DNA of 64,000 nt from Halopelagius inordinatus (GTDB taxonomy: Archaea > Halobacteriota > Halobacteria > Halobacteriales > Haloferacaceae). Both the position numbers and the translations under genes were made by a program. Below, in pieces: positions 1 through 64,000 of this stretch (position 1 is its first letter; the number at the start of each line of letters is the position of its first letter). The DNA is taken from assembly GCF_900113245.1 (NCBI RefSeq), contig NZ_FOOQ01000001.1, positions 124,001 to 188,000 of the forward strand. The letters are read 5' to 3'. A model generated the notes under the pieces. It made no database searches, was not told where the DNA came from, and saw nothing but the letters and a program-made list of their open reading frames with translations.

Positions 1-31
1 CGAACCGCGTCGGGTGCGAGACGAACGTCAC
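1..31 (-). CDS. 5' end of next gene in the DUF58 operon (partial)
   Basis: A GTG at 31-29 overlaps the TGA of the DUF58 gene (30-28) in a GTGA arrangement, the same coupling used by the two gene junctions upstream. The ten visible codons read V-T-F-V-S-H-P-T-R-F and run off the window. In haloarchaea this operon usually continues with a membrane protein and a MoxR-type AAA ATPase, so that is the expected identity, but nothing visible proves it. Confidence 0.4.
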   Translation of the reverse strand, partial: MTFVSHPTRF

Positions 32-1293
32 AGGCCGCGCTCCTTCGCCCGGAGCAGTTCCGGACCGAGCGGTTCGCTCGGCGACCACGGGACGACGGTG
101 ACGCCGCCGCCTCGAAGTCGCCGGACTCTCTCCTCCCGTTCGACCGCCGCGAACCGACTGCCGGGCGTCTCGGCCGTCGTCACGTCCGGACAGACGACGG
201 TGACCGCGGTTCGACTGTTCTCAAGTTCCAGCGCGAACGACGCCACCTCCTCGTCGGTCAACGGCGAGAAGAGGAACACCTGCGTCTGGTCCCCGAGACG
301 GCGGCGTAGTTCGTCGAACTGCCCGCTCGGAGACCAGTCGGCGTCGACTGCGGGCGGCACCGTAGAGAACGTCCGGTGACTCGCGAGTAACTGCCGGGCG
401 TCCGCGAGGTGGTCGGTGCCGCGTCCCGGTCGGTGCCAACAGAGTTCCCGGCCGACGGCGGCCAGACCGACCGCGTCCCGGCCGTTTCCGACCGCGGTCA
501 GAAGTTGCGAGATGGCCTCCCGACTGCACGCGACGGCGTTGGGTTCGTCTTCGCTCGCGGCGCGGTAGGCGCACGCTCTCGCGTCGAGACAGAGAAGCAC
601 GGACGCCGGTCGCTCCTCTCTGAACTCGATGGTGGTGAGTTCGCCCGTCTTCGCCCGGCGCTTCCAGTCGATTCGGGACATCGGGTCGCCCGTGTTGTAC
701 TCGCGGGTCTTGTGGAACTCGATACCGCTTCCGCCGTCGGGCGTCAACACCCGACCGCTTCCGAGCGTCGTCTGCTCTCGAAGCGGAACCTCCGGAACGG
801 CCGCCGCGCACTCGATTGCGGCGTCCGCCGAGACGGACGTCTCGACTTCGGTCGAGCCGGTTATATCGCGTGCGACGACCGTCGCGGGGTCGAACTGGTG
901 GCGGCCGTGCGCGGCCTCCACGTCGTACTCGAACTCGGTCGTCGACCCCGGCCGCAGGAACGCCGCGTGCCGCGGCGTCCCGTTACTCACCGTCAGCATC
1001 GGCGGGACGCCGTCGACGATACGGAGGTCCGAGAGCGTCGAGTCGCCGACGTTGCGAACGCGGACGGTCACCGTCACGTCGTCGCCCGCCGCCGGGTCGG
1101 TCGGCGTCAGAGAGCGCGTCACGTCGAGTTCGACCGACGGCGGGGACCGAAGCCACGGGTACGCCGCGAATCCCGCGCCGACCGCACCGGCGAGCAACAC
1201 CAGCGGTCTCGTCGCGAACACGCCGACTGCGCTCGCGAGCAAGGCGATGGCGACGACGCCCCGCCACCGGTGCGTCCGGCGAACGGCGGTCAT
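28..1293 (-). CDS. DUF58 domain membrane protein
   Basis: 421-residue protein. Two hydrophobic segments lie within the first 50 residues, followed by a CARDB/DUF11-like extracellular-type beta region (about 55-160), then the DUF58 signature R-E-Y-x2-G-D-x4-I-D-W-K near residue 230 and a vWA-like fold to the end. DUF58 proteins typically work with a MoxR AAA ATPase in envelope or complex assembly; the exact role is unknown. The ATG at 1293 was chosen because it overlaps the upstream gene's stop as ATGA and leaves out a long arginine-rich, non-protein-like extension. It is the third gene of a translationally coupled minus-strand operon. Confidence 0.9.
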   Translation of the reverse strand: MTAVRRTHRWRGVVAIALLASAVGVFATRPLVLLAGAVGAGFAAYPWLRSPPSVELDVTRSLTPTDPAAGDDVTVTVRVRNVGDSTLSDLRIVDGVPPMLTVSNGTPRHAAFLRPGSTTEFEYDVEAAHGRHQFDPATVVARDITGSTEVETSVSADAAIECAAAVPEVPLREQTTLGSGRVLTPDGGSGIEFHKTREYNTGDPMSRIDWKRRAKTGELTTIEFREERPASVLLCLDARACAYRAASEDEPNAVACSREAISQLLTAVGNGRDAVGLAAVGRELCWHRPGRGTDHLADARQLLASHRTFSTVPPAVDADWSPSGQFDELRRRLGDQTQVFLFSPLTDEEVASFALELENSRTAVTVVCPDVTTAETPGSRFAAVEREERVRRLRGGGVTVVPWSPSEPLGPELLRAKERGL

Positions 1294-1964
1294 CGCTCGC
1301 CTCCCGCGGTGCCCGCCGCACTCGCCGTACTCACGGCGGACTCGCTGTTCTCTCCACCGGTTCCTGTTCCGGGTTCGACGCCGCCGAGGCGGCAGACTTC
1401 GTCGGCCGCGCGCCGCGCGCCCGTCTGGAACCACGACCGCCGAGAGACGAGAGCGCGGAGGCGCGCCCCTATCCACGGCCGTCTGGCGTTGCTCAGAAAC
1501 GTCGCCGCCGCGTCGTCGTCGGTCCACTCGCCGCTTTCGATCATCTCGCTGGCTCTCTCCTGAGAGACGTTTTCGCGGCGCATCACCTCCCGTTCGGCCG
1601 CCCGGCGAATCCGCGCTCGGAGCCGCTTTTCCTCCTCGGTCGGACGGTGCGGAAGCAGGTGGAGACGCTCCGTGACGGTCCGGTCGAACCGGACGCCGGG
1701 GTAGGCGGCGTGTTGGACCGTCTCCGGGTTCGGCATCGTCGCTTGGTCGACGCCGTCCAGTCCGCGACGAGCGACGACAGCAACGACGAACAGGATGGCG
1801 ACGACGCCCACCGCGGCGGCCAGAACGTAGTCGCTCCCGACCGCTTCGACGAGCGCATCGGACGGGAACGCCTCGGAAACGGCCGGGACGGCGACGACGA
1901 GGAGAGCGAGAGACAGGACGCAAGCGCCCGCGATGCCGAGTGCGATTCGGAGGCGTCGTCTCAT
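1290..1964 (-). CDS. haloarchaeal DUF7269-like membrane protein
   Basis: 224 residues. Two transmembrane helices (about residues 6-27 and 47-66) are followed by a cytoplasmic domain rich in Arg/Glu and a Gly/Ser/Ala-rich tail. It sits between DUF4129 and DUF58 with ATGA overlaps on both sides (stop 1292-1290 shares bases with the DUF58 start; start 1964-1962 shares bases with the DUF4129 stop), so its product is probably stoichiometric with those partners. The DUF number is recalled from operon position and appearance, not checked. The catalytic role, if any, is unknown. Confidence 0.8.
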   Translation of the reverse strand: MRRRLRIALGIAGACVLSLALLVVAVPAVSEAFPSDALVEAVGSDYVLAAAVGVVAILFVVAVVARRGLDGVDQATMPNPETVQHAAYPGVRFDRTVTERLHLLPHRPTEEEKRLRARIRRAAEREVMRRENVSQERASEMIESGEWTDDDAAATFLSNARRPWIGARLRALVSRRSWFQTGARRAADEVCRLGGVEPGTGTGGENSESAVSTASAAGTAGGER

Positions 1965-2815
1965 CGTCTCTCCTCGTTGTTTGCACGCCGATCCGACGAC
2001 GTTCGCTCTGTCGCGTTTCGCTCGCCGCCGTCGGCCCGGACGTCGGTTCGCACGTCGAGACGCGCGAGGTTGCGGTGCACTTCGGCGCGGCGCGCCTCGG
2101 TCACCTCGCGTTCGCCGTACGTGACCTCCTCGAAGACGCGCCGGATGCGCTGGACCGCGTCGGGGTCGAGACCGCTCTCGACGGCCTCGTCCGCGCATTC
2201 GGCGGGCGTCTTCTTCCAGGGGTTCTCGACGCGCGTCGCGCCGAGGATATCGACCCACGCCCGTTCGACGTCGTTCTCGGGCGCGGGGACGCCGACCGGT
2301 TCTTCGGACGCGCGGTTCTCGGGCGGTTCGAGGAACGCGGCGACCCGGTCGCGGTACCGGACGAGAAGCGCCAACACGAGAACCGCTATCAGGAGCGGTA
2401 TCCAACTCTGTCCGGGGTCGGGAACGTTCCCGAACCCGCCGAGAGACTGCTGGCTCTCCTCTTGTCCGGACCCGGACTGTCGGTTCTTCTCGGCGTCTTT
2501 TTGCTGTTGCCCGGAGCTTCCGTCGTCGCCGCTCCGTCGATTCCGCTCTTCGTCACCGCCGTCGTCGTCCCGCGTCGTCAACGACCCGTCCGACGACTTC
2601 TCCGCCGAGGTGTCTCCGGACCCGTCTCCGGCGGCGGTAATCGCCTCCTTCAACGTCCCGGTGTCGGACTGACTGATGGGGATGAGTTCGTGACCGACGT
2701 TTATGACCTCGTCCGGCGTCGACGAGAGCGACGATTCGAGCGTCGTGGAGGCGACGCCCACCGAGGTGACACAGGCGAACGCGACGACGAGTGTCGCGAG
2801 TGCGCGCGCGTTCAT
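1961..2815 (-). CDS. DUF4129 domain secreted/membrane protein
   Basis: 284 residues. An N-terminal signal-like helix (residues 4-22) precedes a long polar region full of Gly, Ser, Asp, Gln and Lys. One transmembrane helix (about 140-157) follows, then a cytoplasmic DUF4129 segment containing A-W-V-D-I-L and the N-P-W-K-K-T-P-A-E motif typical of the family. DUF4129 proteins co-occur with transglutaminase-like, DUF58 and MoxR proteins. This is the first gene of the operon; its start faces the A/T-rich 2816-3067 spacer, where the promoter must lie. Confidence 0.85.
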   Translation of the reverse strand: MNARALATLVVAFACVTSVGVASTTLESSLSSTPDEVINVGHELIPISQSDTGTLKEAITAAGDGSGDTSAEKSSDGSLTTRDDDGGDEERNRRSGDDGSSGQQQKDAEKNRQSGSGQEESQQSLGGFGNVPDPGQSWIPLLIAVLVLALLVRYRDRVAAFLEPPENRASEEPVGVPAPENDVERAWVDILGATRVENPWKKTPAECADEAVESGLDPDAVQRIRRVFEEVTYGEREVTEARRAEVHRNLARLDVRTDVRADGGERNATERTSSDRRANNEERR

Positions 2816-3067
2816 CTGACTCGCAGTCGTCGTGGTCTATCTCCGACTCGATCCGTTGTGACGACGGGACGTTCCGATACCGACATCTCCGTCGCCGCGA
2901 CTGGCGAACAACTCACGTCGGTACGATTCGTCGGCTGTTCGGCGTAAGGCATTTTTTGGAGGTATCTGGTAATATCACAAAATACGACGCGTGGTTAGCG
3001 ACCCCATTACGGGCGGACGGCGTCCGCAGACGCCCGACTTTTTACCTCCGGGTCCGTTCGTCTCCCC
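2816..3067. promoter_or_regulatory. divergent intergenic region
   Basis: A 252-bp spacer between the DUF4129 gene (minus) and the first MgtE-like gene (plus). An A/T-rich stretch at about 2948-2985 stands out from the GC-rich surroundings and probably holds promoter elements. A run of T (3038-3044) lies about 25-30 nt before the ATG at 3068 and could be the plus-strand TATA-like box. No ORF worth reporting was seen. Confidence 0.4.
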
Positions 3068-3649
3068 ATGACACTGGGCGACGCCGCCGCGGAAGCGTAC
3101 AGAGAGGCGCTTCCGGCACTCGTCGCCAGCCTCGTTGGTGGGCTCTTGGCCGGCGTCGTTCTCAGCGGGATGGACTCCGAACTCGAAGCGGTACCCGGAC
3201 TGCTCGTCATCGTCCCGGCGCTTCTCGCGACGCGGGGGAACGTCTACGGCTCTCTCGGCGCGCGCATCGCCACCGCTCTCCACCAAGGCCTCATCGAACC
3301 TCGCGTCTCCGCGGCCGACGAACGACTCCGGGCCGCCGCCGCCGCGGCGTTGGCGAACGGCGTCCTCGCGTCGGTGTTCGCCTCCGTCGTCGCCTTCGCG
3401 CTTCTCAGTTTGCTCGGCCGCGACGTGGCGTCAGTGGGAGTGCTCGCGGCCGTCGCCTTCGTCGCGGGAGTCCTCTCGGGCCTCGCGCTCACCGTCGTCG
3501 TCGTAGTCGTCGTGTTCGCGGGCTACCGGCGGGGACACAACCCGGACACACTCGTGGGCCCTCTCGTCACCACCACCGGCGACGTGTTCGGCGTCCTCTT
3601 TTTGCTCGTCGCGGTCCGGGTCGTCCTGTTCGTCGGAGGTGTCGTCTGA
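3068..3649 (+). CDS. MgtE-type divalent cation channel domain protein, half 1
   Basis: 193 residues, almost entirely membrane: about five hydrophobic segments. It has the MgtE membrane-domain signature P-A-L-x2-T-R-G-N (about residues 51-59) and a second G-D-V-F-G motif near residue 177. It lacks the N-domain and CBS domains of full-length MgtE, so it corresponds to the pore domain only. The next gene starts on the base after its stop and encodes a related pore domain; the two probably form a heterodimeric Mg2+ or other divalent-cation channel, because MgtE pores are dimers. Confidence 0.85.
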   Translation: MTLGDAAAEAYREALPALVASLVGGLLAGVVLSGMDSELEAVPGLLVIVPALLATRGNVYGSLGARIATALHQGLIEPRVSAADERLRAAAAAALANGVLASVFASVVAFALLSLLGRDVASVGVLAAVAFVAGVLSGLALTVVVVVVVFAGYRRGHNPDTLVGPLVTTTGDVFGVLFLLVAVRVVLFVGGVV

Positions 3650-4207
3650 ATGCGGACCGAGTGGACGGTTCGAGCCATCACGCGGGCGATGCTCCCCGTT
3701 CTCCTCGTGTTGACGCTCGTGGAACTGGGGAGCGGACTCGTCCTCGGAAGCTTCGAGGCGCAACTCCTCCGGTTTCCCTCCCTCCTCGCTCTCGTTCCCG
3801 TCACCATCGGCACCGCGGGGAACCTCGGGAGCATCCTCGCCGCGCGCCTCTCGACGGCGCTTCACCTCGGGACGCTCTCGTTCGACCCGACGGACGAGGA
3901 ACTGGCGGGCAACGCCCTCGCCACCATCGCGCTTTCGGTGACCGTCTTTCCGGTCATCGGCGTCGGCGCGTGGGGACTGACGGGGCTTCTCGGCGGCGTC
4001 CGACTCCCGGTTTCGACCGTCGTCGCCGTCGCCCTCCTCTCCGGCATCGCACTGGCGTTTCTCGCCGTCGCCGTCACCCTCGTCACCACGTACGCCGCGT
4101 ACCGGTTCGAACTGGACCCCGACGACGTGGTCATCCCCGTGGTGACGAACACCTGCGACGTCCTCGGCGTGTTGGTGCTTTTCGCCTCCGTGCAGTTGCT
4201 CGTCTGA
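3650..4207 (+). CDS. MgtE-type divalent cation channel domain protein, half 2
   Basis: 185 residues with five predicted membrane helices. The segment L-V-P-V-T-I-G-T-A-G-N (about residues 47-57) matches the MgtE pore motif and aligns with the equivalent region of the preceding protein; the C-terminal N-T-C-D-V-L-G motif matches G-D-V-F-G there. No CBS or N domain. TGA of half 1 and ATG of half 2 are directly adjacent, implying coupled synthesis. The substrate is inferred from the family only. Confidence 0.85.
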   Translation: MRTEWTVRAITRAMLPVLLVLTLVELGSGLVLGSFEAQLLRFPSLLALVPVTIGTAGNLGSILAARLSTALHLGTLSFDPTDEELAGNALATIALSVTVFPVIGVGAWGLTGLLGGVRLPVSTVVAVALLSGIALAFLAVAVTLVTTYAAYRFELDPDDVVIPVVTNTCDVLGVLVLFASVQLLV

Positions 4208-4262
4208 ACTCGCACGCCGACGAACCGACGCCGATTAGGCCCGCCGCACCCGACCACCGAAC

Positions 4263-5246
4263 GTGCAGTCCGTGCAGACGTTCGAGACGTTGTGGCCCGT
4301 TCTTCGGGAGGTCGTCCCGCGAGTCGCCAACATCGCCGTCCTCATCGCCGTCGGCGTGTTCCTCGCGAACGTCGCCGTCGGGTTCGGAGTGGTGGACTAC
4401 GTGGCGGCCGTCTCGCGCTATCTGACGCGCCCCGCGAACCTCCCCGACGAGGTGGGCACGGCCATCTTCACCACCGCCGCCTCGACGACTGCGGGGTACG
4501 GGATGCTCGCGGAGTTCCGCGAGTCGGGGATGCTCGACGACAGGGCGACGCTCGTTGCCGTCACGATGAACACGTTCTTCGGGTTCGTCCAGCACATCTT
4601 CACGTTCTACGTGCCCGTCCTCGTTCCCATCCTCGGTGTGGAAGTCGGGGTGTTGTACGTCGGGACGCGGGCGGCGATTTCGTTGGCCATCACCGCCGTC
4701 GGCGTCCTCGCGGGGGCGGCGCTCCTTTCGGAGCGAAACGTCGATAGAACCGTCACGACTCAGGCGGACGGTGGCGTGGGCGACGAGGGCAGTGACTCGC
4801 GCCGAACCGTCGTCGCCGAGGCGGCGCGGAAGACGTGGCCGAAACTGAAGCGTATCGTCCCCCGATTGGTCGTCGTCTATCTCGTCGTGACGCTCGTCGT
4901 GCGGACGACGGACCTCGAATCGTTCACCGCGGCGGCCGACCCTCTCGCGACGTTCGTCGGCCTCCCCGGCGCGTCCATCCCCGTCATCGCCGTCTTCGCG
5001 TTCGATACGACGGCGGGCGCGGCGACTATCGCCCCCATGGTCGGAGAGGCGTTCACGCCGCGGACGGCGGTGGCGACGATGCTTCTGGGCGGTATCGTCT
5101 CGTTCGCCGTCTCGACGTTCAAACGCTCTATCCCCTTCCAGTACGGCATCTGGGGACCCCGGTTCGGGTCGAAAGTCGTCGCCGTCAACACCGCCTTGAA
5201 AGTCGCGTTCATCGGCGTCGCGTTGGTGTTCTTGCTGGCCGTTTGA
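4263..5246 (+). CDS. nucleoside-recognition (Gate) domain membrane protein
   Basis: 327 residues starting at GTG. About eight to ten membrane helices are arranged as two Gate-like halves separated by a hydrophilic linker (about 165-185). Motifs include T-T-A-A-S-T-T-A-G-Y-G-M (about 75-86) and a matching F-D-T-T-A-G-A-A-T-I in the second half, typical of nucleoside recognition/Gate proteins of the SpmA/SpmB-FeoB type. It follows the two MgtE halves by 55 bp and may be co-transcribed with them. The transported substrate cannot be read from the sequence. Confidence 0.8.
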   Translation: MQSVQTFETLWPVLREVVPRVANIAVLIAVGVFLANVAVGFGVVDYVAAVSRYLTRPANLPDEVGTAIFTTAASTTAGYGMLAEFRESGMLDDRATLVAVTMNTFFGFVQHIFTFYVPVLVPILGVEVGVLYVGTRAAISLAITAVGVLAGAALLSERNVDRTVTTQADGGVGDEGSDSRRTVVAEAARKTWPKLKRIVPRLVVVYLVVTLVVRTTDLESFTAAADPLATFVGLPGASIPVIAVFAFDTTAGAATIAPMVGEAFTPRTAVATMLLGGIVSFAVSTFKRSIPFQYGIWGPRFGSKVVAVNTALKVAFIGVALVFLLAV

Positions 5247-5306
5247 CTCTCTGCCTCCGGGCTCTCGTCCCCGCATCTCGGAGAGTATGATATATGTTCT
5301 GGCACA

Positions 5307-5318
5307 AGTATATTATAG
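5307..5318 (+). promoter_or_regulatory. TATA-like box for HalOD1 gene
   Basis: The A/T-rich element AAGTATATTATAG is centred about 27 nt before the ATG at 5339. This is archaeal TATA spacing for a leaderless transcript and supports 5339 rather than the upstream in-frame ATG at 5294. Confidence 0.55.
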
Positions 5319-5338
5319 CAACAGTCTCACAAACTGAC

Positions 5339-5662
5339 ATGGTCACGAGCGACGAGACTCCTCCCGAAGACGCCAACTGCGTGGCAGTCCACGCTCTGGG
5401 CGAGGAATCGGAGTCTGTGATAGGGGAGACGCTCCGAATTTTGGCCGACATGGAGGACGTTCCGGTCGATGACCTCGAACCGCTGTACCACCGAGTCGAG
5501 ACGGACGCGGTAGTCAGCCTCCTCGCTCACGCCAGAGAGTCGAACTCCGCGGTCAGCGTCGAGTTCACCGTCGACGAGTACACCGTCGCCGTCTCCCACG
5601 ATTACCGCGAGTCGCCGCGCGACGAGAGCCAAGTCGTCGTCGAAGTCGTCGACGGAACCTGA
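5339..5662 (+). CDS. HalOD1 output-domain protein
   Basis: 107 residues, soluble and acidic. It matches the HalOD1 pattern: an N-terminal beta segment (C-V-A-V-H-A-L), a helix with the D-V-P-V-D-D-L-E-P-L-Y motif (about residues 39-50), then V-S-V-E-F and Y-T-V-A-V-S strands. HalOD1 is a haloarchaea-specific presumed signalling output domain of unknown activity, often encoded as a free-standing protein like this one. The start is set by the TATA-like box just upstream; the ATG at 5294 would lie inside the promoter. Confidence 0.85.
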   Translation: MVTSDETPPEDANCVAVHALGEESESVIGETLRILADMEDVPVDDLEPLYHRVETDAVVSLLAHARESNSAVSVEFTVDEYTVAVSHDYRESPRDESQVVVEVVDGT

Positions 5663-5800
5663 TATCGAACTCCGCCGCGGGAGGTGGTTCTCGCGAGCGA
5701 CGTCTCGTCTTCGCGTCTCCCCGACCCGACTCCGGTTCGGTCACACCGCCCCGTTCTGCGCGTTACCAACTACCATGGTACTGTGGTCCGTACACCCCCT

Positions 5801-6322
5801 ATGGACAGCAGAACGTACGAGTTCGAGGGGAAGAAACCCGAGATTCACGAGGACGCGCGGGTGAGTCGGGACGCGACGCTGGTCGGAGACGTGACCGTCG
5901 GTGCGGATGCCAGCGTCTGGCCGGGCGTCGTCCTCCGCGGCGACGTGTCGTCGGTGCGAGTGCGACGTGAGTCCCACGTCGGCGACAACGCCGTGTTGCA
6001 CGCCGCCACTCTCGGAGAACGGGTCATGGTCGGCCACGGTGCCGTGTTGAACGAGACGCACGTCGAAGACGGGGCGTTGGTCGGGTTCAACGCGACGGTC
6101 AACACCGACGTCGTGGTGGGCGCAGACAGCATCGTCGCGTCCGGAACCGTCGTCCCCGACGGGTACGAGATACCGCCCGAGTCGTTCGTCCGCGGCGTCC
6201 CCGCGCGCGTCACGCCGCTTTCGGAGACGGACGTGGACCCCGCGGAGACGTTCGAGGCGTACCACTCGGGGGCGTACACGGACTTGGCCTCTCGTCACGC
6301 GGACCTGTTCGACGGAGAGTAA
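5801..6322 (+). CDS. gamma-carbonic anhydrase family (left-handed beta-helix) protein
   Basis: 173 residues with hexapeptide-repeat spacing typical of the left-handed beta-helix: P-E-I-H-E-D-A, S-V-W-P-G-V-V-L-R-G-D, N-A-V-L-H-A-A, V-M-V-G-H-G-A, A-L-V-G-F-N-A. Histidines in H-A-A and V-G-H-G are candidate zinc ligands, but the expected third ligand of the H-x4-H pair appears replaced by N-A-T (G-F-N-A-T), so true carbonic anhydrase activity is uncertain; YrdA/PaaY-like acyl or ferripyochelin-binding homologues are alternatives. The ATG at 5801 gives the normal family length; an upstream in-frame ATG at 5684 would add an unrelated tail. Confidence 0.85.
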   Translation: MDSRTYEFEGKKPEIHEDARVSRDATLVGDVTVGADASVWPGVVLRGDVSSVRVRRESHVGDNAVLHAATLGERVMVGHGAVLNETHVEDGALVGFNATVNTDVVVGADSIVASGTVVPDGYEIPPESFVRGVPARVTPLSETDVDPAETFEAYHSGAYTDLASRHADLFDGE

Positions 6323-6342
6323 CGGGGCGGACGGTCCGGGGG

Positions 6343-6756
6343 CTAGCGGTCGAAATCCAGCGGTTTCCCGTCCTCGGTGGGCGGGGCGATGTGGTCGACG
6401 AACTCCTCTACGGACGGTTCGCGGACGGCGACGTGGACTTCGATGTCCCCGAGTTCGTCCGGGTTGCCGACGGCGAAGTTTATCACTCCCTTGAACGCCG
6501 CCTGTTTCTTCAGCGCGAACGAAAAGCCCTCGTCGTCGGCGCGTTTCTCGAACTCCCGGCGCGCGGTGTCGAGTATCTCCTGTTCGTGAAGTCGCTCCGA
6601 AAACCGGTCGAGCGAGTGCGTCTCACCGACCAACTGTCCGGCCTCGTATTCGAACTCGACGTTCGGAAAGAGGGTCCGGACGGCGTCTTCGACTCTGTCC
6701 GTCACTTCCGTCTCTCGGACGGGCGCGACGATTCGCGCCTCGATGCTGTGTATCAT
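6343..6756 (-). CDS. UPF0201-type RNA-binding domain protein
   Basis: 137 residues, soluble. The pattern M-x-H-S-I-E-A-R-I-V-A-P-V at the N-terminus, F-P-N-V-E-F-E-Y about residue 30 and the mixed alpha/beta layout fit the archaeal UPF0201 (L5-like RNA-binding) family. Its ATG (6756-6754) overlaps the TGA of the UPF0200 kinase gene, so the two are translationally coupled. Function is unknown; a link to RNA or CoA metabolism is conjecture from neighbours. Confidence 0.85.
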   Translation of the reverse strand: MIHSIEARIVAPVRETEVTDRVEDAVRTLFPNVEFEYEAGQLVGETHSLDRFSERLHEQEILDTARREFEKRADDEGFSFALKKQAAFKGVINFAVGNPDELGDIEVHVAVREPSVEEFVDHIAPPTEDGKPLDFDR

Positions 6757-7331
6757 TCTCTCACCTCGCGTGTCGTCTGCAGTCCGTCGGGCCCCTCGCG
6801 CAGGAGCACAGACACCTGCTCGCGGAACCGTTCGAGCGTGTCGGTGTTCTCGATTCGGACGTCCGCGCGGTCCATCGCTTCGCCCATCCCGAACCCGAGC
6901 TCCCGCTTTTCGCGGTCTTTCAGCGCCTCTCTGTCGCTGTCGCTGTCGTCGCGCGCTCGGTCGAGAAGCCGTTCGGCGCGAACCTCGAAGGGCGCTTCGA
7001 TGCTCGCGAGGACGAACTCGTCGCCGAACGCCATCTCGAAGCACTCGAGTTCGACGCCCGAGCGCAGACCGTCCACGAGGACGACGTCGGCGACTTCGAG
7101 TTTCTCCTCTACGAGCGGTATCGAGCGCTCGGCGATGGCCTCCGGGCCGTCCTCCTCGCGGAGCGCGGTGGCTATCTCGCCGTGGTGTTCCGCGGGGTCG
7201 AGTCCCCGCTTGCGACACTCCTCGCGGATGACGTCGCCCATCGTCACGACGGGGACGCCCTCCTCGCGGGCGACGGCGGCGGCCTCGCCTTTGCCGCTTC
7301 CCGGGAGGCCCACGGTTCCGATGACCTTCAT
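6753..7331 (-). CDS. UPF0200 family P-loop nucleotide kinase (dephospho-CoA-kinase-like)
   Basis: 192 residues. Starts M-K-V-I-G-T-V-G-L-P-G-S-G-K-G-E with a Walker A motif G-L-P-G-S-G-K-G at about residues 8-15, then G-D-V-I-R-E-E-C (about 38-45) and V-L-V-D-G-L-R-S (about 90-97), which match the UPF0200 archaeal adenylate/dephospho-CoA-kinase-like family. ATG 7331 places the P-loop at the normal position. It is first in a two-gene operon with UPF0201. The substrate is not assignable from sequence. Confidence 0.85.
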   Translation of the reverse strand: MKVIGTVGLPGSGKGEAAAVAREEGVPVVTMGDVIREECRKRGLDPAEHHGEIATALREEDGPEAIAERSIPLVEEKLEVADVVLVDGLRSGVELECFEMAFGDEFVLASIEAPFEVRAERLLDRARDDSDSDREALKDREKRELGFGMGEAMDRADVRIENTDTLERFREQVSVLLREGPDGLQTTREVRE

Positions 7332-7377
7332 CGTCGCCCGTTTCTCGTCTGTCGGACTTAGGGTTGCCGCTACACCT

Positions 7378-7432
7378 CCAGCTTTTTTCGCCCTCGGGTT
7401 CGCTTCGCTCACCGCTCGGGCAAAAAAGCTGG
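7378..7432. repeat. long A/T-and-G/C hairpin with TCGCTTCGCTC loop
   Basis: The left arm CCAGCTTTTTTCGCCC (7378-7393) and right arm GGGCAAAAAAGCTGG (7418-7432) are reverse complements except for one extra C. The loop holds TTCGCTTCGCTC (7399-7410). It lies upstream of the UPF0200 gene and the YccF gene, which diverge. The oligo-T and oligo-A arms could also end transcription in either direction. The same loop core recurs at 8090, 8270 and 33401. Confidence 0.7.
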
Positions 7433-7541
7433 ACCAAAAAAGGCCGCTCGCTTCCTCCGGTCGCTCGCGGCTCTATTCTTCAGACTGCTCTCCGAAGCTC
7501 TATTCGACGGCGCTTTCCCCCTCGGGCGACTTTCTTCGAGT

Positions 7542-7919
7542 ATGAAAGACCGTTCCCTCCTCGTGCGCGCCCTCTGGTTCGTCCTCGTCGGGTGGTGGGC
7601 GACGCCCGTCGTCGTCAACCTCGCGTGGGCGCTGACTGTGACCGTCGTTCTCGCCCCGGTCGGAATCAAACTCGTCAACCTCGTCCCCGCGGTGTTGACC
7701 CTGAAAGAACCGCGCTCTCGGACCGTCCCCGACGCCGCCCGCGGCCAGCGTTCGCTCCTCGTGCGCGCCCTCTACTTCGTCCTCGTCGGGTGGTGGCTCG
7801 GATTCGTCTGGGCGAACGTGGCGTCGTTCCTCGCCGTCACCGTCGTCGGGCTTCCCGTCGCAATCTGGATGCTCAACCGACTCCCCGCGGTCACCTCGCT
7901 GTACCGATTCGACGGGTAG
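7542..7919 (+). CDS. YccF-type small membrane protein with internal duplication
   Basis: 125 residues with four hydrophobic segments. Two near-identical halves each begin R-S-L-L-V-R-A-L-x-F-V-L-V-G-W-W (residues 4-19 and 70-85) and end in L-P-V/A-P-V-G-I-x-x-L-N-R/L-x-P-A-V. YccF domains are found in bacteria and haloarchaea; no activity is known. The first half-repeats are also nearly identical in DNA (7555-7598 and 7753-7796), suggesting a recent or converted duplication. Confidence 0.8.
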   Translation: MKDRSLLVRALWFVLVGWWATPVVVNLAWALTVTVVLAPVGIKLVNLVPAVLTLKEPRSRTVPDAARGQRSLLVRALYFVLVGWWLGFVWANVASFLAVTVVGLPVAIWMLNRLPAVTSLYRFDG

Positions 7920-7969
7920 CGGACCGAACCCGCATCGCTTTTCATCTATCGGGGTTTGAGTGTAACCGA

Positions 7970-8044
7970 GGGCACGTAGCTCAGTCCGGAAAGAGCGTCG
8001 GACTTCTAATCCGACGGTCGTGGGTTCAAATCCCATCGTGCCCG
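7970..8044 (+). tRNA. tRNA-Arg (anticodon TCT)
   Basis: Cloverleaf: acceptor GGGCACG pairs with CGTGCCC; D-arm GCTC...GAGC; anticodon stem TCGGA/TCCGA closing the loop CTTCTAA with anticodon TCT (reads AGA); T-arm GTGGG-TTCAAAT-CCCAT; discriminator G at 8044. No intron and no encoded CCA. Its 3' end is repeated three more times downstream, see the repeat entries. Confidence 0.95.
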
Positions 8045-8123
8045 TTCGGCCTCGTTTCACTCGGCCTCACGGCCACGACGTAGTCACGTTCGCTTCGCTC
8101 ACGTGACTCCCATCGTGCCCGTT
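8023..8123 (+). repeat. tRNA-tail repeat, copy 1
   Basis: 101-bp direct repeat that begins inside the T-arm of tRNA-Arg and ends with another copy of the tRNA 3' end. The 16-nt tail TCCCATCGTGCCCGTT occurs at both ends of the unit (8031-8046 and 8108-8123). In between lies an imperfect palindrome AGTCACG...CGTGACT (8082-8108) whose loop carries TCGCTTCGCTC. The second copy is exactly 180 bp downstream. Confidence 0.9.
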
Positions 8124-8202
8124 ACTTCTCGGCGAACGAAGTGAGCCGCGAGTAACGGGTCCACGTGGGATTTGAATCAGGGAGCAGCTCCGCTGCGACC
8201 GA
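8124..8202 (+). other. spacer between tRNA-tail repeats
   Basis: 79 bp with two self-complementary segments: 8119-8159, where CCGTTACT and AGTAACGG flank GAACGAAGTGAG; and GCAGCTCCGCTGC (8184-8196). At 8163-8177 the sequence CGTGGGATTTGAATC is the reverse complement of a tRNA T-arm-like string (GATTCAAATCCCACG), an inverted partial copy of a tRNA 3' half. No coding potential seen. It may be what remains of an excised element. Confidence 0.5.
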
Positions 8203-8303
8203 GGTTCAAATCCCATCGTGCCCGTTCGGCCTCGTTTCACTCGGCCTCACGGCCACGATGTAGTCACGTTCGCTTCGCTCACGTGACTCCCCTCGTGCCC
8301 GTT
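8203..8303 (+). repeat. tRNA-tail repeat, copy 2
   Basis: Matches 8023-8123 at 99 of 101 positions (differences at 8259 and 8292). It contains the tRNA tail exactly at 8211-8226 and with one mismatch at 8288-8303. There is no tRNA 5' half in front of it, so it is not a second tRNA gene. Confidence 0.9.
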
Positions 8304-8321
8304 CGTACCGTCCCAAAGCCG

Positions 8322-8429
8322 TCACTTCACCGCTAACGACCGCCCGCACTCGGGGCACTCCTCCTCTACGATGGTCACCTGCGCGTCGCAGTCGGGACAG
8401 ATCTCTCGGTAACACGCGGGGTCGCCCAT
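8322..8429 (-). CDS. 35-residue double-CxxC zinc-ribbon protein
   Basis: Very short ORF with C-P-D-C (residues 11-14) and C-P-E-C (25-28) knuckles, M-G-D-P start and L-A-V-K end, the usual look of haloarchaeal mini zinc-finger proteins. It lies 18 bp from the end of the tRNA-tail repeats and faces away from the thermosome 3' end. Function unknown; small zinc proteins of this class are often regulatory or RNA-associated. Longer in-frame starts upstream give low-complexity, thermosome-shadow sequence and were refused. Confidence 0.6.
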   Translation of the reverse strand: MGDPACYREICPDCDAQVTIVEEECPECGRSLAVK

Positions 8430-8610
8430 GCTACGAGATACCGCGACACGAGGAAAGAGCGTTTCGCCCGGCTCGGAGGTTCGAACGAGGCCGTCGCTCT
8501 CGGAGTCAGCGGTCGAAAGAAAGCCGGATTCGGCGTGCGGGCCGACGTTCGAGAGGCGATTCGAGGCGAGAGGTCGGGGGTGGGTGGGGTTGTGTGAGCC
8601 TAGACGGAGT

Positions 8611-10296
<1,686 letters not shown>

Positions 10297-10322
10297 ATTC
10301 AGTCGTGAGGTTGTTTGCGATT

Positions 10323-10333
10323 CTATAAAAACC
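10323..10333 (-). promoter_or_regulatory. TATA-like box of the thermosome gene
   Basis: On the minus strand GGTTTTTATAG is centred about 32 nt before the ATG at 10296, so transcription should begin a few bases from the start codon. The 10297-10540 spacer holds nothing else recognised. Confidence 0.6.
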
Positions 10334-10540
10334 TGTCGCACGAGTCTCTGTCAAACCGGCGCACGGTGGTGGGGTAAGATGTGGTACCACGACCCACGAA
10401 ATCGGGGTGTTTATACGTATCGGTGCCGCTGGGAGGGACGGTGGTCGGGCAAGCGGGCGGTTCTCCGGTGTCGCGACTCACCGGTCGCAGTCGAGAGAAG
10501 ACGCGTCGCGAAGGTGGGCGATGCGCGGCGTCGGTCGCGG

Positions 10541-11083
10541 CTATCCGGACTGTCGAACGTCGAACCCGTCGGTGAGTTCGTTGTGCTTCCGTTCGAGGAA
10601 GGAGTACACCGCGCCGTGGGGCGCGCCGTCGAGTATCATCCCCACCGCGCGACGGACCGCCTGCACCTCTTCGGGTTGGCCGATGACGCCGAGCGTCGAT
10701 CCTTTGATGACGACTTCCGCGCCGGTGAGTTCCTCCATCAGTTGACGAGTGCGGCCGTTCTCGCCGATGAGTCGGCCTTTCTGTCGCTGGAGGTCGTTTT
10801 TGTTTCGAGTGTGATCGGAGAGGTCCACGAGTTCGAACGTTCGCATCTCGTGGTCCAGAAGCGACAGCGCGGATTCGGGAGTGAATCCGCGCCCGACCGC
10901 GCGGACGATGTCCGGCGCGACCAGTCCGCTGACCGGGTCGCCGACCGACTCTATCGCGACGGACCCCGACTCGGAGTCGATGTCGAGGCGAACCTCGGCT
11001 CTGCTTTCTATCTCGCGCATCGTCTCGCCGCCTTCGCCGATGAGGACGCCGATTCGGTCCTGCGGGACCTTCACGTGTTGCAT
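10541..11083 (-). CDS. KH-domain ribosome-assembly protein (Dim2/Pno1 type)
   Basis: 180 residues with two KH domains: I-G-V-L-I-G-E-G-G-E-T (about residues 11-21) and K-G-R-L-I-G-E-N-G-R-T (about 101-111) carry the G-x-x-G loops that bind RNA. Archaeal homologues of eukaryotic Dim2/Pno1 act in late small-subunit maturation with RIO1 kinase. It is last in the order eIF1A, RIO1, KH on the minus strand, a conserved archaeal arrangement that supports this role. Confidence 0.9.
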   Translation of the reverse strand: MQHVKVPQDRIGVLIGEGGETMREIESRAEVRLDIDSESGSVAIESVGDPVSGLVAPDIVRAVGRGFTPESALSLLDHEMRTFELVDLSDHTRNKNDLQRQKGRLIGENGRTRQLMEELTGAEVVIKGSTLGVIGQPEEVQAVRRAVGMILDGAPHGAVYSFLERKHNELTDGFDVRQSG

Positions 11084-11198
11084 GCCTCTCGCTACCCGGT
11101 GGAGCGGTTTAAGCGTTTGTTCGGCCGTCGCGGTCCGTGTCCGCGTCTCACGGCCCGGCGGCCGCCGAGGGGCAGACTCGGCCGCCTCCGAACCCGAG

Positions 11199-12143
11199 TC
11201 AGTCGTCTCGGGTTTCGGTCTCGGATTCGGCGTCGGCGTCGTCCTCGATTTTGGCGTCGGTCACCGCGGGGTCGTCGGGGTCGCCGGACGGGTCGGGCGT
11301 CGCCGCGGTCACGAACTCGTAGAGGTCGGCGGGGTCCGTCTCTAACCCCTGTCGCGAGAAGAACTTCGCCACGTTGGTGCAGTCTCGGCGGAGGAACTCG
11401 TCGGCGTTCGGGTGGTGGACGGTCACCGCCTGTCCGAGGTCTATGACGACGAGTTCCCCCTCGTGGATTATCATATTGTACTCCGAGAGGTCGCCGTGAA
11501 CCAAGCCCGCGGCGTAGAGTCGCCGCATGTACTCGCGGACGACTTCGTAGGCGGTCTGGGGGTTCTCGACGTTCACCTCCGCGAGTCGCCGCGCCCGGTC
11601 TTCGACCAGTCCGACGAGTTCCATCACGAGGACGTTCCGTTCGACGGCGATTGGCTCTGGGACGCGGACGCCCGCCTGCCGCGCCCGCCGGAGGTTGGCG
11701 AACTCCTTTTGGGTCCACGCGAGGACGACCTGCTTTTTGTCGTGACCGATGCCCTCGAACCTCGGGTCGCCTTCGAGATACTCGCGCATCTGGCGGAAGT
11801 TCGAGGCGTTGATGCGGTATATCTTCGCCGCGACGTCCGTGTCCTCGTCGCCGAGGGCCTCGTAGACGTTGGCTTCCTTGCCCGTCGAGATGGGCCCGCC
11901 GAACGCCTCTATGTGGCCGTCTTGGACCAGTTTGTAGATGGCCGCGAACGTGGCGTCGTCGAACACCGACTGTTCGACCTTGAACTGGTCTGCGTCTTTC
12001 AGACGCTTTCGGAAGTCGCTGAACTCGCGGTCCCGACTGCGGGCGATGCGGTCCGCCTCCGTGTCGGAGACGTCTATCTCTTCCCACTCGTCGCCGGGCA
12101 CGTCGACGGCGTCTGAGGCGATTAGGCCGAACTCCTCGCTCAT
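11199..12143 (-). CDS. rio1: RIO1-type serine protein kinase
   Basis: 314 residues. ATP-binding loop S-T-G-K-E-A-N-V-Y (about 87-95), invariant lysine in A-A-K-I-Y-R, catalytic loop V-H-G-D-L-S-E-Y-N-M and metal-binding I-D-L-G-Q-A are all intact, which is the RIO1 pattern (D-L-G-Q rather than D-F-G). RIO1 acts as an ATPase/kinase in 30S/40S subunit maturation. The Asp/Glu-rich C-terminal tail (about 280-314) is halophile-typical. It lies 71 bp after the eIF1A stop. Confidence 0.95.
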   Translation of the reverse strand: MSEEFGLIASDAVDVPGDEWEEIDVSDTEADRIARSRDREFSDFRKRLKDADQFKVEQSVFDDATFAAIYKLVQDGHIEAFGGPISTGKEANVYEALGDEDTDVAAKIYRINASNFRQMREYLEGDPRFEGIGHDKKQVVLAWTQKEFANLRRARQAGVRVPEPIAVERNVLVMELVGLVEDRARRLAEVNVENPQTAYEVVREYMRRLYAAGLVHGDLSEYNMIIHEGELVVIDLGQAVTVHHPNADEFLRRDCTNVAKFFSRQGLETDPADLYEFVTAATPDPSGDPDDPAVTDAKIEDDADAESETETRDD

Positions 12144-12214
12144 CTACGACTCACTACGTGGCGGCGCGGTAAAAGCGTCACAGGTGTCGGACGTGCGCGT
12201 CCTCTCGAAAACGG

Positions 12215-12511
12215 TTACCGGATGTGTCCTTCGTCGCGGAGTTGGTCCGCCTCGGACTTCTCGTATCGCCAGGTGATGTCGCCTTTCTCGTCCTGCCAGT
12301 CCCACGGTTCGACGAGGACCACGTCGTCCTCGCGAATCCAGATTCGCTTCTGCATTCGACCCGGGATGCGCGCGGTCCGTTCGACGCCGTCGGCACATCG
12401 CACTTCGACTCGGTTCGCGCCGAGCATGTTCGTCACGACGGCGAAAACCTCGTCCTCCTCGGGCATCCGCAGGTCGCGACGCCCCTGATTTTCGTTGTCG
12501 TTCTTCGCCAT
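12215..12511 (-). CDS. eif1A: translation initiation factor aIF1A
   Basis: 98 residues with the OB fold of IF1/eIF1[13 protein letters not shown] (about 15-26), [24 protein letters not shown] and D-V-V-L-V-E-P-W all match the family. It binds the 30S A site and promotes scanning or start selection. The first residues M-A-K-N-D are short and charged as in other haloarchaea. It is first gene of the eIF1A-RIO1-KH operon; its promoter must lie in 12512-12673. Confidence 0.95.
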
Positions 12512-12673
12512 ACGTGGGCGATTGGTTGTCTTGTTGTTTAAACCCGCGGTTCCGTTCGGTCGGATTCTCACCGCTCACGACCGTTACCGGCGGTGTGACG
12601 CGGTTGCGTCAGCCGGTCTCGGCGTCGTCGGATAAACGGCACCCTTAGGTGACCGACGCCGCCACCGGGTGAC

Positions 12674-12853
12674 ATGCTCGACAAACTCGGTGCGAAGGGT
12701 ATCGCTGGTCTCGTTTTCGTGGTCGCCGGATTCGCACTCGTCGCGTGGACTGCACCCGTCGTCGCCGCGGGCCTGGCCCTCGTCGTCGTCGGACTCGTCC
12801 TCGTCGCGGGCGGCCTCGCGCAGTCTGTGATGGGGATGCTCGGGATGGCCTGA
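12674..12853 (+). CDS. 59-residue conserved membrane protein (DUF7470-like)
   Basis: Two hydrophobic helices (about residues 9-27 and 29-50) joined by a short turn; starts M-L-D-K-L-G-A-K-G-I-A and ends M-G-M-L-G-M-A. The pattern matches a small haloarchaeal membrane family that I recall as DUF7470; the name is unverified. It lies divergent from eIF1A and converges with the hydrolase gene 6 bp away. Confidence 0.7.
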   Translation: MLDKLGAKGIAGLVFVVAGFALVAWTAPVVAAGLALVVVGLVLVAGGLAQSVMGMLGMA

Positions 12854-12859
12854 CTCGAC

Positions 12860-13705
12860 TCAGAGCGACCGCCGGAGAAAGTCGAACACGTCCTCTCTGA
12901 CTTCGGAGTACCAGTACGACGAGTGCAGGAACACGTGGTCCGCGCCGGGATACGTCCGCAGTTCGACCGTATCTCCCGCCGCCTCCATCGCTTCGGCGAG
13001 TGCCCGAGCGGACGCCGTCGGAACCACCTCGTCGTCCTCGCCGTGCAGGAGAGCAGTCGGCGGCGCGTCGCCGGAGACGTGCGTTATCGGTTGGGCCGCC
13101 TCGTAGCGGTCCGGCACCTCGGAGGGCGTCCCGCCGAGGAACCGTTCGACCACGTCGTCTCCGCTCTCGCTCTCGGTGTCGTAGACGTACGGACCGCTGA
13201 TTCCGACGGCGGCGTCGACGGACGGACTCGCGGTTCCGAACTTCCCCTCCGGTGCGAGAGACGCGAGGAGGCCGAGATGCGCGCCCGCGGAGTGGCCGAC
13301 GACGGCGATTCGGTCCGGGTCGCCGCCGAACGACTCGGCCTCCTCTCTCACCCACGCCAGTCCGGCGCGCACGTCGCGTATCTGCGCCGGAAACGTCGCC
13401 TCGTCGCTGAGGCGGTAGGAGAGTTCGACGGCCGTGAATCCCTCCGCCGCCGCGTCGTCGGATTCCGTCCGACTGCTCGCCGGAGTTCCTCCGGCGGCGT
13501 CCATCGCCCATCGGGCGAACTGTCCGCGCGCGCCGGACTCCCACGCGCCGCCGTAGAGAAAGACGACGACAGGTCGGTTCTCCGCGCCCTCGCGGCGGTA
13601 GGTGTCCGCGTACAGCGTTCGCTCCGGGCGGTCGGTCACGACGTGGTCGCGTTCGACGGTCAGAGAGGTGTCGGCGGTCACATCGGAGGGCGTCCCGCCG
13701 GTCAC
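12860..13705 (-). CDS. alpha/beta hydrolase (esterase/BD-FAE-like)
   Basis: 281 residues. Oxyanion-hole motif Y-G-G-A-W-E (about 51-56, H-G-G-x-W variant), nucleophile elbow G-H-S-A-G-A-H (about 138-144), acid in E-D-D-E-V-V-P and catalytic His in A-D-H-V-F-L-H fit the esterase/lipase superfamily with a complete Ser-Asp-His triad. Cytoplasmic, no signal peptide. The start is a GTG 45 bp after the TyrRS stop, so it may be co-transcribed with tyrS. The substrate is unknown; kynurenine formamidase-like or carbohydrate esterase relatives are possible. Confidence 0.85.
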   Translation of the reverse strand: MTGGTPSDVTADTSLTVERDHVVTDRPERTLYADTYRREGAENRPVVVFLYGGAWESGARGQFARWAMDAAGGTPASSRTESDDAAAEGFTAVELSYRLSDEATFPAQIRDVRAGLAWVREEAESFGGDPDRIAVVGHSAGAHLGLLASLAPEGKFGTASPSVDAAVGISGPYVYDTESESGDDVVERFLGGTPSEVPDRYEAAQPITHVSGDAPPTALLHGEDDEVVPTASARALAEAMEAAGDTVELRTYPGADHVFLHSSYWYSEVREDVFDFLRRSL

Positions 13706-13750
13706 CTCAGCGTTTCGACCGGAGCGATATTCGAGAGCCGAAAACGCCGG

Positions 13751-14746
13751 TCAGGAGCGCTGCTCGGCTATCTTCTCGCGGCCCGGCGCGACGAGTTCGT
13801 CGAGGTAGTCCGCGAGTGCGCCCTTCGCGTCGGCGGGGTGGAGTTCGCCGGAGTCTACGTCGTCGGCGAGAGAGTCGTAGTCGTCGTACTCCAGGTCGCC
13901 CCCGTACTCCTCGGGGCGTTCGACGACGACGCTCTCGAACCGCGGGAACACGTGGTACTTGAATATCTGCAGCACGGGGTTCTCGCGTTCGTTGCCCTCC
14001 GCGTCGGGTTCGGGGTCCGCCGTCGGCGGGCAGAACGCCTTGTTCACCTTCTCGCGCAGGTCCGCTTCGGTGTCCTCCATCGAGATGGTGACGCCGTCGG
14101 AGGAGGACATCTTGCCGACGCCCGAGGTGAGGTCCGCGAGAATCGGCGTGTGGACCGCCGGCCGAACCTCGTAATCGAGGGTCGGAAGCACCTCGCGGGC
14201 CAGCATGTGGACCTTTCGCTGGTCGAGTCCGCCGACCGCGAGGTCCAAATCGAGGTACTCGATGTCGAGCGCCTGCATCAGGGGGTAGACCGCCTGCGAC
14301 ACCTTCGGGTTCGACCCGCGCTGAATCTCGGACATCGCGCGCTCGGCCCGCGAGAGCGTCGTTTCGAGTTCGAGGGCGTGGGTGTCGAGGACGTACTCCT
14401 CGTCGAGTTGGTAGTCCGAGCCGAGGACGAACTCCGTGTCGTCTTCGTCGAGGCCGTAGGCGACGAACTGTTCGCGCATGCGGTCCGCCGTCTCGCGAAT
14501 CTCCTCGAACGTCCCTTTGTCGTTGAGGTAGGCGTGGACGTCCGCCAAGAGGATGACTATCTCGAAGCCAGCCTCCTGCAGGTCGATGAGTTTGTTGGCC
14601 GTCAGCATGTGGCCGATGTGGAGGACCCCCGAGGGTTCGTACCCGACGTACGCTCGCTTGCCGTCCGGGTCCTCGGCTAGCGCGCGTACCTCGTCCTCCG
14701 TGACCACCTCGGCCGCGTTCCGGGTGATCAGGTCGTAGTCGTCCAT
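13751..14746 (-). CDS. tyrS: tyrosine--tRNA ligase
   Basis: 331 residues, archaeal/eukaryotic TyrRS length. Class I signatures: H-I-G-H (residues 43-46) and K-M-S-S-S near residue 215; Y-E-P-S-G before H-I-G-H and Y-P-L-M-Q-A-L-D-I are characteristic of archaeal TyrRS. It charges tRNA-Tyr. The ATG at 14746 was chosen because upstream codons read through a region that looks like promoter DNA. Confidence 0.96.
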   Translation of the reverse strand: MDDYDLITRNAAEVVTEDEVRALAEDPDGKRAYVGYEPSGVLHIGHMLTANKLIDLQEAGFEIVILLADVHAYLNDKGTFEEIRETADRMREQFVAYGLDEDDTEFVLGSDYQLDEEYVLDTHALELETTLSRAERAMSEIQRGSNPKVSQAVYPLMQALDIEYLDLDLAVGGLDQRKVHMLAREVLPTLDYEVRPAVHTPILADLTSGVGKMSSSDGVTISMEDTEADLREKVNKAFCPPTADPEPDAEGNERENPVLQIFKYHVFPRFESVVVERPEEYGGDLEYDDYDSLADDVDSGELHPADAKGALADYLDELVAPGREKIAEQRS

Positions 14747-14834
14747 ACCTGTGGGTGTCCGCGGTTCGGGATATGACTTCTGGAACCGCCCGCACCGACA
14801 AAGACTGATACCGTGCCGGTCGTAACTCCCTCCG

Positions 14835-15134
14835 ATGGCAACCACTCGCTCGCCGATACTCATCCTCGTCGGCTTGGTCGCCGCCGCGTTCGTCCCCCTC
14901 GCGGCGATGTGGGCCGTCGTCGGCGACGTCGAACTCCTCGCGTACTTCCTCGGCTTTGCGGTGTACTTTCTGGTCTTCCACGTCGCGGTTCCCGGTCACG
15001 TCTACTTCGACTCCCGCGCCCGCGGCAGCAACTCGGTTCTGGCGTGGACCGCGCTCTCGTTTCTCCTCCCCGTCGTCGGCGCGGCCGTCTACTTCCTCGT
15101 CGGTCAGCGACGACTCGGCGAACCGGCCGGGTGA
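14835..15134 (+). CDS. small membrane protein with PLDc_N-like layout
   Basis: 99 residues with three hydrophobic helices (about 7-29, 35-53, 68-88) and the polar motif Y-F-D-S-R-A-R-G-S-N between the second and third. The final helix L-P-V-V-G-A-A-V-Y-F-L-V-G-Q-R-R resembles the phospholipase-D-N-terminal (PLDc_N) membrane hairpin. No catalytic motif. Divergent from tyrS, convergent with the next membrane-protein gene 11 bp away. Confidence 0.7.
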   Translation: MATTRSPILILVGLVAAAFVPLAAMWAVVGDVELLAYFLGFAVYFLVFHVAVPGHVYFDSRARGSNSVLAWTALSFLLPVVGAAVYFLVGQRRLGEPAG

Positions 15135-15145
15135 GACTCCGCGTC

Positions 15146-15589
15146 TCAGTAGAGGACGAAAAGAACCGTCACCGCCGCGAACCACGCGGCCCCGAGAGCG
15201 CACAGGACCGACCCCACGACACCGACTTCGCCGCGGACCTCTCTCGCCCGCGCAAAGAGGAACATGGCCCCGAACAGCGCAACCGACCCGCCGACGACGG
15301 CGGCGCTCAGTTCGTGGACGCTCGTGACCCCCGTCTTCCCCGGTTCGAGGCTGAACTGGACGTCGACGAGCGCTTCGTACGCGAGCGTTTCGAGCGTTCC
15401 CGCGGCGGCGACGACGAGGACGTAGTTCGGAACCCACTCGGGCGTCGGCCCCGCCTCGAACGCCGCGCGAACGCGGGCGGACGCGAGAAACGGGAGCGTC
15501 AGGACGCCGCCGAACAGGCCGATAGCCGCGCCGAACGCGGCGAGGAGGACGGACGAGAGGAGAGCTCCGACGAGAGCGGAGAGTGCCAT
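15146..15589 (-). CDS. haloarchaeal membrane protein of unknown function
   Basis: 147 residues, about four hydrophobic helices (residues 5-35, 54-75, 92-113, 122-146). No recognised motif. The start at 15589 follows the DUF460 gene (stop 15666) on the same strand by 76 bp, so it may be read from that transcript. I do not recognise the family. Confidence 0.65.
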   Translation of the reverse strand: MALSALVGALLSSVLLAAFGAAIGLFGGVLTLPFLASARVRAAFEAGPTPEWVPNYVLVVAAAGTLETLAYEALVDVQFSLEPGKTGVTSVHELSAAVVGGSVALFGAMFLFARAREVRGEVGVVGSVLCALGAAWFAAVTVLFVLY

Positions 15590-15665
15590 CGCCCTCTCTC
15601 GTCACCGAACCGTCGATAAAGTTACCGTCCGCGTTCGACCGTCGTCCGAACGACCCGTCCGACCC

Positions 15666-17645
15666 TCACCGACTCTCGCTCCTCGTATCCGCGCGGTGTT
15701 CGCTGATTATCTGGTCCATCATCCGCTCTTTCTTCTCTTTGCGGCGTTCCTCCGCGCGGTCTTCCCAGTCGTCTACGACCGCCGCGACGTCCGCCTCCCG
15801 CGCGACGGCGAGTTCGTCCACCTCCTGCATCCGCACGTCCTCGGCGGGGCCGACGGCTATCTCGTGGTCGAACAACACCTCGTCGGCCTCCGCCGAGAGG
15901 CCGCCGCTACCGCGGAGGACGACGCGCGGGTCCGTCTCGGCCAGTCGCTCGGCCGTCGCCCGGCCCGCCCCGGAGGCGTCGCGGAGGAACACCACGTCGC
16001 CGGAAGCGAGTCCGTACCGGTCGTCCGCGCGTTCGACGGCGTCCGTGGTGAACTGCTCGACGACTTTCACCGGCACGAGGTCTTTCTCGGTGTTCACGTC
16101 CGCGAAGTTCGAGTGGTCGAGTTTCCACAGCGTCTTCAACCGCTCCAGTTTCCGGTCGAGCGTCTCGTTTTCCGATTCGAGCGACTCCACCTTCCGTTCG
16201 AGACGCCCGTTCTCGCGTTCGAGCCGTTGGACCTCACGACGCTCTCTGGCCTCGCGGCGCTCTTTTCGCTTCGCGTCCGACAGTTCGTCTTTGTACTCCT
16301 CGATGGTGTCGTCTTTCTCCTCTATGGTCTCTTTGAGGTCGTCGACGTGCGATTCGAGGCGTTCGACGCGCCGTTCCAACCGGCGTATCTCCTTTTCGTC
16401 GTCGGTGAGTTCTCGCTGTTCCTGCGTCGACTCGTCGTCTTCGTCCGGCGCGTCGTCGTCCAAGTCGCGGAGGACCGCCTCGACGGACTCCTCACCGGCG
16501 ACGACGCGGGCGATGACCGTTCCCCGTTCGACGTCCGGCGGCACCTTCCGAGTGATGCGTTCGAACTGGTCTTCGTGGTCGTCGAAGGCGAACAGCGCGG
16601 CCGCCAACGCGTCTCTCTGGTGGTCGTTCTCGTACTCCTCGTCGCGGGCGCGGTGGAGTTTCTCGTCCACCGGGAGGTCGGAGTTCGGCACCCACGCGGC
16701 GGCGTCGAAACTCCGCCGGAACTTCTCTACGGTCTCCGGCATCGGCGTCACGTCGGCGGCGACGATGACGGGCCGCCCGCGTTCGATGAGCCACTCGATT
16801 ATCTCCGCGGTGTCGGCCGTCCGCGTCGAACGCACGTCGAGGACGTGACCGTCTAAGTCGACGACCGCCGCCGCGGTGGTCGTCCCGGGGTCGATTCCGA
16901 CGATGACGTGGTCGCGGCGCTTGACGAGGGGTTCGAACTCGATGCCGTCGAGGCGTTCGCGCTCTATCTCCACGCGCGTGTCGCCGGCGCGCCCGGCGGA
17001 GACGGGGATGTCCGCGGGTCGCGCCTCGACCAGAAACGTCGCGTTCGAGTACCCTCCGTACTTCTCGGTCACGTCCATCTCGTACTCTAACCCGGCCTTC
17101 TTCAGCCGACTCTCGACCTCGCGAGCGCGCCGCTTTACCGACCCGTGGATGCGGCGGGTGTAGCGGTCCTGACTCCACCCGCCCTTCCCGGTCGAACGGC
17201 CGCGAGAGACTTTCACCGTCGTCGTGTTCGTGAAGGCCGACACCTCCACGCCGACGTTCGCGGCGGCGAGGCGGGCGGCCGCCTCCGCCTCTTTCATCGG
17301 CTTCTTGCCGTAGGGGACGCCGTGACGGGACGCGACTCGCGAGAGCGGTTCCGGTCGCTCCGCGCCGGTCACCTGCACCAGTCGCGTCTCGGAGGGAAGC
17401 GACCGGAGAAACCGCACCAGGTCGTCTTTGTCCGCCGCCAACTCGTACATGTTGTCTGTGGCGACGAGAGCCGGTCGCTCGCGTTCGATGAGGCGTCTCA
17501 GTTTCCGGTGGGAGACTACGTCGCGGTCGATGTTCTCTCCGTCGAAGGCGACGACGGCGTACGACGGCGAATCGCCGCGTACGTCGCCGCTCTGGATGTC
17601 CACGCCGAAGACGAGGGAATCGAGCGCGCTCGTCCGGTCGTTCAC
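15666..17645 (-). CDS. DUF460 domain protein (RNase H-like fold, coiled coil)
   Basis: 659 residues, GTG start. N-terminal R-x2-F/V-G-V-D-I region; a second nuclease-like block V-I-V-G-I-D-P-G-T-T-T-A-A-A-V-V-D-L-D-G (about 243-262) has the Asp and Gly pattern of RNase H/RuvC-like folds. A long heptad coiled coil rich in Glu/Arg runs about 395-520. DUF460 is an archaeal family of unknown activity, suggested to act on nucleic acids. The R-R-I-H-G-S-V-K-R-R stretch is a likely RNA/DNA contact. Confidence 0.85.
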   Translation of the reverse strand: MNDRTSALDSLVFGVDIQSGDVRGDSPSYAVVAFDGENIDRDVVSHRKLRRLIERERPALVATDNMYELAADKDDLVRFLRSLPSETRLVQVTGAERPEPLSRVASRHGVPYGKKPMKEAEAAARLAAANVGVEVSAFTNTTTVKVSRGRSTGKGGWSQDRYTRRIHGSVKRRAREVESRLKKAGLEYEMDVTEKYGGYSNATFLVEARPADIPVSAGRAGDTRVEIERERLDGIEFEPLVKRRDHVIVGIDPGTTTAAAVVDLDGHVLDVRSTRTADTAEIIEWLIERGRPVIVAADVTPMPETVEKFRRSFDAAAWVPNSDLPVDEKLHRARDEEYENDHQRDALAAALFAFDDHEDQFERITRKVPPDVERGTVIARVVAGEESVEAVLRDLDDDAPDEDDESTQEQRELTDDEKEIRRLERRVERLESHVDDLKETIEEKDDTIEEYKDELSDAKRKERREARERREVQRLERENGRLERKVESLESENETLDRKLERLKTLWKLDHSNFADVNTEKDLVPVKVVEQFTTDAVERADDRYGLASGDVVFLRDASGAGRATAERLAETDPRVVLRGSGGLSAEADEVLFDHEIAVGPAEDVRMQEVDELAVAREADVAAVVDDWEDRAEERRKEKKERMMDQIISEHRADTRSESR

Positions 17646-17778
17646 ACGCTAGGTTGGTCCGAGACGAATATATACCCCACGCCGGTGACCGGCGCCCCGT
17701 CCGCCACGCGGTGCATCCGGGGATTCTCGCTCCCGGACGTGATTCGCAACATACATATCGAGCGGAAATAACTTCAAG

Positions 17779-18774
17779 ATGTTTCGTATGGACATCCCTC
17801 CACCCTCTACGTCCGCCGCGTCGTTGACGCGGATGGTCCTCGTCGCTGGTCTCGCCCTCCTCCTCGTCGCCGCCCCCATCACGGGCCTCCTCGCGTGGGA
17901 GCCGGTCCAAGAGGGGAACGTCAAGGTAGTGAAAAAGTGGGGTGCGACGACCGGTGAGGTGTTCGAACCCGGCGCGCACTTCATCAACCCCGTCGCACAG
18001 TCCACGGTCCCGATTTCGGTCCGGCCCCAGTCGTACACGATGTCCTCGACACAGGGCGAAGGAAGCGTCAAGTCGAGAGACGACGCCATCACGGTGCTGA
18101 CAGAAGACGGTCTGCGTGCGGACATCGACGTGACCGTTCGGTACCGCGTCGACGCCGCGAACGCCGTCACGTTCCACCGCGAGTACCGGACGCTCGGAAC
18201 CGCAGAAGAGCGTCTCATCCGCCCGTCGATTCGCTCCGCGCTCCGGACCGAAGCCGGTCGGCTCCCGGTCACGGTCATCTACACCGGCGAGGGACAGACC
18301 CAACTGAAGACGGCCGCAGAGGACGCGCTTGCCGACGAGTTCGGCAACGCGGGACTCATCCTCGAAGCGGTGCAGGTCCGCAACGTCGAACTTCCCGACG
18401 AGTACGCCCAAGCCGTCGAACAAAAGGAGATAACCGAGCAACGACGTCAGCAGAAACAAGACGAGTTGGCCGTCGAAAAACTCGAAGCGGACCGAAAGCG
18501 AATCGAGGCGCGGGGCGAAGCCGACTCGAACCGCATCATCTCGCAATCGCTCGACCAACGGGTTCTCGCCCAGAAGTACATCGACAAACTCGACGAGACG
18601 GACACCGTCTACATCCCCGTCGGCGACGGCGGCTATCCGCAGTTCGTCCAATCGCTCGACGCCGCGGGCGCGCCGAGCAGTCAGTCGAGCCCGAACGTGA
18701 CGGTCACCGCCGACACGTCTCCGGACGCCGACGAACGCTCGAACGCGACGGCGACGCCCTCCGCGAACGCCTGA
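17779..18774 (+). CDS. SPFH/prohibitin family membrane protein
   Basis: 331 residues. One N-terminal transmembrane helix (about 17-38), then a band-7/PHB domain (about 45-220) with G-N-V-K-V-V-K-K-W-G, T-E-D-G-L-R-A-D-I-D-V-T-V-R-Y-R and Q-V-R-N-V-E-L-P. A coiled-coil segment with Gln/Lys/Glu heptads (about 210-255) follows, ending in a polar Ser/Asp/Thr-rich tail. Prohibitin-like proteins form membrane ring scaffolds, often around proteases. An alternative start three codons in (17788) is possible. Confidence 0.9.
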   Translation: MFRMDIPPPSTSAASLTRMVLVAGLALLLVAAPITGLLAWEPVQEGNVKVVKKWGATTGEVFEPGAHFINPVAQSTVPISVRPQSYTMSSTQGEGSVKSRDDAITVLTEDGLRADIDVTVRYRVDAANAVTFHREYRTLGTAEERLIRPSIRSALRTEAGRLPVTVIYTGEGQTQLKTAAEDALADEFGNAGLILEAVQVRNVELPDEYAQAVEQKEITEQRRQQKQDELAVEKLEADRKRIEARGEADSNRIISQSLDQRVLAQKYIDKLDETDTVYIPVGDGGYPQFVQSLDAAGAPSSQSSPNVTVTADTSPDADERSNATATPSANA

Positions 18775-18776
18775 CC

Positions 18777-19148
18777 GTGCGACTCGCGCGCGAACTCGCC
18801 GTCGTCGTGAGCCTCCTCGTCGTGGTCGGCGCACTCGTCCGGACGCCGGTCGGTCGGGTGGTTCTCCCGGCCGTCTCCGTCGCCGTCCTCGCGGCACTCG
18901 CGTGGGTGCTCTCGAAACCGGCGGCGTACCCGCGAACCGCCGTCGGCGTCCGCACTCGCGTCGTCGAATCCGCGGCGGACGGGGCAGAGAGCGGTGCCTC
19001 GCCGTCGTGCGTCGAGTGCGGAGACGCGGCGACGACTCGCCGCCGGTACGTGCGGGAGGGCGTCGTCCTCGGCGTCCCCCTTGTCCTCTTCGACGACGGC
19101 GAGAACGCCTACTGCGAGGACTGTCTCCGCTCGCTTTCGCGGGGTTGA
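18777..19148 (+). CDS. membrane protein with C-terminal zinc-binding cysteines
   Basis: 123 residues from a GTG two bases after the SPFH stop. Two hydrophobic helices (about 6-22 and 28-46), then a soluble tail with C-V-E-C (about 78-81) and C-E-D-C (about 112-115) pairs that could bind one zinc. Close spacing to the SPFH gene suggests co-translation and perhaps a partner role at the membrane. The family is not recognised. Confidence 0.7.
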   Translation: MRLARELAVVVSLLVVVGALVRTPVGRVVLPAVSVAVLAALAWVLSKPAAYPRTAVGVRTRVVESAADGAESGASPSCVECGDAATTRRRYVREGVVLGVPLVLFDDGENAYCEDCLRSLSRG

Positions 19149-19450
19149 CGGTCGCTCTCGGATGCTACAGGAGAGTCACCGTCGGGACGGTGACGACGCG
19201 CCGCCCTCGACGGCCGCTAGTCGGTTCCCGGCGAACCGACGGTCCGCGAACGCGTCCGCGAGGTGGACCTAATTGCCGTCGCTCGTGTGAGCGGATGCGA
19301 CGGCGTCGTTCAAAATATCACGCGGCGTACGGTACTGTTCGCCACGGAGTACCCGCCGCCCCCACGGCGGGCAGAGGTAGGTGGCGAACACGGGCCGCAA
19401 AGGTCGGTCGGAAATCCCCCGGTCGGCAGGTCACCGGGTCATCGGGCGCC
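19149..19450. other. 302-bp gap between convergent genes, hairpin-rich
   Basis: No credible protein is encoded. It contains perfect hairpins GTCACCGT-CGGG-ACGGTGAC (19175-19194) and CCCGCCG-loop-CGGCGGG (19352-19371). The string GGCGAACACGGGCCGCAAAG follows at 19382. The region could hold a structured RNA or only terminators of the two converging genes. Confidence 0.4.
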
Positions 19451-19705
19451 TCACGGCGTGACGGTGACGGTGCCCGTACTTTTCACCTCGACTCGGTAGC
19501 CGCAGTACGAGAACGCGACCCAGTACTCGTCTCCCACCTCCGAACGAGCGACTGCTTCGAGAACGTCGGGGTCTATCGTACCGTACAGCGGCGGCAGGTC
19601 GAGAGGGTCCCGACCCTCTTCCTGCGCGACGGCCGTGACCACGGCCACGGTCGCTTCTTCGTCTCCCACCTCGTATCTGTTGTGCGGTGATTCGTTGGAC
19701 TCCAT
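19451..19705 (-). CDS. HalOD1 output-domain protein
   Basis: 84 residues, acidic and soluble. E-A-T-V-A-V-V-T-A-V-A, the helix with D-P-L-D-L-P-P-L-Y-G-T-I-D-P-D-V-L (about residues 34-50) and the final F-S-Y-C-G-Y-R-V-E-V-K-S strand match the HalOD1 layout and the protein at 5339-5662. Presumed signalling output module of unknown chemistry. Stands alone with its own A/T-rich upstream region (about 19725-19830). Confidence 0.85.
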   Translation of the reverse strand: MESNESPHNRYEVGDEEATVAVVTAVAQEEGRDPLDLPPLYGTIDPDVLEAVARSEVGDEYWVAFSYCGYRVEVKSTGTVTVTP

Positions 19706-19875
19706 CCTCTACGACACGAGATGTACGCTGCCCCCATACTATCGACTTCTATCATGAGAGTGTCCCGGCGCACCGAGACTATCCATCTAGTATGTGCGCT
19801 CGCGGTCGGAATCCGACTCTTATACCCCTCGCGGCCGACTAGCAGTCGGGCGATGTCGGACGAGTTCGCCCTCTG

Positions 19876-20826
19876 TTACTCTCCGCGGCCGTCTCTCTCG
19901 TCGGGGAACGGCAGTTCGATCTTCTGTCCGTCGTCCGGGACGAACACCTCCCCGCCGCCGAACGCCTCGCGGGCCTCGTTCAGAATCGGTCCGGGGTCCC
20001 CCGCGTACCGCGAGGAGATGTGGGTGAGAGCGAGTCGCCGCGCGCCCGCCCGTGCCGCTATCTCGGCGGCCTCCCGCCCGGTCGAGTGACCGGTCGAACG
20101 CGCCCGGTCTGCCCACTCGTCGCCGAACGTGGCGTCGTGGACGAGGAGGTCGGGTCGGTCCACCGCCGCGACGGTTTCGTCGACGGGTCGGGTGTCGCCG
20201 GTGTAGACGACCGCGCGCCCGGGGCGCGGGTCGCCGACGACCTGTTCGGGGTCGACGACGGTTCCGTCGTCCAGTTCGACCGACTCCCCGGAGTGGAGGC
20301 GGCCGAACGCGGGGCCGACGGGGACGCCGAGTTCCTCGGCCCGTTCGCGATCGAACCGACCGGGTCTGTCGTCTTCGACGAGGGCGTACCCCATAGAGCG
20401 GACGTTGCGGTGTTCGGTCTCGAACGTCCGAACCTCGTACCCGTCGCCCGAGAGTGCGACGCTCCCCGGTCGGACCTCGTGGATGTTCACCGGGTAGCCC
20501 GGTTGGTACCCGCCCGCGTTCACGAGACTCCGGAGGTGTCGCTTCGCGCCCGGCGGCGCGTGGATGGCGATCGGGTCCTCGCGGTCGTTGAAGTCCCACG
20601 TCTGTATCAGCCCGGGAATCCCGAGAATGTGGTCGCCGTGGAGATGCGTGACGAAGAGGTGAGAGACGGTGAACCCGGTTCCGTAGCGCATCATCTGCCG
20701 TTGGGTCCCCTCGCCGCAGTCGAACAGCAGTCGCTCCCCCTCGCGGTTGACGAGGAGGGCACTCGGTCCCCGTTCCGTCGTCGGCACGGCGCCACCGGTC
20801 CCGAGAAACGTCACGCGCATCGACAT
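19876..20826 (-). CDS. rnz: ribonuclease Z (tRNA 3' endonuclease)
   Basis: 316 residues, the short RNase Z form. Metallo-beta-lactamase motif T-H-L-H-G-D-H (about 60-66), further metal ligands in V-Y-T-G-D-T-R and L-T-H-I-S-S-R-Y, and the N-terminal F-L-G-T-G-G-A-V-P-T-T-E-R typical of tRNase Z. It removes 3' trailers from pre-tRNAs, essential here since the tRNA gene in this window does not encode CCA. Two in-frame ATGs (20826, 20820) are equally plausible starts. Confidence 0.95.
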   Translation of the reverse strand: MSMRVTFLGTGGAVPTTERGPSALLVNREGERLLFDCGEGTQRQMMRYGTGFTVSHLFVTHLHGDHILGIPGLIQTWDFNDREDPIAIHAPPGAKRHLRSLVNAGGYQPGYPVNIHEVRPGSVALSGDGYEVRTFETEHRNVRSMGYALVEDDRPGRFDRERAEELGVPVGPAFGRLHSGESVELDDGTVVDPEQVVGDPRPGRAVVYTGDTRPVDETVAAVDRPDLLVHDATFGDEWADRARSTGHSTGREAAEIAARAGARRLALTHISSRYAGDPGPILNEAREAFGGGEVFVPDDGQKIELPFPDERDGRGE

Positions 20827-20937
20827 GCTCGGTGTTCAGATACGGTGGCGGTAAACCGTGTCGAATCGGCGATGCGGCCGTTCCGGCCTCGACCGGGGAG
20901 GGGGCATTTATTCCGTCAGCCGTCCTACCTCTCCGAC

Positions 20938-21486
20938 ATGAACGACCGGCACGAGAGGTCCCGCGACGGCGCCGAGGGAGCCTCGGCGGGCCGTCGGACG
21001 CAATCCGACGACGACGGCGAAGCGTGGTGGGACGGCGACGACTGGTGGGACGACTGGGACGAGGACGACGGCGAGTGGGCCGGTATCGCCTCCCTCCTCG
21101 TTCTCGGCCTCGGTCTCGCGTCGCTTTTCGGTCTCGTTCCCGTCGGTCCGTTCTGGGCCATCTTCGCCATCGGCTTCGCCGTCGTCGTCCCGTTGGTGGC
21201 CATCCTCGAACAGCGATACCGCGAGTCTCGCGCGTCCGCGGTGCCGCCCGAGTCAGAATCCCGACGCGAAGAGACCGACCGCTCCGACGGCGGCGAGTTC
21301 GACGACGCCCTCGCCAGAATCCGCGACCGGTACGCCCGCGGCGAACTCTCAGAGGAGCAGTTCGAGCGGAAACTCGAACTGCTGTTGGAGACGGAGACGC
21401 CGGAGGACGCCCGCGAACGCGTTCGACGCGTCCGAGAGGAACGCGCTCGGCGAGAGGCCGAGGCGGAGACGGAGTCTGAGTCGTAG
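20938..21486 (+). CDS. SHOCT-domain membrane protein
   Basis: 182 residues. Very acidic Trp/Asp-rich N-terminus (residues 30-48), two hydrophobic helices (about 50-67 and 70-92), then a SHOCT segment D-A-L-A-R-I-R-D-R-Y-A-R-G-E-L-S-E-E-Q-F (about 123-142) and a charged Arg/Glu helix. SHOCT is a short oligomerisation element. The role is unknown. Divergent from rnz. Confidence 0.8.
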   Translation: MNDRHERSRDGAEGASAGRRTQSDDDGEAWWDGDDWWDDWDEDDGEWAGIASLLVLGLGLASLFGLVPVGPFWAIFAIGFAVVVPLVAILEQRYRESRASAVPPESESRREETDRSDGGEFDDALARIRDRYARGELSEEQFERKLELLLETETPEDARERVRRVREERARREAEAETESES

Positions 21487-21519
21487 GGTTTCTTACCGTC
21501 CGACCGCTACCACCGACCG

Positions 21520-22563
21520 ATGGACGCGCCCCTGTGGACGGAGACGCACGCCCCGTCGCTGTCCGACCTCCCGCAGGCGGAGGTTCGCGAGCGATTGGGC
21601 CGAACGGTCGACGAACCGATGAACCTCGTACTGCAGGGGCCCCCGGGCGTCGGAAAGACCGCCGCGGTGCGGGCGGTGGCCCGCGAGGCCCACGACGACC
21701 CGGACAACGACTTAGTGGAGATAAACGTGGCCGACTTCTTCGGCCGCACGAAGAAACAGATTCGCGAAGACCCCCGGTTCGAGCAGTTTCTCACCGGTCG
21801 GAGCCGGATGGCGAAACGCGACATGATAAACCGCGTGCTGAAAGAGTCCGCTGGCTACGCACCCGTCTCCGGCGACTACAAGACGATTCTCTTAGACAAC
21901 GCCGAGGCCATCCGCGAGGACTTCCAGCAGGCGCTTCGCCGCGTGATGGAAAAGCACCACCGGACGACGCAGTTCGTCATCACGACGCGGCAACCGACGA
22001 AACTCATCCCGCCGATTCGCTCGCGGTGTTTCCCCGTCCCCGTCCGCGCGCCGACGAACGAGGAGACGAAAGCCGTCGTCCGCGATATCGCCGACGCCGA
22101 GGGCGTCTCCTACGAGGAGATGGCTCTCGACATCGTCGCCTCGAAGGCCAACGGCAACCTCCGGTACGCGATTCTCGCCGCACAGGACGCCGCAATCGAG
22201 GGCGACGGCGAGATAACGACGGCGTCAGCACAGGAGGCGCTCTCGTCCGCCGGCCACGACGACGACCTGAAGGACGTCTTAGAGACGGCCCGAGAGGGCG
22301 AGATTCGAGACGCCAGAAAGACGCTCACGACGCTCATAGACGACGAGGGGTACGGCGGACAGGAACTCCTTTCTGATCTCCTCCGCGTCGCCGACACGTA
22401 TCCCGAGGAGTTCGGAGACGGGAACCTGATCCGACTGCACCGCCTCGCCGGGAGCGTCGATTTGGACCTGGCGGAGGGACTCGACGCCCGCCTCCACCTC
22501 TCGCATCTCCTCTCTGCGTGGGCCGCCGGACAGACCGAACTCGACGAGGGGTCGCCGGCGTAG
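21520..22563 (+). CDS. rfcC: RFC-small-like clamp-loader ATPase with altered Walker B
   Basis: 347 residues. Walker A G-P-P-G-V-G-K-T-A (about 39-47) and the S-R-C motif (R-S-R-C-F-P) with trans-acting arginine are present, as are the later AAA lid and collar domains (about 220-340). The Walker B stretch reads I-L-L-D-N-A-E where functional RFC has D-E-A-D, so the catalytic Glu is replaced by Asn. Haloarchaea carry three RFC-type proteins; this divergent paralog may be a structural subunit. It ends directly before the next gene (22564). Confidence 0.85.
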   Translation: MDAPLWTETHAPSLSDLPQAEVRERLGRTVDEPMNLVLQGPPGVGKTAAVRAVAREAHDDPDNDLVEINVADFFGRTKKQIREDPRFEQFLTGRSRMAKRDMINRVLKESAGYAPVSGDYKTILLDNAEAIREDFQQALRRVMEKHHRTTQFVITTRQPTKLIPPIRSRCFPVPVRAPTNEETKAVVRDIADAEGVSYEEMALDIVASKANGNLRYAILAAQDAAIEGDGEITTASAQEALSSAGHDDDLKDVLETAREGEIRDARKTLTTLIDDEGYGGQELLSDLLRVADTYPEEFGDGNLIRLHRLAGSVDLDLAEGLDARLHLSHLLSAWAAGQTELDEGSPA

Positions 22564-23169
22564 ATGCGCTTTGCACCCGGCGTCCGGCGGTTCGGCCTCC
22601 CGGCGTTCGTCGCCGCCGCCCTCCTCTCGTTCGTCGCACCGCCCGCCGCCGTCGTCGCCCTCGCCGCCGGCGCGTTCACCCTCTGGTTCTTCCGCGACCC
22701 TGAGCGCCAGCCATCGACGTGGGGCGTCGTCTCCCCCGCCGACGGCCGCGTCTCCGTCGTCCGCGAGGAGGGCGAGCAGATTCGGCTCGGCGTGTTCATG
22801 AACGTCACCGACGTGCACGTCAACCGCGCGCCGTTCGACGGCACCGTCGAACGCGTGACGCACAGACCGGGTGCCCACCGCCCGGCGTTCTCGAAGGAGT
22901 CGGAGCGAAACGAACGCGTAGACGTGGACGTGACCACCGAGGACGGCCCGGCGGAACTGTCGCTCATCGCCGGCGCGTTCGCCCGCAGAATCCACCCGTA
23001 CGTCGAGGAGGGAGACGACCTGACGCGCGCCCAGCGAATCGGGCACATCGACTTCGGGAGTCGCGCCGACGTCCTCTTGCCGCCCGTCTACGACCGCGAG
23101 GACGTGTTGGTCGAGGTTGGCGACACCGTCCGGGCCGGCGAGTCCGTCGTCGCGCGGCGCGAGGAGTAA
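22564..23169 (+). CDS. asd: archaetidylserine decarboxylase (PSD-type)
   Basis: 201 residues, the short PssA-type PSD form. One or two N-terminal helices (about 10-45), W-F-F-R-D-P-E-R, S-P-A-D-G-R-V-S (about 58-65), F-M-N-V-T-D-V-H-V-N-R-A-P, and I-D-F-G-S-R-A-D-V, where cleavage before Ser would generate the pyruvoyl group. It converts archaetidylserine to archaetidylethanolamine. ATG follows the RFC-like stop directly, which is unusual because the two have no obvious functional link. Confidence 0.9.
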   Translation: MRFAPGVRRFGLPAFVAAALLSFVAPPAAVVALAAGAFTLWFFRDPERQPSTWGVVSPADGRVSVVREEGEQIRLGVFMNVTDVHVNRAPFDGTVERVTHRPGAHRPAFSKESERNERVDVDVTTEDGPAELSLIAGAFARRIHPYVEEGDDLTRAQRIGHIDFGSRADVLLPPVYDREDVLVEVGDTVRAGESVVARREE

Positions 23170-23273
23170 CCTCCTCGGGGCGGTGCTTGCGCCCGCTCTC
23201 GTCGTTTCGGTGCCTTCGCTCTCGTACTACCTCTCTCGGCGGCACGAACGCATCGGGTCGCCGTAGCCGCGTC

Positions 23274-24263
23274 TCACTCCCGAGAGAGCACGTGAACGTG
23301 GCGGACCAGAGAGCCGTGAACCCGCCGTTCGAACCGCTCTTCGACGCGCAAGCCGGCGTCTTCTGCGGCCTCCTCCCACGACCGGTCCGCCACGAGGACC
23401 GCCGAGGGTGCGACCCGAGCGACTTCCGAGAGCGCGCCCCCCACGAGGTCAGAGAGTTCGTGGCGCGCAATCTTCGACTGCCGACCGTACGGCGCGTCGA
23501 AGACGACGGCGTCCGCCGCGTCGTCGCGGAACGGCAGGTCCGTGGCGTCGCCGCGGACGACGTCCCAGTCGTCGGTCGGAAGGAGCGCAGAGAGGTTCTC
23601 CCGCGCCCCGCGGGCCATCTTCCACTGCGCGTCGCTTCCGAGGGCGCGCGCACCGACGAGGCCCGCCTCGACGAGGATGCCGCCGGTGCCGCACATCGGG
23701 TCCAGAACCGTCGCGTCCGGAAGCGCCCGGCCCGCGGCGACGTTGACGTACGCGCGGGCGTCGAGGGGGGCCATGCTCCCCGGTTGGAAGAACGGCCGGT
23801 CGGTGGGTCGCCTCTGGCCGAAGTCGCGGACGCTCGCGGCCACCTCCCACCCGAGAAAGCAGTCCTCGCCGGAGAAGACGGCCCGGAGTTCGTGGTCCGG
23901 GTCGTCTAAGTCCACCGAGAACCCCCGGTCTACGAGAACGCCACCGAGGGCGCGTTCGGCCTCGCTGGTGCTCGCGTCGGCCGTCGAACGGACGTTTCGG
24001 CCTCGGACGGCCACCGACCCCTCGCGGTCTATCGACGCCGCCTCCAACAGGGCGACGGCGCTCTCGACGCTCGCGTCCGTCCGACCGACGAGTTCGGCGA
24101 CGCGGTGGGTGTACGCGAGGTGGCGAACGCGTTCGGTCCGAACGCCGCGGGCGGTGGCGACGCCCGGCGCGACGACGGAGACGGCGTCCGCGGCGGCGCG
24201 GCGCGCTTCGAGTGCGGCGAACGCCTCGTCGTCGGCGTCGCCTGCGAGTTCGAGGCAGTACAC
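23274..24263 (-). CDS. trmG10: tRNA (guanine(10)-N(2))-dimethyltransferase
   Basis: 329 residues from GTG. THUMP-like N-terminal domain (about 45-140) followed by a Rossmann methylase with D-P-M-C-G-T-G-G (motif I) and D-A-P-Y-G-R-Q-S (motif IV, the N/D-P-P-Y slot). Both are typical of the archaeal Trm-G10/Trm11 family. It modifies G10 of tRNA using S-adenosylmethionine. The GTG was chosen because an ATG-started version adds a low-quality leader. Confidence 0.9.
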   Translation of the reverse strand: MYCLELAGDADDEAFAALEARRAAADAVSVVAPGVATARGVRTERVRHLAYTHRVAELVGRTDASVESAVALLEAASIDREGSVAVRGRNVRSTADASTSEAERALGGVLVDRGFSVDLDDPDHELRAVFSGEDCFLGWEVAASVRDFGQRRPTDRPFFQPGSMAPLDARAYVNVAAGRALPDATVLDPMCGTGGILVEAGLVGARALGSDAQWKMARGARENLSALLPTDDWDVVRGDATDLPFRDDAADAVVFDAPYGRQSKIARHELSDLVGGALSEVARVAPSAVLVADRSWEEAAEDAGLRVEERFERRVHGSLVRHVHVLSRE

Positions 24264-24392
24264 GGTCTGACCTGTCCGGCGGCGGCCATGAGAGTGTCGA
24301 TGCGGTACGACTCGGGAGGCGCGACGCCCGACTCGCCCGCACGTCGAGGCGAGGGAGAACACCGAAGGCGTCCGACGGAGTGTACCCGGACG

Positions 24393-24746
24393 ATGCCGTC
24401 TTCCGCCCTCCACGCCGCGCTCTCTTCTCTTCCCGCGCCGTCTCCGCTCGAACTGGCTCTCTGGGCTCTCGCCGTCGTGTTCTACGGCGTCGGCGACTAC
24501 GCGACGACCGTCGCGGCGGCGTCGCGTCCCGGGGCCAGAGAGCGGAATCCGATTCTCAGACGACTGTTCGCGGGCCGACTCTCACCGCTTGTCTCCTTCG
24601 CCCTCGTGAAAGCCGCCGCGTTCTGTCTCTTCTTCGCGGGCTACCTGTTCGTCGGCGTGCGGCCGATTCGCACCGCCATCCCCGGCGCCGTCGCAGTCGT
24701 CGGTATCGTCGTCACGGTACAGAATATCCGCGTGCTTCGGCGGTGA
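24393..24746 (+). CDS. DUF5658-like membrane protein
   Basis: 117 residues with three to four hydrophobic helices. The motif F-Y-G-V-G-D-Y-A-T-T (about 31-40) and E-R-N-P-I-L-R (about 51-57) fit the DUF5658 pattern (D-x2-T-T then E-x-N-P). The function of the family is unknown. Divergent from trmG10; its stop is 63 bp before the tbp start. Confidence 0.75.
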   Translation: MPSSALHAALSSLPAPSPLELALWALAVVFYGVGDYATTVAAASRPGARERNPILRRLFAGRLSPLVSFALVKAAAFCLFFAGYLFVGVRPIRTAIPGAVAVVGIVVTVQNIRVLRR

Positions 24747-24772
24747 CCTGATCTGTCAGGCTCCGCACCAAC

Positions 24773-24785
24773 CTTTTTAAAGGTT
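24773..24785 (+). promoter_or_regulatory. TATA-like box of tbp
   Basis: CTTTTTAAAGGTT is centred about 30 nt before the tbp ATG (24809), predicting a leaderless mRNA. The box is strong by archaeal standards. Confidence 0.65.
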
Positions 24786-24808
24786 AAATACGTCGTTTAA
24801 GTTGTCAC

Positions 24809-25372
24809 ATGACCGACCCCAAGGACACGATCAATATCGAGAACGTCGTAGCCTCGACCGGAATCGGTCAGGAACTCGACCTGCAGAGCGTCGCGATGGA
24901 CCTCGAAGGTGCGGATTACGACCCGGAACAGTTCCCGGGCTTGGTGTACCGCACGCAGAACCCGAAATCCGCCGCGCTCATCTTTCGCTCCGGCAAAATC
25001 GTCTGTACGGGCGCGAAATCGACGGACGACGTGCACGAGAGTCTCCACCTCGTCTTCGACAAACTCCGTGACCTCCAGATACCGGTCGACGAGGAACCGG
25101 ACATCACGGTCCAAAACATCGTCACCTCCGCGGACTTGGGCCGGAATCTGAACCTCAACGCCATCGCCATCGGTCTCGGGTTGGAGAACATCGAGTACGA
25201 ACCCGAGCAGTTCCCCGGTCTGGTGTACAGACTCGACGAACCGAGCGTCGTCGCACTGCTTTTCGGGTCGGGCAAACTCGTCATCACGGGCGGCAAGCAC
25301 CCCTCGGACGCCGAAGAGGCGGTCGACGAAATCGTCTCGCGACTGGGCGAACTCGGTCTGTTAGACGGCTGA
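24809..25372 (+). CDS. tbp: TATA-box-binding protein
   Basis: 187 residues made of two direct repeats of about 90 residues. Each contains N-I-V/E-N-V-V-A-S/T-S, D-Y/E-Y-x-P-E-Q-F-P-G-L-V-Y-R and the S-G-K-x-V-x-T-G-A/G-K block; repeat units begin near residues 7 and 97. It binds TATA boxes and nucleates transcription with TFB. Haloarchaea often have several TBPs; this one lacks an unusual tail and looks like the standard housekeeping type. Preceded by its own strong TATA-like box. Confidence 0.97.
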   Translation: MTDPKDTINIENVVASTGIGQELDLQSVAMDLEGADYDPEQFPGLVYRTQNPKSAALIFRSGKIVCTGAKSTDDVHESLHLVFDKLRDLQIPVDEEPDITVQNIVTSADLGRNLNLNAIAIGLGLENIEYEPEQFPGLVYRLDEPSVVALLFGSGKLVITGGKHPSDAEEAVDEIVSRLGELGLLDG

Positions 25373-25447
25373 ATCGCGAACCTGTCGTTCGACCGGCGTC
25401 GCATCGAAGTGTACGTGCCTAAGTTCCCGGCGTCCGTCGTCGCACAC

Positions 25448-25834
25448 ATGTCTCACCGCGCCGTGGTCCTGCAGTCCGGGTCCGCAGCAAGCGCAGTCGC
25501 CGTCGCCGGAACGCTCGCATCGTTGGCGCTGTTTCTCTCTCTCACCGCGTTCATCGCCGCCAGAAACGTCCTCGGCGACGACGCATCGGTTCGCAAATCG
25601 CTCGTCGTCGGCCCGATTCCCGCGGCCATCGCCGTCGTCTTCACCACCTACGAACTGAACTCGTTCGCCGGCGTGGCCCTCGCTCTCGCCGTCGTCGCGG
25701 CGACGGTGAAACTGCTCTACGGACGGTCGAACGGCCTCACCGCCTACGTGACGCTGCTTCACTTCGTCGTCACGGTCATCCTCGGGGCGGTGCTTTTCGC
25801 CGGTCTCACCCTCCTCTCTTCGGCCCCCGCGTAG
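25448..25834 (+). CDS. conserved haloarchaeal membrane protein (DUF7473-like)
   Basis: 128 residues with four hydrophobic helices (about 16-38, 45-66, 72-90, 100-122) and a polar loop A-A-R-N-V-L-G-D-D-A-S-V-R-K-S. No enzymatic motif. The DUF name is from memory and unverified. The ATG at 25448 is preferred over a more distant in-frame GTG because the leader before it is not hydrophobic. Confidence 0.7.
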   Translation: MSHRAVVLQSGSAASAVAVAGTLASLALFLSLTAFIAARNVLGDDASVRKSLVVGPIPAAIAVVFTTYELNSFAGVALALAVVAATVKLLYGRSNGLTAYVTLLHFVVTVILGAVLFAGLTLLSSAPA

Positions 25835-25891
25835 ACGCCCCCGCAGACCGGCGGTCACAGGCTTCAACCTCCCAGCGACACATCTCCCCGC

Positions 25892-26959
25892 ATGCGCATC
25901 CGCTCTGTCGTCTGGAACGCCCGCGAACGGCGGCCTCGGGCCCCGGTTCGATTACTGCTCGCGGTCGTTCTCGTCCTCGCGTCTCTCGTTCTGTTCAGCG
26001 TCGCCTTCAACGCCGTTGCGCCGGTGAACCCCTCGCTTCCCGCCCTCGTCGTCCTCGCGGCGGGCGGGTCGGCGATGCCCGGTCTGGCGGTCCTCGCGGC
26101 GGCGCGACTGCTCGACCGGCGGACGGTCGCGGATTTGGGGCTCGGTTTCGACGGTGACTGGTGGATAGACCTCGCGTTCGGCCTCCTCCTCGGGGCCGGA
26201 CTGATGACCGCAATCTTCCTGGTCGCGCTTCTCGCCGGGTGGGTTCGCGTCGACGGCACGTTCGCGACGGGGCCGACGGTCGGCAGTTTCGCCGTCGGCA
26301 TGGCCGTCCTCACCCTCCAGTTCGTCGTCGTCGGATTCGCCGAGGAACTGGTCGCTCGGGGCTATCTGCTCACGAACGTCGCCGAGGGACTCGAAGCGTA
26401 CCTCTCGGACCGGGCCGCCGTCGCCGTCGCCGTCGTCGTCTCCTCTCTCGTGTTCGGCGTCGCCCACCTCAGCAACCCGAACGCGACGCTTCTCAGTACG
26501 CTCGGCATCTCGCTCGCGGGCGTGTTCCTCGCGTCGGGCTACGTCCTCACCGGCGAACTCGCCATCCCCGTCGGCCTCCACATCACGTGGAACCTGTTTC
26601 AGGGAGGCGTCTACGGCTTCTCGGTCAGCGGTCTCGGCATCGACACAAGCGTCGTCGCCACGACCGAGACCGGTCCGGACGCCGTCACCGGCGGCGCGTT
26701 CGGCCCGGAAGCGGGCGCTCTCGGCGTCGGAGCGGTTCTCCTCGGGACGGCCCTCGTCGTCTCCTACGTCCGCGTTCGGTACGGCTCTGCGGGCGTCTCG
26801 TCGGCGCTTCTCAGACCGGACCTCAGGTGGCGCGAGGAGGCAACGAGCGCGGAGACGGCGGAGAGTGCAGAGCAGGATGAGAGCGCGGAGGACGCGACCG
26901 GTGAGAGACGGCCCGCGGACGCACCGGTCACGGACGCGCCGGACGAGGACCGCCGGTGA
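25892..26959 (+). CDS. CPBP family intramembrane metalloprotease
   Basis: 355 residues, about eight membrane helices. Active-site motifs in order: F-A-E-E-L-V-A-R-G-Y (about 149-158, the E-E-x3-R motif), F-G-V-A-H-L-S-N-P-N (about 188-197) and H-I-T-W-N-L-F-Q-G (about 230-238). These match the CAAX-protease/bacteriocin-processing family. A charged Glu/Ala-rich tail of about 60 residues ends the protein. Likely cleaves or protects membrane peptides; substrate unknown. Confidence 0.9.
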   Translation: MRIRSVVWNARERRPRAPVRLLLAVVLVLASLVLFSVAFNAVAPVNPSLPALVVLAAGGSAMPGLAVLAAARLLDRRTVADLGLGFDGDWWIDLAFGLLLGAGLMTAIFLVALLAGWVRVDGTFATGPTVGSFAVGMAVLTLQFVVVGFAEELVARGYLLTNVAEGLEAYLSDRAAVAVAVVVSSLVFGVAHLSNPNATLLSTLGISLAGVFLASGYVLTGELAIPVGLHITWNLFQGGVYGFSVSGLGIDTSVVATTETGPDAVTGGAFGPEAGALGVGAVLLGTALVVSYVRVRYGSAGVSSALLRPDLRWREEATSAETAESAEQDESAEDATGERRPADAPVTDAPDEDRR

Positions 26960-26968
26960 GCCGGTTCG

Positions 26969-27814
26969 CTACTCGACCAACCGCTCTATCTCGGTGACGA
27001 GGATGTCGGACGCGCCGATGGCCTTCAGGTCGTTGACCACCTCGAACACGTCGCGTTCGTCGACGACGACGTGAACCGCCACGTCGTCGCTTCCCGCGAT
27101 GTCCATCACCGTCGGCCCGCCGAGGCCCGGGATGACCTCGCGCACGTCGTCGAGTCTGTCCTCCGGCGCGTTCATCATCAGATACCGCTTGTCCTCCGCG
27201 GCGCGGACGGACTCGAACGCCGTCGCCAACTGCGTCACTTTCGGGTCGTCGGCCGCGTCCGGGCGGGCGAACAGTCGAACCGACGAGTCGAGAACGTCGT
27301 CCACGATGGCGAGGCGGTTCACTCGGAGCGTCGTCCCCGTCGAGGTGATGTCGATGATGGCGTCGGCCATCTCGACGTGCGGCGTCAGTTCAGTCGCGCC
27401 CGACACTTCGACCACGTCGGCGTCGACGCCCTTCTCGGCGAAGTACTCCCGCGCGATGTGTGGGAACTCCGTCGCCACCGTCTTGCCCGCCACGTCCGTC
27501 ACCGTCTCGATGTCGCCGTCTTCGGGGGCCGCGAGGACGAGGCGACAGGAGCCGAACTCCAAGTCGACCAGTTCGGTCAGGTCGTGGCCCGACTCTCGAA
27601 CCTGGTCGAGTCCGGTAATTCCGACTTCCGCCGCCCCGTCGCGGACGTACTCGGGGATATCCGCGGCGCGGGCGAAAAGCACCGTCACCTCGGGGTCGAC
27701 CGTATCAGCGTACAGTTTCCGGTCGGTCCCGTCCTCGATGTGGAGTCCGGCGCGTTCGAGGAGTTCGACGGTCGGGTCGTGGAGACGGCCCTTGTTGGGC
27801 ACGGCGATGCGCAT
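26969..27814 (-). CDS. hisG: ATP phosphoribosyltransferase, long form
   Basis: 281 residues. Starts [11 protein letters not shown], with E-V-G-I-T-G-L-D (about 62-69), V-A-T-E-F-P-H-I (about 110-117) and the PRPP site [11 protein letters not shown] (about 153-163). The C-terminal regulatory domain (about 207-281) is present, so feedback inhibition by histidine is expected and no HisZ is required. First step of histidine synthesis. Not in an operon with other his genes here. Confidence 0.95.
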
Positions 27815-27910
27815 ACCTCGGAGTTATCGCCCGCCGACGTGTGCCTTTCGCTCGCTCGGGACGGACGAGCCGCCGCTAGGGTTTTGTCCGTGGCACTCTT
27901 TCGCACGCCC

Positions 27911-28405
27911 ATGGTCGCAGATGGGGTTCACGTCCTCGTCGCGCTGGCTCTCGTGTTATCGATTTTCCGCTCGGAACGCCCGGAAGCGTATCTCGTCGCG
28001 GCCCTCGCCGCCGCGTTCCCCGACATCGACTCTTACATCTTCCCCACTCTCGTCGATTTGGGGGTCGTCCACGGGGCCGTCTGGACTCACCGGGGGATGA
28101 CGCACTCGCTTTTCGTCGGCGTCGTCGTCGTCCTCGCTCTCTCGTACTTCGGCCCGTGGCGGGCCGCGGCGGTCGGATTCCTCTCGCACGTCACCTTGGA
28201 CTTCGTCACCGGCGGCGTCCTCCTCGTCGCGCCCGTGACCGCCGTCCGGTACGGCGTCTCGGCGGGGTGGCTGCTTTTGAACATGGTCGCGTCCGTCGTC
28301 TCGGTGGCCGTGCTCCTGGTCGGGTCGCGGTATCTGTGGGTAGAAACGAGCCTCGACCGGTCGTCGTCGGACGCCGCGACCGGCGTCTTCGAGCGGTTCG
28401 GCTGA
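27911..28405 (+). CDS. YdjM/DUF457-type metal-dependent membrane hydrolase
   Basis: 164 residues with four membrane helices. The motifs F-P-D-I-D-S-Y (about 36-42) and T-H-R-G-M-T-H-S (about 61-68) and a later H-V-T-L-D-F (about 96-101) are the conserved Asp/His positions of the LexA-binding, inner-membrane hydrolase family (DUF457). The substrate is unknown. Divergent from hisG. Confidence 0.85.
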   Translation: MVADGVHVLVALALVLSIFRSERPEAYLVAALAAAFPDIDSYIFPTLVDLGVVHGAVWTHRGMTHSLFVGVVVVLALSYFGPWRAAAVGFLSHVTLDFVTGGVLLVAPVTAVRYGVSAGWLLLNMVASVVSVAVLLVGSRYLWVETSLDRSSSDAATGVFERFG

Positions 28406-28433
28406 CCGGCGACGGCGACGCCGATGCGGCGGG

Positions 28434-28946
28434 TCACCCCTCTAACAGCGAATCGACGAGGCGGGCGAAGCGGTCCACGAACCGTTCCGGGAGCGACGGC
28501 GACACGCGCGCGAGGAGTTCGGCCGTCTCGTCGGGATGTTCGAGGACGAGAGTCACGCGGTTTCGGATATCTCTCTCCTTGCGGACGATATCCTGTTCGA
28601 CGAGGTGGTCGAGATGCCACTCCAAGGTGCTCCGGGCGATTTCGAGTTCCTCGGCCACCGCGTCCGGTCGGGCGGTTTCCTCCCGGAGGAGGACCCCGAG
28701 GACGTCGCGGGCCGTCTCGCGGCGAAACAGCGCCAGCGTCGCGCGTTCCCACTCGTCGAACTCCGGCGGGTAGTAGTGGGTTCTGCCGTAGTACTCCGAC
28801 CTGTGTACCGTGCCGTCGCCGACGAGGCGGCGGATGTGGTGCTGTGCCTGTCCCGGGGCGAGGTCCAGCGAGCGGACGAGCTCGTTGAAGTGGATGCCCG
28901 GGTGAGAGCCGATGTGCTCCGTGATTCGTGTGCGTGTCTCGTTCAT
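28434..28946 (-). CDS. transcriptional regulator with two winged-helix domains
   Basis: 170 residues. First wHTH (about 4-60) contains H-F-N-E-L-V-R-S-L-D-L-A-P-G-Q-A-Q-H-H, an ArsR/MarR-like recognition helix; second wHTH (about 75-135) contains A-R-P-D-A-V-A-E-E-L-E-I-A-R-S-T-L. It is coupled by an ATGA overlap to the membrane-protein gene before it, and this pairing of a membrane component with a double-wHTH regulator suggests membrane-linked control of an unidentified regulon. Confidence 0.85.
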   Translation of the reverse strand: MNETRTRITEHIGSHPGIHFNELVRSLDLAPGQAQHHIRRLVGDGTVHRSEYYGRTHYYPPEFDEWERATLALFRRETARDVLGVLLREETARPDAVAEELEIARSTLEWHLDHLVEQDIVRKERDIRNRVTLVLEHPDETAELLARVSPSLPERFVDRFARLVDSLLEG

Positions 28947-29278
28947 CTCTTTTCTCCTTTTGCGGCGCGCTCGGTCCGTCGCGCGTAGTAGACGGCCGCG
29001 ATGACGAGTCCGGCCATGACGACGTCGAGGCCGTGTTCCAACAGGTGGTGCGCCGACGTATCCACCATCCCGGCCATCGTCGCTCCGGCGACTGCCGTCC
29101 GCGCCGCCAGCGTCACCAGCGCGAGCGCCACGAGGAGGAACGAGCGCGACCGTCTGCGGACGAGTGCGCCCACCGCGAGGCCCGCCACGACGAGCGACCC
29201 GACTCCGGCGAGTAACAACACCGCCGCGAGCGGTCCGTCGAACCCGCCGTGGGCACCCGCGTGTGCTGGTGACAACAT
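28943..29278 (-). CDS. membrane protein coupled to wHTH regulator (DUF7471-like)
   Basis: 111 residues with three to four hydrophobic helices (about 17-37, 44-65, 79-98) and a His-rich start (A-H-A-G-A-H-G-G) and loop (S-A-H-H-L-L-E-H). The stop overlaps the ATG of the regulator gene (28946-28944). Possible metal or redox-sensing partner by virtue of the histidines, but this is inference. The DUF name is unverified. Confidence 0.7.
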   Translation of the reverse strand: MLSPAHAGAHGGFDGPLAAVLLLAGVGSLVVAGLAVGALVRRRSRSFLLVALALVTLAARTAVAGATMAGMVDTSAHHLLEHGLDVVMAGLVIAAVYYARRTERAAKGEKR

Positions 29279-29431
29279 GAGTAGATTGTTGGCACCCGGC
29301 CCTAAGAAGCCCGACGATTCTCGCGGTTCGGGAAACGCACTAGTCGGCGGCTCGAACCCCGTACTCTTCGGTCTCGCCTCGCTGGGCCGCGTCCGATGGA
29401 GTGATACGCCAGAGCGCGGAAACGGTCGCAC

Positions 29432-30739
29432 ATGACGAACACGCTGTTGGTCGCGGGCGGGCGGGTACTCGGCCCCGACATGACCGTCGAACGGGCGGAC
29501 GTCGTCGCGGACCGAGAGACGGGAAGAATCGAAGCCGTCGGCCCCGACGCGGCCGACGAGTACGACGCAGACGAGACGCTCGACGCCGAGGGCTGTCTGG
29601 TGATGCCCGGACTCGTCAACGCCCACACGCACGCCGCGATGACGCTCCTCCGCGGATACGCCGACGACAAACCGCTCGGCCCGTGGCTTCGCGAGGATAT
29701 CTGGCCCGCCGAGGCCGCCCTCGAACCCGAGGACGTGCGCGCCGGGACGGAACTCGGCGTCGTGGAGATGATTCGCTCGGGGACGACGGCCTTCGCGGAC
29801 ATGTACTTCGACGTGGACGAAGTCGTCGCCGCAGTCGAGGCGGCGGGCGTCCGCGCCCGCGTCGGTCACGGCGTCGTCACCGTCGCCAAAGACGACGAAG
29901 ACGCCGCCGCGGACGTCGAAGAGAGTCTCCGCGTCGCCCGCGAGTTCGACGGCGCGGCCGACGGGCGCGTCTCGACGGCGTTCATGCCGCACTCGCTCAC
30001 CACCGTCGGCGAGGAGTTCCTCCGCGAGGGCGTCGAAACGGCGCGACAGGAGGGGATTCCGGTCCACATCCACGCCAACGAGACGACCGAGGAGGTGGAG
30101 CCGATAGTCGAGGAACGCGGCGAACGCCCCCTCTCGTACGCCGACGACGTGGGACTGCTCGACGAGGCGAACTTCCTCGCGCACGGCGTCCACACCGACG
30201 ACGAGGAGATTTCGCTCTTGGCCGAACGCGGCGCGGCGGTCGTCCACTGCCCGGCGTCGAACACGAAACTCGCCTCGGGCATCGCGCCGGTCCAGAAGAT
30301 GCTCGACGCGGGCGTCACCGTCGGCATCGGAACCGACGGCGCGGCGTCGAACAACGACCTCGACATGTTCGACGAACTCCGCGACGCCGCGATGATAGGG
30401 AAACTCGGCGCGGACGACGCCGCGGCGGTTCCCGCGGCGGCGGCGGTGGAGGCGGCCACCGCCGGAAGCGCAACAGCCATCGGCATCGACGCCGGTCGAA
30501 TCGAAACCGGGGCGTTGGCCGACCTCGCGGTCGTGGAGTTCGACGCGCCGCACCTCGCGCCGACGCACGACTACGTGAGTCACCTCGCGTACGCCGTCCG
30601 CGGGTCGGACGTTCGCCACACGGTCTGTGACGGGCGGGTCCTCATGCGGGACCGAGAGATTCTGACGCTCGACGAGGAACGCGTCGTCGCCGAGGCGCGC
30701 GAACGCGCCGAGCATCTGGTCGAACGCGCCGAGAGCTAA
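29432..30739 (+). CDS. dadD: 5'-deoxyadenosine/S-adenosylhomocysteine deaminase
   Basis: 435 residues, amidohydrolase superfamily. Zinc ligands in N-A-H-T-H-A-A-M (about 63-70), H-I-H-A-N-E (about 210-215), A-H-G-V-H (about 249-253) and G-T-D-G-A-A-S-N-N-D-L-D (about 299-310) are all present and in family order. DadD-type enzymes deaminate 5'-deoxyadenosine, SAH and methylthioadenosine. The neighbourhood supports this: ahcY lies 448 bp downstream, with a convergent small regulator between them. Confidence 0.9.
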   Translation: MTNTLLVAGGRVLGPDMTVERADVVADRETGRIEAVGPDAADEYDADETLDAEGCLVMPGLVNAHTHAAMTLLRGYADDKPLGPWLREDIWPAEAALEPEDVRAGTELGVVEMIRSGTTAFADMYFDVDEVVAAVEAAGVRARVGHGVVTVAKDDEDAAADVEESLRVAREFDGAADGRVSTAFMPHSLTTVGEEFLREGVETARQEGIPVHIHANETTEEVEPIVEERGERPLSYADDVGLLDEANFLAHGVHTDDEEISLLAERGAAVVHCPASNTKLASGIAPVQKMLDAGVTVGIGTDGAASNNDLDMFDELRDAAMIGKLGADDAAAVPAAAAVEAATAGSATAIGIDAGRIETGALADLAVVEFDAPHLAPTHDYVSHLAYAVRGSDVRHTVCDGRVLMRDREILTLDEERVVAEARERAEHLVERAES

Positions 30740-31053
30740 GAGAGCAACTGCACGACGACGCCGTCGTCGGTCATCTTGATTTCGATGGTGTCGAACGTGC
30801 GGACGTACTGCGCGACGTGTTTTCCCCGATTGGGGTCGAGCCGAACCCGTTCGTCGAGGAGGTTCGCGTCCGCGAGGCGGTTCACCTCGCGGTACGCGGT
30901 CGAGAGCGGAATCTCGGCGAACTGGTGTATCTCCTTGACCGTCATCGGCTCCGTGACCGTCCGAAGTATCGCGTTCGCGGCGTCCGAACCCATGAGGGTG
31001 AGCAGTTCGGCGTCGGACGCGTCGATATCAGCCTCGGTGCGGGTGACCAGCAT
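30736..31053 (-). CDS. winged-helix DNA-binding protein
   Basis: 105 residues. One wHTH: D-A-A-N-A-I-L-R-T-V, then M-T-V-K-E-I-H-Q-F-A-E-I-P-L-S-T-A-Y-R-E (recognition helix about 46-58) and a wing. It converges with dadD and their ends overlap by four bases (30736-30739), and it reads divergently from ahcY (135 bp gap), so regulation of ahcY or dadD is plausible but not shown. Confidence 0.8.
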   Translation of the reverse strand: MLVTRTEADIDASDAELLTLMGSDAANAILRTVTEPMTVKEIHQFAEIPLSTAYREVNRLADANLLDERVRLDPNRGKHVAQYVRTFDTIEIKMTDDGVVVQLLS

Positions 31054-31187
31054 CGCTTCCCTGTATCTCCGCGGAGTCGGGATTTGAATCTATCTCCCGC
31101 GGACGACCGGCGGCCGTCCGCACTCGCGGACCCCGTCTCGTCTCCGTCTTCGGTAGGATTTTCCCCGCCCTCTCCGAAGCCAGTCGC

Positions 31188-32477
31188 ATGAGCGAATCTA
31201 CCTACGCTCCGATAAGCGACCACCTCGACGACGTCGAGGCGGCGCGCGCGGACGGCCGACGGAAGATGGACTGGGCGCTTCAGCACATGCCCATCCTGCA
31301 GGAACTCCGCGAGCAGTTCGAGGAGTCGAAACCGTTCGACGGGCGGGTCATCGGGATGGCGATGCACGTCGAAGCGAAGACGGCGAACCTCGTCGAACTG
31401 CTCGCCCTCGGCGGCGCGGACGTCGCCATCACCGGCTGTAACCCCCTCTCGACGCACAACGACGTGAGCGCCGCACTCGACGCGCACGACAGCATCACCT
31501 CGTACGCAAAGCGCGGCGTCGACGAAGACGAGTACTACGACGCGATGCACGCCGTCGTCTCGCACGACCCGGACGTCACCGTCGACGACGGGATGGACCT
31601 CGTCTTCCTCGTCCACGAGGAGTACCCCGAACTCGTAGACACCATCCTCGGCGGCGCAGAAGAGACGACGACGGGCGTCCACCGCCTCCGCGCGATGGAC
31701 GAGGACGGCGAACTGAACTACCCCGTCTTCGCCGTCAACGACACGCCGATGAAGCGCCTGTTCGACAACGTCCACGGCACCGGCGAGTCCTCTCTCGCCA
31801 ACATCGCCATGACGACGAACCTCTCGTGGGCGTCGAAGAACGTCGTCGTCGCCGGATACGGCTACTGCGGGAAGGGCGTCGCGAAGAAGGCCGCAGGGCA
31901 GAACGCGAACGTCATCGTCACGGAAGTCGAACCGCGCCGCGCCCTCGAAGCCCACATGGAGGGGTACGACGTGATGCCGATGAACGAGGCGGCGGAAGTC
32001 GGCGATGTGTTCCTCACGACGACGGGCAACCGCGACGTCGTCACCCGCGAGGATTTCGAGGTGATGCAGGACGGGGCCGTCCTCGCGAACGCCGGTCACT
32101 TCGACATCGAAATCGACCTCGACGCTCTCTCCGACCTCGCGGTCGACGAGTACGAGGCCCGAGACGGAATCGACGCCTACGAGATGGACGACGGCCGCCG
32201 CATCAACGTCCTCGCGGAGGGCCGACTCGTCAATCTCGCGTCGCCCATCGCCCTCGGCCACCCGGTGGAGGTCATGGACCAGTCGTTCGGCGTGCAGGCC
32301 GTCTGCGTCCGCGAACTCGTCGAGAACGCCGACGACTACGGCCCCGGCGTCCACGACGTGCCGGACGAACTCGACGTGGAAGTCGCCGAGATAAAACTCG
32401 CCGCCGAGGGCGTCGACATCGACGCTCTCACCGACACGCAAGAAGAGTACATGGGCAGTTGGAGCCACGGGACGTAA
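31188..32477 (+). CDS. ahcY: adenosylhomocysteinase
   Basis: 429 residues. Substrate motifs C-N-P-L-S-T-H-N-D (about 85-93), V-F-A-V-N-D (about 180-185), the NAD-binding G-Y-G-Y-C-G-K-G (about 225-232) and N-A-G-H-F-D (about 303-308) match S-adenosylhomocysteine hydrolase. It cleaves SAH to adenosine and homocysteine, relieving inhibition of methyltransferases (several occur in this window). Possession of both AhcY and DadD gives two routes of SAH disposal. Confidence 0.97.
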   Translation: MSESTYAPISDHLDDVEAARADGRRKMDWALQHMPILQELREQFEESKPFDGRVIGMAMHVEAKTANLVELLALGGADVAITGCNPLSTHNDVSAALDAHDSITSYAKRGVDEDEYYDAMHAVVSHDPDVTVDDGMDLVFLVHEEYPELVDTILGGAEETTTGVHRLRAMDEDGELNYPVFAVNDTPMKRLFDNVHGTGESSLANIAMTTNLSWASKNVVVAGYGYCGKGVAKKAAGQNANVIVTEVEPRRALEAHMEGYDVMPMNEAAEVGDVFLTTTGNRDVVTREDFEVMQDGAVLANAGHFDIEIDLDALSDLAVDEYEARDGIDAYEMDDGRRINVLAEGRLVNLASPIALGHPVEVMDQSFGVQAVCVRELVENADDYGPGVHDVPDELDVEVAEIKLAAEGVDIDALTDTQEEYMGSWSHGT

Positions 32478-32588
32478 GACGCCCGGAGAACGGCCACTCC
32501 TATTTCGCCCGCTGAACGTTCTTTTCACCGACTGCGACCCCCGCCGCAATCGGACAGATTCATACGTCTCTCGCCCTCAGACCCGCGC

Positions 32589-33290
32589 ATGACCTACTCG
32601 GCGACCGACGGCCCGTACGACGCGTACGTCTTCGACGTCGACGGCGTCCTCGTGGAACTGCCGAGTCGGGACGCCCTCGGAGAGGCGGCCGCGCGCACGT
32701 TCTCGCGGTTCGGCCTCGAATCGCCCTCCCGGGACGGCGTCCGCGCTCTCGTCACCGGCGACGTCGAACGCATCACCGACCTCTGTCGCTCCGCGGGCGT
32801 GGACCGAAGCGCGTTCTGCACGCGGGCGGCCCGAGAGACCTACCGCGCGCAGAAGCGCGAACTCGAACAGGGACTCCGCACGCTGTACGACGACGTGAGC
32901 GCTCTCTCCGACCTCTCCGCGCCGAGTGCGCTCGTGAGCAACAACCTCCGTCGCGTCGTCGAGGAAGTCGTAGACCGGTTCGACCTGCGGACCCGTCTCG
33001 GCGTCGAGTCCGTCCGCGCGCCCGCGTTCACGCCCGAGGACCTCGCGCGGACGAAACCCGACCCGCACTACCTCCGCGCGGCGTGCGAAGACGTCGGCGT
33101 CGAACCCGAGCGAACGCTGTACGTCGGCGACGAACCCGTGGACGTTGCGGCGGCGACTCGCGCGGGCGCGGACTCGGCGCTCCTCCGGCGCGAGAGCCGA
33201 GACGAGGACGCCGCACGCTCGACGCCCGACGACTTCGACGCGGGCGAACCGACGTACGTCGTCGAGAGTCTCCGCGAGTTGGTGGCGTAA
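32589..33290 (+). CDS. HAD superfamily hydrolase
   Basis: 233 residues. HAD motif I F-D-V-D-G-V-L (about 15-21), motif II A-L-V-S-N-N (about 117-122), motif III Lys in R-T-K-P-D-P-H-Y and motif [11 protein letters not shown] with the helical cap between I and II; a phosphoglycolate-phosphatase-like enzyme by pattern. The substrate is unknown. Confidence 0.88.
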
Positions 33291-33336
33291 TCGAACCCGT
33301 CGCTCGTTCGGTTCTTCCGCGCCCTCTTCGTCCCGT

Positions 33337-33390
33337 TTAAGGGCACGAACGACCGAGAACGGACAATGTCTTCGAACCGAAAAGGGGACC
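33337..33390 (+). repeat. hjc 5' duplication, upstream copy
   Basis: 54 bp identical to 33485-33538: the hjc leader and its first eight codons. A second shared block, GCCGCGAACGGGAACTCGTC, occurs at 33448-33467 and 33539-33558. In this copy the two blocks are separated by a 57-bp insertion, while in the intact gene they are directly joined. Confidence 0.95.
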
Positions 33391-33488
33391 ACCGGAGCAC
33401 TCGCTTCGCTCGCGCTCCGGGCCCTCGTTCACTCCGTTCACGAGGACGCCGCGAACGGGAACTCGTCTCTCAGGTTCGGCCGACTTAA
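33366..33488 (+). pseudogene. truncated hjc 5' copy (40-codon ORF)
   Basis: Starts with the same ATG and codons as hjc (M-S-S-N-R-K-G-D), reads in frame through the 57-bp insert (19 codons), returns to R-R-E-R-E-L-V of hjc, then diverges (S-Q-V-R-P-T) and stops at TAA 33486-33488, 25 bp before the real hjc ATG. It carries only the first catalytic-helix part of Hjc and cannot be active. It could be translated as a leader peptide if transcription starts at the upstream promoter copy. Confidence 0.75.
33391..33447 (+). repeat. 57-bp double-hairpin insertion in the hjc copy
   Basis: Two adjacent palindromes: CCGGAGC...GCTCCGG (33392-33420, loop with TCGCTTCGCTC at 33401-33411) and CCTCGT...ACGAGG (33422-33444, loop TCACTCCGTTC). 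The length is a multiple of three and has no stop in the hjc frame. Same loop core as the hairpins near tRNA-Arg and at 7378-7432. Confidence 0.7.
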
Positions 33489-33538
33489 GGGCACGAACGA
33501 CCGAGAACGGACAATGTCTTCGAACCGAAAAGGGGACC
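33485..33538 (+). repeat. hjc 5' duplication, functional copy
   Basis: Second copy of the 54-bp block, 148 bp downstream of the first; includes TTAAGG, the leader and codons 1-8 of the intact hjc gene starting at 33514. Confidence 0.95.
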
Positions 33539-33957
33539 GCCGCGAACGGGAACTCGTCAACAAACTCGACGAGGCCGGATTCGCGGTGATGCGGGCGCCC
33601 GCGTCCGGAAGCGCGACCGAACGCGAACTGCCGGACGTTCTCGCGGGTAACGGCGAGGTGTTCTACGCCATCGAGGCAAAGTCCAGTTCCGGGAACCCCA
33701 TCTACCTCACCGGCGAGGAAGTCGAGGCTCTCATCTACTTCGCACAGAACTTCGGCGCGAAATCCCGCATCGCCGTCCGATTCGACCGGGAGGACTGGTA
33801 CTTCTTTCACCCCGGCGACCTGTACGTGACCGACGGCGGCAACTACCGCGTGAAAAAAGAGACGGCCCTCGCGGAGGGCGAGGCGTTCGACTCGTTCGTC
33901 GGCGGCCCCTCACAGAGTCGGTTGACGGACGTCGCAGACGACGAGACGGGGGCGTAA
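33514..33957 (+). CDS. hjc: Holliday junction resolvase Hjc
   Basis: 147 residues. Catalytic pattern of archaeal Hjc is intact: E11 in R-R-E-R-E-L-V, D41 in [11 protein letters not shown]54 and K56 in Y-A-I-E-A-K-S; later G-E-E-V-E-A-L and Y-F-F-H-P-G-D-L. It resolves four-way DNA junctions during recombination. Slightly longer loop between E11 and D41 than in Pyrococcus Hjc, as is common in halophiles. Directly preceded by a duplicated, broken copy of its own beginning. Confidence 0.93.
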
Positions 33958-33985
33958 CCGCGGCGTTCGTTCGATTACGGTTCGA

Positions 33986-34732
33986 TCAGCCGAGTGTCGC
34001 CTGCGTCGTCCGGGACTCGCCGCCGGGGAGAGACCCGGCCAGCGTCCGGCGCACTTGCTCTCTCGCGAACCCGGATTCGACGGGGACGAGACGCGACGCG
34101 GGGAACAGATACCGCTTTTTGGCTCTCAGTTCCGCCACGTCCTCGACCAACGGGACCGAATCCACGTAGACGGCCTCGAAGACGGGTTCGTGAGAGCCGT
34201 AGTCGGCGTTCGTCTCGTACTCCGCGACGGGGCGGTCCGACTCGGTCCGCGACCGGTCTGCTCTGTCACCCGTCGCCCGAAGGACGACGAGCAGACTCTT
34301 CGTCTCTCTGTCGCGCACCAAGTCGCCCGGCGCGTGGTCGTGGCGGTCACAGAGGACGGGGCCGGACTCGAACCGCGGCACGTACGTCCGACCGCCGCAG
34401 ACGGCACAGACCGACGCGCGTTCGTCGGGGGCCGGAATCAGGCCGTCGGCTATCTCGATTCTGACCCGTCGGAGGTGTTTGCACTCGGCGTCGCGAATCG
34501 CGCTGTCGGGACAGGTGCAGGTGTCGGCTTCGGTGTCTACCACGTAGGTCCCACCGTCCGTCTCGACGACGTACCGGCCGTCGCGGAGGGGACGGACGGC
34601 CATCGGGTTCTCGCGGGCGCGGCGGGCGCGCCCGACGAACCCGGACGCCGGGAGCGTCGTCTTCTGTCTGACCGCGCGGCGGCGGGGGCGAGACTTCGTG
34701 TTAGACGCGGGTGTATTTCGTGTGTGCGTCAT
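33986..34732 (-). CDS. SWIM zinc finger protein
   Basis: 248 residues. A SWIM motif C-x-C-x9-C-x-H is seen at C-T-C-P-D-S... to E-C-K-H-L (about residues 71-86); a second cluster V-C-A-V-C (about 108-112) with a later C-D-R-H-D-H could bind another zinc. The Arg/Lys-rich N-terminus (about 10-45) looks nucleic-acid-binding. SWIM proteins occur with recombination factors, and this gene converges with hjc, its neighbour, 28 bp away. Function unproven. Confidence 0.85.
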   Translation of the reverse strand: MTHTRNTPASNTKSRPRRRAVRQKTTLPASGFVGRARRARENPMAVRPLRDGRYVVETDGGTYVVDTEADTCTCPDSAIRDAECKHLRRVRIEIADGLIPAPDERASVCAVCGGRTYVPRFESGPVLCDRHDHAPGDLVRDRETKSLLVVLRATGDRADRSRTESDRPVAEYETNADYGSHEPVFEAVYVDSVPLVEDVAELRAKKRYLFPASRLVPVESGFAREQVRRTLAGSLPGGESRTTQATLG

Positions 34733-34871
34733 TGTTTTGGAGGCTTCTGAGGGCCGTTCCCTCGTCACTTCTCTCTACGTTCCGAACGAACCTAAGCCTT
34801 GGTTTCGGGTGGACGAACGCCCCGAAACGCCCATCGAAGGCCTTTTAGAACGGCCGCGGGTAGGCGGGTGC

Positions 34872-35066
34872 ATGACAATCGAAGCGGAGATGCGTCGTAA
34901 GATAGTCGCCTCCGTCGTCGCGGTCGGGTTCTTCGTCGCACTCATCATCGGCGTCGGCGTGACGTTCGACAACTTGACCTCGGGTACGGGTGGCCTCGCT
35001 CTCATCGGTGCAATCTCTCTTTTCATCGTCTCGATGGGCGTCCTCGGCCTCTGGCTGGACCGGTAG
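34872..35066 (+). CDS. 64-residue membrane protein (DUF7472-like)
   Basis: Starts M-T-I-E-A-E-M-R-R-K-I-V, then two hydrophobic helices (about residues 11-30 and 42-61) separated by a Gly/Thr-rich turn. Converges with priL three bp away. The family name is from memory. Unknown role. Confidence 0.7.
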   Translation: MTIEAEMRRKIVASVVAVGFFVALIIGVGVTFDNLTSGTGGLALIGAISLFIVSMGVLGLWLDR

Positions 35067-35069
35067 AGT

Positions 35070-36194
35070 TCACTCGCCTTCCGCGACCGTCTCGCGCCAG
35101 TCGCGGACGTCGCCAGCGTCTCTGACCGCGCTCTCGTAGTACGAGAGCGGATGCGAAATCGTCTCGCAGCGCTCGTCGGGGTCCGTGCAGTCGTCGTACG
35201 CCTTCAGCGTCGCACAGGTCGGCGGCGCGAACTGCGACCCGTCCGCGTCCGCGAGGTACGCCACGCGCGTCTCCAGTCTGTCTGCCGTCTCCGCGTCGTC
35301 GGCGTCTAAGAGCGTCGTCACCTCCGTCTCGTCCATCCCGACGCCGACGAGAAACGAGACGAGAGAGAACTCCGAGTGCGGCGCGAGCGTCTCGCCCTCG
35401 CGAACCCGTCGTACGAGCGTCTTCATGCAGGGCGGAAAGAGGTCCGGAACCACCGCCTCTACCGCCGCGCTCCCGGCGGCGTCGTGGTCGTTCAGCAGGT
35501 CGCGGAGTTCCGCCACCTCCTCGTCGAGTGCGTCGGCTATCTCCTCGCCCGCCGGACTGCCGCGCACCTCGAACGGGAGGCCCTCGGCGACCCGTCGGCG
35601 CACCGCCTCTTCGAGCGTCCGGTGGAGTTCGTCTCTCGTCACCCGGACCGACCCGTCGGCCACCTCGCGGTTGACGAGACGCCAGCGCTCGCCCCAGTCG
35701 GCGTCCGCGAGCGTCAGATACGACCCGAGGGCGACCCAGTAGTGCGTCGGGTCGCGCCCGCGGCGTTCGCCGTCTCGTTCGGGTCGGACGTCGCCCGAGA
35801 GACCGAACTCTTCGAGGACGCTTTCGAGCGACGCCCGGCGCGTCCGCATGCTCTGTAACTCGTCGTCGTCGGCCTCGAAGTCGGTGAGAAACCGGGTCTG
35901 GGCGGTGGCGGCTTCCGCCGCGGCGTACTTCTCGACGGCCGCCGGGGTGTCGACCAAGGAGACGAGGATGCGGGCGATGGGGTACGAGAGGAGTTCCTCG
36001 CGTTCGTCCCACCGGTGCGGCTCATCGGCTTCGACGGTGCCCTCCATGAGGGCGCGTTCGACCCGCTCTAACCCGCGCTCTACTGCGGGTGCGTCTTCGG
36101 CGATGAGGGCCGCCGGAGAGATGTCTGTCTCCCGAACGGCGTCGCGCGCGCCGCCGAAGAACGGGTAGCGCGCGTGGAGCGGGTCCATCGGCAT
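35070..36194 (-). CDS. priL: DNA primase large subunit
   Basis: 374 residues. Starts with the M-x-M-D-P-L-H-A-R-Y-P-F-F pattern of archaeal PriL. The C-terminal half has four cysteines for a 4Fe-4S cluster: P-P-C-M-K, T-C-A-T-L, D-C-T-D-P and R-C-E-T-I, with the H-P-L-S-Y-Y segment following. Works with PriS to make primers for replication. It lies in the neighbourhood of pcn, consistent with haloarchaeal replication clusters. Confidence 0.95.
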   Translation of the reverse strand: MPMDPLHARYPFFGGARDAVRETDISPAALIAEDAPAVERGLERVERALMEGTVEADEPHRWDEREELLSYPIARILVSLVDTPAAVEKYAAAEAATAQTRFLTDFEADDDELQSMRTRRASLESVLEEFGLSGDVRPERDGERRGRDPTHYWVALGSYLTLADADWGERWRLVNREVADGSVRVTRDELHRTLEEAVRRRVAEGLPFEVRGSPAGEEIADALDEEVAELRDLLNDHDAAGSAAVEAVVPDLFPPCMKTLVRRVREGETLAPHSEFSLVSFLVGVGMDETEVTTLLDADDAETADRLETRVAYLADADGSQFAPPTCATLKAYDDCTDPDERCETISHPLSYYESAVRDAGDVRDWRETVAEGE

Positions 36195-36305
36195 CGGCTC
36201 TGGTTTGCGAGTGGCTCCGAATAAACACGGCGATTGACGCGGGCCGCGCCGAACCGTTCGGGGGAGACCACATCACCTAAGACGACTTACGCCCTCCGTC
36301 GTGCC

Positions 36306-36893
36306 GTGCCGCAGTTCGACTACCCGTGCCCCGACTGCCGGGCCACGAACAGCCTCCACGACGCCGACTGCCGGTTCGAGGGGACGCCGTGGCCCGACGT
36401 CGAGAAGGCGTACACAGACGTGGTCGCGCATCTCTCGGCGGAACCGACCGACGAGGACGACCTTCAGAGCCTCGTCCACGGCGGTTGGGGCCCGCTTCAC
36501 CGCGCGGCAGTGGAACGACTGAAGCGCGACGGCCGCGTCGACGAAGCCAACGGCGTCCTCCGCCTTCTGACCGCAGCGGAGTTCCGCGAGGAGGTGTCCG
36601 TCCCGGGCCGAGAACCGATGAAGACGCTCTACCGCCACGGCAGTTACCCCGGCTGTCACGACAACGCCGTCTTCGCGATGATAGCGTGGTACGAGATGGT
36701 CGGCCTCTCGTGGTCGGAGACGCGCGAGAACGTCGCAGACTGGCTCCGCGAGAGCGGTTCGTGGGACCGCGGCGGGTTCGAGGAGGCGACGCCCGAACAG
36801 TTGGTAGACAAGAAACGGCACGTCTACGAGGCGGGTTACGGCTGGAAGGAGAAAGCCGAGTCCGCAAAGCGCGTCATCGACCGCCACCGGTAG
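36306..36893 (+). CDS. haloarchaeal protein with N-terminal zinc knuckle (DUF7474-like)
   Basis: 195 residues from GTG. N-terminus C-P-D-C (about 7-10) and a further Cys at A-D-C-R-F suggest a zinc ribbon; the rest is soluble with W-G-P-L-H-R-A, G-S-Y-P-G-C-H-D-N-A-V-F-A-M-I-A-W-Y and a Lys/Arg-rich end. No enzyme motif recognised. Longer in-frame starts extend into the divergent promoter of priL. The DUF name is unverified. Confidence 0.75.
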   Translation: MPQFDYPCPDCRATNSLHDADCRFEGTPWPDVEKAYTDVVAHLSAEPTDEDDLQSLVHGGWGPLHRAAVERLKRDGRVDEANGVLRLLTAAEFREEVSVPGREPMKTLYRHGSYPGCHDNAVFAMIAWYEMVGLSWSETRENVADWLRESGSWDRGGFEEATPEQLVDKKRHVYEAGYGWKEKAESAKRVIDRHR

Positions 36894-36953
36894 GTTCTGG
36901 CTGTCCCGAAAACGGTCGGAACGGTTACGTTTCTTCCGACGGTCTCAGTAGGG

Positions 36954-38306
36954 GTGAGTACACCGGAGAGTGCGTCCGCCGGGACGGACCCGGCCGACGT
37001 TCCGCCGGAGGCGTCGGTGGACGCGCCGAAACGCGCCCTCGCGATAGTTATCGGCATCGTCTTCGTCGACTTGCTCGGATTCGGCGTCGTCATCCCCGTC
37101 CTCCCCTTTTACGTCCGGAGCTTCGCCGTCAGCGACGTGTTCATCGGTCTGCTCGCCGCCTCCTACTCGGCGATGCAGTTCCTCTCTGCGCCGCTTCTCG
37201 GCCGCCTCTCGGACTCCCGCGGCCGCCGCCGCGTGTTGATGCTGTCGCTCGCCGGCAACACCGTCGCGTGGACGGTGTTCGGGTTGGGAACCGAGGTGGG
37301 CGTCCTGTTCGGCACTCTGCCCGCGCTGGCGACGATATTCGCCTCGCGGATGCTCGCGGGGGCGATGGGCGGCAACATCGCCACCGCGCAGGCGTACATC
37401 GCGGACGTGACGCCCGCGGACCGGCGCGCCGCGGCGCTCGGACTCGTCGGCGCGGCGTTCGGCCTCGGGTTCGTCTTCGGCCCGGCCATCGGCGGCGTGT
37501 TCGCGAGCGAGGAGGTAGTCGCGACGGCGCGTGCGGTTCTCCCCGGGTTCGTCCCGGCGACGCGTTTCTCGCTGCCGAGTTTCGTCGCCGCGTCGCTCAG
37601 TCTGGTCGCACTCGTCGCCGCCGCGGCGTTCCTCCCGGAACCCGACCGAATTCGACCCGCCGCGAACCGGACGACGCTCGTCGGGCAGTTCACCGACGCC
37701 CTCGCGGACCCGTCGATTCGCGGCTTCGTCGCCTCCTTCTTTCTCGTCTCCGTCGCGTTCTCGGGGGTGCAGGTCATGTTCATCCCCTACGCCGCGGACC
37801 TGTACGGGTACGACGAGACGCAGACGGCGCTCCTGTTGGCGTACATCGGCGTTCTCAGTATCCTGAATCAGGGCGTCCTCGTGGGCCACCTCTCCCGCCG
37901 GTACGGCGAACGCCGAACCGCCGTCGCGGGCGCGTCGATTCTCGCCGTCGCACTCGCGGTGCTCCCGTTCTCGCCCGCTCTCGGGTCGGCCGTTCCGGGC
38001 GTCGGCGGCCCCGCGTGGTTCACCGGGCCGGTTCTCGCCTTGCTCCTCTCCTTGGCGGCTCTCTCGCTCGGAAACAGCCTGTTGAACGTCGCCCTCTCCG
38101 CACTCGTCTCGCGGGCCGCGTCCGCGGACACGCAGGGCACCGCCTTCGGCGTCACGCAGGGCGCGGGGAGTCTCGGGCGGACGGTCGGTCCGCCCTCGAT
38201 GGCGTTGCTCTACGTCGTCGCGTACTGGTCGCCGTTCGTCGCGGGCGCGGTACTCGTCGTTCCGGTCGTCGCGATACTCGCCGCACGAGTCACTCGCGGG
38301 CGGTAG
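36954..38306 (+). CDS. MFS transporter, drug/metabolite efflux type
   Basis: 450 residues from GTG, 12 membrane helices. Motif A G-R-L-S-D-S-R-G-R-R-R-V after helix 2 (about 82-93) and the D-L-L-G-F-G-V-V-I-P-V-L-P helix-1 motif are the TetA/DHA1 type. A short acidic N-terminal tail precedes helix 1. Likely an H+ or Na+ antiporter exporting an unidentified compound. Confidence 0.9.
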   Translation: MSTPESASAGTDPADVPPEASVDAPKRALAIVIGIVFVDLLGFGVVIPVLPFYVRSFAVSDVFIGLLAASYSAMQFLSAPLLGRLSDSRGRRRVLMLSLAGNTVAWTVFGLGTEVGVLFGTLPALATIFASRMLAGAMGGNIATAQAYIADVTPADRRAAALGLVGAAFGLGFVFGPAIGGVFASEEVVATARAVLPGFVPATRFSLPSFVAASLSLVALVAAAAFLPEPDRIRPAANRTTLVGQFTDALADPSIRGFVASFFLVSVAFSGVQVMFIPYAADLYGYDETQTALLLAYIGVLSILNQGVLVGHLSRRYGERRTAVAGASILAVALAVLPFSPALGSAVPGVGGPAWFTGPVLALLLSLAALSLGNSLLNVALSALVSRAASADTQGTAFGVTQGAGSLGRTVGPPSMALLYVVAYWSPFVAGAVLVVPVVAILAARVTRGR

Positions 38307-38348
38307 CGTCGACTCGGTGCGGGACGGAGAGAAGAGAAACGTCGCGAG

Positions 38349-39092
38349 TCAGTCGCTCTGAATGCGCGGCGCGAGCATGTAGGTGACGTTCCCCTGCCCT
38401 TCGGCGACGCGGTAGTGGAGTTTGACGGGGAACTCCTGACCGAGTTCGACGGTGACCTCGGCGTCCTTCGGGATGGCCTTGTTCATGTCCTTGAGGTAGT
38501 CCAGGGAGAAAAGCGAGTCCGCCTCTCCGGCGGTGAGGTCGATGAGGTCACCGGCGTCGAGTTGGAAGTCCACGTCGTCCGTGTCGCCCTGCGCTTGGAT
38601 GTGGAACGCCTCTTCTGCGTCGTCGACGCGGAGGCGGACGTGGTCCGAGACCATGTCCGCGGCCTTGATACCGCGGTCGAGTTGCGCGCCTTCGAGGACG
38701 ATTTCGGCGGCCAAATCGAGGTCAGGGATGTCGGGTTCCTGACGGATGGAGTCCGGGTCGATGAGCGCCAGCGTCGAGGAGAGCCCCTCGATGCGGATGT
38801 TGAGCTTTCGCGTCTCCTCGTCGAGTTCGAGTTCGACGAGTTGGCTCGAATCCGCCATGCCGACGAAATCTTCGAGTTTCGACAGGTTGACGCCGATGAC
38901 GCCGCCGTCGGCTTCGTAGGACTCGAACGCCGCCGCGTCGAGAGACAGGTCGACCATGCCGACGTTCGCGGGGTCCACGGCGCGAATCGCGAGTCCGTCC
39001 TCGTTGAGTCGTATCTTACACTCGTCGACGAGTACGCTCACCGAATCCAGCGCGTCCCGGAGCGTGGAGGCACTGACGATGGCCTTGAACAT
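38349..39092 (-). CDS. pcn: DNA polymerase sliding clamp (PCNA)
   Basis: 247 residues, exact PCNA length. [11 protein letters not shown] start, [11 protein letters not shown] (about 37-47), interdomain connector about 118-132 and C-terminal Y-M-L-A-P-R-I-Q pattern. Forms the trimeric ring loaded by RFC; interacts with PolB, FEN1 and Hjc-type proteins. The surface is unusually acidic, as in halophiles. Promoter with TATA-like box and TACGATAG repeats upstream. Confidence 0.97.
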
Positions 39093-39103
39093 ATGGACGG
39101 TGG

Positions 39104-39156
39104 TACGATAGCGGGCTTAAAAATCCCGCCGATTTACCGATACGATAGTACGATAG
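39104..39156 (-). promoter_or_regulatory. pcn promoter with repeated TACGATAG
   Basis: The minus-strand TATA-like box (TTTTTAAG, 39116-39124) lies about 29 nt before the pcn ATG at 39092. The octamer TACGATAG (plus strand) occurs three times: 39104-39111, 39141-39148 and 39149-39156, the last two in tandem just beyond the TATA box, where a regulator or BRE-associated factor could bind. Regulation is inferred. Confidence 0.45.
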
Positions 39157-39212
39157 AGTGTTCCCGTACGTCGGGCGCGACTGCGCGCGCGACTGCTCTC
39201 GAACGCGGCGGA

Positions 39213-39428
39213 CTACCCCTCGCATCCGTGCGGGACGCCCGCCAACACGACTCCGCCACAGTCGTCGCACTGACGTATCTCCCGTCCGACTTTGGCCCCC
39301 GCTACTGTCCACTTCTGCGACCCCGAAGAGAGATGCGCGCCGGACCGTCCGCACGACGGGCAGTTCGACTGCTCGAACGTGTACGTATACCACAAACAGT
39401 GGTCGTTCACGCAGTAATATGGCGACAT
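39213..39428 (-). CDS. 71-residue multi-cysteine zinc-ribbon protein
   Basis: Contains C-V-N-D-H-C (about 6-11), C-P-S-C (about 23-26), C-D-D-C (about 54-57) and a last Cys near the end, enough for two zinc sites. An AT-rich stretch upstream (39429-39475) could hold the promoter. Base composition is less GC-rich than its neighbours. Small haloarchaeal CPxCG proteins of this type are common and mostly uncharacterised. It could be spurious, but cysteine spacing argues for a real gene. Confidence 0.55.
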   Translation of the reverse strand: MSPYYCVNDHCLWYTYTFEQSNCPSCGRSGAHLSSGSQKWTVAGAKVGREIRQCDDCGGVVLAGVPHGCEG

Positions 39429-39579
39429 AAGCTCGTGATGTGGCTCGATTACTGTAATTGCATCGACACGTGGCCACTTTCTAACCCGTCTCAGAGTCGA
39501 GAGTCGATTCCGGGTTCCGAGGACCCGAGGCGGGAGCGACAGTCGGATAACGGTGCGCCGACAACCTGTCCGTAATCAG

Positions 39580-40353
39580 ATGGCGCGCAAGGACCAGTAC
39601 TACAACAAAGCGAAACAGGAGGGGTACAGAGCCCGTTCGGCGTACAAACTGAAACAGTTAGACGAGGACGCGGGTCTGTTCGGCCCGGGAAACACCGTGG
39701 TGGACTTGGGTGCGGCCCCCGGCGGATGGTTACAGGTCGCCGCCGAGGAAGTCGGCCCGCAGGGACAGGTCGTCGGCGTCGACCTCCAGCGAATCCGCGA
39801 CTTGGAGTCGGACGTCGTCGAGACCATCCGCGGCGACATGACCGACGAGGAGACGAAAGACGAACTCCGCGAGCGAATCGGCGAGGAGGGCGCGGACGTG
39901 GTCATCTCCGACATGGCCCCGAACATGACGGGCGAGTACTCGCTGGACCACGCTCGCTCCGTCCACCTCGCCCGGCAGGCCTTCGAGGTCGCCCTCGAAC
40001 TGCTCCCGGCGGGCGGTGACCTCGCGGTCAAGGTGTTCGACGGCCCGGACGTCTCCGACCTCCGCGCCGACATGGACGAGGAGTTCCAGTACGTCCGCTC
40101 CATCCGTCCGGAGGCCTCCCGAGACTCCTCCTCGGAGCAGTATCTCGTCGGCAAACACCGCATCACCGCGCCCGTCGCCCTCGACGACGTGGTGGAGGTG
40201 ACAATCGACGACGTGGGGAGCGAAGGCGACGGCGTCGCGAAGGTGGACGGCTACACGCTTTTCGTCTCGGATACGGAGGCGGGCGACGACGTCCGCGTCC
40301 GCGTCACCGACCTGAAGCCGAACTTCGGGTTCGCAGAAGTCGTCGAGGAGTGA
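39580..40353 (+). CDS. rlmE: 23S rRNA (uridine-2'-O-)-methyltransferase with TRAM domain
   Basis: 257 residues. RrmJ/FtsJ fold: R-A-R-S-A-Y-K-L-K-Q-L (about 16-26), SAM-binding D-L-G-A-A-P-G-G-W-L-Q (about 42-52), catalytic lysines and D-M-A-P-N-M-T-G (about 117-124). A TRAM domain (about 200-257) with V-T-I-D-D-V-G-S-E-G-D-G-V-A-K follows, an RNA-binding addition typical of haloarchaeal RlmE. Methylates the peptidyl-transferase region of 23S rRNA. Confidence 0.93.
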   Translation: MARKDQYYNKAKQEGYRARSAYKLKQLDEDAGLFGPGNTVVDLGAAPGGWLQVAAEEVGPQGQVVGVDLQRIRDLESDVVETIRGDMTDEETKDELRERIGEEGADVVISDMAPNMTGEYSLDHARSVHLARQAFEVALELLPAGGDLAVKVFDGPDVSDLRADMDEEFQYVRSIRPEASRDSSSEQYLVGKHRITAPVALDDVVEVTIDDVGSEGDGVAKVDGYTLFVSDTEAGDDVRVRVTDLKPNFGFAEVVEE

Positions 40354-40360
40354 GGACCGG

Positions 40361-41074
40361 TCACTCGGCGGTCCACGCGTCGTCCGACGCGCCCGTGCGA
40401 CCGCCGCCGAACAGGCCGACGACGCCGTAGACGAACGGCGTATCGACGAGTGCGATGAGGAGTTTGAGGAGGTACTGCCCGACGACCAAAGCGAAAATCG
40501 CCTGCATCGGAAGCGCGTCGCCGATGCCGAGTACCGCGGGCGCGACGAGGAAGGCGACGGCGACGAAGATGATCGTATCTATCGCCTGACTCGTGGCCGT
40601 CGACGCGATGTTGCGAAGCCAAAGCATCGACCCGTCGGTCGCCTCTCGGATGCGGTGGAAGACGACGACGTCCCAGTTTTGGCTCACCAGGTACGCCAGC
40701 AGACTCCCCACGACGATGTTCGTCCCCGGCGCGATGACGCTTCGGAACTGCGCGCCGAACTCGGGGTCCGCGGCGGGCGCGAAGATAGTCCCCCACACCA
40801 ACCCGAGGAGGACGAAGTTCATCGCGAATCCGACGTTGACCATCACCTGCGCCGCCCGCCGCCCGTACAGTTCCGAGTAGCAGTCCGAGGCGAAGAAGGT
40901 GACCGCGTAGGCCAACGCCGCCCCCGGAAGGATGATGCTCTCGCCCGTCACCGGAAGCGAGAGGGGCAGACCGAACGCGAGCAGTTTCGACGCCGTCAAC
41001 TGCGCCGTGACCAACGCCGTGACGAACAACGCGAGTAGGACGACCTGTCCGGTCGCCGGTCCTCTCTCACTCAT
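40361..41074 (-). CDS. queuosine-precursor transporter (YhhQ family)
   Basis: 237 residues, about six membrane helices. Motifs A-L-A-Y-A-V-T-F-F-A-S-D-C-Y-S-E-L-Y-G (about 52-70) and W-D-V-V-V-F-H-R-I-R (about 131-140) with S-Q-A-I-D-T are the hallmarks of the COG1738/YhhQ family. In archaea the substrate is probably a 7-deazaguanine precursor of archaeosine. Its ATG overlaps the preceding RHH gene by 8 bases. Confidence 0.9.
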   Translation of the reverse strand: MSERGPATGQVVLLALFVTALVTAQLTASKLLAFGLPLSLPVTGESIILPGAALAYAVTFFASDCYSELYGRRAAQVMVNVGFAMNFVLLGLVWGTIFAPAADPEFGAQFRSVIAPGTNIVVGSLLAYLVSQNWDVVVFHRIREATDGSMLWLRNIASTATSQAIDTIIFVAVAFLVAPAVLGIGDALPMQAIFALVVGQYLLKLLIALVDTPFVYGVVGLFGGGRTGASDDAWTAE

Positions 41075-41240
41075 CCTCGAGTCGTCCGTGACGCTGATCT
41101 ATCTCGTCTAGCACGTCCAACGTCTTGCGAACCGACGCCCGGATGGCGTCGCTTCGGTTGACGAACTTCCCGCCGTCTCCGACGTGTTCGTCTAAGTCAG
41201 CGAGCAGTTCGTCGGGCATCTCGACGCTTATCTTGGCCAT
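41067..41240 (-). CDS. ribbon-helix-helix (CopG-type) protein
   Basis: 57 residues. A-K-I-S-V-E-M-P-D-E-L-L strand (about 2-13) and the helix-turn-helix N-R-S-D-A-I-R-A-S-V-R (about 28-38) are typical RHH DNA binders. The stop lies within the first codons of the transporter gene, so the two are translationally coupled; it may be an autoregulator of that operon. Confidence 0.8.
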   Translation of the reverse strand: MAKISVEMPDELLADLDEHVGDGGKFVNRSDAIRASVRKTLDVLDEIDQRHGRLEDE

Positions 41241-41392
41241 ATCAGGGAGTATGGGCATCACCTCCGTATTAAGGACTCGGTCTTCTCACCGGGAGATGGC
41301 CGTGAGAATATCGCTTCGTCGCGGATGCGTTCGGTCCGCACCTCCGAACTACTACGGTGCAGTCGCGGTGCGGTTTTTCCTCCAGGTTTTGT

Positions 41393-41413
41393 CGGGTGGG
41401 CGAAGCCCGCCCG
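41393..41413 (-). terminator. hairpin after double tatC gene
   Basis: CGGGTGGGC-GAA-GCCCGCCCG (9-bp stem with one G-T pair), 15-35 bp beyond the tatCt stop; on the minus strand it is preceded by a TTTTT run (41414-41419 as AAAAA on plus). Likely a transcription stop for the tatCt mRNA. Confidence 0.55.
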
Positions 41414-41427
41414 AGAAAAAGTGGGTT

Positions 41428-43596
41428 TTAGACATCCGCGCCGCGGGCGGGAGCGAGGTTGCGTCGCCCGCCGAGTGTCACCACGAAGAGGACGCCGAGT
41501 CCGACGCCGTACGCGGCCATGAGGGGAACGGTGACGAGGAACATCGTCATGATTCCGGCGGGCGTGAAGACGGCGGCGAACGCGAGGATACCGACCGTCA
41601 CCTCGCGCCACCGGCCCCGCATCGACTGGTAGGAGATGCCCGTGCTGTTCAAAAGCACCATCAGGACCGGAACGTCCGCGAGGAGACCGATTCCGGCCGT
41701 GGTGAAGAAGATGAGCCAAAAGAAGTTGGTGATGCGGTAGGCGATTATCATCTTCGCCTGCACCGCGTCGTTCACCAACCACGAGATGACCGCCGGCGCG
41801 ATGTAGGTGTAGCCGAGGACGAACCCGCCGAGCAGTCCCACCGTGAGTGCGCCCGTCCAAAGGAAGACGGAGCGGCGACGCTGGTTGACGATGTTGCGCT
41901 CTCTGAGCGCCGGCCACGCGTAGTAGGCGACGATGGGGAGGGTGACGAGAGCGGCGATGAGCGTCGAGAACTTCACCTCGAAGATGAGCGCCTCCACGGG
42001 GTGGAGGGCGACGACGTTTATGACCTCGCTCGGGGTCACCGCGGCGGGCAACTGAGCCAAGAACCCCTCGTAGACGTCCTTGATGCCGCCCGTGTAGAGC
42101 CACCCGAACGTCCCCGCGAGGACGAGCATGAAGACGACGACGATGCGGAACGTCTTCGACGTTATCGAGTCGAGGATGAACGCCAGGTCGGTGTAGTACC
42201 CCCCGATGTCGTCTTCGCCCGTCTCGCCGTCGGTCAACTCTTCGAGGAACGTCCCGCCGGCGCGCGTCGCCCGGTCCTCTATGGTGTCGTCGTCCTCGGT
42301 CTCGCCTTCCTCGCGTTGCTCTTCTGTCTCGTCGAACCTGTCGAGGATGGCTTGGGCTTTCTCGTGGTTCCCTTCGTCGACGGCGTCGCCCGCGACGGCC
42401 ATCGCCTCCTCCTCGCTCAGACCGCCGAACGCCTCCGGCGGTGCCGCGCGGACGCCCGCGGCGTCGAGTCGGGAGATGTCGAGTTGGGTCGGGTCGCCGC
42501 GGCCGGGTTCGGTTGGGTCGGCCGCCTCGACTATCGCGCCGTAGACGACGTACGCGAGGGTTCCGAGGACGAAGACGGCCGCGCCGAGTGCCGCCCACAC
42601 GGCGAGAGAAACCTCGGGCGAGAGCCCGAGCGTCGAGCCCGGTTCGAGGATGCGGTAGTCGCTCCCCGTGCGGGCGAGGAGGCCGTTGAACCCGGCCTGA
42701 CCGCCGCGTTCGTAGAACAGGTAGACGGCGAGTCCGCCGAGAACCGCGCTCCCGGCGAGGACGTTCCACCGTCGGCGCGCGACGGCGGGGACGCTTACGC
42801 GTTCGCTCCCGCGCCTCGCGGTGACGACTACCTTCGCGAGATAGAGACTCCCCCCGTAGAGGAAAAGCAACGGGAGCGCCCACATAATCTGCGTGAAGGG
42901 GTCCGGCGGCGAGAACAACGCGCCGAACACGAAGATGGCCACGACGGCGTATCGCCACTTGTCGCGGAACGTCTCGTACGGGACGATTTCGGCGTACGAG
43001 AGGCCGGTGATGGCAAGCGGCATCTGCGCCGCGAGACCGAACGAGACGGTGAGAAGGAAGATGAACTGCGCCCACATGACGATGGAGTAGGTGGGCGCGA
43101 ACCCGGCGCTGATGGCGTTCCCGGCGAGGAACGCGAACATGAACGGGAAGAACACGAAGTAGCCGTAGGCGATTCCGGCGACGAACAGAAGCGCGGTGGT
43201 GACCGCGATGAACGCGAGTTTCCACGGCGCGACCGGCGACTGGGGCCACGCGCCGCGTTCTCGGAGGGCGTCACGCGAAAAGTAGACGAAGATGGGCGCG
43301 GCGAGGATTATCCCGCTCACGAGTCCGATTTTCGCCTGCAACAGGATGACGTCGAACGGAGTCTGGGCGATGATGTCGTAGTTGCCCTGAATGTGAGCCG
43401 ACATCTGCGCTTCCGTGACGCTTTTCAGAAAGTCCCACACCACCAACCGAAGCGCGTAGAACGTGCCGAGAAAACCGACGAGGAAGACGATGAACACCTT
43501 TTGGAGGTCTTTCTGCGCCGCCCGAAGCATCGCTCCGGCGGTGTCGCGTCCCGCCGCGAGCGTCTGTTGGGTGTCCTCGTCGAGCGCGCTGGACAT
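41428..43596 (-). CDS. tatC2: double (fused) TatC protein translocase
   Basis: 722 residues with two TatC domains in one chain: about residues 20-275 and about 470-715, joined by a membrane-plus-acidic linker. Each has six helices and the family's Pro-rich/Tyr segments. Such 14-helix TatCt proteins are known only from haloarchaea, which export most secreted proteins folded through the Tat route. ATG 43596 is chosen because an upstream ATG lies 30 bp away in the divergent promoter. Faces the single TatC gene across a 120-bp shared regulatory region. Confidence 0.92.
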   Translation of the reverse strand: MSSALDEDTQQTLAAGRDTAGAMLRAAQKDLQKVFIVFLVGFLGTFYALRLVVWDFLKSVTEAQMSAHIQGNYDIIAQTPFDVILLQAKIGLVSGIILAAPIFVYFSRDALRERGAWPQSPVAPWKLAFIAVTTALLFVAGIAYGYFVFFPFMFAFLAGNAISAGFAPTYSIVMWAQFIFLLTVSFGLAAQMPLAITGLSYAEIVPYETFRDKWRYAVVAIFVFGALFSPPDPFTQIMWALPLLFLYGGSLYLAKVVVTARRGSERVSVPAVARRRWNVLAGSAVLGGLAVYLFYERGGQAGFNGLLARTGSDYRILEPGSTLGLSPEVSLAVWAALGAAVFVLGTLAYVVYGAIVEAADPTEPGRGDPTQLDISRLDAAGVRAAPPEAFGGLSEEEAMAVAGDAVDEGNHEKAQAILDRFDETEEQREEGETEDDDTIEDRATRAGGTFLEELTDGETGEDDIGGYYTDLAFILDSITSKTFRIVVVFMLVLAGTFGWLYTGGIKDVYEGFLAQLPAAVTPSEVINVVALHPVEALIFEVKFSTLIAALVTLPIVAYYAWPALRERNIVNQRRRSVFLWTGALTVGLLGGFVLGYTYIAPAVISWLVNDAVQAKMIIAYRITNFFWLIFFTTAGIGLLADVPVLMVLLNSTGISYQSMRGRWREVTVGILAFAAVFTPAGIMTMFLVTVPLMAAYGVGLGVLFVVTLGGRRNLAPARGADV

Positions 43597-43716
43597 ACGT
43601 ACTGAAAACCCTCTCGCGGTTATCAATCTTTTTCACCGCGGTCGGCGGTTATCCGTCGCAAAACCTCGGCCCGATGCGGAAAGGCCTATAAGAACCGGGT
43701 GGTGAATTTCAGGTGA

Positions 43717-45000
43717 ATGGCCGACGATTCGGAGACCGACGAGGGACGACCCCCCGACGAACCCGAGTCCGAGTCGGGGGCCGACCCTACGCCTACCGAC
43801 GAGGAGGTCCCCGAAACGGGCGACGCAGACAGCGACGGTGCCGGCGATAGCGACGCCGACGCAGGTGCGGATGCCGACGCAGACGCGGATGCCGACGCAG
43901 ACATCGATGCGGATTCGGACGCCGACGCCGACGTATCCGATTCGTCCGATGCGGACGCCGACGCGGACATCGACGCCGACGCCGACGCGGAAGACGAGAC
44001 TCCCGGCGACGGCGATACGGATCTGTGGCCCGAGGCCGACTACACGCCCGACGACAGCGACGACCCGGCGGCGGACGCCGACTCTCCCGAACCCGACGCC
44101 GACGACGCGAGCGAGGGGTCGGTCGAGGCCGGAACGGACGGCGGCGAAGTCGCCTCCGCGGACGCCTCGGTGCCGTCTCGACACTCCGAAGCGGGATACC
44201 CTGACGACGACGGAATCGTCGGCGAGGGTCCCGAGAGCGACCAGGAAATGCCGCTCGCGGACCACATCGAAGAGATGGTCCGCCGACTCGCGGTGGTGTT
44301 CGCCGTCGGCGGCATCATCACGCTGATCATGTTCCCCGGCGGGGAACTCGTAAACTCCGCGTTCGGATTCAACCTGACGAGTGCGACGGAAGTGATCAAC
44401 TTCCTTTGGAACCGTCACATCCCCGGCGCGCCGGAACTCGCGGACCGTCGCCCCCGGGTGTACGGACCGCTCGAACTCATCCTGACCGAACTGAAGGTCG
44501 CCGGTCTCGCCGGCCTCTTGATCGGTCTCCCGGTGTTCGTCTACGAGACGTACCTGTTCATGCGACCCGGTCTGTACCAGCGAGAGCGACGTTACTACCT
44601 CGCGGCCGTCCCGACGAGCCTCGTCCTCGCGGTCGTCGGGATGGCGTTCGCGCATTTCGTCGTCCTCCCCGCCATCTTCGCGTATTTCACGTCGTACACC
44701 ACCGGAACGGCCACCGTCGCGTTCGGCCTCAAAGAGACGTTCAACCTGATACTGCTGTTGATGGGGTACATGGCCATCGTCTTCCAGATTCCGCTTTTCG
44801 TCATGCTCGCGATCATGATGAACCTCGTCACGCGGCGGTGGCTCGCCTCGCGACGCCTGATCTTCTGGGGCGCGTTCCTCGGTCTCTCGTTCCTCGTCAG
44901 CCCCGACCCGACCGGGATGGCCCCCATCATCATCGCCGCGACGATGATCACGCTGTTCGAGGGGACGCTGTTTCTCCTCCGGTGGACGCGAATGGAGTGA
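43717..45000 (+). CDS. tatC1: TatC translocase subunit with acidic repeat extension
   Basis: 427 residues. The first about 180 residues are extremely acidic, with tandem A-D/D-A-D dipeptide runs (about 45-95) encoded by repeated GACGC and GATGC units at 43850-44000. The TatC core begins at D-H-I-E-E-M-V-R-R-L-A (about 184) and carries six helices ending about residue 425. TatCo plus the double TatCt form the haloarchaeal twin-arginine translocase. The tail is far longer than in usual TatC (core about 250). Confidence 0.92.
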   Translation: MADDSETDEGRPPDEPESESGADPTPTDEEVPETGDADSDGAGDSDADAGADADADADADADIDADSDADADVSDSSDADADADIDADADAEDETPGDGDTDLWPEADYTPDDSDDPAADADSPEPDADDASEGSVEAGTDGGEVASADASVPSRHSEAGYPDDDGIVGEGPESDQEMPLADHIEEMVRRLAVVFAVGGIITLIMFPGGELVNSAFGFNLTSATEVINFLWNRHIPGAPELADRRPRVYGPLELILTELKVAGLAGLLIGLPVFVYETYLFMRPGLYQRERRYYLAAVPTSLVLAVVGMAFAHFVVLPAIFAYFTSYTTGTATVAFGLKETFNLILLLMGYMAIVFQIPLFVMLAIMMNLVTRRWLASRRLIFWGAFLGLSFLVSPDPTGMAPIIIAATMITLFEGTLFLLRWTRME

Positions 45001-45156
45001 CGACGCCGTCGGCCTCTGCCAGCACCTTCCACACCGTCTCGGGCGGTCGATAGAGACCGACGCACCGAGTTCCCGCACCCGCCGCTACCCGTCGCGTAAC
45101 GCTGTGAACGAGTCGGAACCGTCGGCGTCTCACCGCCGCAGAATCGAGCCTGTCGA

Positions 45157-46080
45157 TTACTCGCCGGTCGGGTACTCAGTCGAGAACACGTCTTCGACGA
45201 GCGGTTCGTCTCCGCTTTCGGTCCTCTCGCCTTCGTCGTCTTCGGGGCTGACGCTCCCGGTTTTGTAACCGTGCATGTCGAGCGTCACGTGGTCGAACCC
45301 GAGGTCGGTCAGGTGGTCGCGGGCGGCCTCCACGAAGTCGATGTCGAGGGCCGCCTCCAGTTCGTCGCGAGAGACTTCGATGCGGGCGAGGCCGTCGTGG
45401 TCGCGGACGCGGAACTGCGAGAATCCCCACGTCCGCAGGACGCGTTCGGCCTTCTCGACGCGAGTGAGGCGCTCTTCCGTGACTTCGAGACCGGTCGGGA
45501 TTCGCGAGGAGAGACACGCCATCGACGGTTTGTCGGCGACCGAGAGGTCGTAGTCGTCGGCGATGGCTCTGACGTCGTCTTTGGTGACGTCGTGGGCCAA
45601 AAGCGGCGAGAACACCTCTAACTCCTCGACGGCGCGGAGTCCCGGTCGGTGCCCCTCGCCGGGGTCCGAGGCGTTCGTACCGTCGCAGACGGTGTCGATG
45701 TCGAGTTCGCGCGCCGTCTCGTACATCCGTCCGAGACGCATCGTCCGGCAGTGATAACACCGGTCGCCGTCGTTCGCGACGAAGTCAGGGTTGTCCAGTT
45801 CGGAGAACTCGACGACTTCGTGTCTGATCCCTATCTCTTCTGCGACGCGGCGCGCTTCGTCGAGTTCCGACTCGGGGAGCGTCTCCGACCGGGCCGTACA
45901 GGCCACCGCCCGGTCGCCGAGAGCGTCGCGCGCGAGGGCCGCGACGACGGAGGAGTCCACGCCGCCGGAGAAGGCGACGACGACGCCGTCTCGTTCCCCG
46001 AGGGAGGTCCGGACCGCCTCGGCTTTCTGTGCGGCCGAGCGAGTTCCCTCGTCCGTCGACGAATCCACGTCGGGTTGCAT
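45157..46080 (-). CDS. larE: ATP-dependent sacrificial sulfur transferase LarE
   Basis: 307 residues. PP-loop S-G-G-V-D-S-S (about 40-46), C-Y-H-C-R (about 105-109) and A-C-L-S-S-R-I-P (about 182-189), the position of the sulfur-donating Cys in LarE. The C-terminal tail is charged. It activates the pyridinium dicarboxylate and inserts sulfur during nickel-pincer-nucleotide synthesis for lactate racemase-type enzymes. LarB is 5 kb away; LarA and LarC were not found in the window. Confidence 0.88.
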   Translation of the reverse strand: MQPDVDSSTDEGTRSAAQKAEAVRTSLGERDGVVVAFSGGVDSSVVAALARDALGDRAVACTARSETLPESELDEARRVAEEIGIRHEVVEFSELDNPDFVANDGDRCYHCRTMRLGRMYETARELDIDTVCDGTNASDPGEGHRPGLRAVEELEVFSPLLAHDVTKDDVRAIADDYDLSVADKPSMACLSSRIPTGLEVTEERLTRVEKAERVLRTWGFSQFRVRDHDGLARIEVSRDELEAALDIDFVEAARDHLTDLGFDHVTLDMHGYKTGSVSPEDDEGERTESGDEPLVEDVFSTEYPTGE

Positions 46081-46174
46081 GGCACGAACTTCACCGCGGA
46101 GCGTCAAAAGCGCGTTGTCCTCGGCGGCGACTACCCGTAACGTTTTGTCGGGTGGGGCGATACTCCACGGCGAA

Positions 46175-48145
46175 ATGGACTTCGAGACCATCCCGGGCGT
46201 CGGCGAGAAGACGGCCGCCGCGCTGTCGGAACTCGACGACCCCGCGCGGGCCCTCGAAGCGGGCGACGTGGCGGAACTCGCCCGTGCACCCGGCATCACG
46301 GAGGGGCGCGCCGCGGCCATCGCGCGGGCCGCTATCCGCCGCCGCCACGACGACGACGGCGACTTTCTCGCCACCGACCGCGCCCGGGAGGTGTACCGCG
46401 ACGTGCTCTCGTTGCTCCGCGAGCGAACCGTCACCGCCTACGCCGGAAAGCGCGTCGAGACGCTGTTTCCCACCTCGTCGGCCTCGCGCATCGACGAGGT
46501 CAGAGAGTTCGCCCGAGAGGCGGTCGAGCGGACGCCCGAATCCGACGTTCTCGCCGCCTTAGAGGGCGTCGAACCCCTCGAACCGGCGTCCGGGCTCCGC
46601 GTCCGAGAGCGCTGTCTCGCCACCCTCGACGCCGAACGCTACGCCGCGGCGAAAGACGCGTTCCCGGAACTGTCCGTCGAGATAGTCGAGGACGCGCGCG
46701 ACTTGGCGGAACTCGCGCGGTCGTACTCCACCGTCGTCGCACTCGACGAGACGTTCGCGGGCGTGGACGTCGAGGGCGACGTTCGAGTTCGCCCCGACGC
46801 CGCCGAGAACCCCGACGAAATCGTCCCCGAGAGAGTGCTCGCCTTCTTCGCGGGCAACCGCGGACGCGTGCAGGCGGCGGCGGACGTCCACGAGGCGGCG
46901 GGCCTCGACGCGCCCTGTGACCTCGACGCCCTGCGAGACGCCCTGAGTCGGGTAGACGAGGACGGAACCGTCGTCGGCGACGAGGAACTCGACCGCCTCG
47001 CCGCGGCCGTAGACGACCTCGACACCGCCGTCTCGGCGGCCGAGTCGGTCGCGAACGACCGCCTCCGCGACGCCATCCGCGAACGCGACGTGACCATCGA
47101 GGGGACGGACTTTCTCTCCTTGGTCGAACAGGGCGCGCGCGTCGATTCGCTGCTGTCTCGGGAACTCGAAGACGAGTACGACGCGGCGGTCGAAGCGGCG
47201 AGAGACCACCTCGTCGAGACGCTGAACCTCGAACCCGAGGAGGCGGACGTCGCCGTCCGCGCGTTCACCGACGACGCCGCCTTTCCGGTCGAACGCGACG
47301 AGGAGATGGTCTCGCGCCTCCGGACGGAGTTGAAGGCCGGACGCGACAGGCGCGCCGCGCGACTCAAACGCGACCTCGCCGCCGACTTGGCGACTCTGCG
47401 CGCCCCCGCCGAGGAGATGGTCGATTCCGCCCTCGAACTCGACGTGGAACTGGCCGTCTCGCGCTTCGCCCGCGACTTCGACTGCGTCGTCCCCGAGTTC
47501 GACGGCGAGGGGTTCGTCGTCGAGGGCGGCCGGTCGCCCCTCCTCGACGTGGCGTTCGAGGCGGTCGAACCGGTCGATTACGGCGTCTCGGGGGTCACCC
47601 TGCTCTCGGGCGTCAACTCCGGCGGGAAGACGTCCACGCTCGATTTGGTCGCCCTCGTCGTCGTGTTGGCACACATGGGACTTCCCGTCCCGGCCGAACG
47701 CGTCGAACTCGAACGCGTCTCCGAACTGCACTACTACGCCAAGACGCAGGGAACCCTCGACGCGGGCGCGTTCGAGAGCACGCTTCGGGACTTCCGCGAA
47801 CTCGCCGACGGCGAGGCGAACCGACTCGTCCTCGTCGACGAACTGGAGAGCATCACCGAACCGGGGGCGTCGGCGAAGATCATCGCGGGCATCCTCGAAG
47901 CGTTGGACGAACAGTCGGCGACGGCGGTGTTCGTCTCTCACCTCGCCGGGGAGATACGCGAGGCGTCGTCGTTCGAGGTGGCCGTAGACGGTATCGAAGC
48001 CGTCGGACTGCGGGACGGTGAACTGCAGGTAAACCGCTCTCCGGTCAAAGACCACCTCGCGCGTTCGACGCCGGAACTCATCGTCGAGAAACTCGCGGGC
48101 GAGGACGGGTCGGGGTTCTACGACCGACTTTTAGAGAAGTTCTGA
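46175..48145 (+). CDS. MutS-family DNA-binding ATPase with helix-hairpin-helix start
   Basis: 656 residues. Short HhH segment I-P-G-V-G-E-K-T-A-A-A-L at residues 6-17, core/clamp helices about 90-450, and MutS ATPase with Walker A G-V-N-S-G-G-K-T-S-T (about 485-494), L-V-D-E-L-E (Walker B, about 558-563). It has no N-terminal mismatch-recognition domain and no F-x-E motif, nor a C-terminal Smr nuclease, so it is not MutS1 nor typical MutS2; an archaeal MutS-related protein of unknown target. Confidence 0.88.
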   Translation: MDFETIPGVGEKTAAALSELDDPARALEAGDVAELARAPGITEGRAAAIARAAIRRRHDDDGDFLATDRAREVYRDVLSLLRERTVTAYAGKRVETLFPTSSASRIDEVREFAREAVERTPESDVLAALEGVEPLEPASGLRVRERCLATLDAERYAAAKDAFPELSVEIVEDARDLAELARSYSTVVALDETFAGVDVEGDVRVRPDAAENPDEIVPERVLAFFAGNRGRVQAAADVHEAAGLDAPCDLDALRDALSRVDEDGTVVGDEELDRLAAAVDDLDTAVSAAESVANDRLRDAIRERDVTIEGTDFLSLVEQGARVDSLLSRELEDEYDAAVEAARDHLVETLNLEPEEADVAVRAFTDDAAFPVERDEEMVSRLRTELKAGRDRRAARLKRDLAADLATLRAPAEEMVDSALELDVELAVSRFARDFDCVVPEFDGEGFVVEGGRSPLLDVAFEAVEPVDYGVSGVTLLSGVNSGGKTSTLDLVALVVVLAHMGLPVPAERVELERVSELHYYAKTQGTLDAGAFESTLRDFRELADGEANRLVLVDELESITEPGASAKIIAGILEALDEQSATAVFVSHLAGEIREASSFEVAVDGIEAVGLRDGELQVNRSPVKDHLARSTPELIVEKLAGEDGSGFYDRLLEKF

Positions 48146-48153
48146 CCGGATTT

Positions 48154-48480
48154 ATGTCGGTCAGTTTCGACGTATCGGACATGGTCCCCGACCCCACCGA
48201 TTCCGACTCGTCCGGCGCAGACTCCCCGGACGACCCTTCCGACGCGACGTACGACGTGGTGTACCGCGCGACGAGAGACGCTATTTGGGACGTCGTCGGC
48301 ACGGCGACGCTGATTCTATTCTACCTCGCTCTCGCCGGAATCGCTCTGTCTATCGCCGTCGCCGGAATCAGTCAGTTCCTCTCGGGTTCGGGGTCGATGA
48401 CCCTCGGCGTCGTCGGCGTCGGAGCCCTCTCCGTCGGCCTGTTCGCGGCCTATCGCATCTACGCGCTTGCGACGGAGTGA
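48154..48480 (+). CDS. small membrane protein
   Basis: 108 residues. Acidic, Ser/Pro/Asp-rich start then two hydrophobic helices (about 47-72 and 80-103). Starts 8 bp after the mutS-like stop, probably same transcript; an alternative start at 48181 (M-V-P-D-P) is about as likely. Family not recognised. Confidence 0.6.
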   Translation: MSVSFDVSDMVPDPTDSDSSGADSPDDPSDATYDVVYRATRDAIWDVVGTATLILFYLALAGIALSIAVAGISQFLSGSGSMTLGVVGVGALSVGLFAAYRIYALATE

Positions 48481-48617
48481 GGCGGGCCGACGCGCCCGTC
48501 CGCCCGGCGTCGTCGGCGCAAATCCGACCGAACGTCCCCGTCAGTACCGACCTGCGATTCCGGACGGTTCAGCCTCCCTCCGTTTCGGCTTCACTTTCAC
48601 TCCGCCACTGGGGAACC

Positions 48618-48626
48618 GTTAAGTAG
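48618..48626 (+). promoter_or_regulatory. TATA-like box for Orc1/Cdc6 gene
   Basis: GTTAAGTAG centred 27 nt before the ATG at 48649, fitting a leaderless start. Confidence 0.5.
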
Positions 48627-48648
48627 ACTGCTATTCGTAATCGAACCG

Positions 48649-49773
48649 ATGAGGGACGACCCCGAAGAGGGGATGCTATCGTGGGACGAGACGGTGTTCC
48701 GCGACGAACACGTCTTCGAGATAGATTACGTTCCGGAGACGTTCGACCACCGGGAGACGCAGCTTCAGAGCCTGAAGTACGCGCTCCGCCCCGCGGTTCG
48801 CGGCTCTCGTCCCCTCAACACGACGGTCCGCGGTCCGCCCGGCACCGGGAAGACGACCGCCGTTCAGAAACTGTTCGGCGAACTCGGCGCCCAAAGCGGC
48901 GTCCGGACGGTCAGAGTGAACTGTCAGGTCGATTCGACGCGGTACGCCGTCTTCTCTCGCATCTTCGAGCACATCTTCGAGTACGAACCCCCGTCGTCCG
49001 GCATCTCGTTCAAGAAACTGTTCGGCCAGATAACCGACCGACTCGTCGAGGAAGACGAGGTGTTGGCCGTCGCCTTAGACGACGTGAACTACCTGTTCTA
49101 CGAGAACGAGGCGTCGGACACGCTCTACTCGTTGCTCCGGGCCCACGAGACGCACTCGGGCGCGAAAATCGGCGTCATCATCGTCTCGTCGGACCTCTCT
49201 TTGGACGTCATCGACGAACTCGACGGCCGCGTCCAGAGCGTCTTCCGCCCCGAGGAGGTGTACTTTCCCGTCTACGACGTCGAGGAGATTGTCGGCATCC
49301 TCCGCGAACGCGCCCGACGGGGGTTCCGCGAGGACGTCGTCGGGGCCCCGGAACTCGACAGAGTCGCGGAACTCACCGCAGACAGCGGTGACCTGCGCGT
49401 CGGCATCGACTTGCTGCGCCGCGCGGGACTCCACGCGGAGATGCGCGCCAGTCAGTCCGTCGAACTCGAAGATATCGAGGCGGCCTACGACAAATCGAAG
49501 TACGTCCACCTCTCGCGGGTCCTCCGCGGCCTCTCGGACTCCGAACGCGCCCTCGTGCGGGTCGTCGCCGAGTACGACGGCGAACAGGCGGGAACCGTCT
49601 ACGACGCCTTCCGCGAGGAGACCGACCTCGGATACACGCGGTACTCGGAGATAACGAACAAACTCGACCAACTCGGCGTCATCGAGGCCGAATACACGGA
49701 GATTGAGGGCCGAGGGCGCTCCCGGTCGCTCTCGCTGTCGTACGACTCGGAGGCCGTCTTGGACCGCCTCTGA
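48649..49773 (+). CDS. Orc1/Cdc6 replication initiator protein
   Basis: 374 residues. Walker A G-P-P-G-T-G-K-T-T (about 63-71), Walker B A-L-D-D-V-N-Y (Asp-Asp rather than Asp-Glu, about 144-150), sensor-1 region I-V-S-S-D-L-S and a C-terminal winged helix (about 290-374). Belongs to haloarchaeal orc family, of which genomes carry many. The upstream 168 bp do not show convincing origin-recognition-box repeats, so whether it marks an origin is open. Confidence 0.9.
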   Translation: MRDDPEEGMLSWDETVFRDEHVFEIDYVPETFDHRETQLQSLKYALRPAVRGSRPLNTTVRGPPGTGKTTAVQKLFGELGAQSGVRTVRVNCQVDSTRYAVFSRIFEHIFEYEPPSSGISFKKLFGQITDRLVEEDEVLAVALDDVNYLFYENEASDTLYSLLRAHETHSGAKIGVIIVSSDLSLDVIDELDGRVQSVFRPEEVYFPVYDVEEIVGILRERARRGFREDVVGAPELDRVAELTADSGDLRVGIDLLRRAGLHAEMRASQSVELEDIEAAYDKSKYVHLSRVLRGLSDSERALVRVVAEYDGEQAGTVYDAFREETDLGYTRYSEITNKLDQLGVIEAEYTEIEGRGRSRSLSLSYDSEAVLDRL

Positions 49774-49890
49774 GTCGCGTCGTCCCGTCTCGGTTCTTTC
49801 TCGCCGCGCGGTCGTCTGTCGCCGACGGCGACTCCCCGCCGGCCCGGTCCCGTTCGAAGGCTTTTCGCCGTGCCTCTCGGAGTAACGCGT

Positions 49891-50583
49891 ATGAAGACGA
49901 CGGGCGGCACGGACGACCAGAAGCGTCGCGCCGGCGAACGCGCGGCGGAACTCGTGACGGACGGAACGACGGTCGGACTCGGAACCGGCAGTACCGCGGC
50001 GTTCGCCGTGCGCGCTATCGCCCGCGCCGTCGACGATGGACTCGACGTTCGCGGCGTCCCCACCTCCTTTGCGACGCGCGAACTCGCCCGAGAGGAGGGC
50101 GTCCCCCTCGTCGCCTTGGACGAGGTGGAGACGCTCGACCTCGCGATAGACGGCGCGGACCAGGTGGACGACGACCTGAACGCCATCAAGGGCGGCGGCG
50201 CGGCGCACACGAGAGAGAAGGTGGTAGACGCCGCGGCCGACCGGTTCGTCGTCGTCGCGGACCCCTCGAAGACGGCGACGACGCTGGACCGGGCGGTGGC
50301 GGTGGAAGTGCTGCCGGACGCGCGGACGACCGTCGCCGCCCGACTCCGAGAACTCGGCGGCGACCCGACGCTCAGACGCGCAGAACGGAAGGACGGCCCC
50401 GTAGTGACCGACAACGGGAACCTCGTCTTCGACTGCGAGTTCGGACCCATCGACGACCCCGCGACGCTCTCGTCCGACCTCTCCGCGATTCCGGGCTGTG
50501 TCGAACACGGCCTGTTCGTCGGGATGGTAGACGAGGTGTACGTCGGGACGGACGACGGCGTCGAGGTCAGAACGCGAGGCTGA
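49891..50583 (+). CDS. rpiA: ribose-5-phosphate isomerase A
   Basis: 230 residues. G-L-G-T-G-S-T-A-A (about 31-39), D-G-A-D-Q-V-D (about 87-93) and K-G-G-G-A-A-H-T-R-E-K (about 100-110) with catalytic acid and Lys are the RpiA signature. Interconverts ribose-5-P and ribulose-5-P. ATG 49891 is the natural start; an upstream GTG at 49870 is possible. Confidence 0.95.
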   Translation: MKTTGGTDDQKRRAGERAAELVTDGTTVGLGTGSTAAFAVRAIARAVDDGLDVRGVPTSFATRELAREEGVPLVALDEVETLDLAIDGADQVDDDLNAIKGGGAAHTREKVVDAAADRFVVVADPSKTATTLDRAVAVEVLPDARTTVAARLRELGGDPTLRRAERKDGPVVTDNGNLVFDCEFGPIDDPATLSSDLSAIPGCVEHGLFVGMVDEVYVGTDDGVEVRTRG

Positions 50584-50652
50584 CGCTCGGAGGACGGCCG
50601 TCGCTGTCGGACTCGCAGCGTCGAAAAAATCGGGGTCGAATCGGGAACCGAA

Positions 50653-50820
50653 TTACAGGTCGCGGGGCTGGACCGTCTTCCGGTCGTTCTGTTCTGCGCG
50701 GCGGGCGGCGTCTTCGAGCAGTTCGTTGACTTCCTCGTCGAGCGCGTCGTAGAAGTCCGAAGCGACGTTCTTGTCGTTGAGCGCTTCCTTGACGGCTGCC
50801 TTGACAATAAGGTCTGCCAT
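50653..50820 (-). CDS. DUF1931-type 55-residue protein (histone-fold-like)
   Basis: Short ORF starting M-A-D-L-I-V-K-A-A-V-K-E-A-L, then a D-F-Y-D-A-L-D-E-E-V-N-E-L-L helix and ending R-K-T-V-Q-P-R-D-L. This is the DUF1931 pattern, thought to be a shortened archaeal histone-like fold. A good Shine-Dalgarno, GGAGGG, ends seven bases before the ATG (minus strand), and a TATA-like box (CTTATTAAG, 50844-50852) lies upstream. Likely abundant and DNA-associated; function not known. Confidence 0.75.
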   Translation of the reverse strand: MADLIVKAAVKEALNDKNVASDFYDALDEEVNELLEDAARRAEQNDRKTVQPRDL

Positions 50821-50824
50821 ACAA

Positions 50825-50852
50825 CCCTCCTTTCAGAGTCCTACTTAATAAG
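50825..50852 (-). promoter_or_regulatory. promoter and ribosome site of DUF1931 gene
   Basis: On the minus strand CTTATTAAG (50844-50852) is a strong TATA-like box and AAAGGAGGG (50825-50833) a strong Shine-Dalgarno. Usual -27 spacing would put the start near the SD, so a second upstream box may be used. Confidence 0.4.
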
Positions 50853-50914
50853 ATTTCGCAAATCTGCCGCCTCTACGCCCCTACCGGAAGGTTATGGGCT
50901 TTCAGAGGGAACGG

Positions 50915-50924
50915 ATTTATATAG
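50915..50924 (+). promoter_or_regulatory. TATA-like box of larB
   Basis: TTTATATAGT, a good archaeal TATA element. Transcription should begin near 50945, giving a 40-70 nt leader before the GTG 50988 or the ATG 51015. Confidence 0.55.
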
Positions 50925-51014
50925 TGGGAGGTGTGATAAGGAAAGTTCGCCCGGCGAGGTCTCTCTCGGAGCTAAAACGACACGTACGTGGGGGAGCAAC
51001 CTGAACGAGCGCAC

Positions 51015-51806
51015 ATGCGAGATATATTGGAGGCGGTGGCGGCGGGCGACCTCTCACCGGCGGCCGCCGAGACGCGGCTATCGGGGTACGCGACGACGGA
51101 CGCCGGGCGGTTCGACGCCGCCCGCGAGACGCGCCGCGGCGTCCCCGAAGCCATCCTCGCGGACGTGAAGACGCCCGGGGAGACGGCGACGCTGGCGGCC
51201 GCCGCCGTCGATTCCACCGGTCACGCGATACTCACGCGCGCGTCGCAGGCGCACGTTGATGCCGTCGCCGCGGAACTGGACGCGGAGGTCGAACTCGAAC
51301 GGGACGAACGGGCGCGGACGCTCGTCGCCCACGCGCCGGACTTCGAACCGCCGGTTCTCGACGCGACGGTGGGCATCGTCACCGGCGGCACCTCGGACGC
51401 CGAGGCGGCGGGCGAGGCGGCCGTCATCGTCCGCGAGATGGGCGCGTCCCTCACGCGCGTCGAAGACGTGGGCGTCGCCCACCTCGGACGCGTTCTCGAC
51501 CACCTCGACGACCTGCGGGCCGCCGACGTTCTCGTCGTCGCCGCCGGACGCGAGGGGGCGCTTCCCACCGTCGTCGCCGGGTTGGTCGACACGCCCGTCG
51601 TCGGTCTCCCCGTCTCGACAGGATACGGCCACGGCGGCGAGGGCGACGCGGCGCTCTCGGGGATGTTACAGTCCTGTACCGTCATCTCGACTGTCAACAT
51701 CGACGCCGGGTTCGTCGCCGGGGCGCAGGCCGGACTCGTCGCCCGCGCCGTATCGGACGCGAGAGAGGCCGGTTCGGGGGACGGTCCCGAATCCGACTCG
51801 AACTGA
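51015..51806 (+). CDS. larB: nickel pincer cofactor biosynthesis protein LarB
   Basis: 263 residues. Starts M-R-D-I-L-E-A-V-A-A-G-D-L, matching LarB N-termini; a PurE-like core with G-G-T-S-D-A-E-A-A-G-E-A-A (about 121-133), E-G-A-L-P-T-V-V-A-G-L-V and S-T-G-Y-G-H-G-G-E-G-D-A-A-L-S (about 205-219). LarB carboxylates and hydrolyses nicotinic acid adenine dinucleotide in the first step of nickel-pincer-nucleotide synthesis. A GTG 27 bp upstream (50988) is an alternative start. Confidence 0.9.
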   Translation: MRDILEAVAAGDLSPAAAETRLSGYATTDAGRFDAARETRRGVPEAILADVKTPGETATLAAAAVDSTGHAILTRASQAHVDAVAAELDAEVELERDERARTLVAHAPDFEPPVLDATVGIVTGGTSDAEAAGEAAVIVREMGASLTRVEDVGVAHLGRVLDHLDDLRAADVLVVAAGREGALPTVVAGLVDTPVVGLPVSTGYGHGGEGDAALSGMLQSCTVISTVNIDAGFVAGAQAGLVARAVSDAREAGSGDGPESDSN

Positions 51807-51919
51807 CCCTCCGACGACGCGCCGACGTTCGTGTGGTACTCTCGCACGTGTGCGAAGCGGTATTATGGCTGGGGCGCGTACGGACTGTACCGGCACTGTG
51901 GTGGCTGCCGGACTCAACC

Positions 51920-52069
51920 ATGCCAACCTGCGACCATTGCGGGTCGCACGTCTCAGAACACTTCGCGCGCGTGTTCGCCGACGAACGAGGGCGAGTTCTC
52001 GCCTGTCCAAACTGTTCGGCGAACGCGGGTATCGCGGAGGTTGCGCGGCGACGCACCCGCACTGCATGA
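51920..52069 (+). CDS. 49-residue zinc-knuckle protein (DUF7563-like)
   Basis: M-P-T-C-D-H-C-G (Cys 4 and 7), then C-P-N-C (about 30-33), ending in an Arg-rich tail; looks like a small haloarchaeal zinc finger of the DUF7563 type (name from memory). Starts directly after a T-tract-poor spacer, no clear promoter. Function unknown. Confidence 0.65.
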   Translation: MPTCDHCGSHVSEHFARVFADERGRVLACPNCSANAGIAEVARRRTRTA

Positions 52070-52241
52070 CCACTGAAGCGGCGAAAGACCACCACGCGAA
52101 GCCGATTTCTGCGCTGCGGCGGACGATACTCGACGAGCGACGGCCTCTCTGTGGCGGAAGTCGGACACGACGCCGGAGAGACCGAAGAAAAACGGATGCT
52201 GAGTGCCGTTCCGGCTCCGGGCTACGAAGCGAGCCGAAGAG

Positions 52242-52670
52242 TCACGGCCGAACGGCACCGGTCACGAACGCGACGAGGGGGACGGCGACTGCGACGTGGT
52301 AGACGACCAAGACGACCTGTCCGGCGGTGGTGACGCCGAACGTCGGGGCGACGGTGACCACCGGAACGAGCATCGCCGCGAAGACGACGGCCGACGCCGC
52401 GACGAAACTGCGAACCGGTCGGTCGGTCAGCCTCACCGACGCGGCGTAGGCGACGGCCGCCCCGACGCCGGCGAAGACGGCACTTCCGAACAGGGGTCCG
52501 AGAGCGAACGGGCTCGTCGCCCCCGTCGCGCCGAGTTCGACGCCGAGGAGGGTGACGACGCCCCGAGCGAACAGCAGTGCGACGACGGCGACGAGGACGC
52601 CGAGCGTCGTTCGTCGGGCGAGTTCTCCCGCGTCGGCGGGGACTGCGTATCGAGTAGTGGTGGTTGCCAT
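52242..52670 (-). CDS. DUF6069-like membrane protein
   Basis: 142 residues, four hydrophobic helices (about 20-46, 58-82, 87-106, 114-138). No catalytic motif; L-T-D-R-P-V-R-S-F near the middle. It is divergent from the Lrp-type regulator gene, which could control it. The family is recalled as DUF6069, unverified. Confidence 0.7.
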   Translation of the reverse strand: MATTTTRYAVPADAGELARRTTLGVLVAVVALLFARGVVTLLGVELGATGATSPFALGPLFGSAVFAGVGAAVAYAASVRLTDRPVRSFVAASAVVFAAMLVPVVTVAPTFGVTTAGQVVLVVYHVAVAVPLVAFVTGAVRP

Positions 52671-52802
52671 ACGCCGTAGTACGCTCGTTGCGGAGATAAG
52701 CTAGTATCTCGGCCGCCCGTTCGGGTCACGTCGCACCGATACGCGCGCCCCGTCTCGGCTGTGGTGCAAAGAATCATTGTCCCCGCTGCTACTACCTCAC
52801 TC

Positions 52803-53282
52803 ATGGCTGCCGAGGGACTCGACGAAACCGACTTAGGTATACTTCATCTCCTCCAGAAAGACGCGCGGAACAACACCCCGGTCGATATCGCCAGAGAGCT
52901 TCCGGTGTCGGACCAGACCGTTCGCAACCGCATCCAGAAGATGGAGCGGATGGGCGTCCTCGAAGGGTACGTTCCCGTGATAAATTACCGGAACGCCGGA
53001 TTCTCTATCCGGCTCGAATTCTGCTGTACCGCACCCATCCAACGGCGCGAGGAACTCGCTCAGGCGGCGTTAGAACTCCCGCACGTCGTCCGCGTCGAAG
53101 AGATGCTGAGCGCCCACGAGAACGTCCGCGTCTTGGCCGTCTCGAACGACTCGGACGAGATACACCAAATCGCCACGGAGATAGACGAGTTGGGGCTCAC
53201 TATCGTCAGCGAACGACTCAGACGCTGCGCGTACGTGCAGCCGTTCAACCATTTCGGGAAGGGAGTCGTCTCCGACGAGTAA
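52803..53282 (+). CDS. Lrp/AsnC family transcriptional regulator
   Basis: 159 residues. N-terminal HTH D-E-T-D-L-G-I-L-H-L-L-Q-K-D-A-R (about 7-22) with recognition helix S-D-Q-T-V-R-N-R-I (about 38-46), then an AsnC/RAM-like domain (about 60-140) with G-Y-V-P-V-I-N-Y and V-V-R-V-E-E-M-L-S-A-H-E-N-V-R. It probably senses a small molecule. Flanked by AT-rich DNA and divergent from the DUF6069 gene. Confidence 0.9.
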   Translation: MAAEGLDETDLGILHLLQKDARNNTPVDIARELPVSDQTVRNRIQKMERMGVLEGYVPVINYRNAGFSIRLEFCCTAPIQRREELAQAALELPHVVRVEEMLSAHENVRVLAVSNDSDEIHQIATEIDELGLTIVSERLRRCAYVQPFNHFGKGVVSDE

Positions 53283-53355
53283 TGAATTCTCCAGTTGATC
53301 TTTGAAATATAAAGGTAGAGGCGATACGATTAATCCGTAATCAATGACGGCCGAA

Positions 53356-53367
53356 ATTATTTTTACA
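53356..53367 (+). promoter_or_regulatory. TATA-like box for small-protein operon
   Basis: ATTATTTTTACA, centred about 29 nt before the ATG at 53390, indicating a leaderless start there. Confidence 0.5.
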
Positions 53368-53389
53368 TGGCCAAACCCAGCTCTATCCG

Positions 53390-53548
53390 ATGGGAGTGTG
53401 TGACAATCGGGTACTCGGTCGTGGGGACGGGGTGTTGGTGACGAGCATGGTCTCGGTCGTTTCGTCGGCGAGCGATTACCGAGAACCGCGAGTCAGAGTC
53501 GAGAGCGACGGGCGCGCCGCCGTCGGAGGGAAGGGACGTGGCGAGTAG
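53390..53548 (+). CDS. small 52-residue protein
   Basis: Starts M-G-V-C-D-N-R-V-L-G-R-G-D-G-V-L-V-T-S and ends G-K-G-R-G-E; many short Val/Ser strand-like segments, one Cys. The good TATA-like box 29 nt upstream and the 11-bp overlap with the next small gene support it as the first cistron of a two-gene mRNA. The family is not recognised and I cannot exclude that it is noncoding. Confidence 0.5.
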   Translation: MGVCDNRVLGRGDGVLVTSMVSVVSSASDYREPRVRVESDGRAAVGGKGRGE

Positions 53549-53717
53549 CGTCTATCGGTGTGCGTGTCGAAACTGCAGAGAAGAGCAACTCTTCGACGAC
53601 TACGACACCGCACAGGAGTTCTTCGGAGAACACGTGTCGAGGGGACACGAGGTGGAGTTGCTCAACCTCGCGGCAAAGACCGGGGAGGGGCCGGTTCGAC
53701 TCCCCGAAGATGAGTGA
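53538..53717 (+). CDS. 59-residue double-cysteine protein
   Basis: GTG start behind a strong Shine-Dalgarno (GGAGGG, 53525-53530). Reads V-A-S-S-V-Y-R-C-A-C-R-N-C-R-E-E-Q-L-F, with C-A-C-R-N-C and a hydrophobic/acidic C-terminal part (A-Q-E-F-F-G-E-H, then H-E-V-E-L-L-N-L). The cysteines plus His residues could bind one zinc. Unknown function; similar small haloarchaeal proteins exist by memory. Confidence 0.65.
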   Translation: MASSVYRCACRNCREEQLFDDYDTAQEFFGEHVSRGHEVELLNLAAKTGEGPVRLPEDE

Positions 53718-53780
53718 ACGGGCGCGCCCGAGTCCGTCGGTCGGACGCGCCGCGGACGGACTCGCCCGTTCACTCGGTTG

Positions 53781-53909
53781 ATGCCCGTGAACGTCGTCTG
53801 CGACGCCTGTAGCGTCGTCCTTCTCGGACTCCGATCGATCGGTCCGAAGCCCGTCGGCCGAGAGGACTGCCCGAAGTGCGGCGGGACGGAGTTTTCGTAC
53901 ACCGACTGA
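53781..53909 (+). CDS. 42-residue CPxCG zinc-ribbon protein
   Basis: M-P-V-N-V-V-C-D-A-C-S (Cys 7, 10) and E-D-C-P-K-C-G-G-T-E (Cys 29, 32), a classic one-zinc ribbon. Lies 63 bp after the previous small gene and 54 bp before the GIY-YIG gene. Such micro-zinc proteins are abundant in haloarchaea; function unknown. Confidence 0.65.
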   Translation: MPVNVVCDACSVVLLGLRSIGPKPVGREDCPKCGGTEFSYTD

Positions 53910-53963
53910 GTTCACCGGGCGCGTTCGAGCGGGTTTTTTGCCGTCCGACGCCGACCTCCCGGC

Positions 53964-54215
53964 GTGCCCGAACACTACGTCTACGTCGTCCAGTGCGCCG
54001 ACGAATCGCTGTACACCGGGTACACCACGGACGTCGAACGGCGCGTCGCCGAACACGACGCGGGCGAGGGCGCGAAGTACACTCGCGGCCGGACGCCGGT
54101 CGAACTCGTCCACGTCGAGTCGTTCGACTCGAAGTCCGCGGCGATGTCTCGCGAGTACGAGGTAAAGCAGTTCTCGCGGCGGCGCAAAGAGCGATTGGTC
54201 GGATTGACCGAGTAG
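53964..54215 (+). CDS. GIY-YIG superfamily endonuclease domain protein
   Basis: 83 residues from GTG. Y-V-Y-V-V-Q-C and L-Y-T-G-Y-T-T-D form the G-I-Y-Y-I-G slot (here V-Y-V/T-G-Y), with R-R-V-A-E-H and a basic C-terminus; the UPF0213-type minimal nuclease. Probably acts on DNA, in repair or restriction, but its substrates are unknown. Confidence 0.88.
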
Positions 54216-54283
54216 ACGCGGAACGGCCCGTCTCGGGACGGGTTCTCTGCGGTGGCGCGGACCGAGCCGACTCGACAGGACCC

Positions 54284-54841
54284 TCAGTCGCAGTCGGCGG
54301 CGGCGACCGGTTCGCAGTCGAGTCGGACGGCGTGGTCGAACACCGCCTCGCCGAGAGAGACGAGTCGGTCTTCGATATCCTCGTCGACGAGTTCGTCGCC
54401 CTCGAACTTGTCGTACCCCTTTCTGATTCCGACCTGCTGCGGGACGACGTAGCCGTGGACGCCGCGGACGGTGCTTCGCATGTGTTCGAGCGTCGCGCCG
54501 TATGAGCCTCCACCGGCGACGGCGACGAGTCCGACGGCGGTGTCCTCGTAGTCGTCGAACGAGCAGTAGTCGTGGAAGTTGCGGAACGTAGAGGAGTACG
54601 ACCCGTGATAGACGGGCGACCCGAGGACGACGCCGTCCGCCTCTCGGACCAGTCGGGTCAGGTGGGCGGACTCGCCTTGTTCGTCCTCGTCGGGGTGATA
54701 GAGCGGTAACTCCGCGCGACCGAGGTCCAGCATCTCCGTCTCGGCACCCGCCTCGCGCGCGGCGTCGAGGACGGTGCGAAGGGCTTTCAGGGTGTGGCTT
54801 CCGTCGCGCCTGCTTCCGCAGACGGCGATAACCTTCGTCAT
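54284..54841 (-). CDS. NADPH-dependent FMN reductase family flavoprotein
   Basis: 185 residues. Flavodoxin-like fold with G-S-R-R-D-G-S-H-T (about 9-17) as FMN phosphate loop, and G-S-P-V-Y-H-G-S-Y-S-S (about 72-82) as the second flavin loop. Two further Cys at the C-terminal end (C-E-P-V-A-A-A-D-C). Likely a cytosolic quinone or FMN reductase. Divergent from the phosphomutase gene. Confidence 0.88.
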   Translation of the reverse strand: MTKVIAVCGSRRDGSHTLKALRTVLDAAREAGAETEMLDLGRAELPLYHPDEDEQGESAHLTRLVREADGVVLGSPVYHGSYSSTFRNFHDYCSFDDYEDTAVGLVAVAGGGSYGATLEHMRSTVRGVHGYVVPQQVGIRKGYDKFEGDELVDEDIEDRLVSLGEAVFDHAVRLDCEPVAAADCD

Positions 54842-54947
54842 CGTTAGCGAACTGGACCCATCCGCTGAAAAGCCCGTCGGCAGCCAGTACGGAACGTCTA
54901 CCGTCTCCGCGCCGTACCTTTTTGACGGACGCAACAGAGATTCACGT

Positions 54948-56321
54948 ATGGACCAAATCTCCTTCGGAACCGACGGCTGGCGTGCGACGCTCGACACGTT
55001 CACCGACGACAGACTCAGAGTGGTCGGACAGGCGGTGGCGGACTACCTCTCGGACGAGGGGTACGACGCGCCGGTGTTCGTCGGGTACGACGCCCGCGAG
55101 ACGTCGCCCGGGTTCGCCGAGTCGCTCGCGGAGGTGCTCGCGGGCAACGGCTTCGACGTTCTCCTCCCCGACCGGGACCGACCGACACCGCTCGTCGCCT
55201 ACGCCATCGTCGAACGGGGACTCTCCGGTGCGCTCATGGTCACGGCGTCGCACAACCCCGCCGAGTACAACGGCGTGAAGTTCATCCCCTCGGACGGCGC
55301 GCCCGCCCTCCCCGACGTGACCGAAGCCATCGTCGAACGCCTCGCGGAACCGGACCTACTTCCCGAGGACGAACGCGGGACGATAGAGGAAGTGGACATC
55401 GTCTCCCCGCACGCGAAGCACGCGCGGGAACTCGTGGACGCCGACCTCTCGGGTCTCACCGTCGTCTACGACGCCATGCACGGGTCGGGCCGCGGCGTCA
55501 CGGACGCCCTCCTCGAATCGGCGGGCGCGGAGGTCATCAGCATCCGCGACGAACAGGACCCGGACTTCGGCGGCAGTCCGCCGGAACCGAGCGCTGAAAA
55601 TCTCGAACGGTTGGTCGAAACCGTCCGCGAGGAGGATGCCGACTTGGGCGTCGCGAACGACGGCGACTCGGACCGGGTGGCGTTCGTCACTCCCGAACGC
55701 GGCCACTTGGACGAGAACCTCTTTTTCGCCGCCGCCTACGACTACCTGCTCGAATCCGATAGCGGTCCCGCCGTCCGCACCGTCTCCACGACGTTCCTCA
55801 TCGACCGCATCGCAGAAGCCCACGGCCAAGAGGTGTTCGAGACGCCGGTCGGCTTCAAGTGGGTCGCGGACGCCATGAAGGACCACGACGCCCTGATGGG
55901 CGGCGAAGAATCGGGCGGGTTCTCCGTCCGCGGACACGTCCGCGAGAAAGACGGCGTCCTGATGGGTCTTCTCGGCGCGGCGGCCACCGCCGCGGAACCG
56001 ATGGACGAACGCGTCGACCGCCTCCTCTCGGAACACGGCGACATCGTCGCGGACAAGATAGGGCTCGAATGTCCCGACTCCGAGAAGGACCGCGTCATAG
56101 ACGACTTAGACGGCGACCTCCCCGATCAGGTGGCCGGACGCGACATCGCGAAAGTCGTCACGCTCGACGGTTTCAAACTCCTCTTAGAAGACGGGTCGTG
56201 GCTGCTCGTGCGCCCCTCGGGGACGGAGCCGATGATGCGCGTCTACGCCGAGGCGTCGAGTCGGGAGGACGTCGATACCCTGCTGGAAGCGGGCCGCGAA
56301 CTGGTCGCACCGCTCATCTGA
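54948..56321 (+). CDS. phosphoglucomutase/phosphomannomutase family
   Basis: 457 residues. Phosphoserine loop T-A-S-H-N-P (about 99-104), metal site D-G-D-S-D-R (about 239-244), sugar-binding G-G-E-E-S-G-G (about 318-324) and phosphate-binding R-P-S-G-T-E-P (about 423-429) are all present and in order. Interconverts hexose 1- and 6-phosphates for glycan, UDP-sugar or glycogen metabolism; Glc versus Man specificity cannot be told. Confidence 0.95.
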   Translation: MDQISFGTDGWRATLDTFTDDRLRVVGQAVADYLSDEGYDAPVFVGYDARETSPGFAESLAEVLAGNGFDVLLPDRDRPTPLVAYAIVERGLSGALMVTASHNPAEYNGVKFIPSDGAPALPDVTEAIVERLAEPDLLPEDERGTIEEVDIVSPHAKHARELVDADLSGLTVVYDAMHGSGRGVTDALLESAGAEVISIRDEQDPDFGGSPPEPSAENLERLVETVREEDADLGVANDGDSDRVAFVTPERGHLDENLFFAAAYDYLLESDSGPAVRTVSTTFLIDRIAEAHGQEVFETPVGFKWVADAMKDHDALMGGEESGGFSVRGHVREKDGVLMGLLGAAATAAEPMDERVDRLLSEHGDIVADKIGLECPDSEKDRVIDDLDGDLPDQVAGRDIAKVVTLDGFKLLLEDGSWLLVRPSGTEPMMRVYAEASSREDVDTLLEAGRELVAPLI

Positions 56322-56700
56322 GGACGCCCCGAAAGCGCCCCTCGGTTTCCGCCTCGCGCACCTCGAACCCGAGCGAGTCGTAGAACGGCCTCACGCTCTC
56401 GCGGAACTCCGCGGTCAGTTCGCCGTCGACCCGCGAATCGACCGCTTCGACCAACGCGGTTCCGACGCCCCGGCCGCGACGCTCTCGGCGGACCGCTATC
56501 TGTTCGATTTCGCGCCCGTCGAGGACGCAGACGCCGACCACGCGGCCGTCGGGGTCGCCCCCCGCGACGGCCACGAACACCGACCCCGCGTCGATTCGGC
56601 GGCGGACCGCCTCGGCGTCGGCGTCGAGCATCGCGCCGTCGAGGAGGAACATCGCGCTCCCGTGGTCGTCGAGGGTCGCCGCCCTGACCGCGAGCCCCAT
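56314..56700 (-). CDS. GNAT family N-acetyltransferase
   Basis: 128 residues. Acetyl-CoA loop R-R-E-R-R-G-R-G-V-G-T-A-L (about 72-84) with V-G-V-C-V-L-D strand before and F-Y-D-S-L-G-F at the end. It begins on the base after the SAMP2 stop, so the two are likely a single operon. It converges with the phosphomutase (8-bp overlap). Substrate unknown; modification of a protein or small molecule linked to SAMP2 is conjecture. Confidence 0.85.
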   Translation of the reverse strand: MGLAVRAATLDDHGSAMFLLDGAMLDADAEAVRRRIDAGSVFVAVAGGDPDGRVVGVCVLDGREIEQIAVRRERRGRGVGTALVEAVDSRVDGELTAEFRESVRPFYDSLGFEVREAETEGRFRGVLR

Positions 56701-56901
56701 CTATCCGCCCTTGATTAGCCTGAGAACCTTCAGCTCTGACGATTCGACGGGCTGGTCCTCGGGGACGGGAGCGCCGTCGACGAGGACGGACACCTCGTGC
56801 GGGCTGAGGTCCACCGCGCGGACCACGTCGGCGTACGTCCCGCCGTCGCCCACCTCCACCTCGCGCGTCTCCTCCCCGACGACTTCGACGGTCACCTGCA
56901 T
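56701..56901 (-). CDS. samp2: ubiquitin-like small archaeal modifier protein 2 (SAMP2)
   Basis: 66 residues, beta-grasp fold with the C-terminal diglycine I-K-G-G required for adenylation by Uba[15 protein letters not shown] start and [17 protein letters not shown] match SAMP2 of Haloferax by memory. SAMP2 is conjugated to lysines (sampylation) and supplies sulfur for tRNA 2-thiouridine. Followed without gap by the GNAT gene. Confidence 0.92.
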
Positions 56902-57020
56902 GGCCGTGGCTCCGCCCGCCGCGGGTTTCAGGGTTTCTCTCCGTCCCTCGGGCGGTCTCTTCCGGCGTCGCTCGCACGCAACGCGGGTTCTTTATCAGTC
57001 GGGGGGACCGTGTGGGGCGT

Positions 57021-58007
57021 ATGAGCGAGGCCGCAGACTCGGAGTCCACGCCGGCGGGCCGAGAGATATGGATAGAGAAGTACCGCCCGCAGACGTTGGA
57101 CGACGTGTACGGGCAAGAGGACATCGTGGACCGTCTGAAGTCGTACATCGAGCAAGACGACCTCCCCCACCTCCTCTTTGCCGGACCGGCGGGCATCGGG
57201 AAGACGACCTGTGCGACGGCCATCGCGCGCGCCATCTACGGCGACGACTGGCGCGGCAACTTCCTCGAACTGAACGCGTCGGACCAACGCGGCATCGACG
57301 TGGTCCGCGACCGAATCAAGAACTTCGCGCGTTCGTCGTTCGGCGGGTACGACTACCGCGTCATCTTCTTGGACGAGGCCGACTCCCTCACGTCGGACGC
57401 GCAGTCCGCGCTCCGCCGAACGATGGAGCAGTTCTCCGACAACACTCGCTTCATCCTCTCGTGTAACTACTCTTCGAAGATCATCGACCCCATCCAGTCG
57501 CGGTGCGCCGTCTTCCGCTTTTCTCCGCTCTCCGACGACGCCGTCGGAGCGCAGGTCGAAGATATCGCGGAGACCGAGGGAATCGAACTCACCGAGGACG
57601 GACTCGACGCCCTCGTCTACGCGGCGGGCGGGGACATGCGCCGCGCCATCAACTCCCTGCAGGCCGCGGCGACGACGGGCGACGTGGTGGACGAGGAGGC
57701 GGTGTACATGATAACCTCCACCGCCCGCCCCGAGGACATAGAGGAGATGGTCGTCGCGGCCATCGACGGCGACTTCCTCGGCGCGCGGTCGAAGTTGGAG
57801 ACGCTCCTCGTCGATACGGGGATGGCGGGCGGCGACATCATCGACCAACTCCACCGGTCGGTGTGGGACTTCGACCTGGACGAACGAGCGACCGTCCGCC
57901 TGATGGAACGCATCGGCGAGGCGGACTACAGAATCACCGAGGGCGCGAACGAACAGGTGCAACTCGAAGCGTTGCTGGCGTCTCTCGCGGGCGCGTCGGA
58001 CGAGTAG
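57021..58007 (+). CDS. rfcA: replication factor C small subunit
   Basis: 328 residues. Walker [10 protein letters not shown] (about 48-56), Walker B F-L-D-E-A-D-S-L (about 112-119), S-R-C box P-I-Q-S-R-C-A-V-F and lid/collar domains. This is the active ATPase of the clamp loader that places PCNA; contrast with the Asn-containing Walker B of the paralog at 21520. The ATG at 57021 gives a family-normal start, an upstream GTG adds three residues. Confidence 0.96.
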
Positions 58008-58031
58008 CCTCGACTCCCCGTCTCTTCTCGT

Positions 58032-60323
58032 TTACTCGGTCCCGGTGAACTCGAAGCGCGCCCCGCCGGTCGCCGACTCGCACAGCGTCACCGACCAGTC
58101 GTGCGCCTCGGCGATTCGGCGGACGATGGGGAGGCCGTAGCCGATTCCGTCGCCGCCCGTCGTCTCGCCCGGTTCGAACACCGCGTCGCGGCGGTCGGGG
58201 GCGATGCCGGGGCCGTCGTCTTCGACGTAGAACCCGTCTGCCGACGCCAACGGACCGACGGTGACCGTCACCGCAGACTCTCGTTCCCGGGTAGCGCCGT
58301 GCTCTACGGCGTTCCGAAAGAGGTTCCCGAGGAGTTCGTCGAGTCGGTCACCGTCTGCGACCACCGTCGCGGTCGCCGGAACCGAGAGCGTCGCGTCGGG
58401 GGCGTCGACGGTCTGCCACGCCCGACACGCGACCTCTCCGAGGTCGACCGGTTCGGGGTCGCCGACGACCGCGCCCTGCCGCGCCAACGAGAGCAGGTCG
58501 TCGATGAGCGTCTCCATCCGAACGAGCGCCTCTCGCACCGCCTCGAACGACTCCTCTGACTCCGTCTCGCGGGCCAGTTCGAGGTGCCCGCGCGCGACCG
58601 AAAGCGGGTTCCGCAGGTCGTGGCTGACGATGTTCGTGAACTCCGCTAACCGCTCGTTTTGCCGTTCGAGTTCCGCCTCCCTGCGCTTTCGTTCCGTGAT
58701 GTCGGTGTACAGCGCGAACCCCTCGTCTGCCCTCCCGCCGGAGGCGAACGGCACGACGTTCAGGATGAAGTCGCGTTCGCCGTCGGGCCCGCACCGGCGG
58801 ACTTCGCTGCGATGACTCTCGCCGTCCACGACGCGCAGTTCGGCGGCGTCCGTCACGCCGTCGGGGACGACCAACTCCGTCAGGTCCCGTCCGACGGCCT
58901 CCGACGCCTCGACGCCGAACGTCTCCTCGAACGTCCGGTTGACCTCTCGCACCCGCACCGTGCCCGACGCGCCGTCGATTTCGTACGCGACGGCGGCGTC
59001 GGACACCTGCTCGAAGAGGGCGGTCGAGCGGTCGCGTTCCTCGCGGAGGCCGTCCTCGGCGCGGATTCTGTCGGCGGTCACGGCGACGTGCGCCATCAGG
59101 AGTTCGGCGAGTTCGGCGTCCGTCTCGTCGAACGCGTCCGGCAGCGAGGACGCCGCTTGAAACACCGCCACGTCGCCGATGGGGACGCTCAGCCCCGACC
59201 GGTACGTCGATTTCGCCGGTTCGGCGTCCTCGTCTTCGGCCATGTCGGTGACCACGTGCGTCTCGCCGGTCAGATGCGTCTTCGCGGCGATGCTGCCGTC
59301 GTCGAGCGAGAGTTTCTGGACGCCGTCCTCCGCTACCCCCGAGGACGCGGCGACAGGGGTGATGTCGTCTCCGTCCACGACGCCGATGTTGCAGATGTCG
59401 AACGCGAGTACGTCCTCCGCCACGGCTACGGCCCGTTCGAACAACTCTTCGAGGTCCGTCACCGCCGCGAGTTCGACCGCGCCGCCGTGAAGCGCCTCGA
59501 CCCGTTCTCGGCCCCTGCGGACGGTCTCTTCGGATTCGATTCGGGCCGCCGTCTCCGCCGCGTAGGAGACGAGCAGTTCCGCGAGATGAAAGTCAGTCAA
59601 GTCGAACGAGCCGACCGTCGTCGAGAACGCCTGGAAGACGCCGAACTCCCCGATGGGGATGCTCACGACCGACCGGTGGTCCGGGTCGTTCGGGGCCGCC
59701 GCCGGATGTTCGCGGACGTCGTCGACGAGGACGGACTCGCCGGACCAGTACGTCTCTCCGAGGATACCCGTGTCGTCGGGAACGGTGTGGTCGAGTTCGA
59801 GGGTGCCGACGTTCGCGCAGACGCGGAAGCGGTCGCCCTCGTGGACGCATATCGTCGAGTTGTCGAAGTCGAGTATCTCGTCTGCGATGTCGAGGGTGCG
59901 GGCGAACAGTTCCGACGTCGTCTCCGCGGCGACGAGTGCGGTGGTGCCCTCGTAGAGACGTTGGAGGCGTGACCGTTCGTCGATCGTACTGACCGAACTC
60001 TCCGTCCCGGCGGCCGACGGTTCGCGGCGCGGACCGCGGGCCAAGAGCCACCGAACCTGCGTCTCGAGCATCGCCGTCTCGCCGCGCGGGACGAACGCGT
60101 CGAACCGGCCGGGGTCGGGCACGTCCTCCGGGTCGAAGTCGGTGTAACAGACGGTCGGGGCCGTCGTCTCGACGACTCGTGCGGGGTCCGTGACGACGAC
60201 GACGCCGCAGTCGCGGCGTCGGTCCGGATAGCCGTCGCTCGCGGACAGTTCGATACCCGCACCGAAATCGACGTCCGGTACCGCTTCCCCTGTCACGAAC
60301 CACACAGTCTCGCGTTCGGACAC
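58032..60323 (-). CDS. GAF-GAF-PAS sensor histidine kinase
   Basis: 763 residues from GTG, cytosolic (no membrane helix). An N-terminal receiver-like part without the usual motif (1-110), GAF1 (about 130-275), GAF2 (about 290-430), PAS (about 445-560), HisKA with F-T-N-I-V-S-H-D-L-R-N-P (His about 589) and HATPase with N-L-F-R-N-A-V-E-H (N box), D-D-G-P-G-I-A (G1) and G-D-G-I-G-Y-G-L-P (G2). No response-regulator gene is adjacent, as is normal for haloarchaea. Confidence 0.9.
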   Translation of the reverse strand: MSERETVWFVTGEAVPDVDFGAGIELSASDGYPDRRRDCGVVVVTDPARVVETTAPTVCYTDFDPEDVPDPGRFDAFVPRGETAMLETQVRWLLARGPRREPSAAGTESSVSTIDERSRLQRLYEGTTALVAAETTSELFARTLDIADEILDFDNSTICVHEGDRFRVCANVGTLELDHTVPDDTGILGETYWSGESVLVDDVREHPAAAPNDPDHRSVVSIPIGEFGVFQAFSTTVGSFDLTDFHLAELLVSYAAETAARIESEETVRRGRERVEALHGGAVELAAVTDLEELFERAVAVAEDVLAFDICNIGVVDGDDITPVAASSGVAEDGVQKLSLDDGSIAAKTHLTGETHVVTDMAEDEDAEPAKSTYRSGLSVPIGDVAVFQAASSLPDAFDETDAELAELLMAHVAVTADRIRAEDGLREERDRSTALFEQVSDAAVAYEIDGASGTVRVREVNRTFEETFGVEASEAVGRDLTELVVPDGVTDAAELRVVDGESHRSEVRRCGPDGERDFILNVVPFASGGRADEGFALYTDITERKRREAELERQNERLAEFTNIVSHDLRNPLSVARGHLELARETESEESFEAVREALVRMETLIDDLLSLARQGAVVGDPEPVDLGEVACRAWQTVDAPDATLSVPATATVVADGDRLDELLGNLFRNAVEHGATRERESAVTVTVGPLASADGFYVEDDGPGIAPDRRDAVFEPGETTGGDGIGYGLPIVRRIAEAHDWSVTLCESATGGARFEFTGTE

Positions 60324-60401
60324 GTCAGTTCCGCTAATAACGACTGAGACCGGGCATAACGCTTCCGGCTCCGAGGTACGCCGCTCGGGGAGGGGCGACC
60401 G

Positions 60402-60890
60402 TCAGTTCAGCACCCAAAACTGGTAGTTGAGGAGGGTGGCGAACGCCGTCCACAGGAGGTACGGGGTTACGAGCGCCGCCGCCCGTCGGTCGATGCGGGC
60501 GAAGAGCGCCGTCGTCGCTCCGACGCCGAGGAGCAACGGGACGATGACGACGAGTCCGTACGCGGGCGACCGGAGACCGAAGAACGCCCCCGACCACGCG
60601 GCGTTCAACACCAGTTGGCCGAGGAAGACGACGAGGGCGAGGCGAGTCCGTCCGTCCGCGGACCGAGACACGAGAAACGCCGCCGTCCCCATCAGGACGT
60701 ACAACGTTATCCAGACGGGCCCGAACACCCAGTTCGGCGGCGCGAACCACGGTTCCACGAGCGTCGGATACCACGTCCGAACCGCCGTCCCCGACAGCCC
60801 GTTTCCGACGACGCCCGCCAGTAGCGACACCCCCACCCACACTATCCACTCGCCTATCGACCGCCCCGAGACCGTCTCGCGTATCTCCAT
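60402..60890 (-). CDS. TspO/MBR family membrane protein
   Basis: 162 residues, five membrane helices. W-F-A-P-P-N-W-V-F-G-P-V-W (about 47-59), aromatic-rich ligand pocket motif, N-A-A-W-S-G-A-F-F (about 95-103) and a final W-T-A-F-A-T-L-L-N-Y are characteristic. TspO binds tetrapyrroles; in microbes it acts in stress or pigment control. Next to the kinase gene but with its own short spacer (78 bp). Confidence 0.93.
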   Translation of the reverse strand: MEIRETVSGRSIGEWIVWVGVSLLAGVVGNGLSGTAVRTWYPTLVEPWFAPPNWVFGPVWITLYVLMGTAAFLVSRSADGRTRLALVVFLGQLVLNAAWSGAFFGLRSPAYGLVVIVPLLLGVGATTALFARIDRRAAALVTPYLLWTAFATLLNYQFWVLN

Positions 60891-61040
60891 AGGGGAACAA
60901 GGCGCGACGACGGGTTAGCAGTATCGCCGACTCGGCGACGGAGTGGGGGCGAGAGCCGCCGGGAGCGCGGGGCTCGTTTCTCCGATTTCGGGGGAGAAAC
61001 GAAGTCGAAACCGGCGGCTCGGGCCCAGCGTACCCGGAAC

Positions 61041-61049
61041 TGTTTTACC
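61041..61049 (+). promoter_or_regulatory. TATA-like box of alaS
   Basis: TGTTTTACC, centred 28 nt before the ATG at 61073. Confidence 0.5.
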
Positions 61050-61072
61050 CGGTCGTAGGTCAATCACGGGTA

Positions 61073-63841
61073 ATGAGCGAACTCGAAGAGGAGTATCGCC
61101 TCGACTACTTCGAGGAAGAGGGGTTCCACCGGAAGCAGTGTCCCGTGACGGACGCGTACTTCTGGACGCGCGACCCCGACCGAGAGACCTGCGGCGAACC
61201 GCCCGCCGACGACTACACCTTCATCGACAACCCCGGATTCGACGAGGAGTACACGCTCGAGGAGATGCGAGAGAAGTTCCTCTCGTTTTTCGAGGAACAC
61301 GGCCACGAGCGCATCGAACCGTACCCGGTCGCGGCGAACCGCTGGCGCGACGACGTTCTCCTGACGCAGGCGTCCATCTACGACTTCCAACCGCTCGTCA
61401 CGAGCGGTCAGACGCCGCCGCCGGCGAACCCGCTGACCATCTCTCAACCCTGCATCCGGATGCAGGACATCGACAACGTCGGCAAGACGGGACGCCACAC
61501 GATGGCGTTCGAGATGATGGCGCACCACGCGTTCAACGCCCGCGAGGAGGTGGGCGACGAGTACGCCTACTCCGGCGAGGTGTACTGGAAAGACGAGACG
61601 GTCGAACTCTGCGACGAGTTCTTCGAGCACATGGGCGCCGACTTAGAGGAGATAACGTACATCGAGGACCCGTGGGTCGGCGGCGGAAACGCCGGTCCCG
61701 CCTTCGAGGTGCTGTACCGCGGCGCGGAACTGGCGACGCTCGTCTTCATGTCGATGGAACAGGACCCCGAGGGCGACTACGAGATGAAAGACGGCAACCG
61801 GTACTCGCCGATGGACACCTACATCGTCGACACCGGCTACGGACTCGAACGCTGGGCGTGGGTGTCGCAGGGCACCGCTACCGTCTACGAAGCCGTCTAC
61901 CCCGACATGATTCAGTTCCTCAAGGAGAACGCGGGCATTTCGCTCTCCGAGGAGGAGGAGGCCCTCGTCCACCGCGCCGCCAAACTGTCGGGCTACCTCG
62001 ACATAGACGAGGTAGACGACGTGTACGAGGCGCGCGTCGATATCGCGGAGCAACTCGACGTGGACGCCGAGGAACTGACGGAACTGCTCCGCCCTCTCGA
62101 AGACATCTACGCCATCGCCGACCACTGCCGAACCCTCGCGTACATGTTCGGCGACGGTATCGTGCCGTCGAACGTCGGCACCGGCTACCTCGCGCGGATG
62201 GTGCTCCGGCGGACGAAACGCCTCGTGGACAACGTCGGCATCGACGCCCCGTTGGACGAACTGGTGGACATGCAGGCCGAACGACTCGACTACCGGAACC
62301 GCGACACCATCCGCGACATCGTCCGAACGGAAGAGCGGAAGTACCGCGAGACGCTCGAACGCGGCACGCGGAAGGTCCGCGCTCTCGCCGACGAGTACGC
62401 CGACTCCGGCGACCCGATTCCGGTCGAGGAACTCATCGAACTGTACGACTCCCACGGCATCCAACCGGACATGGTCGAGGAGATAGCCGACGAACGGGGC
62501 GCGACGGTCGATATGCCGGACGACTTCTACTCGCTGGTCGCCGACAGACACGAGGGTGAGGGCGGCACCCGCGAGGCGACCGCCCGCGACGAACGCATCG
62601 CCGACCTGCCCGAAACGGAGCGTCTCTACTACGACGACCAGGAGCGAACGGAGTTCGAGGCGGTCGTCCTCGACGTCTTCGAACGCGACGACGGCTACGA
62701 CGTGGTTCTCGACCAGACGATGTTCTACCCCGAGGGCGGCGGCCAACCCGCGGACCACGGAACGCTCTCTTCCGACGAGACGACGGTGGAGGTAACGGAC
62801 GTCCAGCGAATCGACGGCGTCGTCCTCCACCGCGCGGACGACGACCCCGGGAAAGGCGAGTTCGTCCGCGGGAAAGTCGACGCGACGCGCCGGAATCGCC
62901 TGATGCGACACCACACCGCGACGCACGTGGTCGGCCACGCCGCGCGGGAGGTCCTCGGCGACCACGTCCGACAGGCGGGCGCACAGAAGGGAACCGACCG
63001 CGCGCGCTTCGACGTGACGCATTACGAACGCATCACCCGCGAGGAGGTAGAGGAGATAGAACGCCTCGCGAACGACATCGTGATGCGGAACCTCCCGGTC
63101 AAACAGCAGTGGCCCGACCGCCACGAGGCAGAAGAGCGGTACGGCTTCGATCTGTATCAGGGCGGTATCCCGCCGGGACAGAACATCCGCGTCATAACCG
63201 TCGGCGACGACGTGCAGGCCTGCGGCGGGACACACGTAAAGTACACCGGCGACATCGGGACGATAAAGATTCTGAACACGGAACCGGTCCAAGACGGCAT
63301 CGAGCGAATCGTCTTCGCCGCTGGCGACGCGGCCATCGACGCGACGCACCGGACGGAGAACGCCCTGTACGAGGCCGCCGAAATTCTCGACGTGAACCCC
63401 GAGAACGTGCCCGAGACCGCAGAGCGCTTTTTCACCGAGTGGAAACAGCGGGGCAAGACCATAGACCGCCTGAAGACGGAACTCGCGGAGGCGCGCGCCG
63501 CCGCGGGGGCCGACGAGGTGGACATCGAGGGAACGCCCGCCGTCGTCCAACGCGTCGAGGGCGACGCCGAGGAACTCCGCGCGACGGCGAACGCCATCGT
63601 CGACGAGGGGAACGTCGCCGTTCTCGGCTCCGCCGCGGGCGGAAGCGCGCAGTTCGTCGTCGGCGTCCCCGACGGCGTCGGCATCAACGCCGGAGAGGTC
63701 GTCGGCGAACTCGCCGGACGCGTCGGCGGCGGCGGGGGCGGCCCGCCGGACTTCGCACAGGGCGGCGGCCCGAACGTGGACGAACTCGACGAGACGCTCG
63801 AAGCGGCACCCGACGTCCTCCGGACGGTCCTGAACGCGTAG
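61073..63841 (+). CDS. alaS: alanine--tRNA ligase
   Basis: 922 residues, archaeal AlaRS length. Class II aminoacylation domain (about 50-450) with motif [10 protein letters not shown]; editing-domain zinc motifs H-H-T-A-T-H-V-V-G (HHxxxH) and C-G-G-T-H-V-K; C-terminal coiled coil and Gly-rich tail (G-G-G-G-G-P-P-D-F). It charges tRNA-Ala and clears Ser/Gly mischarging. No frameshift or truncation. Confidence 0.97.
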
Positions 63842-63944
63842 GTACCGCACCGGGGGCACAGTCACCGTTTCCGACGTATTCCGGCGCGTGGACCGGCACA
63901 AAGCAAGATTTATCCTGTCGTATCTGTGTACGTGTACGAAGCGG

Positions 63945-64000
63945 ATGAAACTATCCGAACGGGCCCCGGACGTTCCGCCCACCGCGACGAGTGTTCTCGT
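63945..64000 (+). CDS. 5' end of an unidentified gene (partial)
   Basis: An ATG at 63945, 35 nt downstream of an A/T-rich GATTTATC box (63907-63914), opens a frame reading M-K-L-S-E-R-A-P-D-V-P-P-T-A-T-S-V-L-V to the edge. Too short to identify. Confidence 0.45.
   Translation, partial: MKLSERAPDVPPTATSVL

Follow-up and report, generated by a model that had tools for sequence, protein, structure and literature searches.

The closest known kind of sequence to those described here is the 178-bp repeats of the Escherichia coli tyrT/tyrV operon (rtT / RttR RNA). They lie directly after the tRNA gene, as the repeats below do, and each of them ends in a copy of the tRNA 3' end; downstream of tyrV we found the tail copies at +178, +356, and +534. 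In archaea, tRNA 3' ends are known attachment sites (PMC8371274, PMC3119063, PMC7921747). PMC7921747 also reports 11 partial tRNAs in Haloferax gibbonsii LR2-5, several of which are directly adjacent to a full copy. In the passage concerned they appear as annotation only, and no hairpin, family, or mechanism is given for them. We found no description of a family of such repeats in the open-access literature, where PMC7921747 is the only source to mention adjacent partial tRNAs; an earlier description elsewhere is possible.

We analyzed a window of 64,000 nucleotides from a haloarchaeal genome (G000:C1:124001-188000), in which an earlier note had pointed out an array of tail copies downstream of a tRNA-Arg(TCT) gene. 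The array is a member of a haloarchaea-wide family and not a local oddity, and both its modularity and its spread go beyond what that note contained.

The array downstream of tRNA-Arg(TCT)

The source of the copied tail is the tRNA-Arg(TCT) gene on the forward strand at 7970–8044, which was identified by ARAGORN and by Rfam (RF00005, 73.1 bits). Both programs show the gene to be complete, unlike a split, permuted, or intron-bearing tRNA gene, which would be incomplete without its second piece. Positions 53 to 73 of the tRNA correspond to 8024–8044. Read from the sequence, the array that follows consists of three modules in the order P-Q-P'.

Module P (8045–8121, forward strand) is defined by the sequence, by repeat comparison, and by tail matches. 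It carries an imperfect palindromic piece, in which CATCGTGCCCGTTCGGCC (8034–8051) faces GGCCTCACGGCCACGACG (8063–8080), followed by an inner hairpin (AGTCACG...CGTGACT) and then by the tail copy CCCATCGTGCCCG at 8109–8121. Repeat comparison shows module P' (8225–8301, forward strand) to be a second copy that is 98% identical to P, and its tail, CCCCTCGTGCCCG at 8289–8301, has one change. Both modules have two hairpins each, and in both the tail copy starts at tRNA position 61 and is preceded by GACT. P-type units were also found in three other genomes (G010, G035, and G001).

Module Q (8122–8224, forward strand) is composed of a spacer hairpin, an inverted T-arm, a core, and a T-loop with a tail copy of positions 53–73. 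The first hairpin (8118–8159, forward strand), formed by CCCGTTACTTCTCGGC-GAACGAAGTGA-GCCGCGAGTAACGGG, pairs the tail/trailer junction according to the sequence and the predicted fold, and hairpins that resemble it are present at loci L004, L006, and L013. The inverted T-loop/T-stem arm, GGGATTTGAAT, lies at 8167–8177 on the reverse strand and is recognized by its T-loop match, with one mismatch, and by the specificity of such arms across many modules; the earlier note had already seen a reversed T-arm-like piece here. In the hairpin to which this arm belongs, it forms the 5' side and the third T-loop copy (8204–8214) the 3' side. Between them is the core CAGGGAGCAGCTCCGCTGCGACCGAG (8178–8203, forward strand), which pattern scans and core comparison place in the commonest core class. 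The third tail copy (8204–8224, forward strand) is identical to 8024–8044 of the tRNA gene.

The four tail copies that had been reported for this region are confirmed. The 15-nucleotide sequence CCCATCGTGCCCGTT occurs exactly at 8032–8046, 8109–8123, and 8212–8226, and with one change at 8289–8303. No further matches with two or fewer mismatches were found in the 64 kb, where 0.25 would be expected, and no shuffle gave four. Likewise, the two 101-bp units described previously (8023–8123 and 8203–8303) are 98% identical at a spacing of 180 bp, each unit corresponding to a tail plus module P. Folding of the array as a single strand is much more stable than that of shuffled sequences (z = -7.1), and an Rfam search returned only the tRNA above threshold and no family for the modules.

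The neighbors of the array are genes for a YccF-like membrane protein and a thermosome subunit and a small zinc-ribbon open reading frame; as the note had stated, no integrase is found at the array. Two further features were seen in this part of the window. A palindrome, CCAGCTTTTTTCGCC...GGCAAAAAAGCTGG, is located between genes at 7380–7435, and similar sequences lie downstream of the tRNA at L004 and L013. The loops GAACGAAGTGAGC / GAGCGAAGCGAGC, with a GAA triloop and tandem G.A pairs, occur within 8063–8160 and at most of the loci read, and loops of this type were encountered in almost all of the haloarchaeal intergenic hairpins that we saw, in modules and non-modules alike.

Design and distribution of the modules

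The modules of this family are short (about 77–111 bp each, of variable length) and palindromic, have no evident gene, and are found just downstream of a tRNA gene on the same strand. Each of them ends in a copy of the neighboring tRNA's own 3' part. The Q-type is the most frequent and consists of an inverted T-arm, a core, a T-loop, the 3' strand of the T-stem, the 3' strand of the acceptor stem, and the discriminator, such that its tail copy comprises the 21 bases from position 53 to position 73 of that very tRNA. The copied block is sharp-edged. Across 83 copies, identity is 0.31 at -2, 0.83 at -1, and 0.95 at G53, remains between 0.93 and 1.00 through N73 (0.93 at N73 itself), and is 0.67 past N73, from where it falls to approximately 0.46.

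The inverted arm is also tRNA-specific. Of 86 oriented hairpins, 80 have the Y/R partners of the T-loop paired, and the two positions that adjoin these on the outer side also exceed permutation; scored without the pattern constraint, a tRNA's own inverted arm reaches 10.44, compared with 9.66 ± 0.12 for permuted arms. The similarity of this arm ends at approximately the T-stem. A fold-back model, in which tail and trailer would be copied whole in inverted orientation, was rejected as a general rule, since inverted tail similarity does not exceed that of swapped tails. In the commonest core, pairing as read from the sequence gives a 3x3 internal loop followed by GG/CC, tandem G.A, and GC pairs.

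Prevalence was estimated from unbiased sets of tRNA genes in this genome, two haloarchaea of different families, and one methanogen, where an own-tail copy was counted if it matched at least 18 of 24 positions within 600 bp downstream, with other tRNAs masked. Such copies follow 17 of 46 tRNAs in this genome and 20 of 46 and 21 of 43 in the other haloarchaea (about 37–49%). None lies upstream of any of the 135 tRNAs of the three haloarchaea, none lies downstream of the 28 tRNAs of the methanogen, and only 1–3% score in a swapped-tail control. An initial count in G000, made before other tRNAs were masked, gave 19 of 46 downstream and none upstream. In this genome the same design, with the respective own tails, is present after tRNAs for Asp, Trp, Met, Val, Leu, Ser, His, Lys, Phe, and Pro and after other Arg tRNAs.

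The family is restricted to one order. A T-arm hairpin pattern (GGATTYGAAN{15,45}GTTCRAATCC; both strands were counted, so that perfect palindromes count twice) is found in 56 of 60 Halobacteriales genomes, with a median of 4 and up to 30 hits, and in one of 236 other genomes of the phylum (G207), while a reversed control pattern is found in none of the Halobacteriales or other phylum genomes scanned. The G207 match was rejected as a haloarchaeal hairpin, being part of a separate 177-bp tail repeat after tRNA-Ala. A stricter class pattern applied to 84,980 species gave at least 120 stretches, and all 80 loci among the matches listed are from Halobacteria. A direct-orientation pattern with the same spacing is absent from 10 haloarchaea and has a single occurrence in each of three non-haloarchaeal genomes of the phylum. 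These three direct pairs of T-loops, 15–45 bp apart (G090:C1:1638209, G071:C20:10787, and G079:C1:319669), are possibly minimal tail duplications or tRNA-like sequences, without hairpins.

The 80 listed loci were picked by the pattern and thus show association and not prevalence. Among these matches, 78 of 81 hairpins have a tRNA upstream on the same strand, in 77 cases within 300 bp and at a median distance of 46 bp, and two of the three hairpins that have none sit at the edge of the locus. Also among the matches listed, 73 of the 78 tRNA-linked hairpins match the tail of their tRNA (at least 17 of 22 positions), and 28 isoacceptors are represented. These associations bear on whether the modules are hairpin elements transposed by a Y1/HuH enzyme (IS200/IS605, REP-like) that targets tRNA ends, in the manner of REP elements or PATEs. 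The palindromic single-strand hairpins, conserved feet, occurrence in arrays, and sharing among loci within a genome would all suit such an enzyme. Palindromes of the REP/BIME or IS605 type would be scattered between genes with a linked Y1 transposase; 78 of the 81 listed hairpins are tied to tRNAs. The hairpins also carry host-specific tails, which are not supplied by that mechanism. We consider this explanation very improbable.

Turnover and origin of the modules

At orthologous loci the tail of tRNA-Arg(TCT) varies between species (CATCGTGCCCG, CATCGTGCTCG, CACCGTGCCCG, CATCGCGCCCG, and CGTCGTGCCCG), and the copies follow the local version; across 30 loci this correspondence is qualitative, the tail having been set wrongly or not found in several. 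Identity between P and P' is 98% within G000 and 89% within G010, compared with 72–75% between the two genomes. The order of modules also differs within one genus, being P-Q-P in G000 and Q-P in G001. The array after tRNA-Leu(TAA) is retained in 30 species of one genus, with one to four modules; the species differ in spacer hairpin and core class, and degraded tail copies also occur. Near-identical cores (similarity greater than 0.75) make up 2.2% of pairs between different tRNAs within one genome. Between genomes they account for 0 of 61 pairs at the same isoacceptor and 0.2% of pairs at other tRNAs. Cores are therefore passed around within a genome to a greater extent than they descend at a given locus. 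At tRNA-Lys(TTT) in G261 (in the set L285–L314 and L375–L390), four consecutive module copies with identical cores are spaced by 111 bp, and this run is a recent tandem expansion.

Integrated elements are also present at tRNA genes of this genome. Duplications of the tail at the kilobase scale are found at tRNA-Ala(CGC) (10.8 kb), tRNA-Thr(GGT) (4.6 kb), and tRNA-Glu(TTC) (10 kb), and in their distal copies homology runs left through the T-stem, whereas module copies start at position 53. Hairpin-type copies lie 31 kb downstream of tRNA-Gly(TCC) and 3.6 kb downstream of tRNA-Gln(TTG), which implies that insertions entered between the tRNA and the array. At the 3' ends of tRNAs Ala(cgc), Thr(cgt), Thr(ggt), Glu(ttc), Gly(tcc), and Gln(ttg) (loci L117–L128) we observed probable integrated elements, with sizes of 4.9, 4.6, 10, 10.8, and up to 31 kb.

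The earlier note had left two readings of the array side by side, namely scars of several rounds of integration and excision or a repeat that spreads with tRNA tails. The second is borne out: the modules are order-wide, adjacent to tRNAs, tail-specific, and rearranged between species, and they have cores common to different tRNAs. The first is not supported. The attachment boundaries differ, and at tRNA-Gly and tRNA-Gln the elements sit between the tRNA and the modules, so the modules are not scars of those elements. An integrase origin long ago is conceivable.

A related explanation is that the modules are remnants or miniature forms of integrative elements, in which a tyrosine recombinase would cross over at the T-loop (53/54), attP would restore the tRNA to position 73, and the old tail would become attR. 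Both edges of the copies are where attL/attR identity would put them, and archaeal attachment at tRNA 3' ends is known from the papers cited above. In addition, tRNA-Met of G000 is a possible exception, where a PF00589 integrase adjoins the module and a further tail copy, the third, begins at G53 at a distance of 8.27 kb. However, the attR homology at tRNA-Ala, tRNA-Thr(GGT), and tRNA-Glu extends through the T-stem, unlike that of modules, and cores common to many tRNA types would need tail switching. The 80 listed loci gave no match to two local integrases, a search with two queries that could miss rare or divergent integrases. Relatives of the modules were not found in plasmid or phage records, and the one match in 2.9 million viral contigs lies beside its own tRNA-Glu and is host flank. 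An origin from such elements is therefore unlikely. The tRNA-Met region itself (L131, G000:C1:440800-460799, approximately positions 1–8600) contains the tRNA, a hairpin module, the PF00589/SAM-like integrase, and a 1096-aa membrane protein whose sequence looks like that of a NorZ-type nitric oxide reductase; it is a possible integrated element with module-type boundaries.

The modules could also be cis-acting RNA, namely hairpins of the pre-tRNA trailer that modulate 3' processing, termination, or stability, in which case selection would have favored the tail copy as a mimic of positions 53–73. Their orientation and proximity to the tRNA (a median of 46 bp among the matches listed), arms that covary with the tRNA T-arm, the folding of the array, the recurrence of core classes, and copy edges at structural borders of the tRNA (the start of the T-loop and the discriminator) are all compatible with such a role. 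Yet half or more of the tRNAs have no modules and those with modules form no fixed set, species differ in the number, order, and core of the modules at a single tRNA, tail copies are degraded in some cases, insertions displace the array by 3.6 kb at tRNA-Gln and 31 kb at tRNA-Gly, and no Rfam family was matched. Judged from sequence features of this kind, a role as RNA seems somewhat unlikely.

We tentatively favor, at somewhat less than even chances, the reading in which DNA recombination generates the modules as repeats and maintains them, without a gene product of their own. They would spread by recombination or template switching at shared T-arm sequence. The T-arm sequence GGTTCRAATCC is common to all tRNAs and to all Q-type modules, and inverted copies of it flank each core. 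This shared sequence would permit template switching during replication or repair, or short-tract gene conversion. A core could thereby move from one tRNA locus to another, and a copy of the host tRNA's own tail would be made behind it. Modules would then be gained, lost, and reshuffled through tandem duplication and through unequal exchange from tail to tail, and conversion would keep the tails equal to the tRNA and the palindrome arms equal to each other. Hairpins made in this way might in addition serve the cell in trailer processing, in termination, or in protecting the 3' end. Behind this reading stand tRNA-specific tails with sharp edges, tRNA-specific arms, local homogenization, and the sharing of cores within genomes.

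Several points count against recombination as the source of the modules. No recombination event was observed between strains that are very closely related. Site-specific integration or selection on an RNA would likewise produce the exact boundaries at 53 and 73. Core classes that recur, for example TCAGGGA...CGACCGTGG, and their tandem G.A pairs seem to be under more constraint than a side effect of mutation alone would be. A simple fold-back model predicts that the acceptor tail and the trailer are copied in inverted form, and this is not generally the case. A more specific possibility, drawn by analogy with integrons, is that the modules are the recombination sites of a tRNA-targeted system, in which the inverted T-arm hairpins would resemble attC and the tRNA T-loop attI. 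A host recombinase might then add, remove, and exchange short hairpin cassettes at the 3' ends of tRNAs across haloarchaea, with the tRNA always restored; we give this idea only a small chance.

Comparison with known repeats

Several classes of known sequence share some features with the modules. REP/BIME and PATE sequences are likewise short palindromic intergenic repeats that occur in arrays, but their occurrence is not confined to tRNAs, and they have no host-specific tRNA tail at their end. The attL/attR duplications of archaeal integrative elements differ in being at the kilobase scale and usually accompanied by an integrase, and in G000 the attR copies extend into the T-stem. The modules explain the partial tRNAs annotated in haloarchaea, and they provide a warning against reading such sequences as integration scars.

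Outside Halobacteria, the locus in G207 (L406, 1296–1882) carries a 177-bp tandem repeat in 3.3 copies after tRNA-Ala(TGC), with a unit that ends in the tRNA tail, and is rtT-like. It differs from the modules in that the copied tail extends left beyond position 53, and we noticed no module family elsewhere in G207. The E. coli repeats were seen in one operon, their copies start at a later point of the T-loop and also contain CCA, and the unit overlaps the annotated tpr open reading frame. Their tandem unit is approximately 178 bp; here the 101-bp copies are 180 bp apart, but single modules measure about 77–111 bp and vary. The spacing of 177–180 bp in all three arrays (here, in E. coli, and in G207) may be a coincidence.

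The haloarchaeal modules differ from the E. coli repeats in having an inverted T-arm hairpin, in having cores common to different tRNAs, and in their abundance. They offer dozens of natural replicates per genome for studies of how palindromes and tandem copies form beside tRNA genes, of whether a recombinase is involved, and of whether such trailers influence tRNA maturation. The nearest cases that we found are a single operon of E. coli and the tRNA-Ala locus of G207. Across an entire order, between a third and a half of the tRNA genes, a prevalence taken from three genomes, carry palindromic copies of their own 3' part that turn over rapidly and still match the tRNA.
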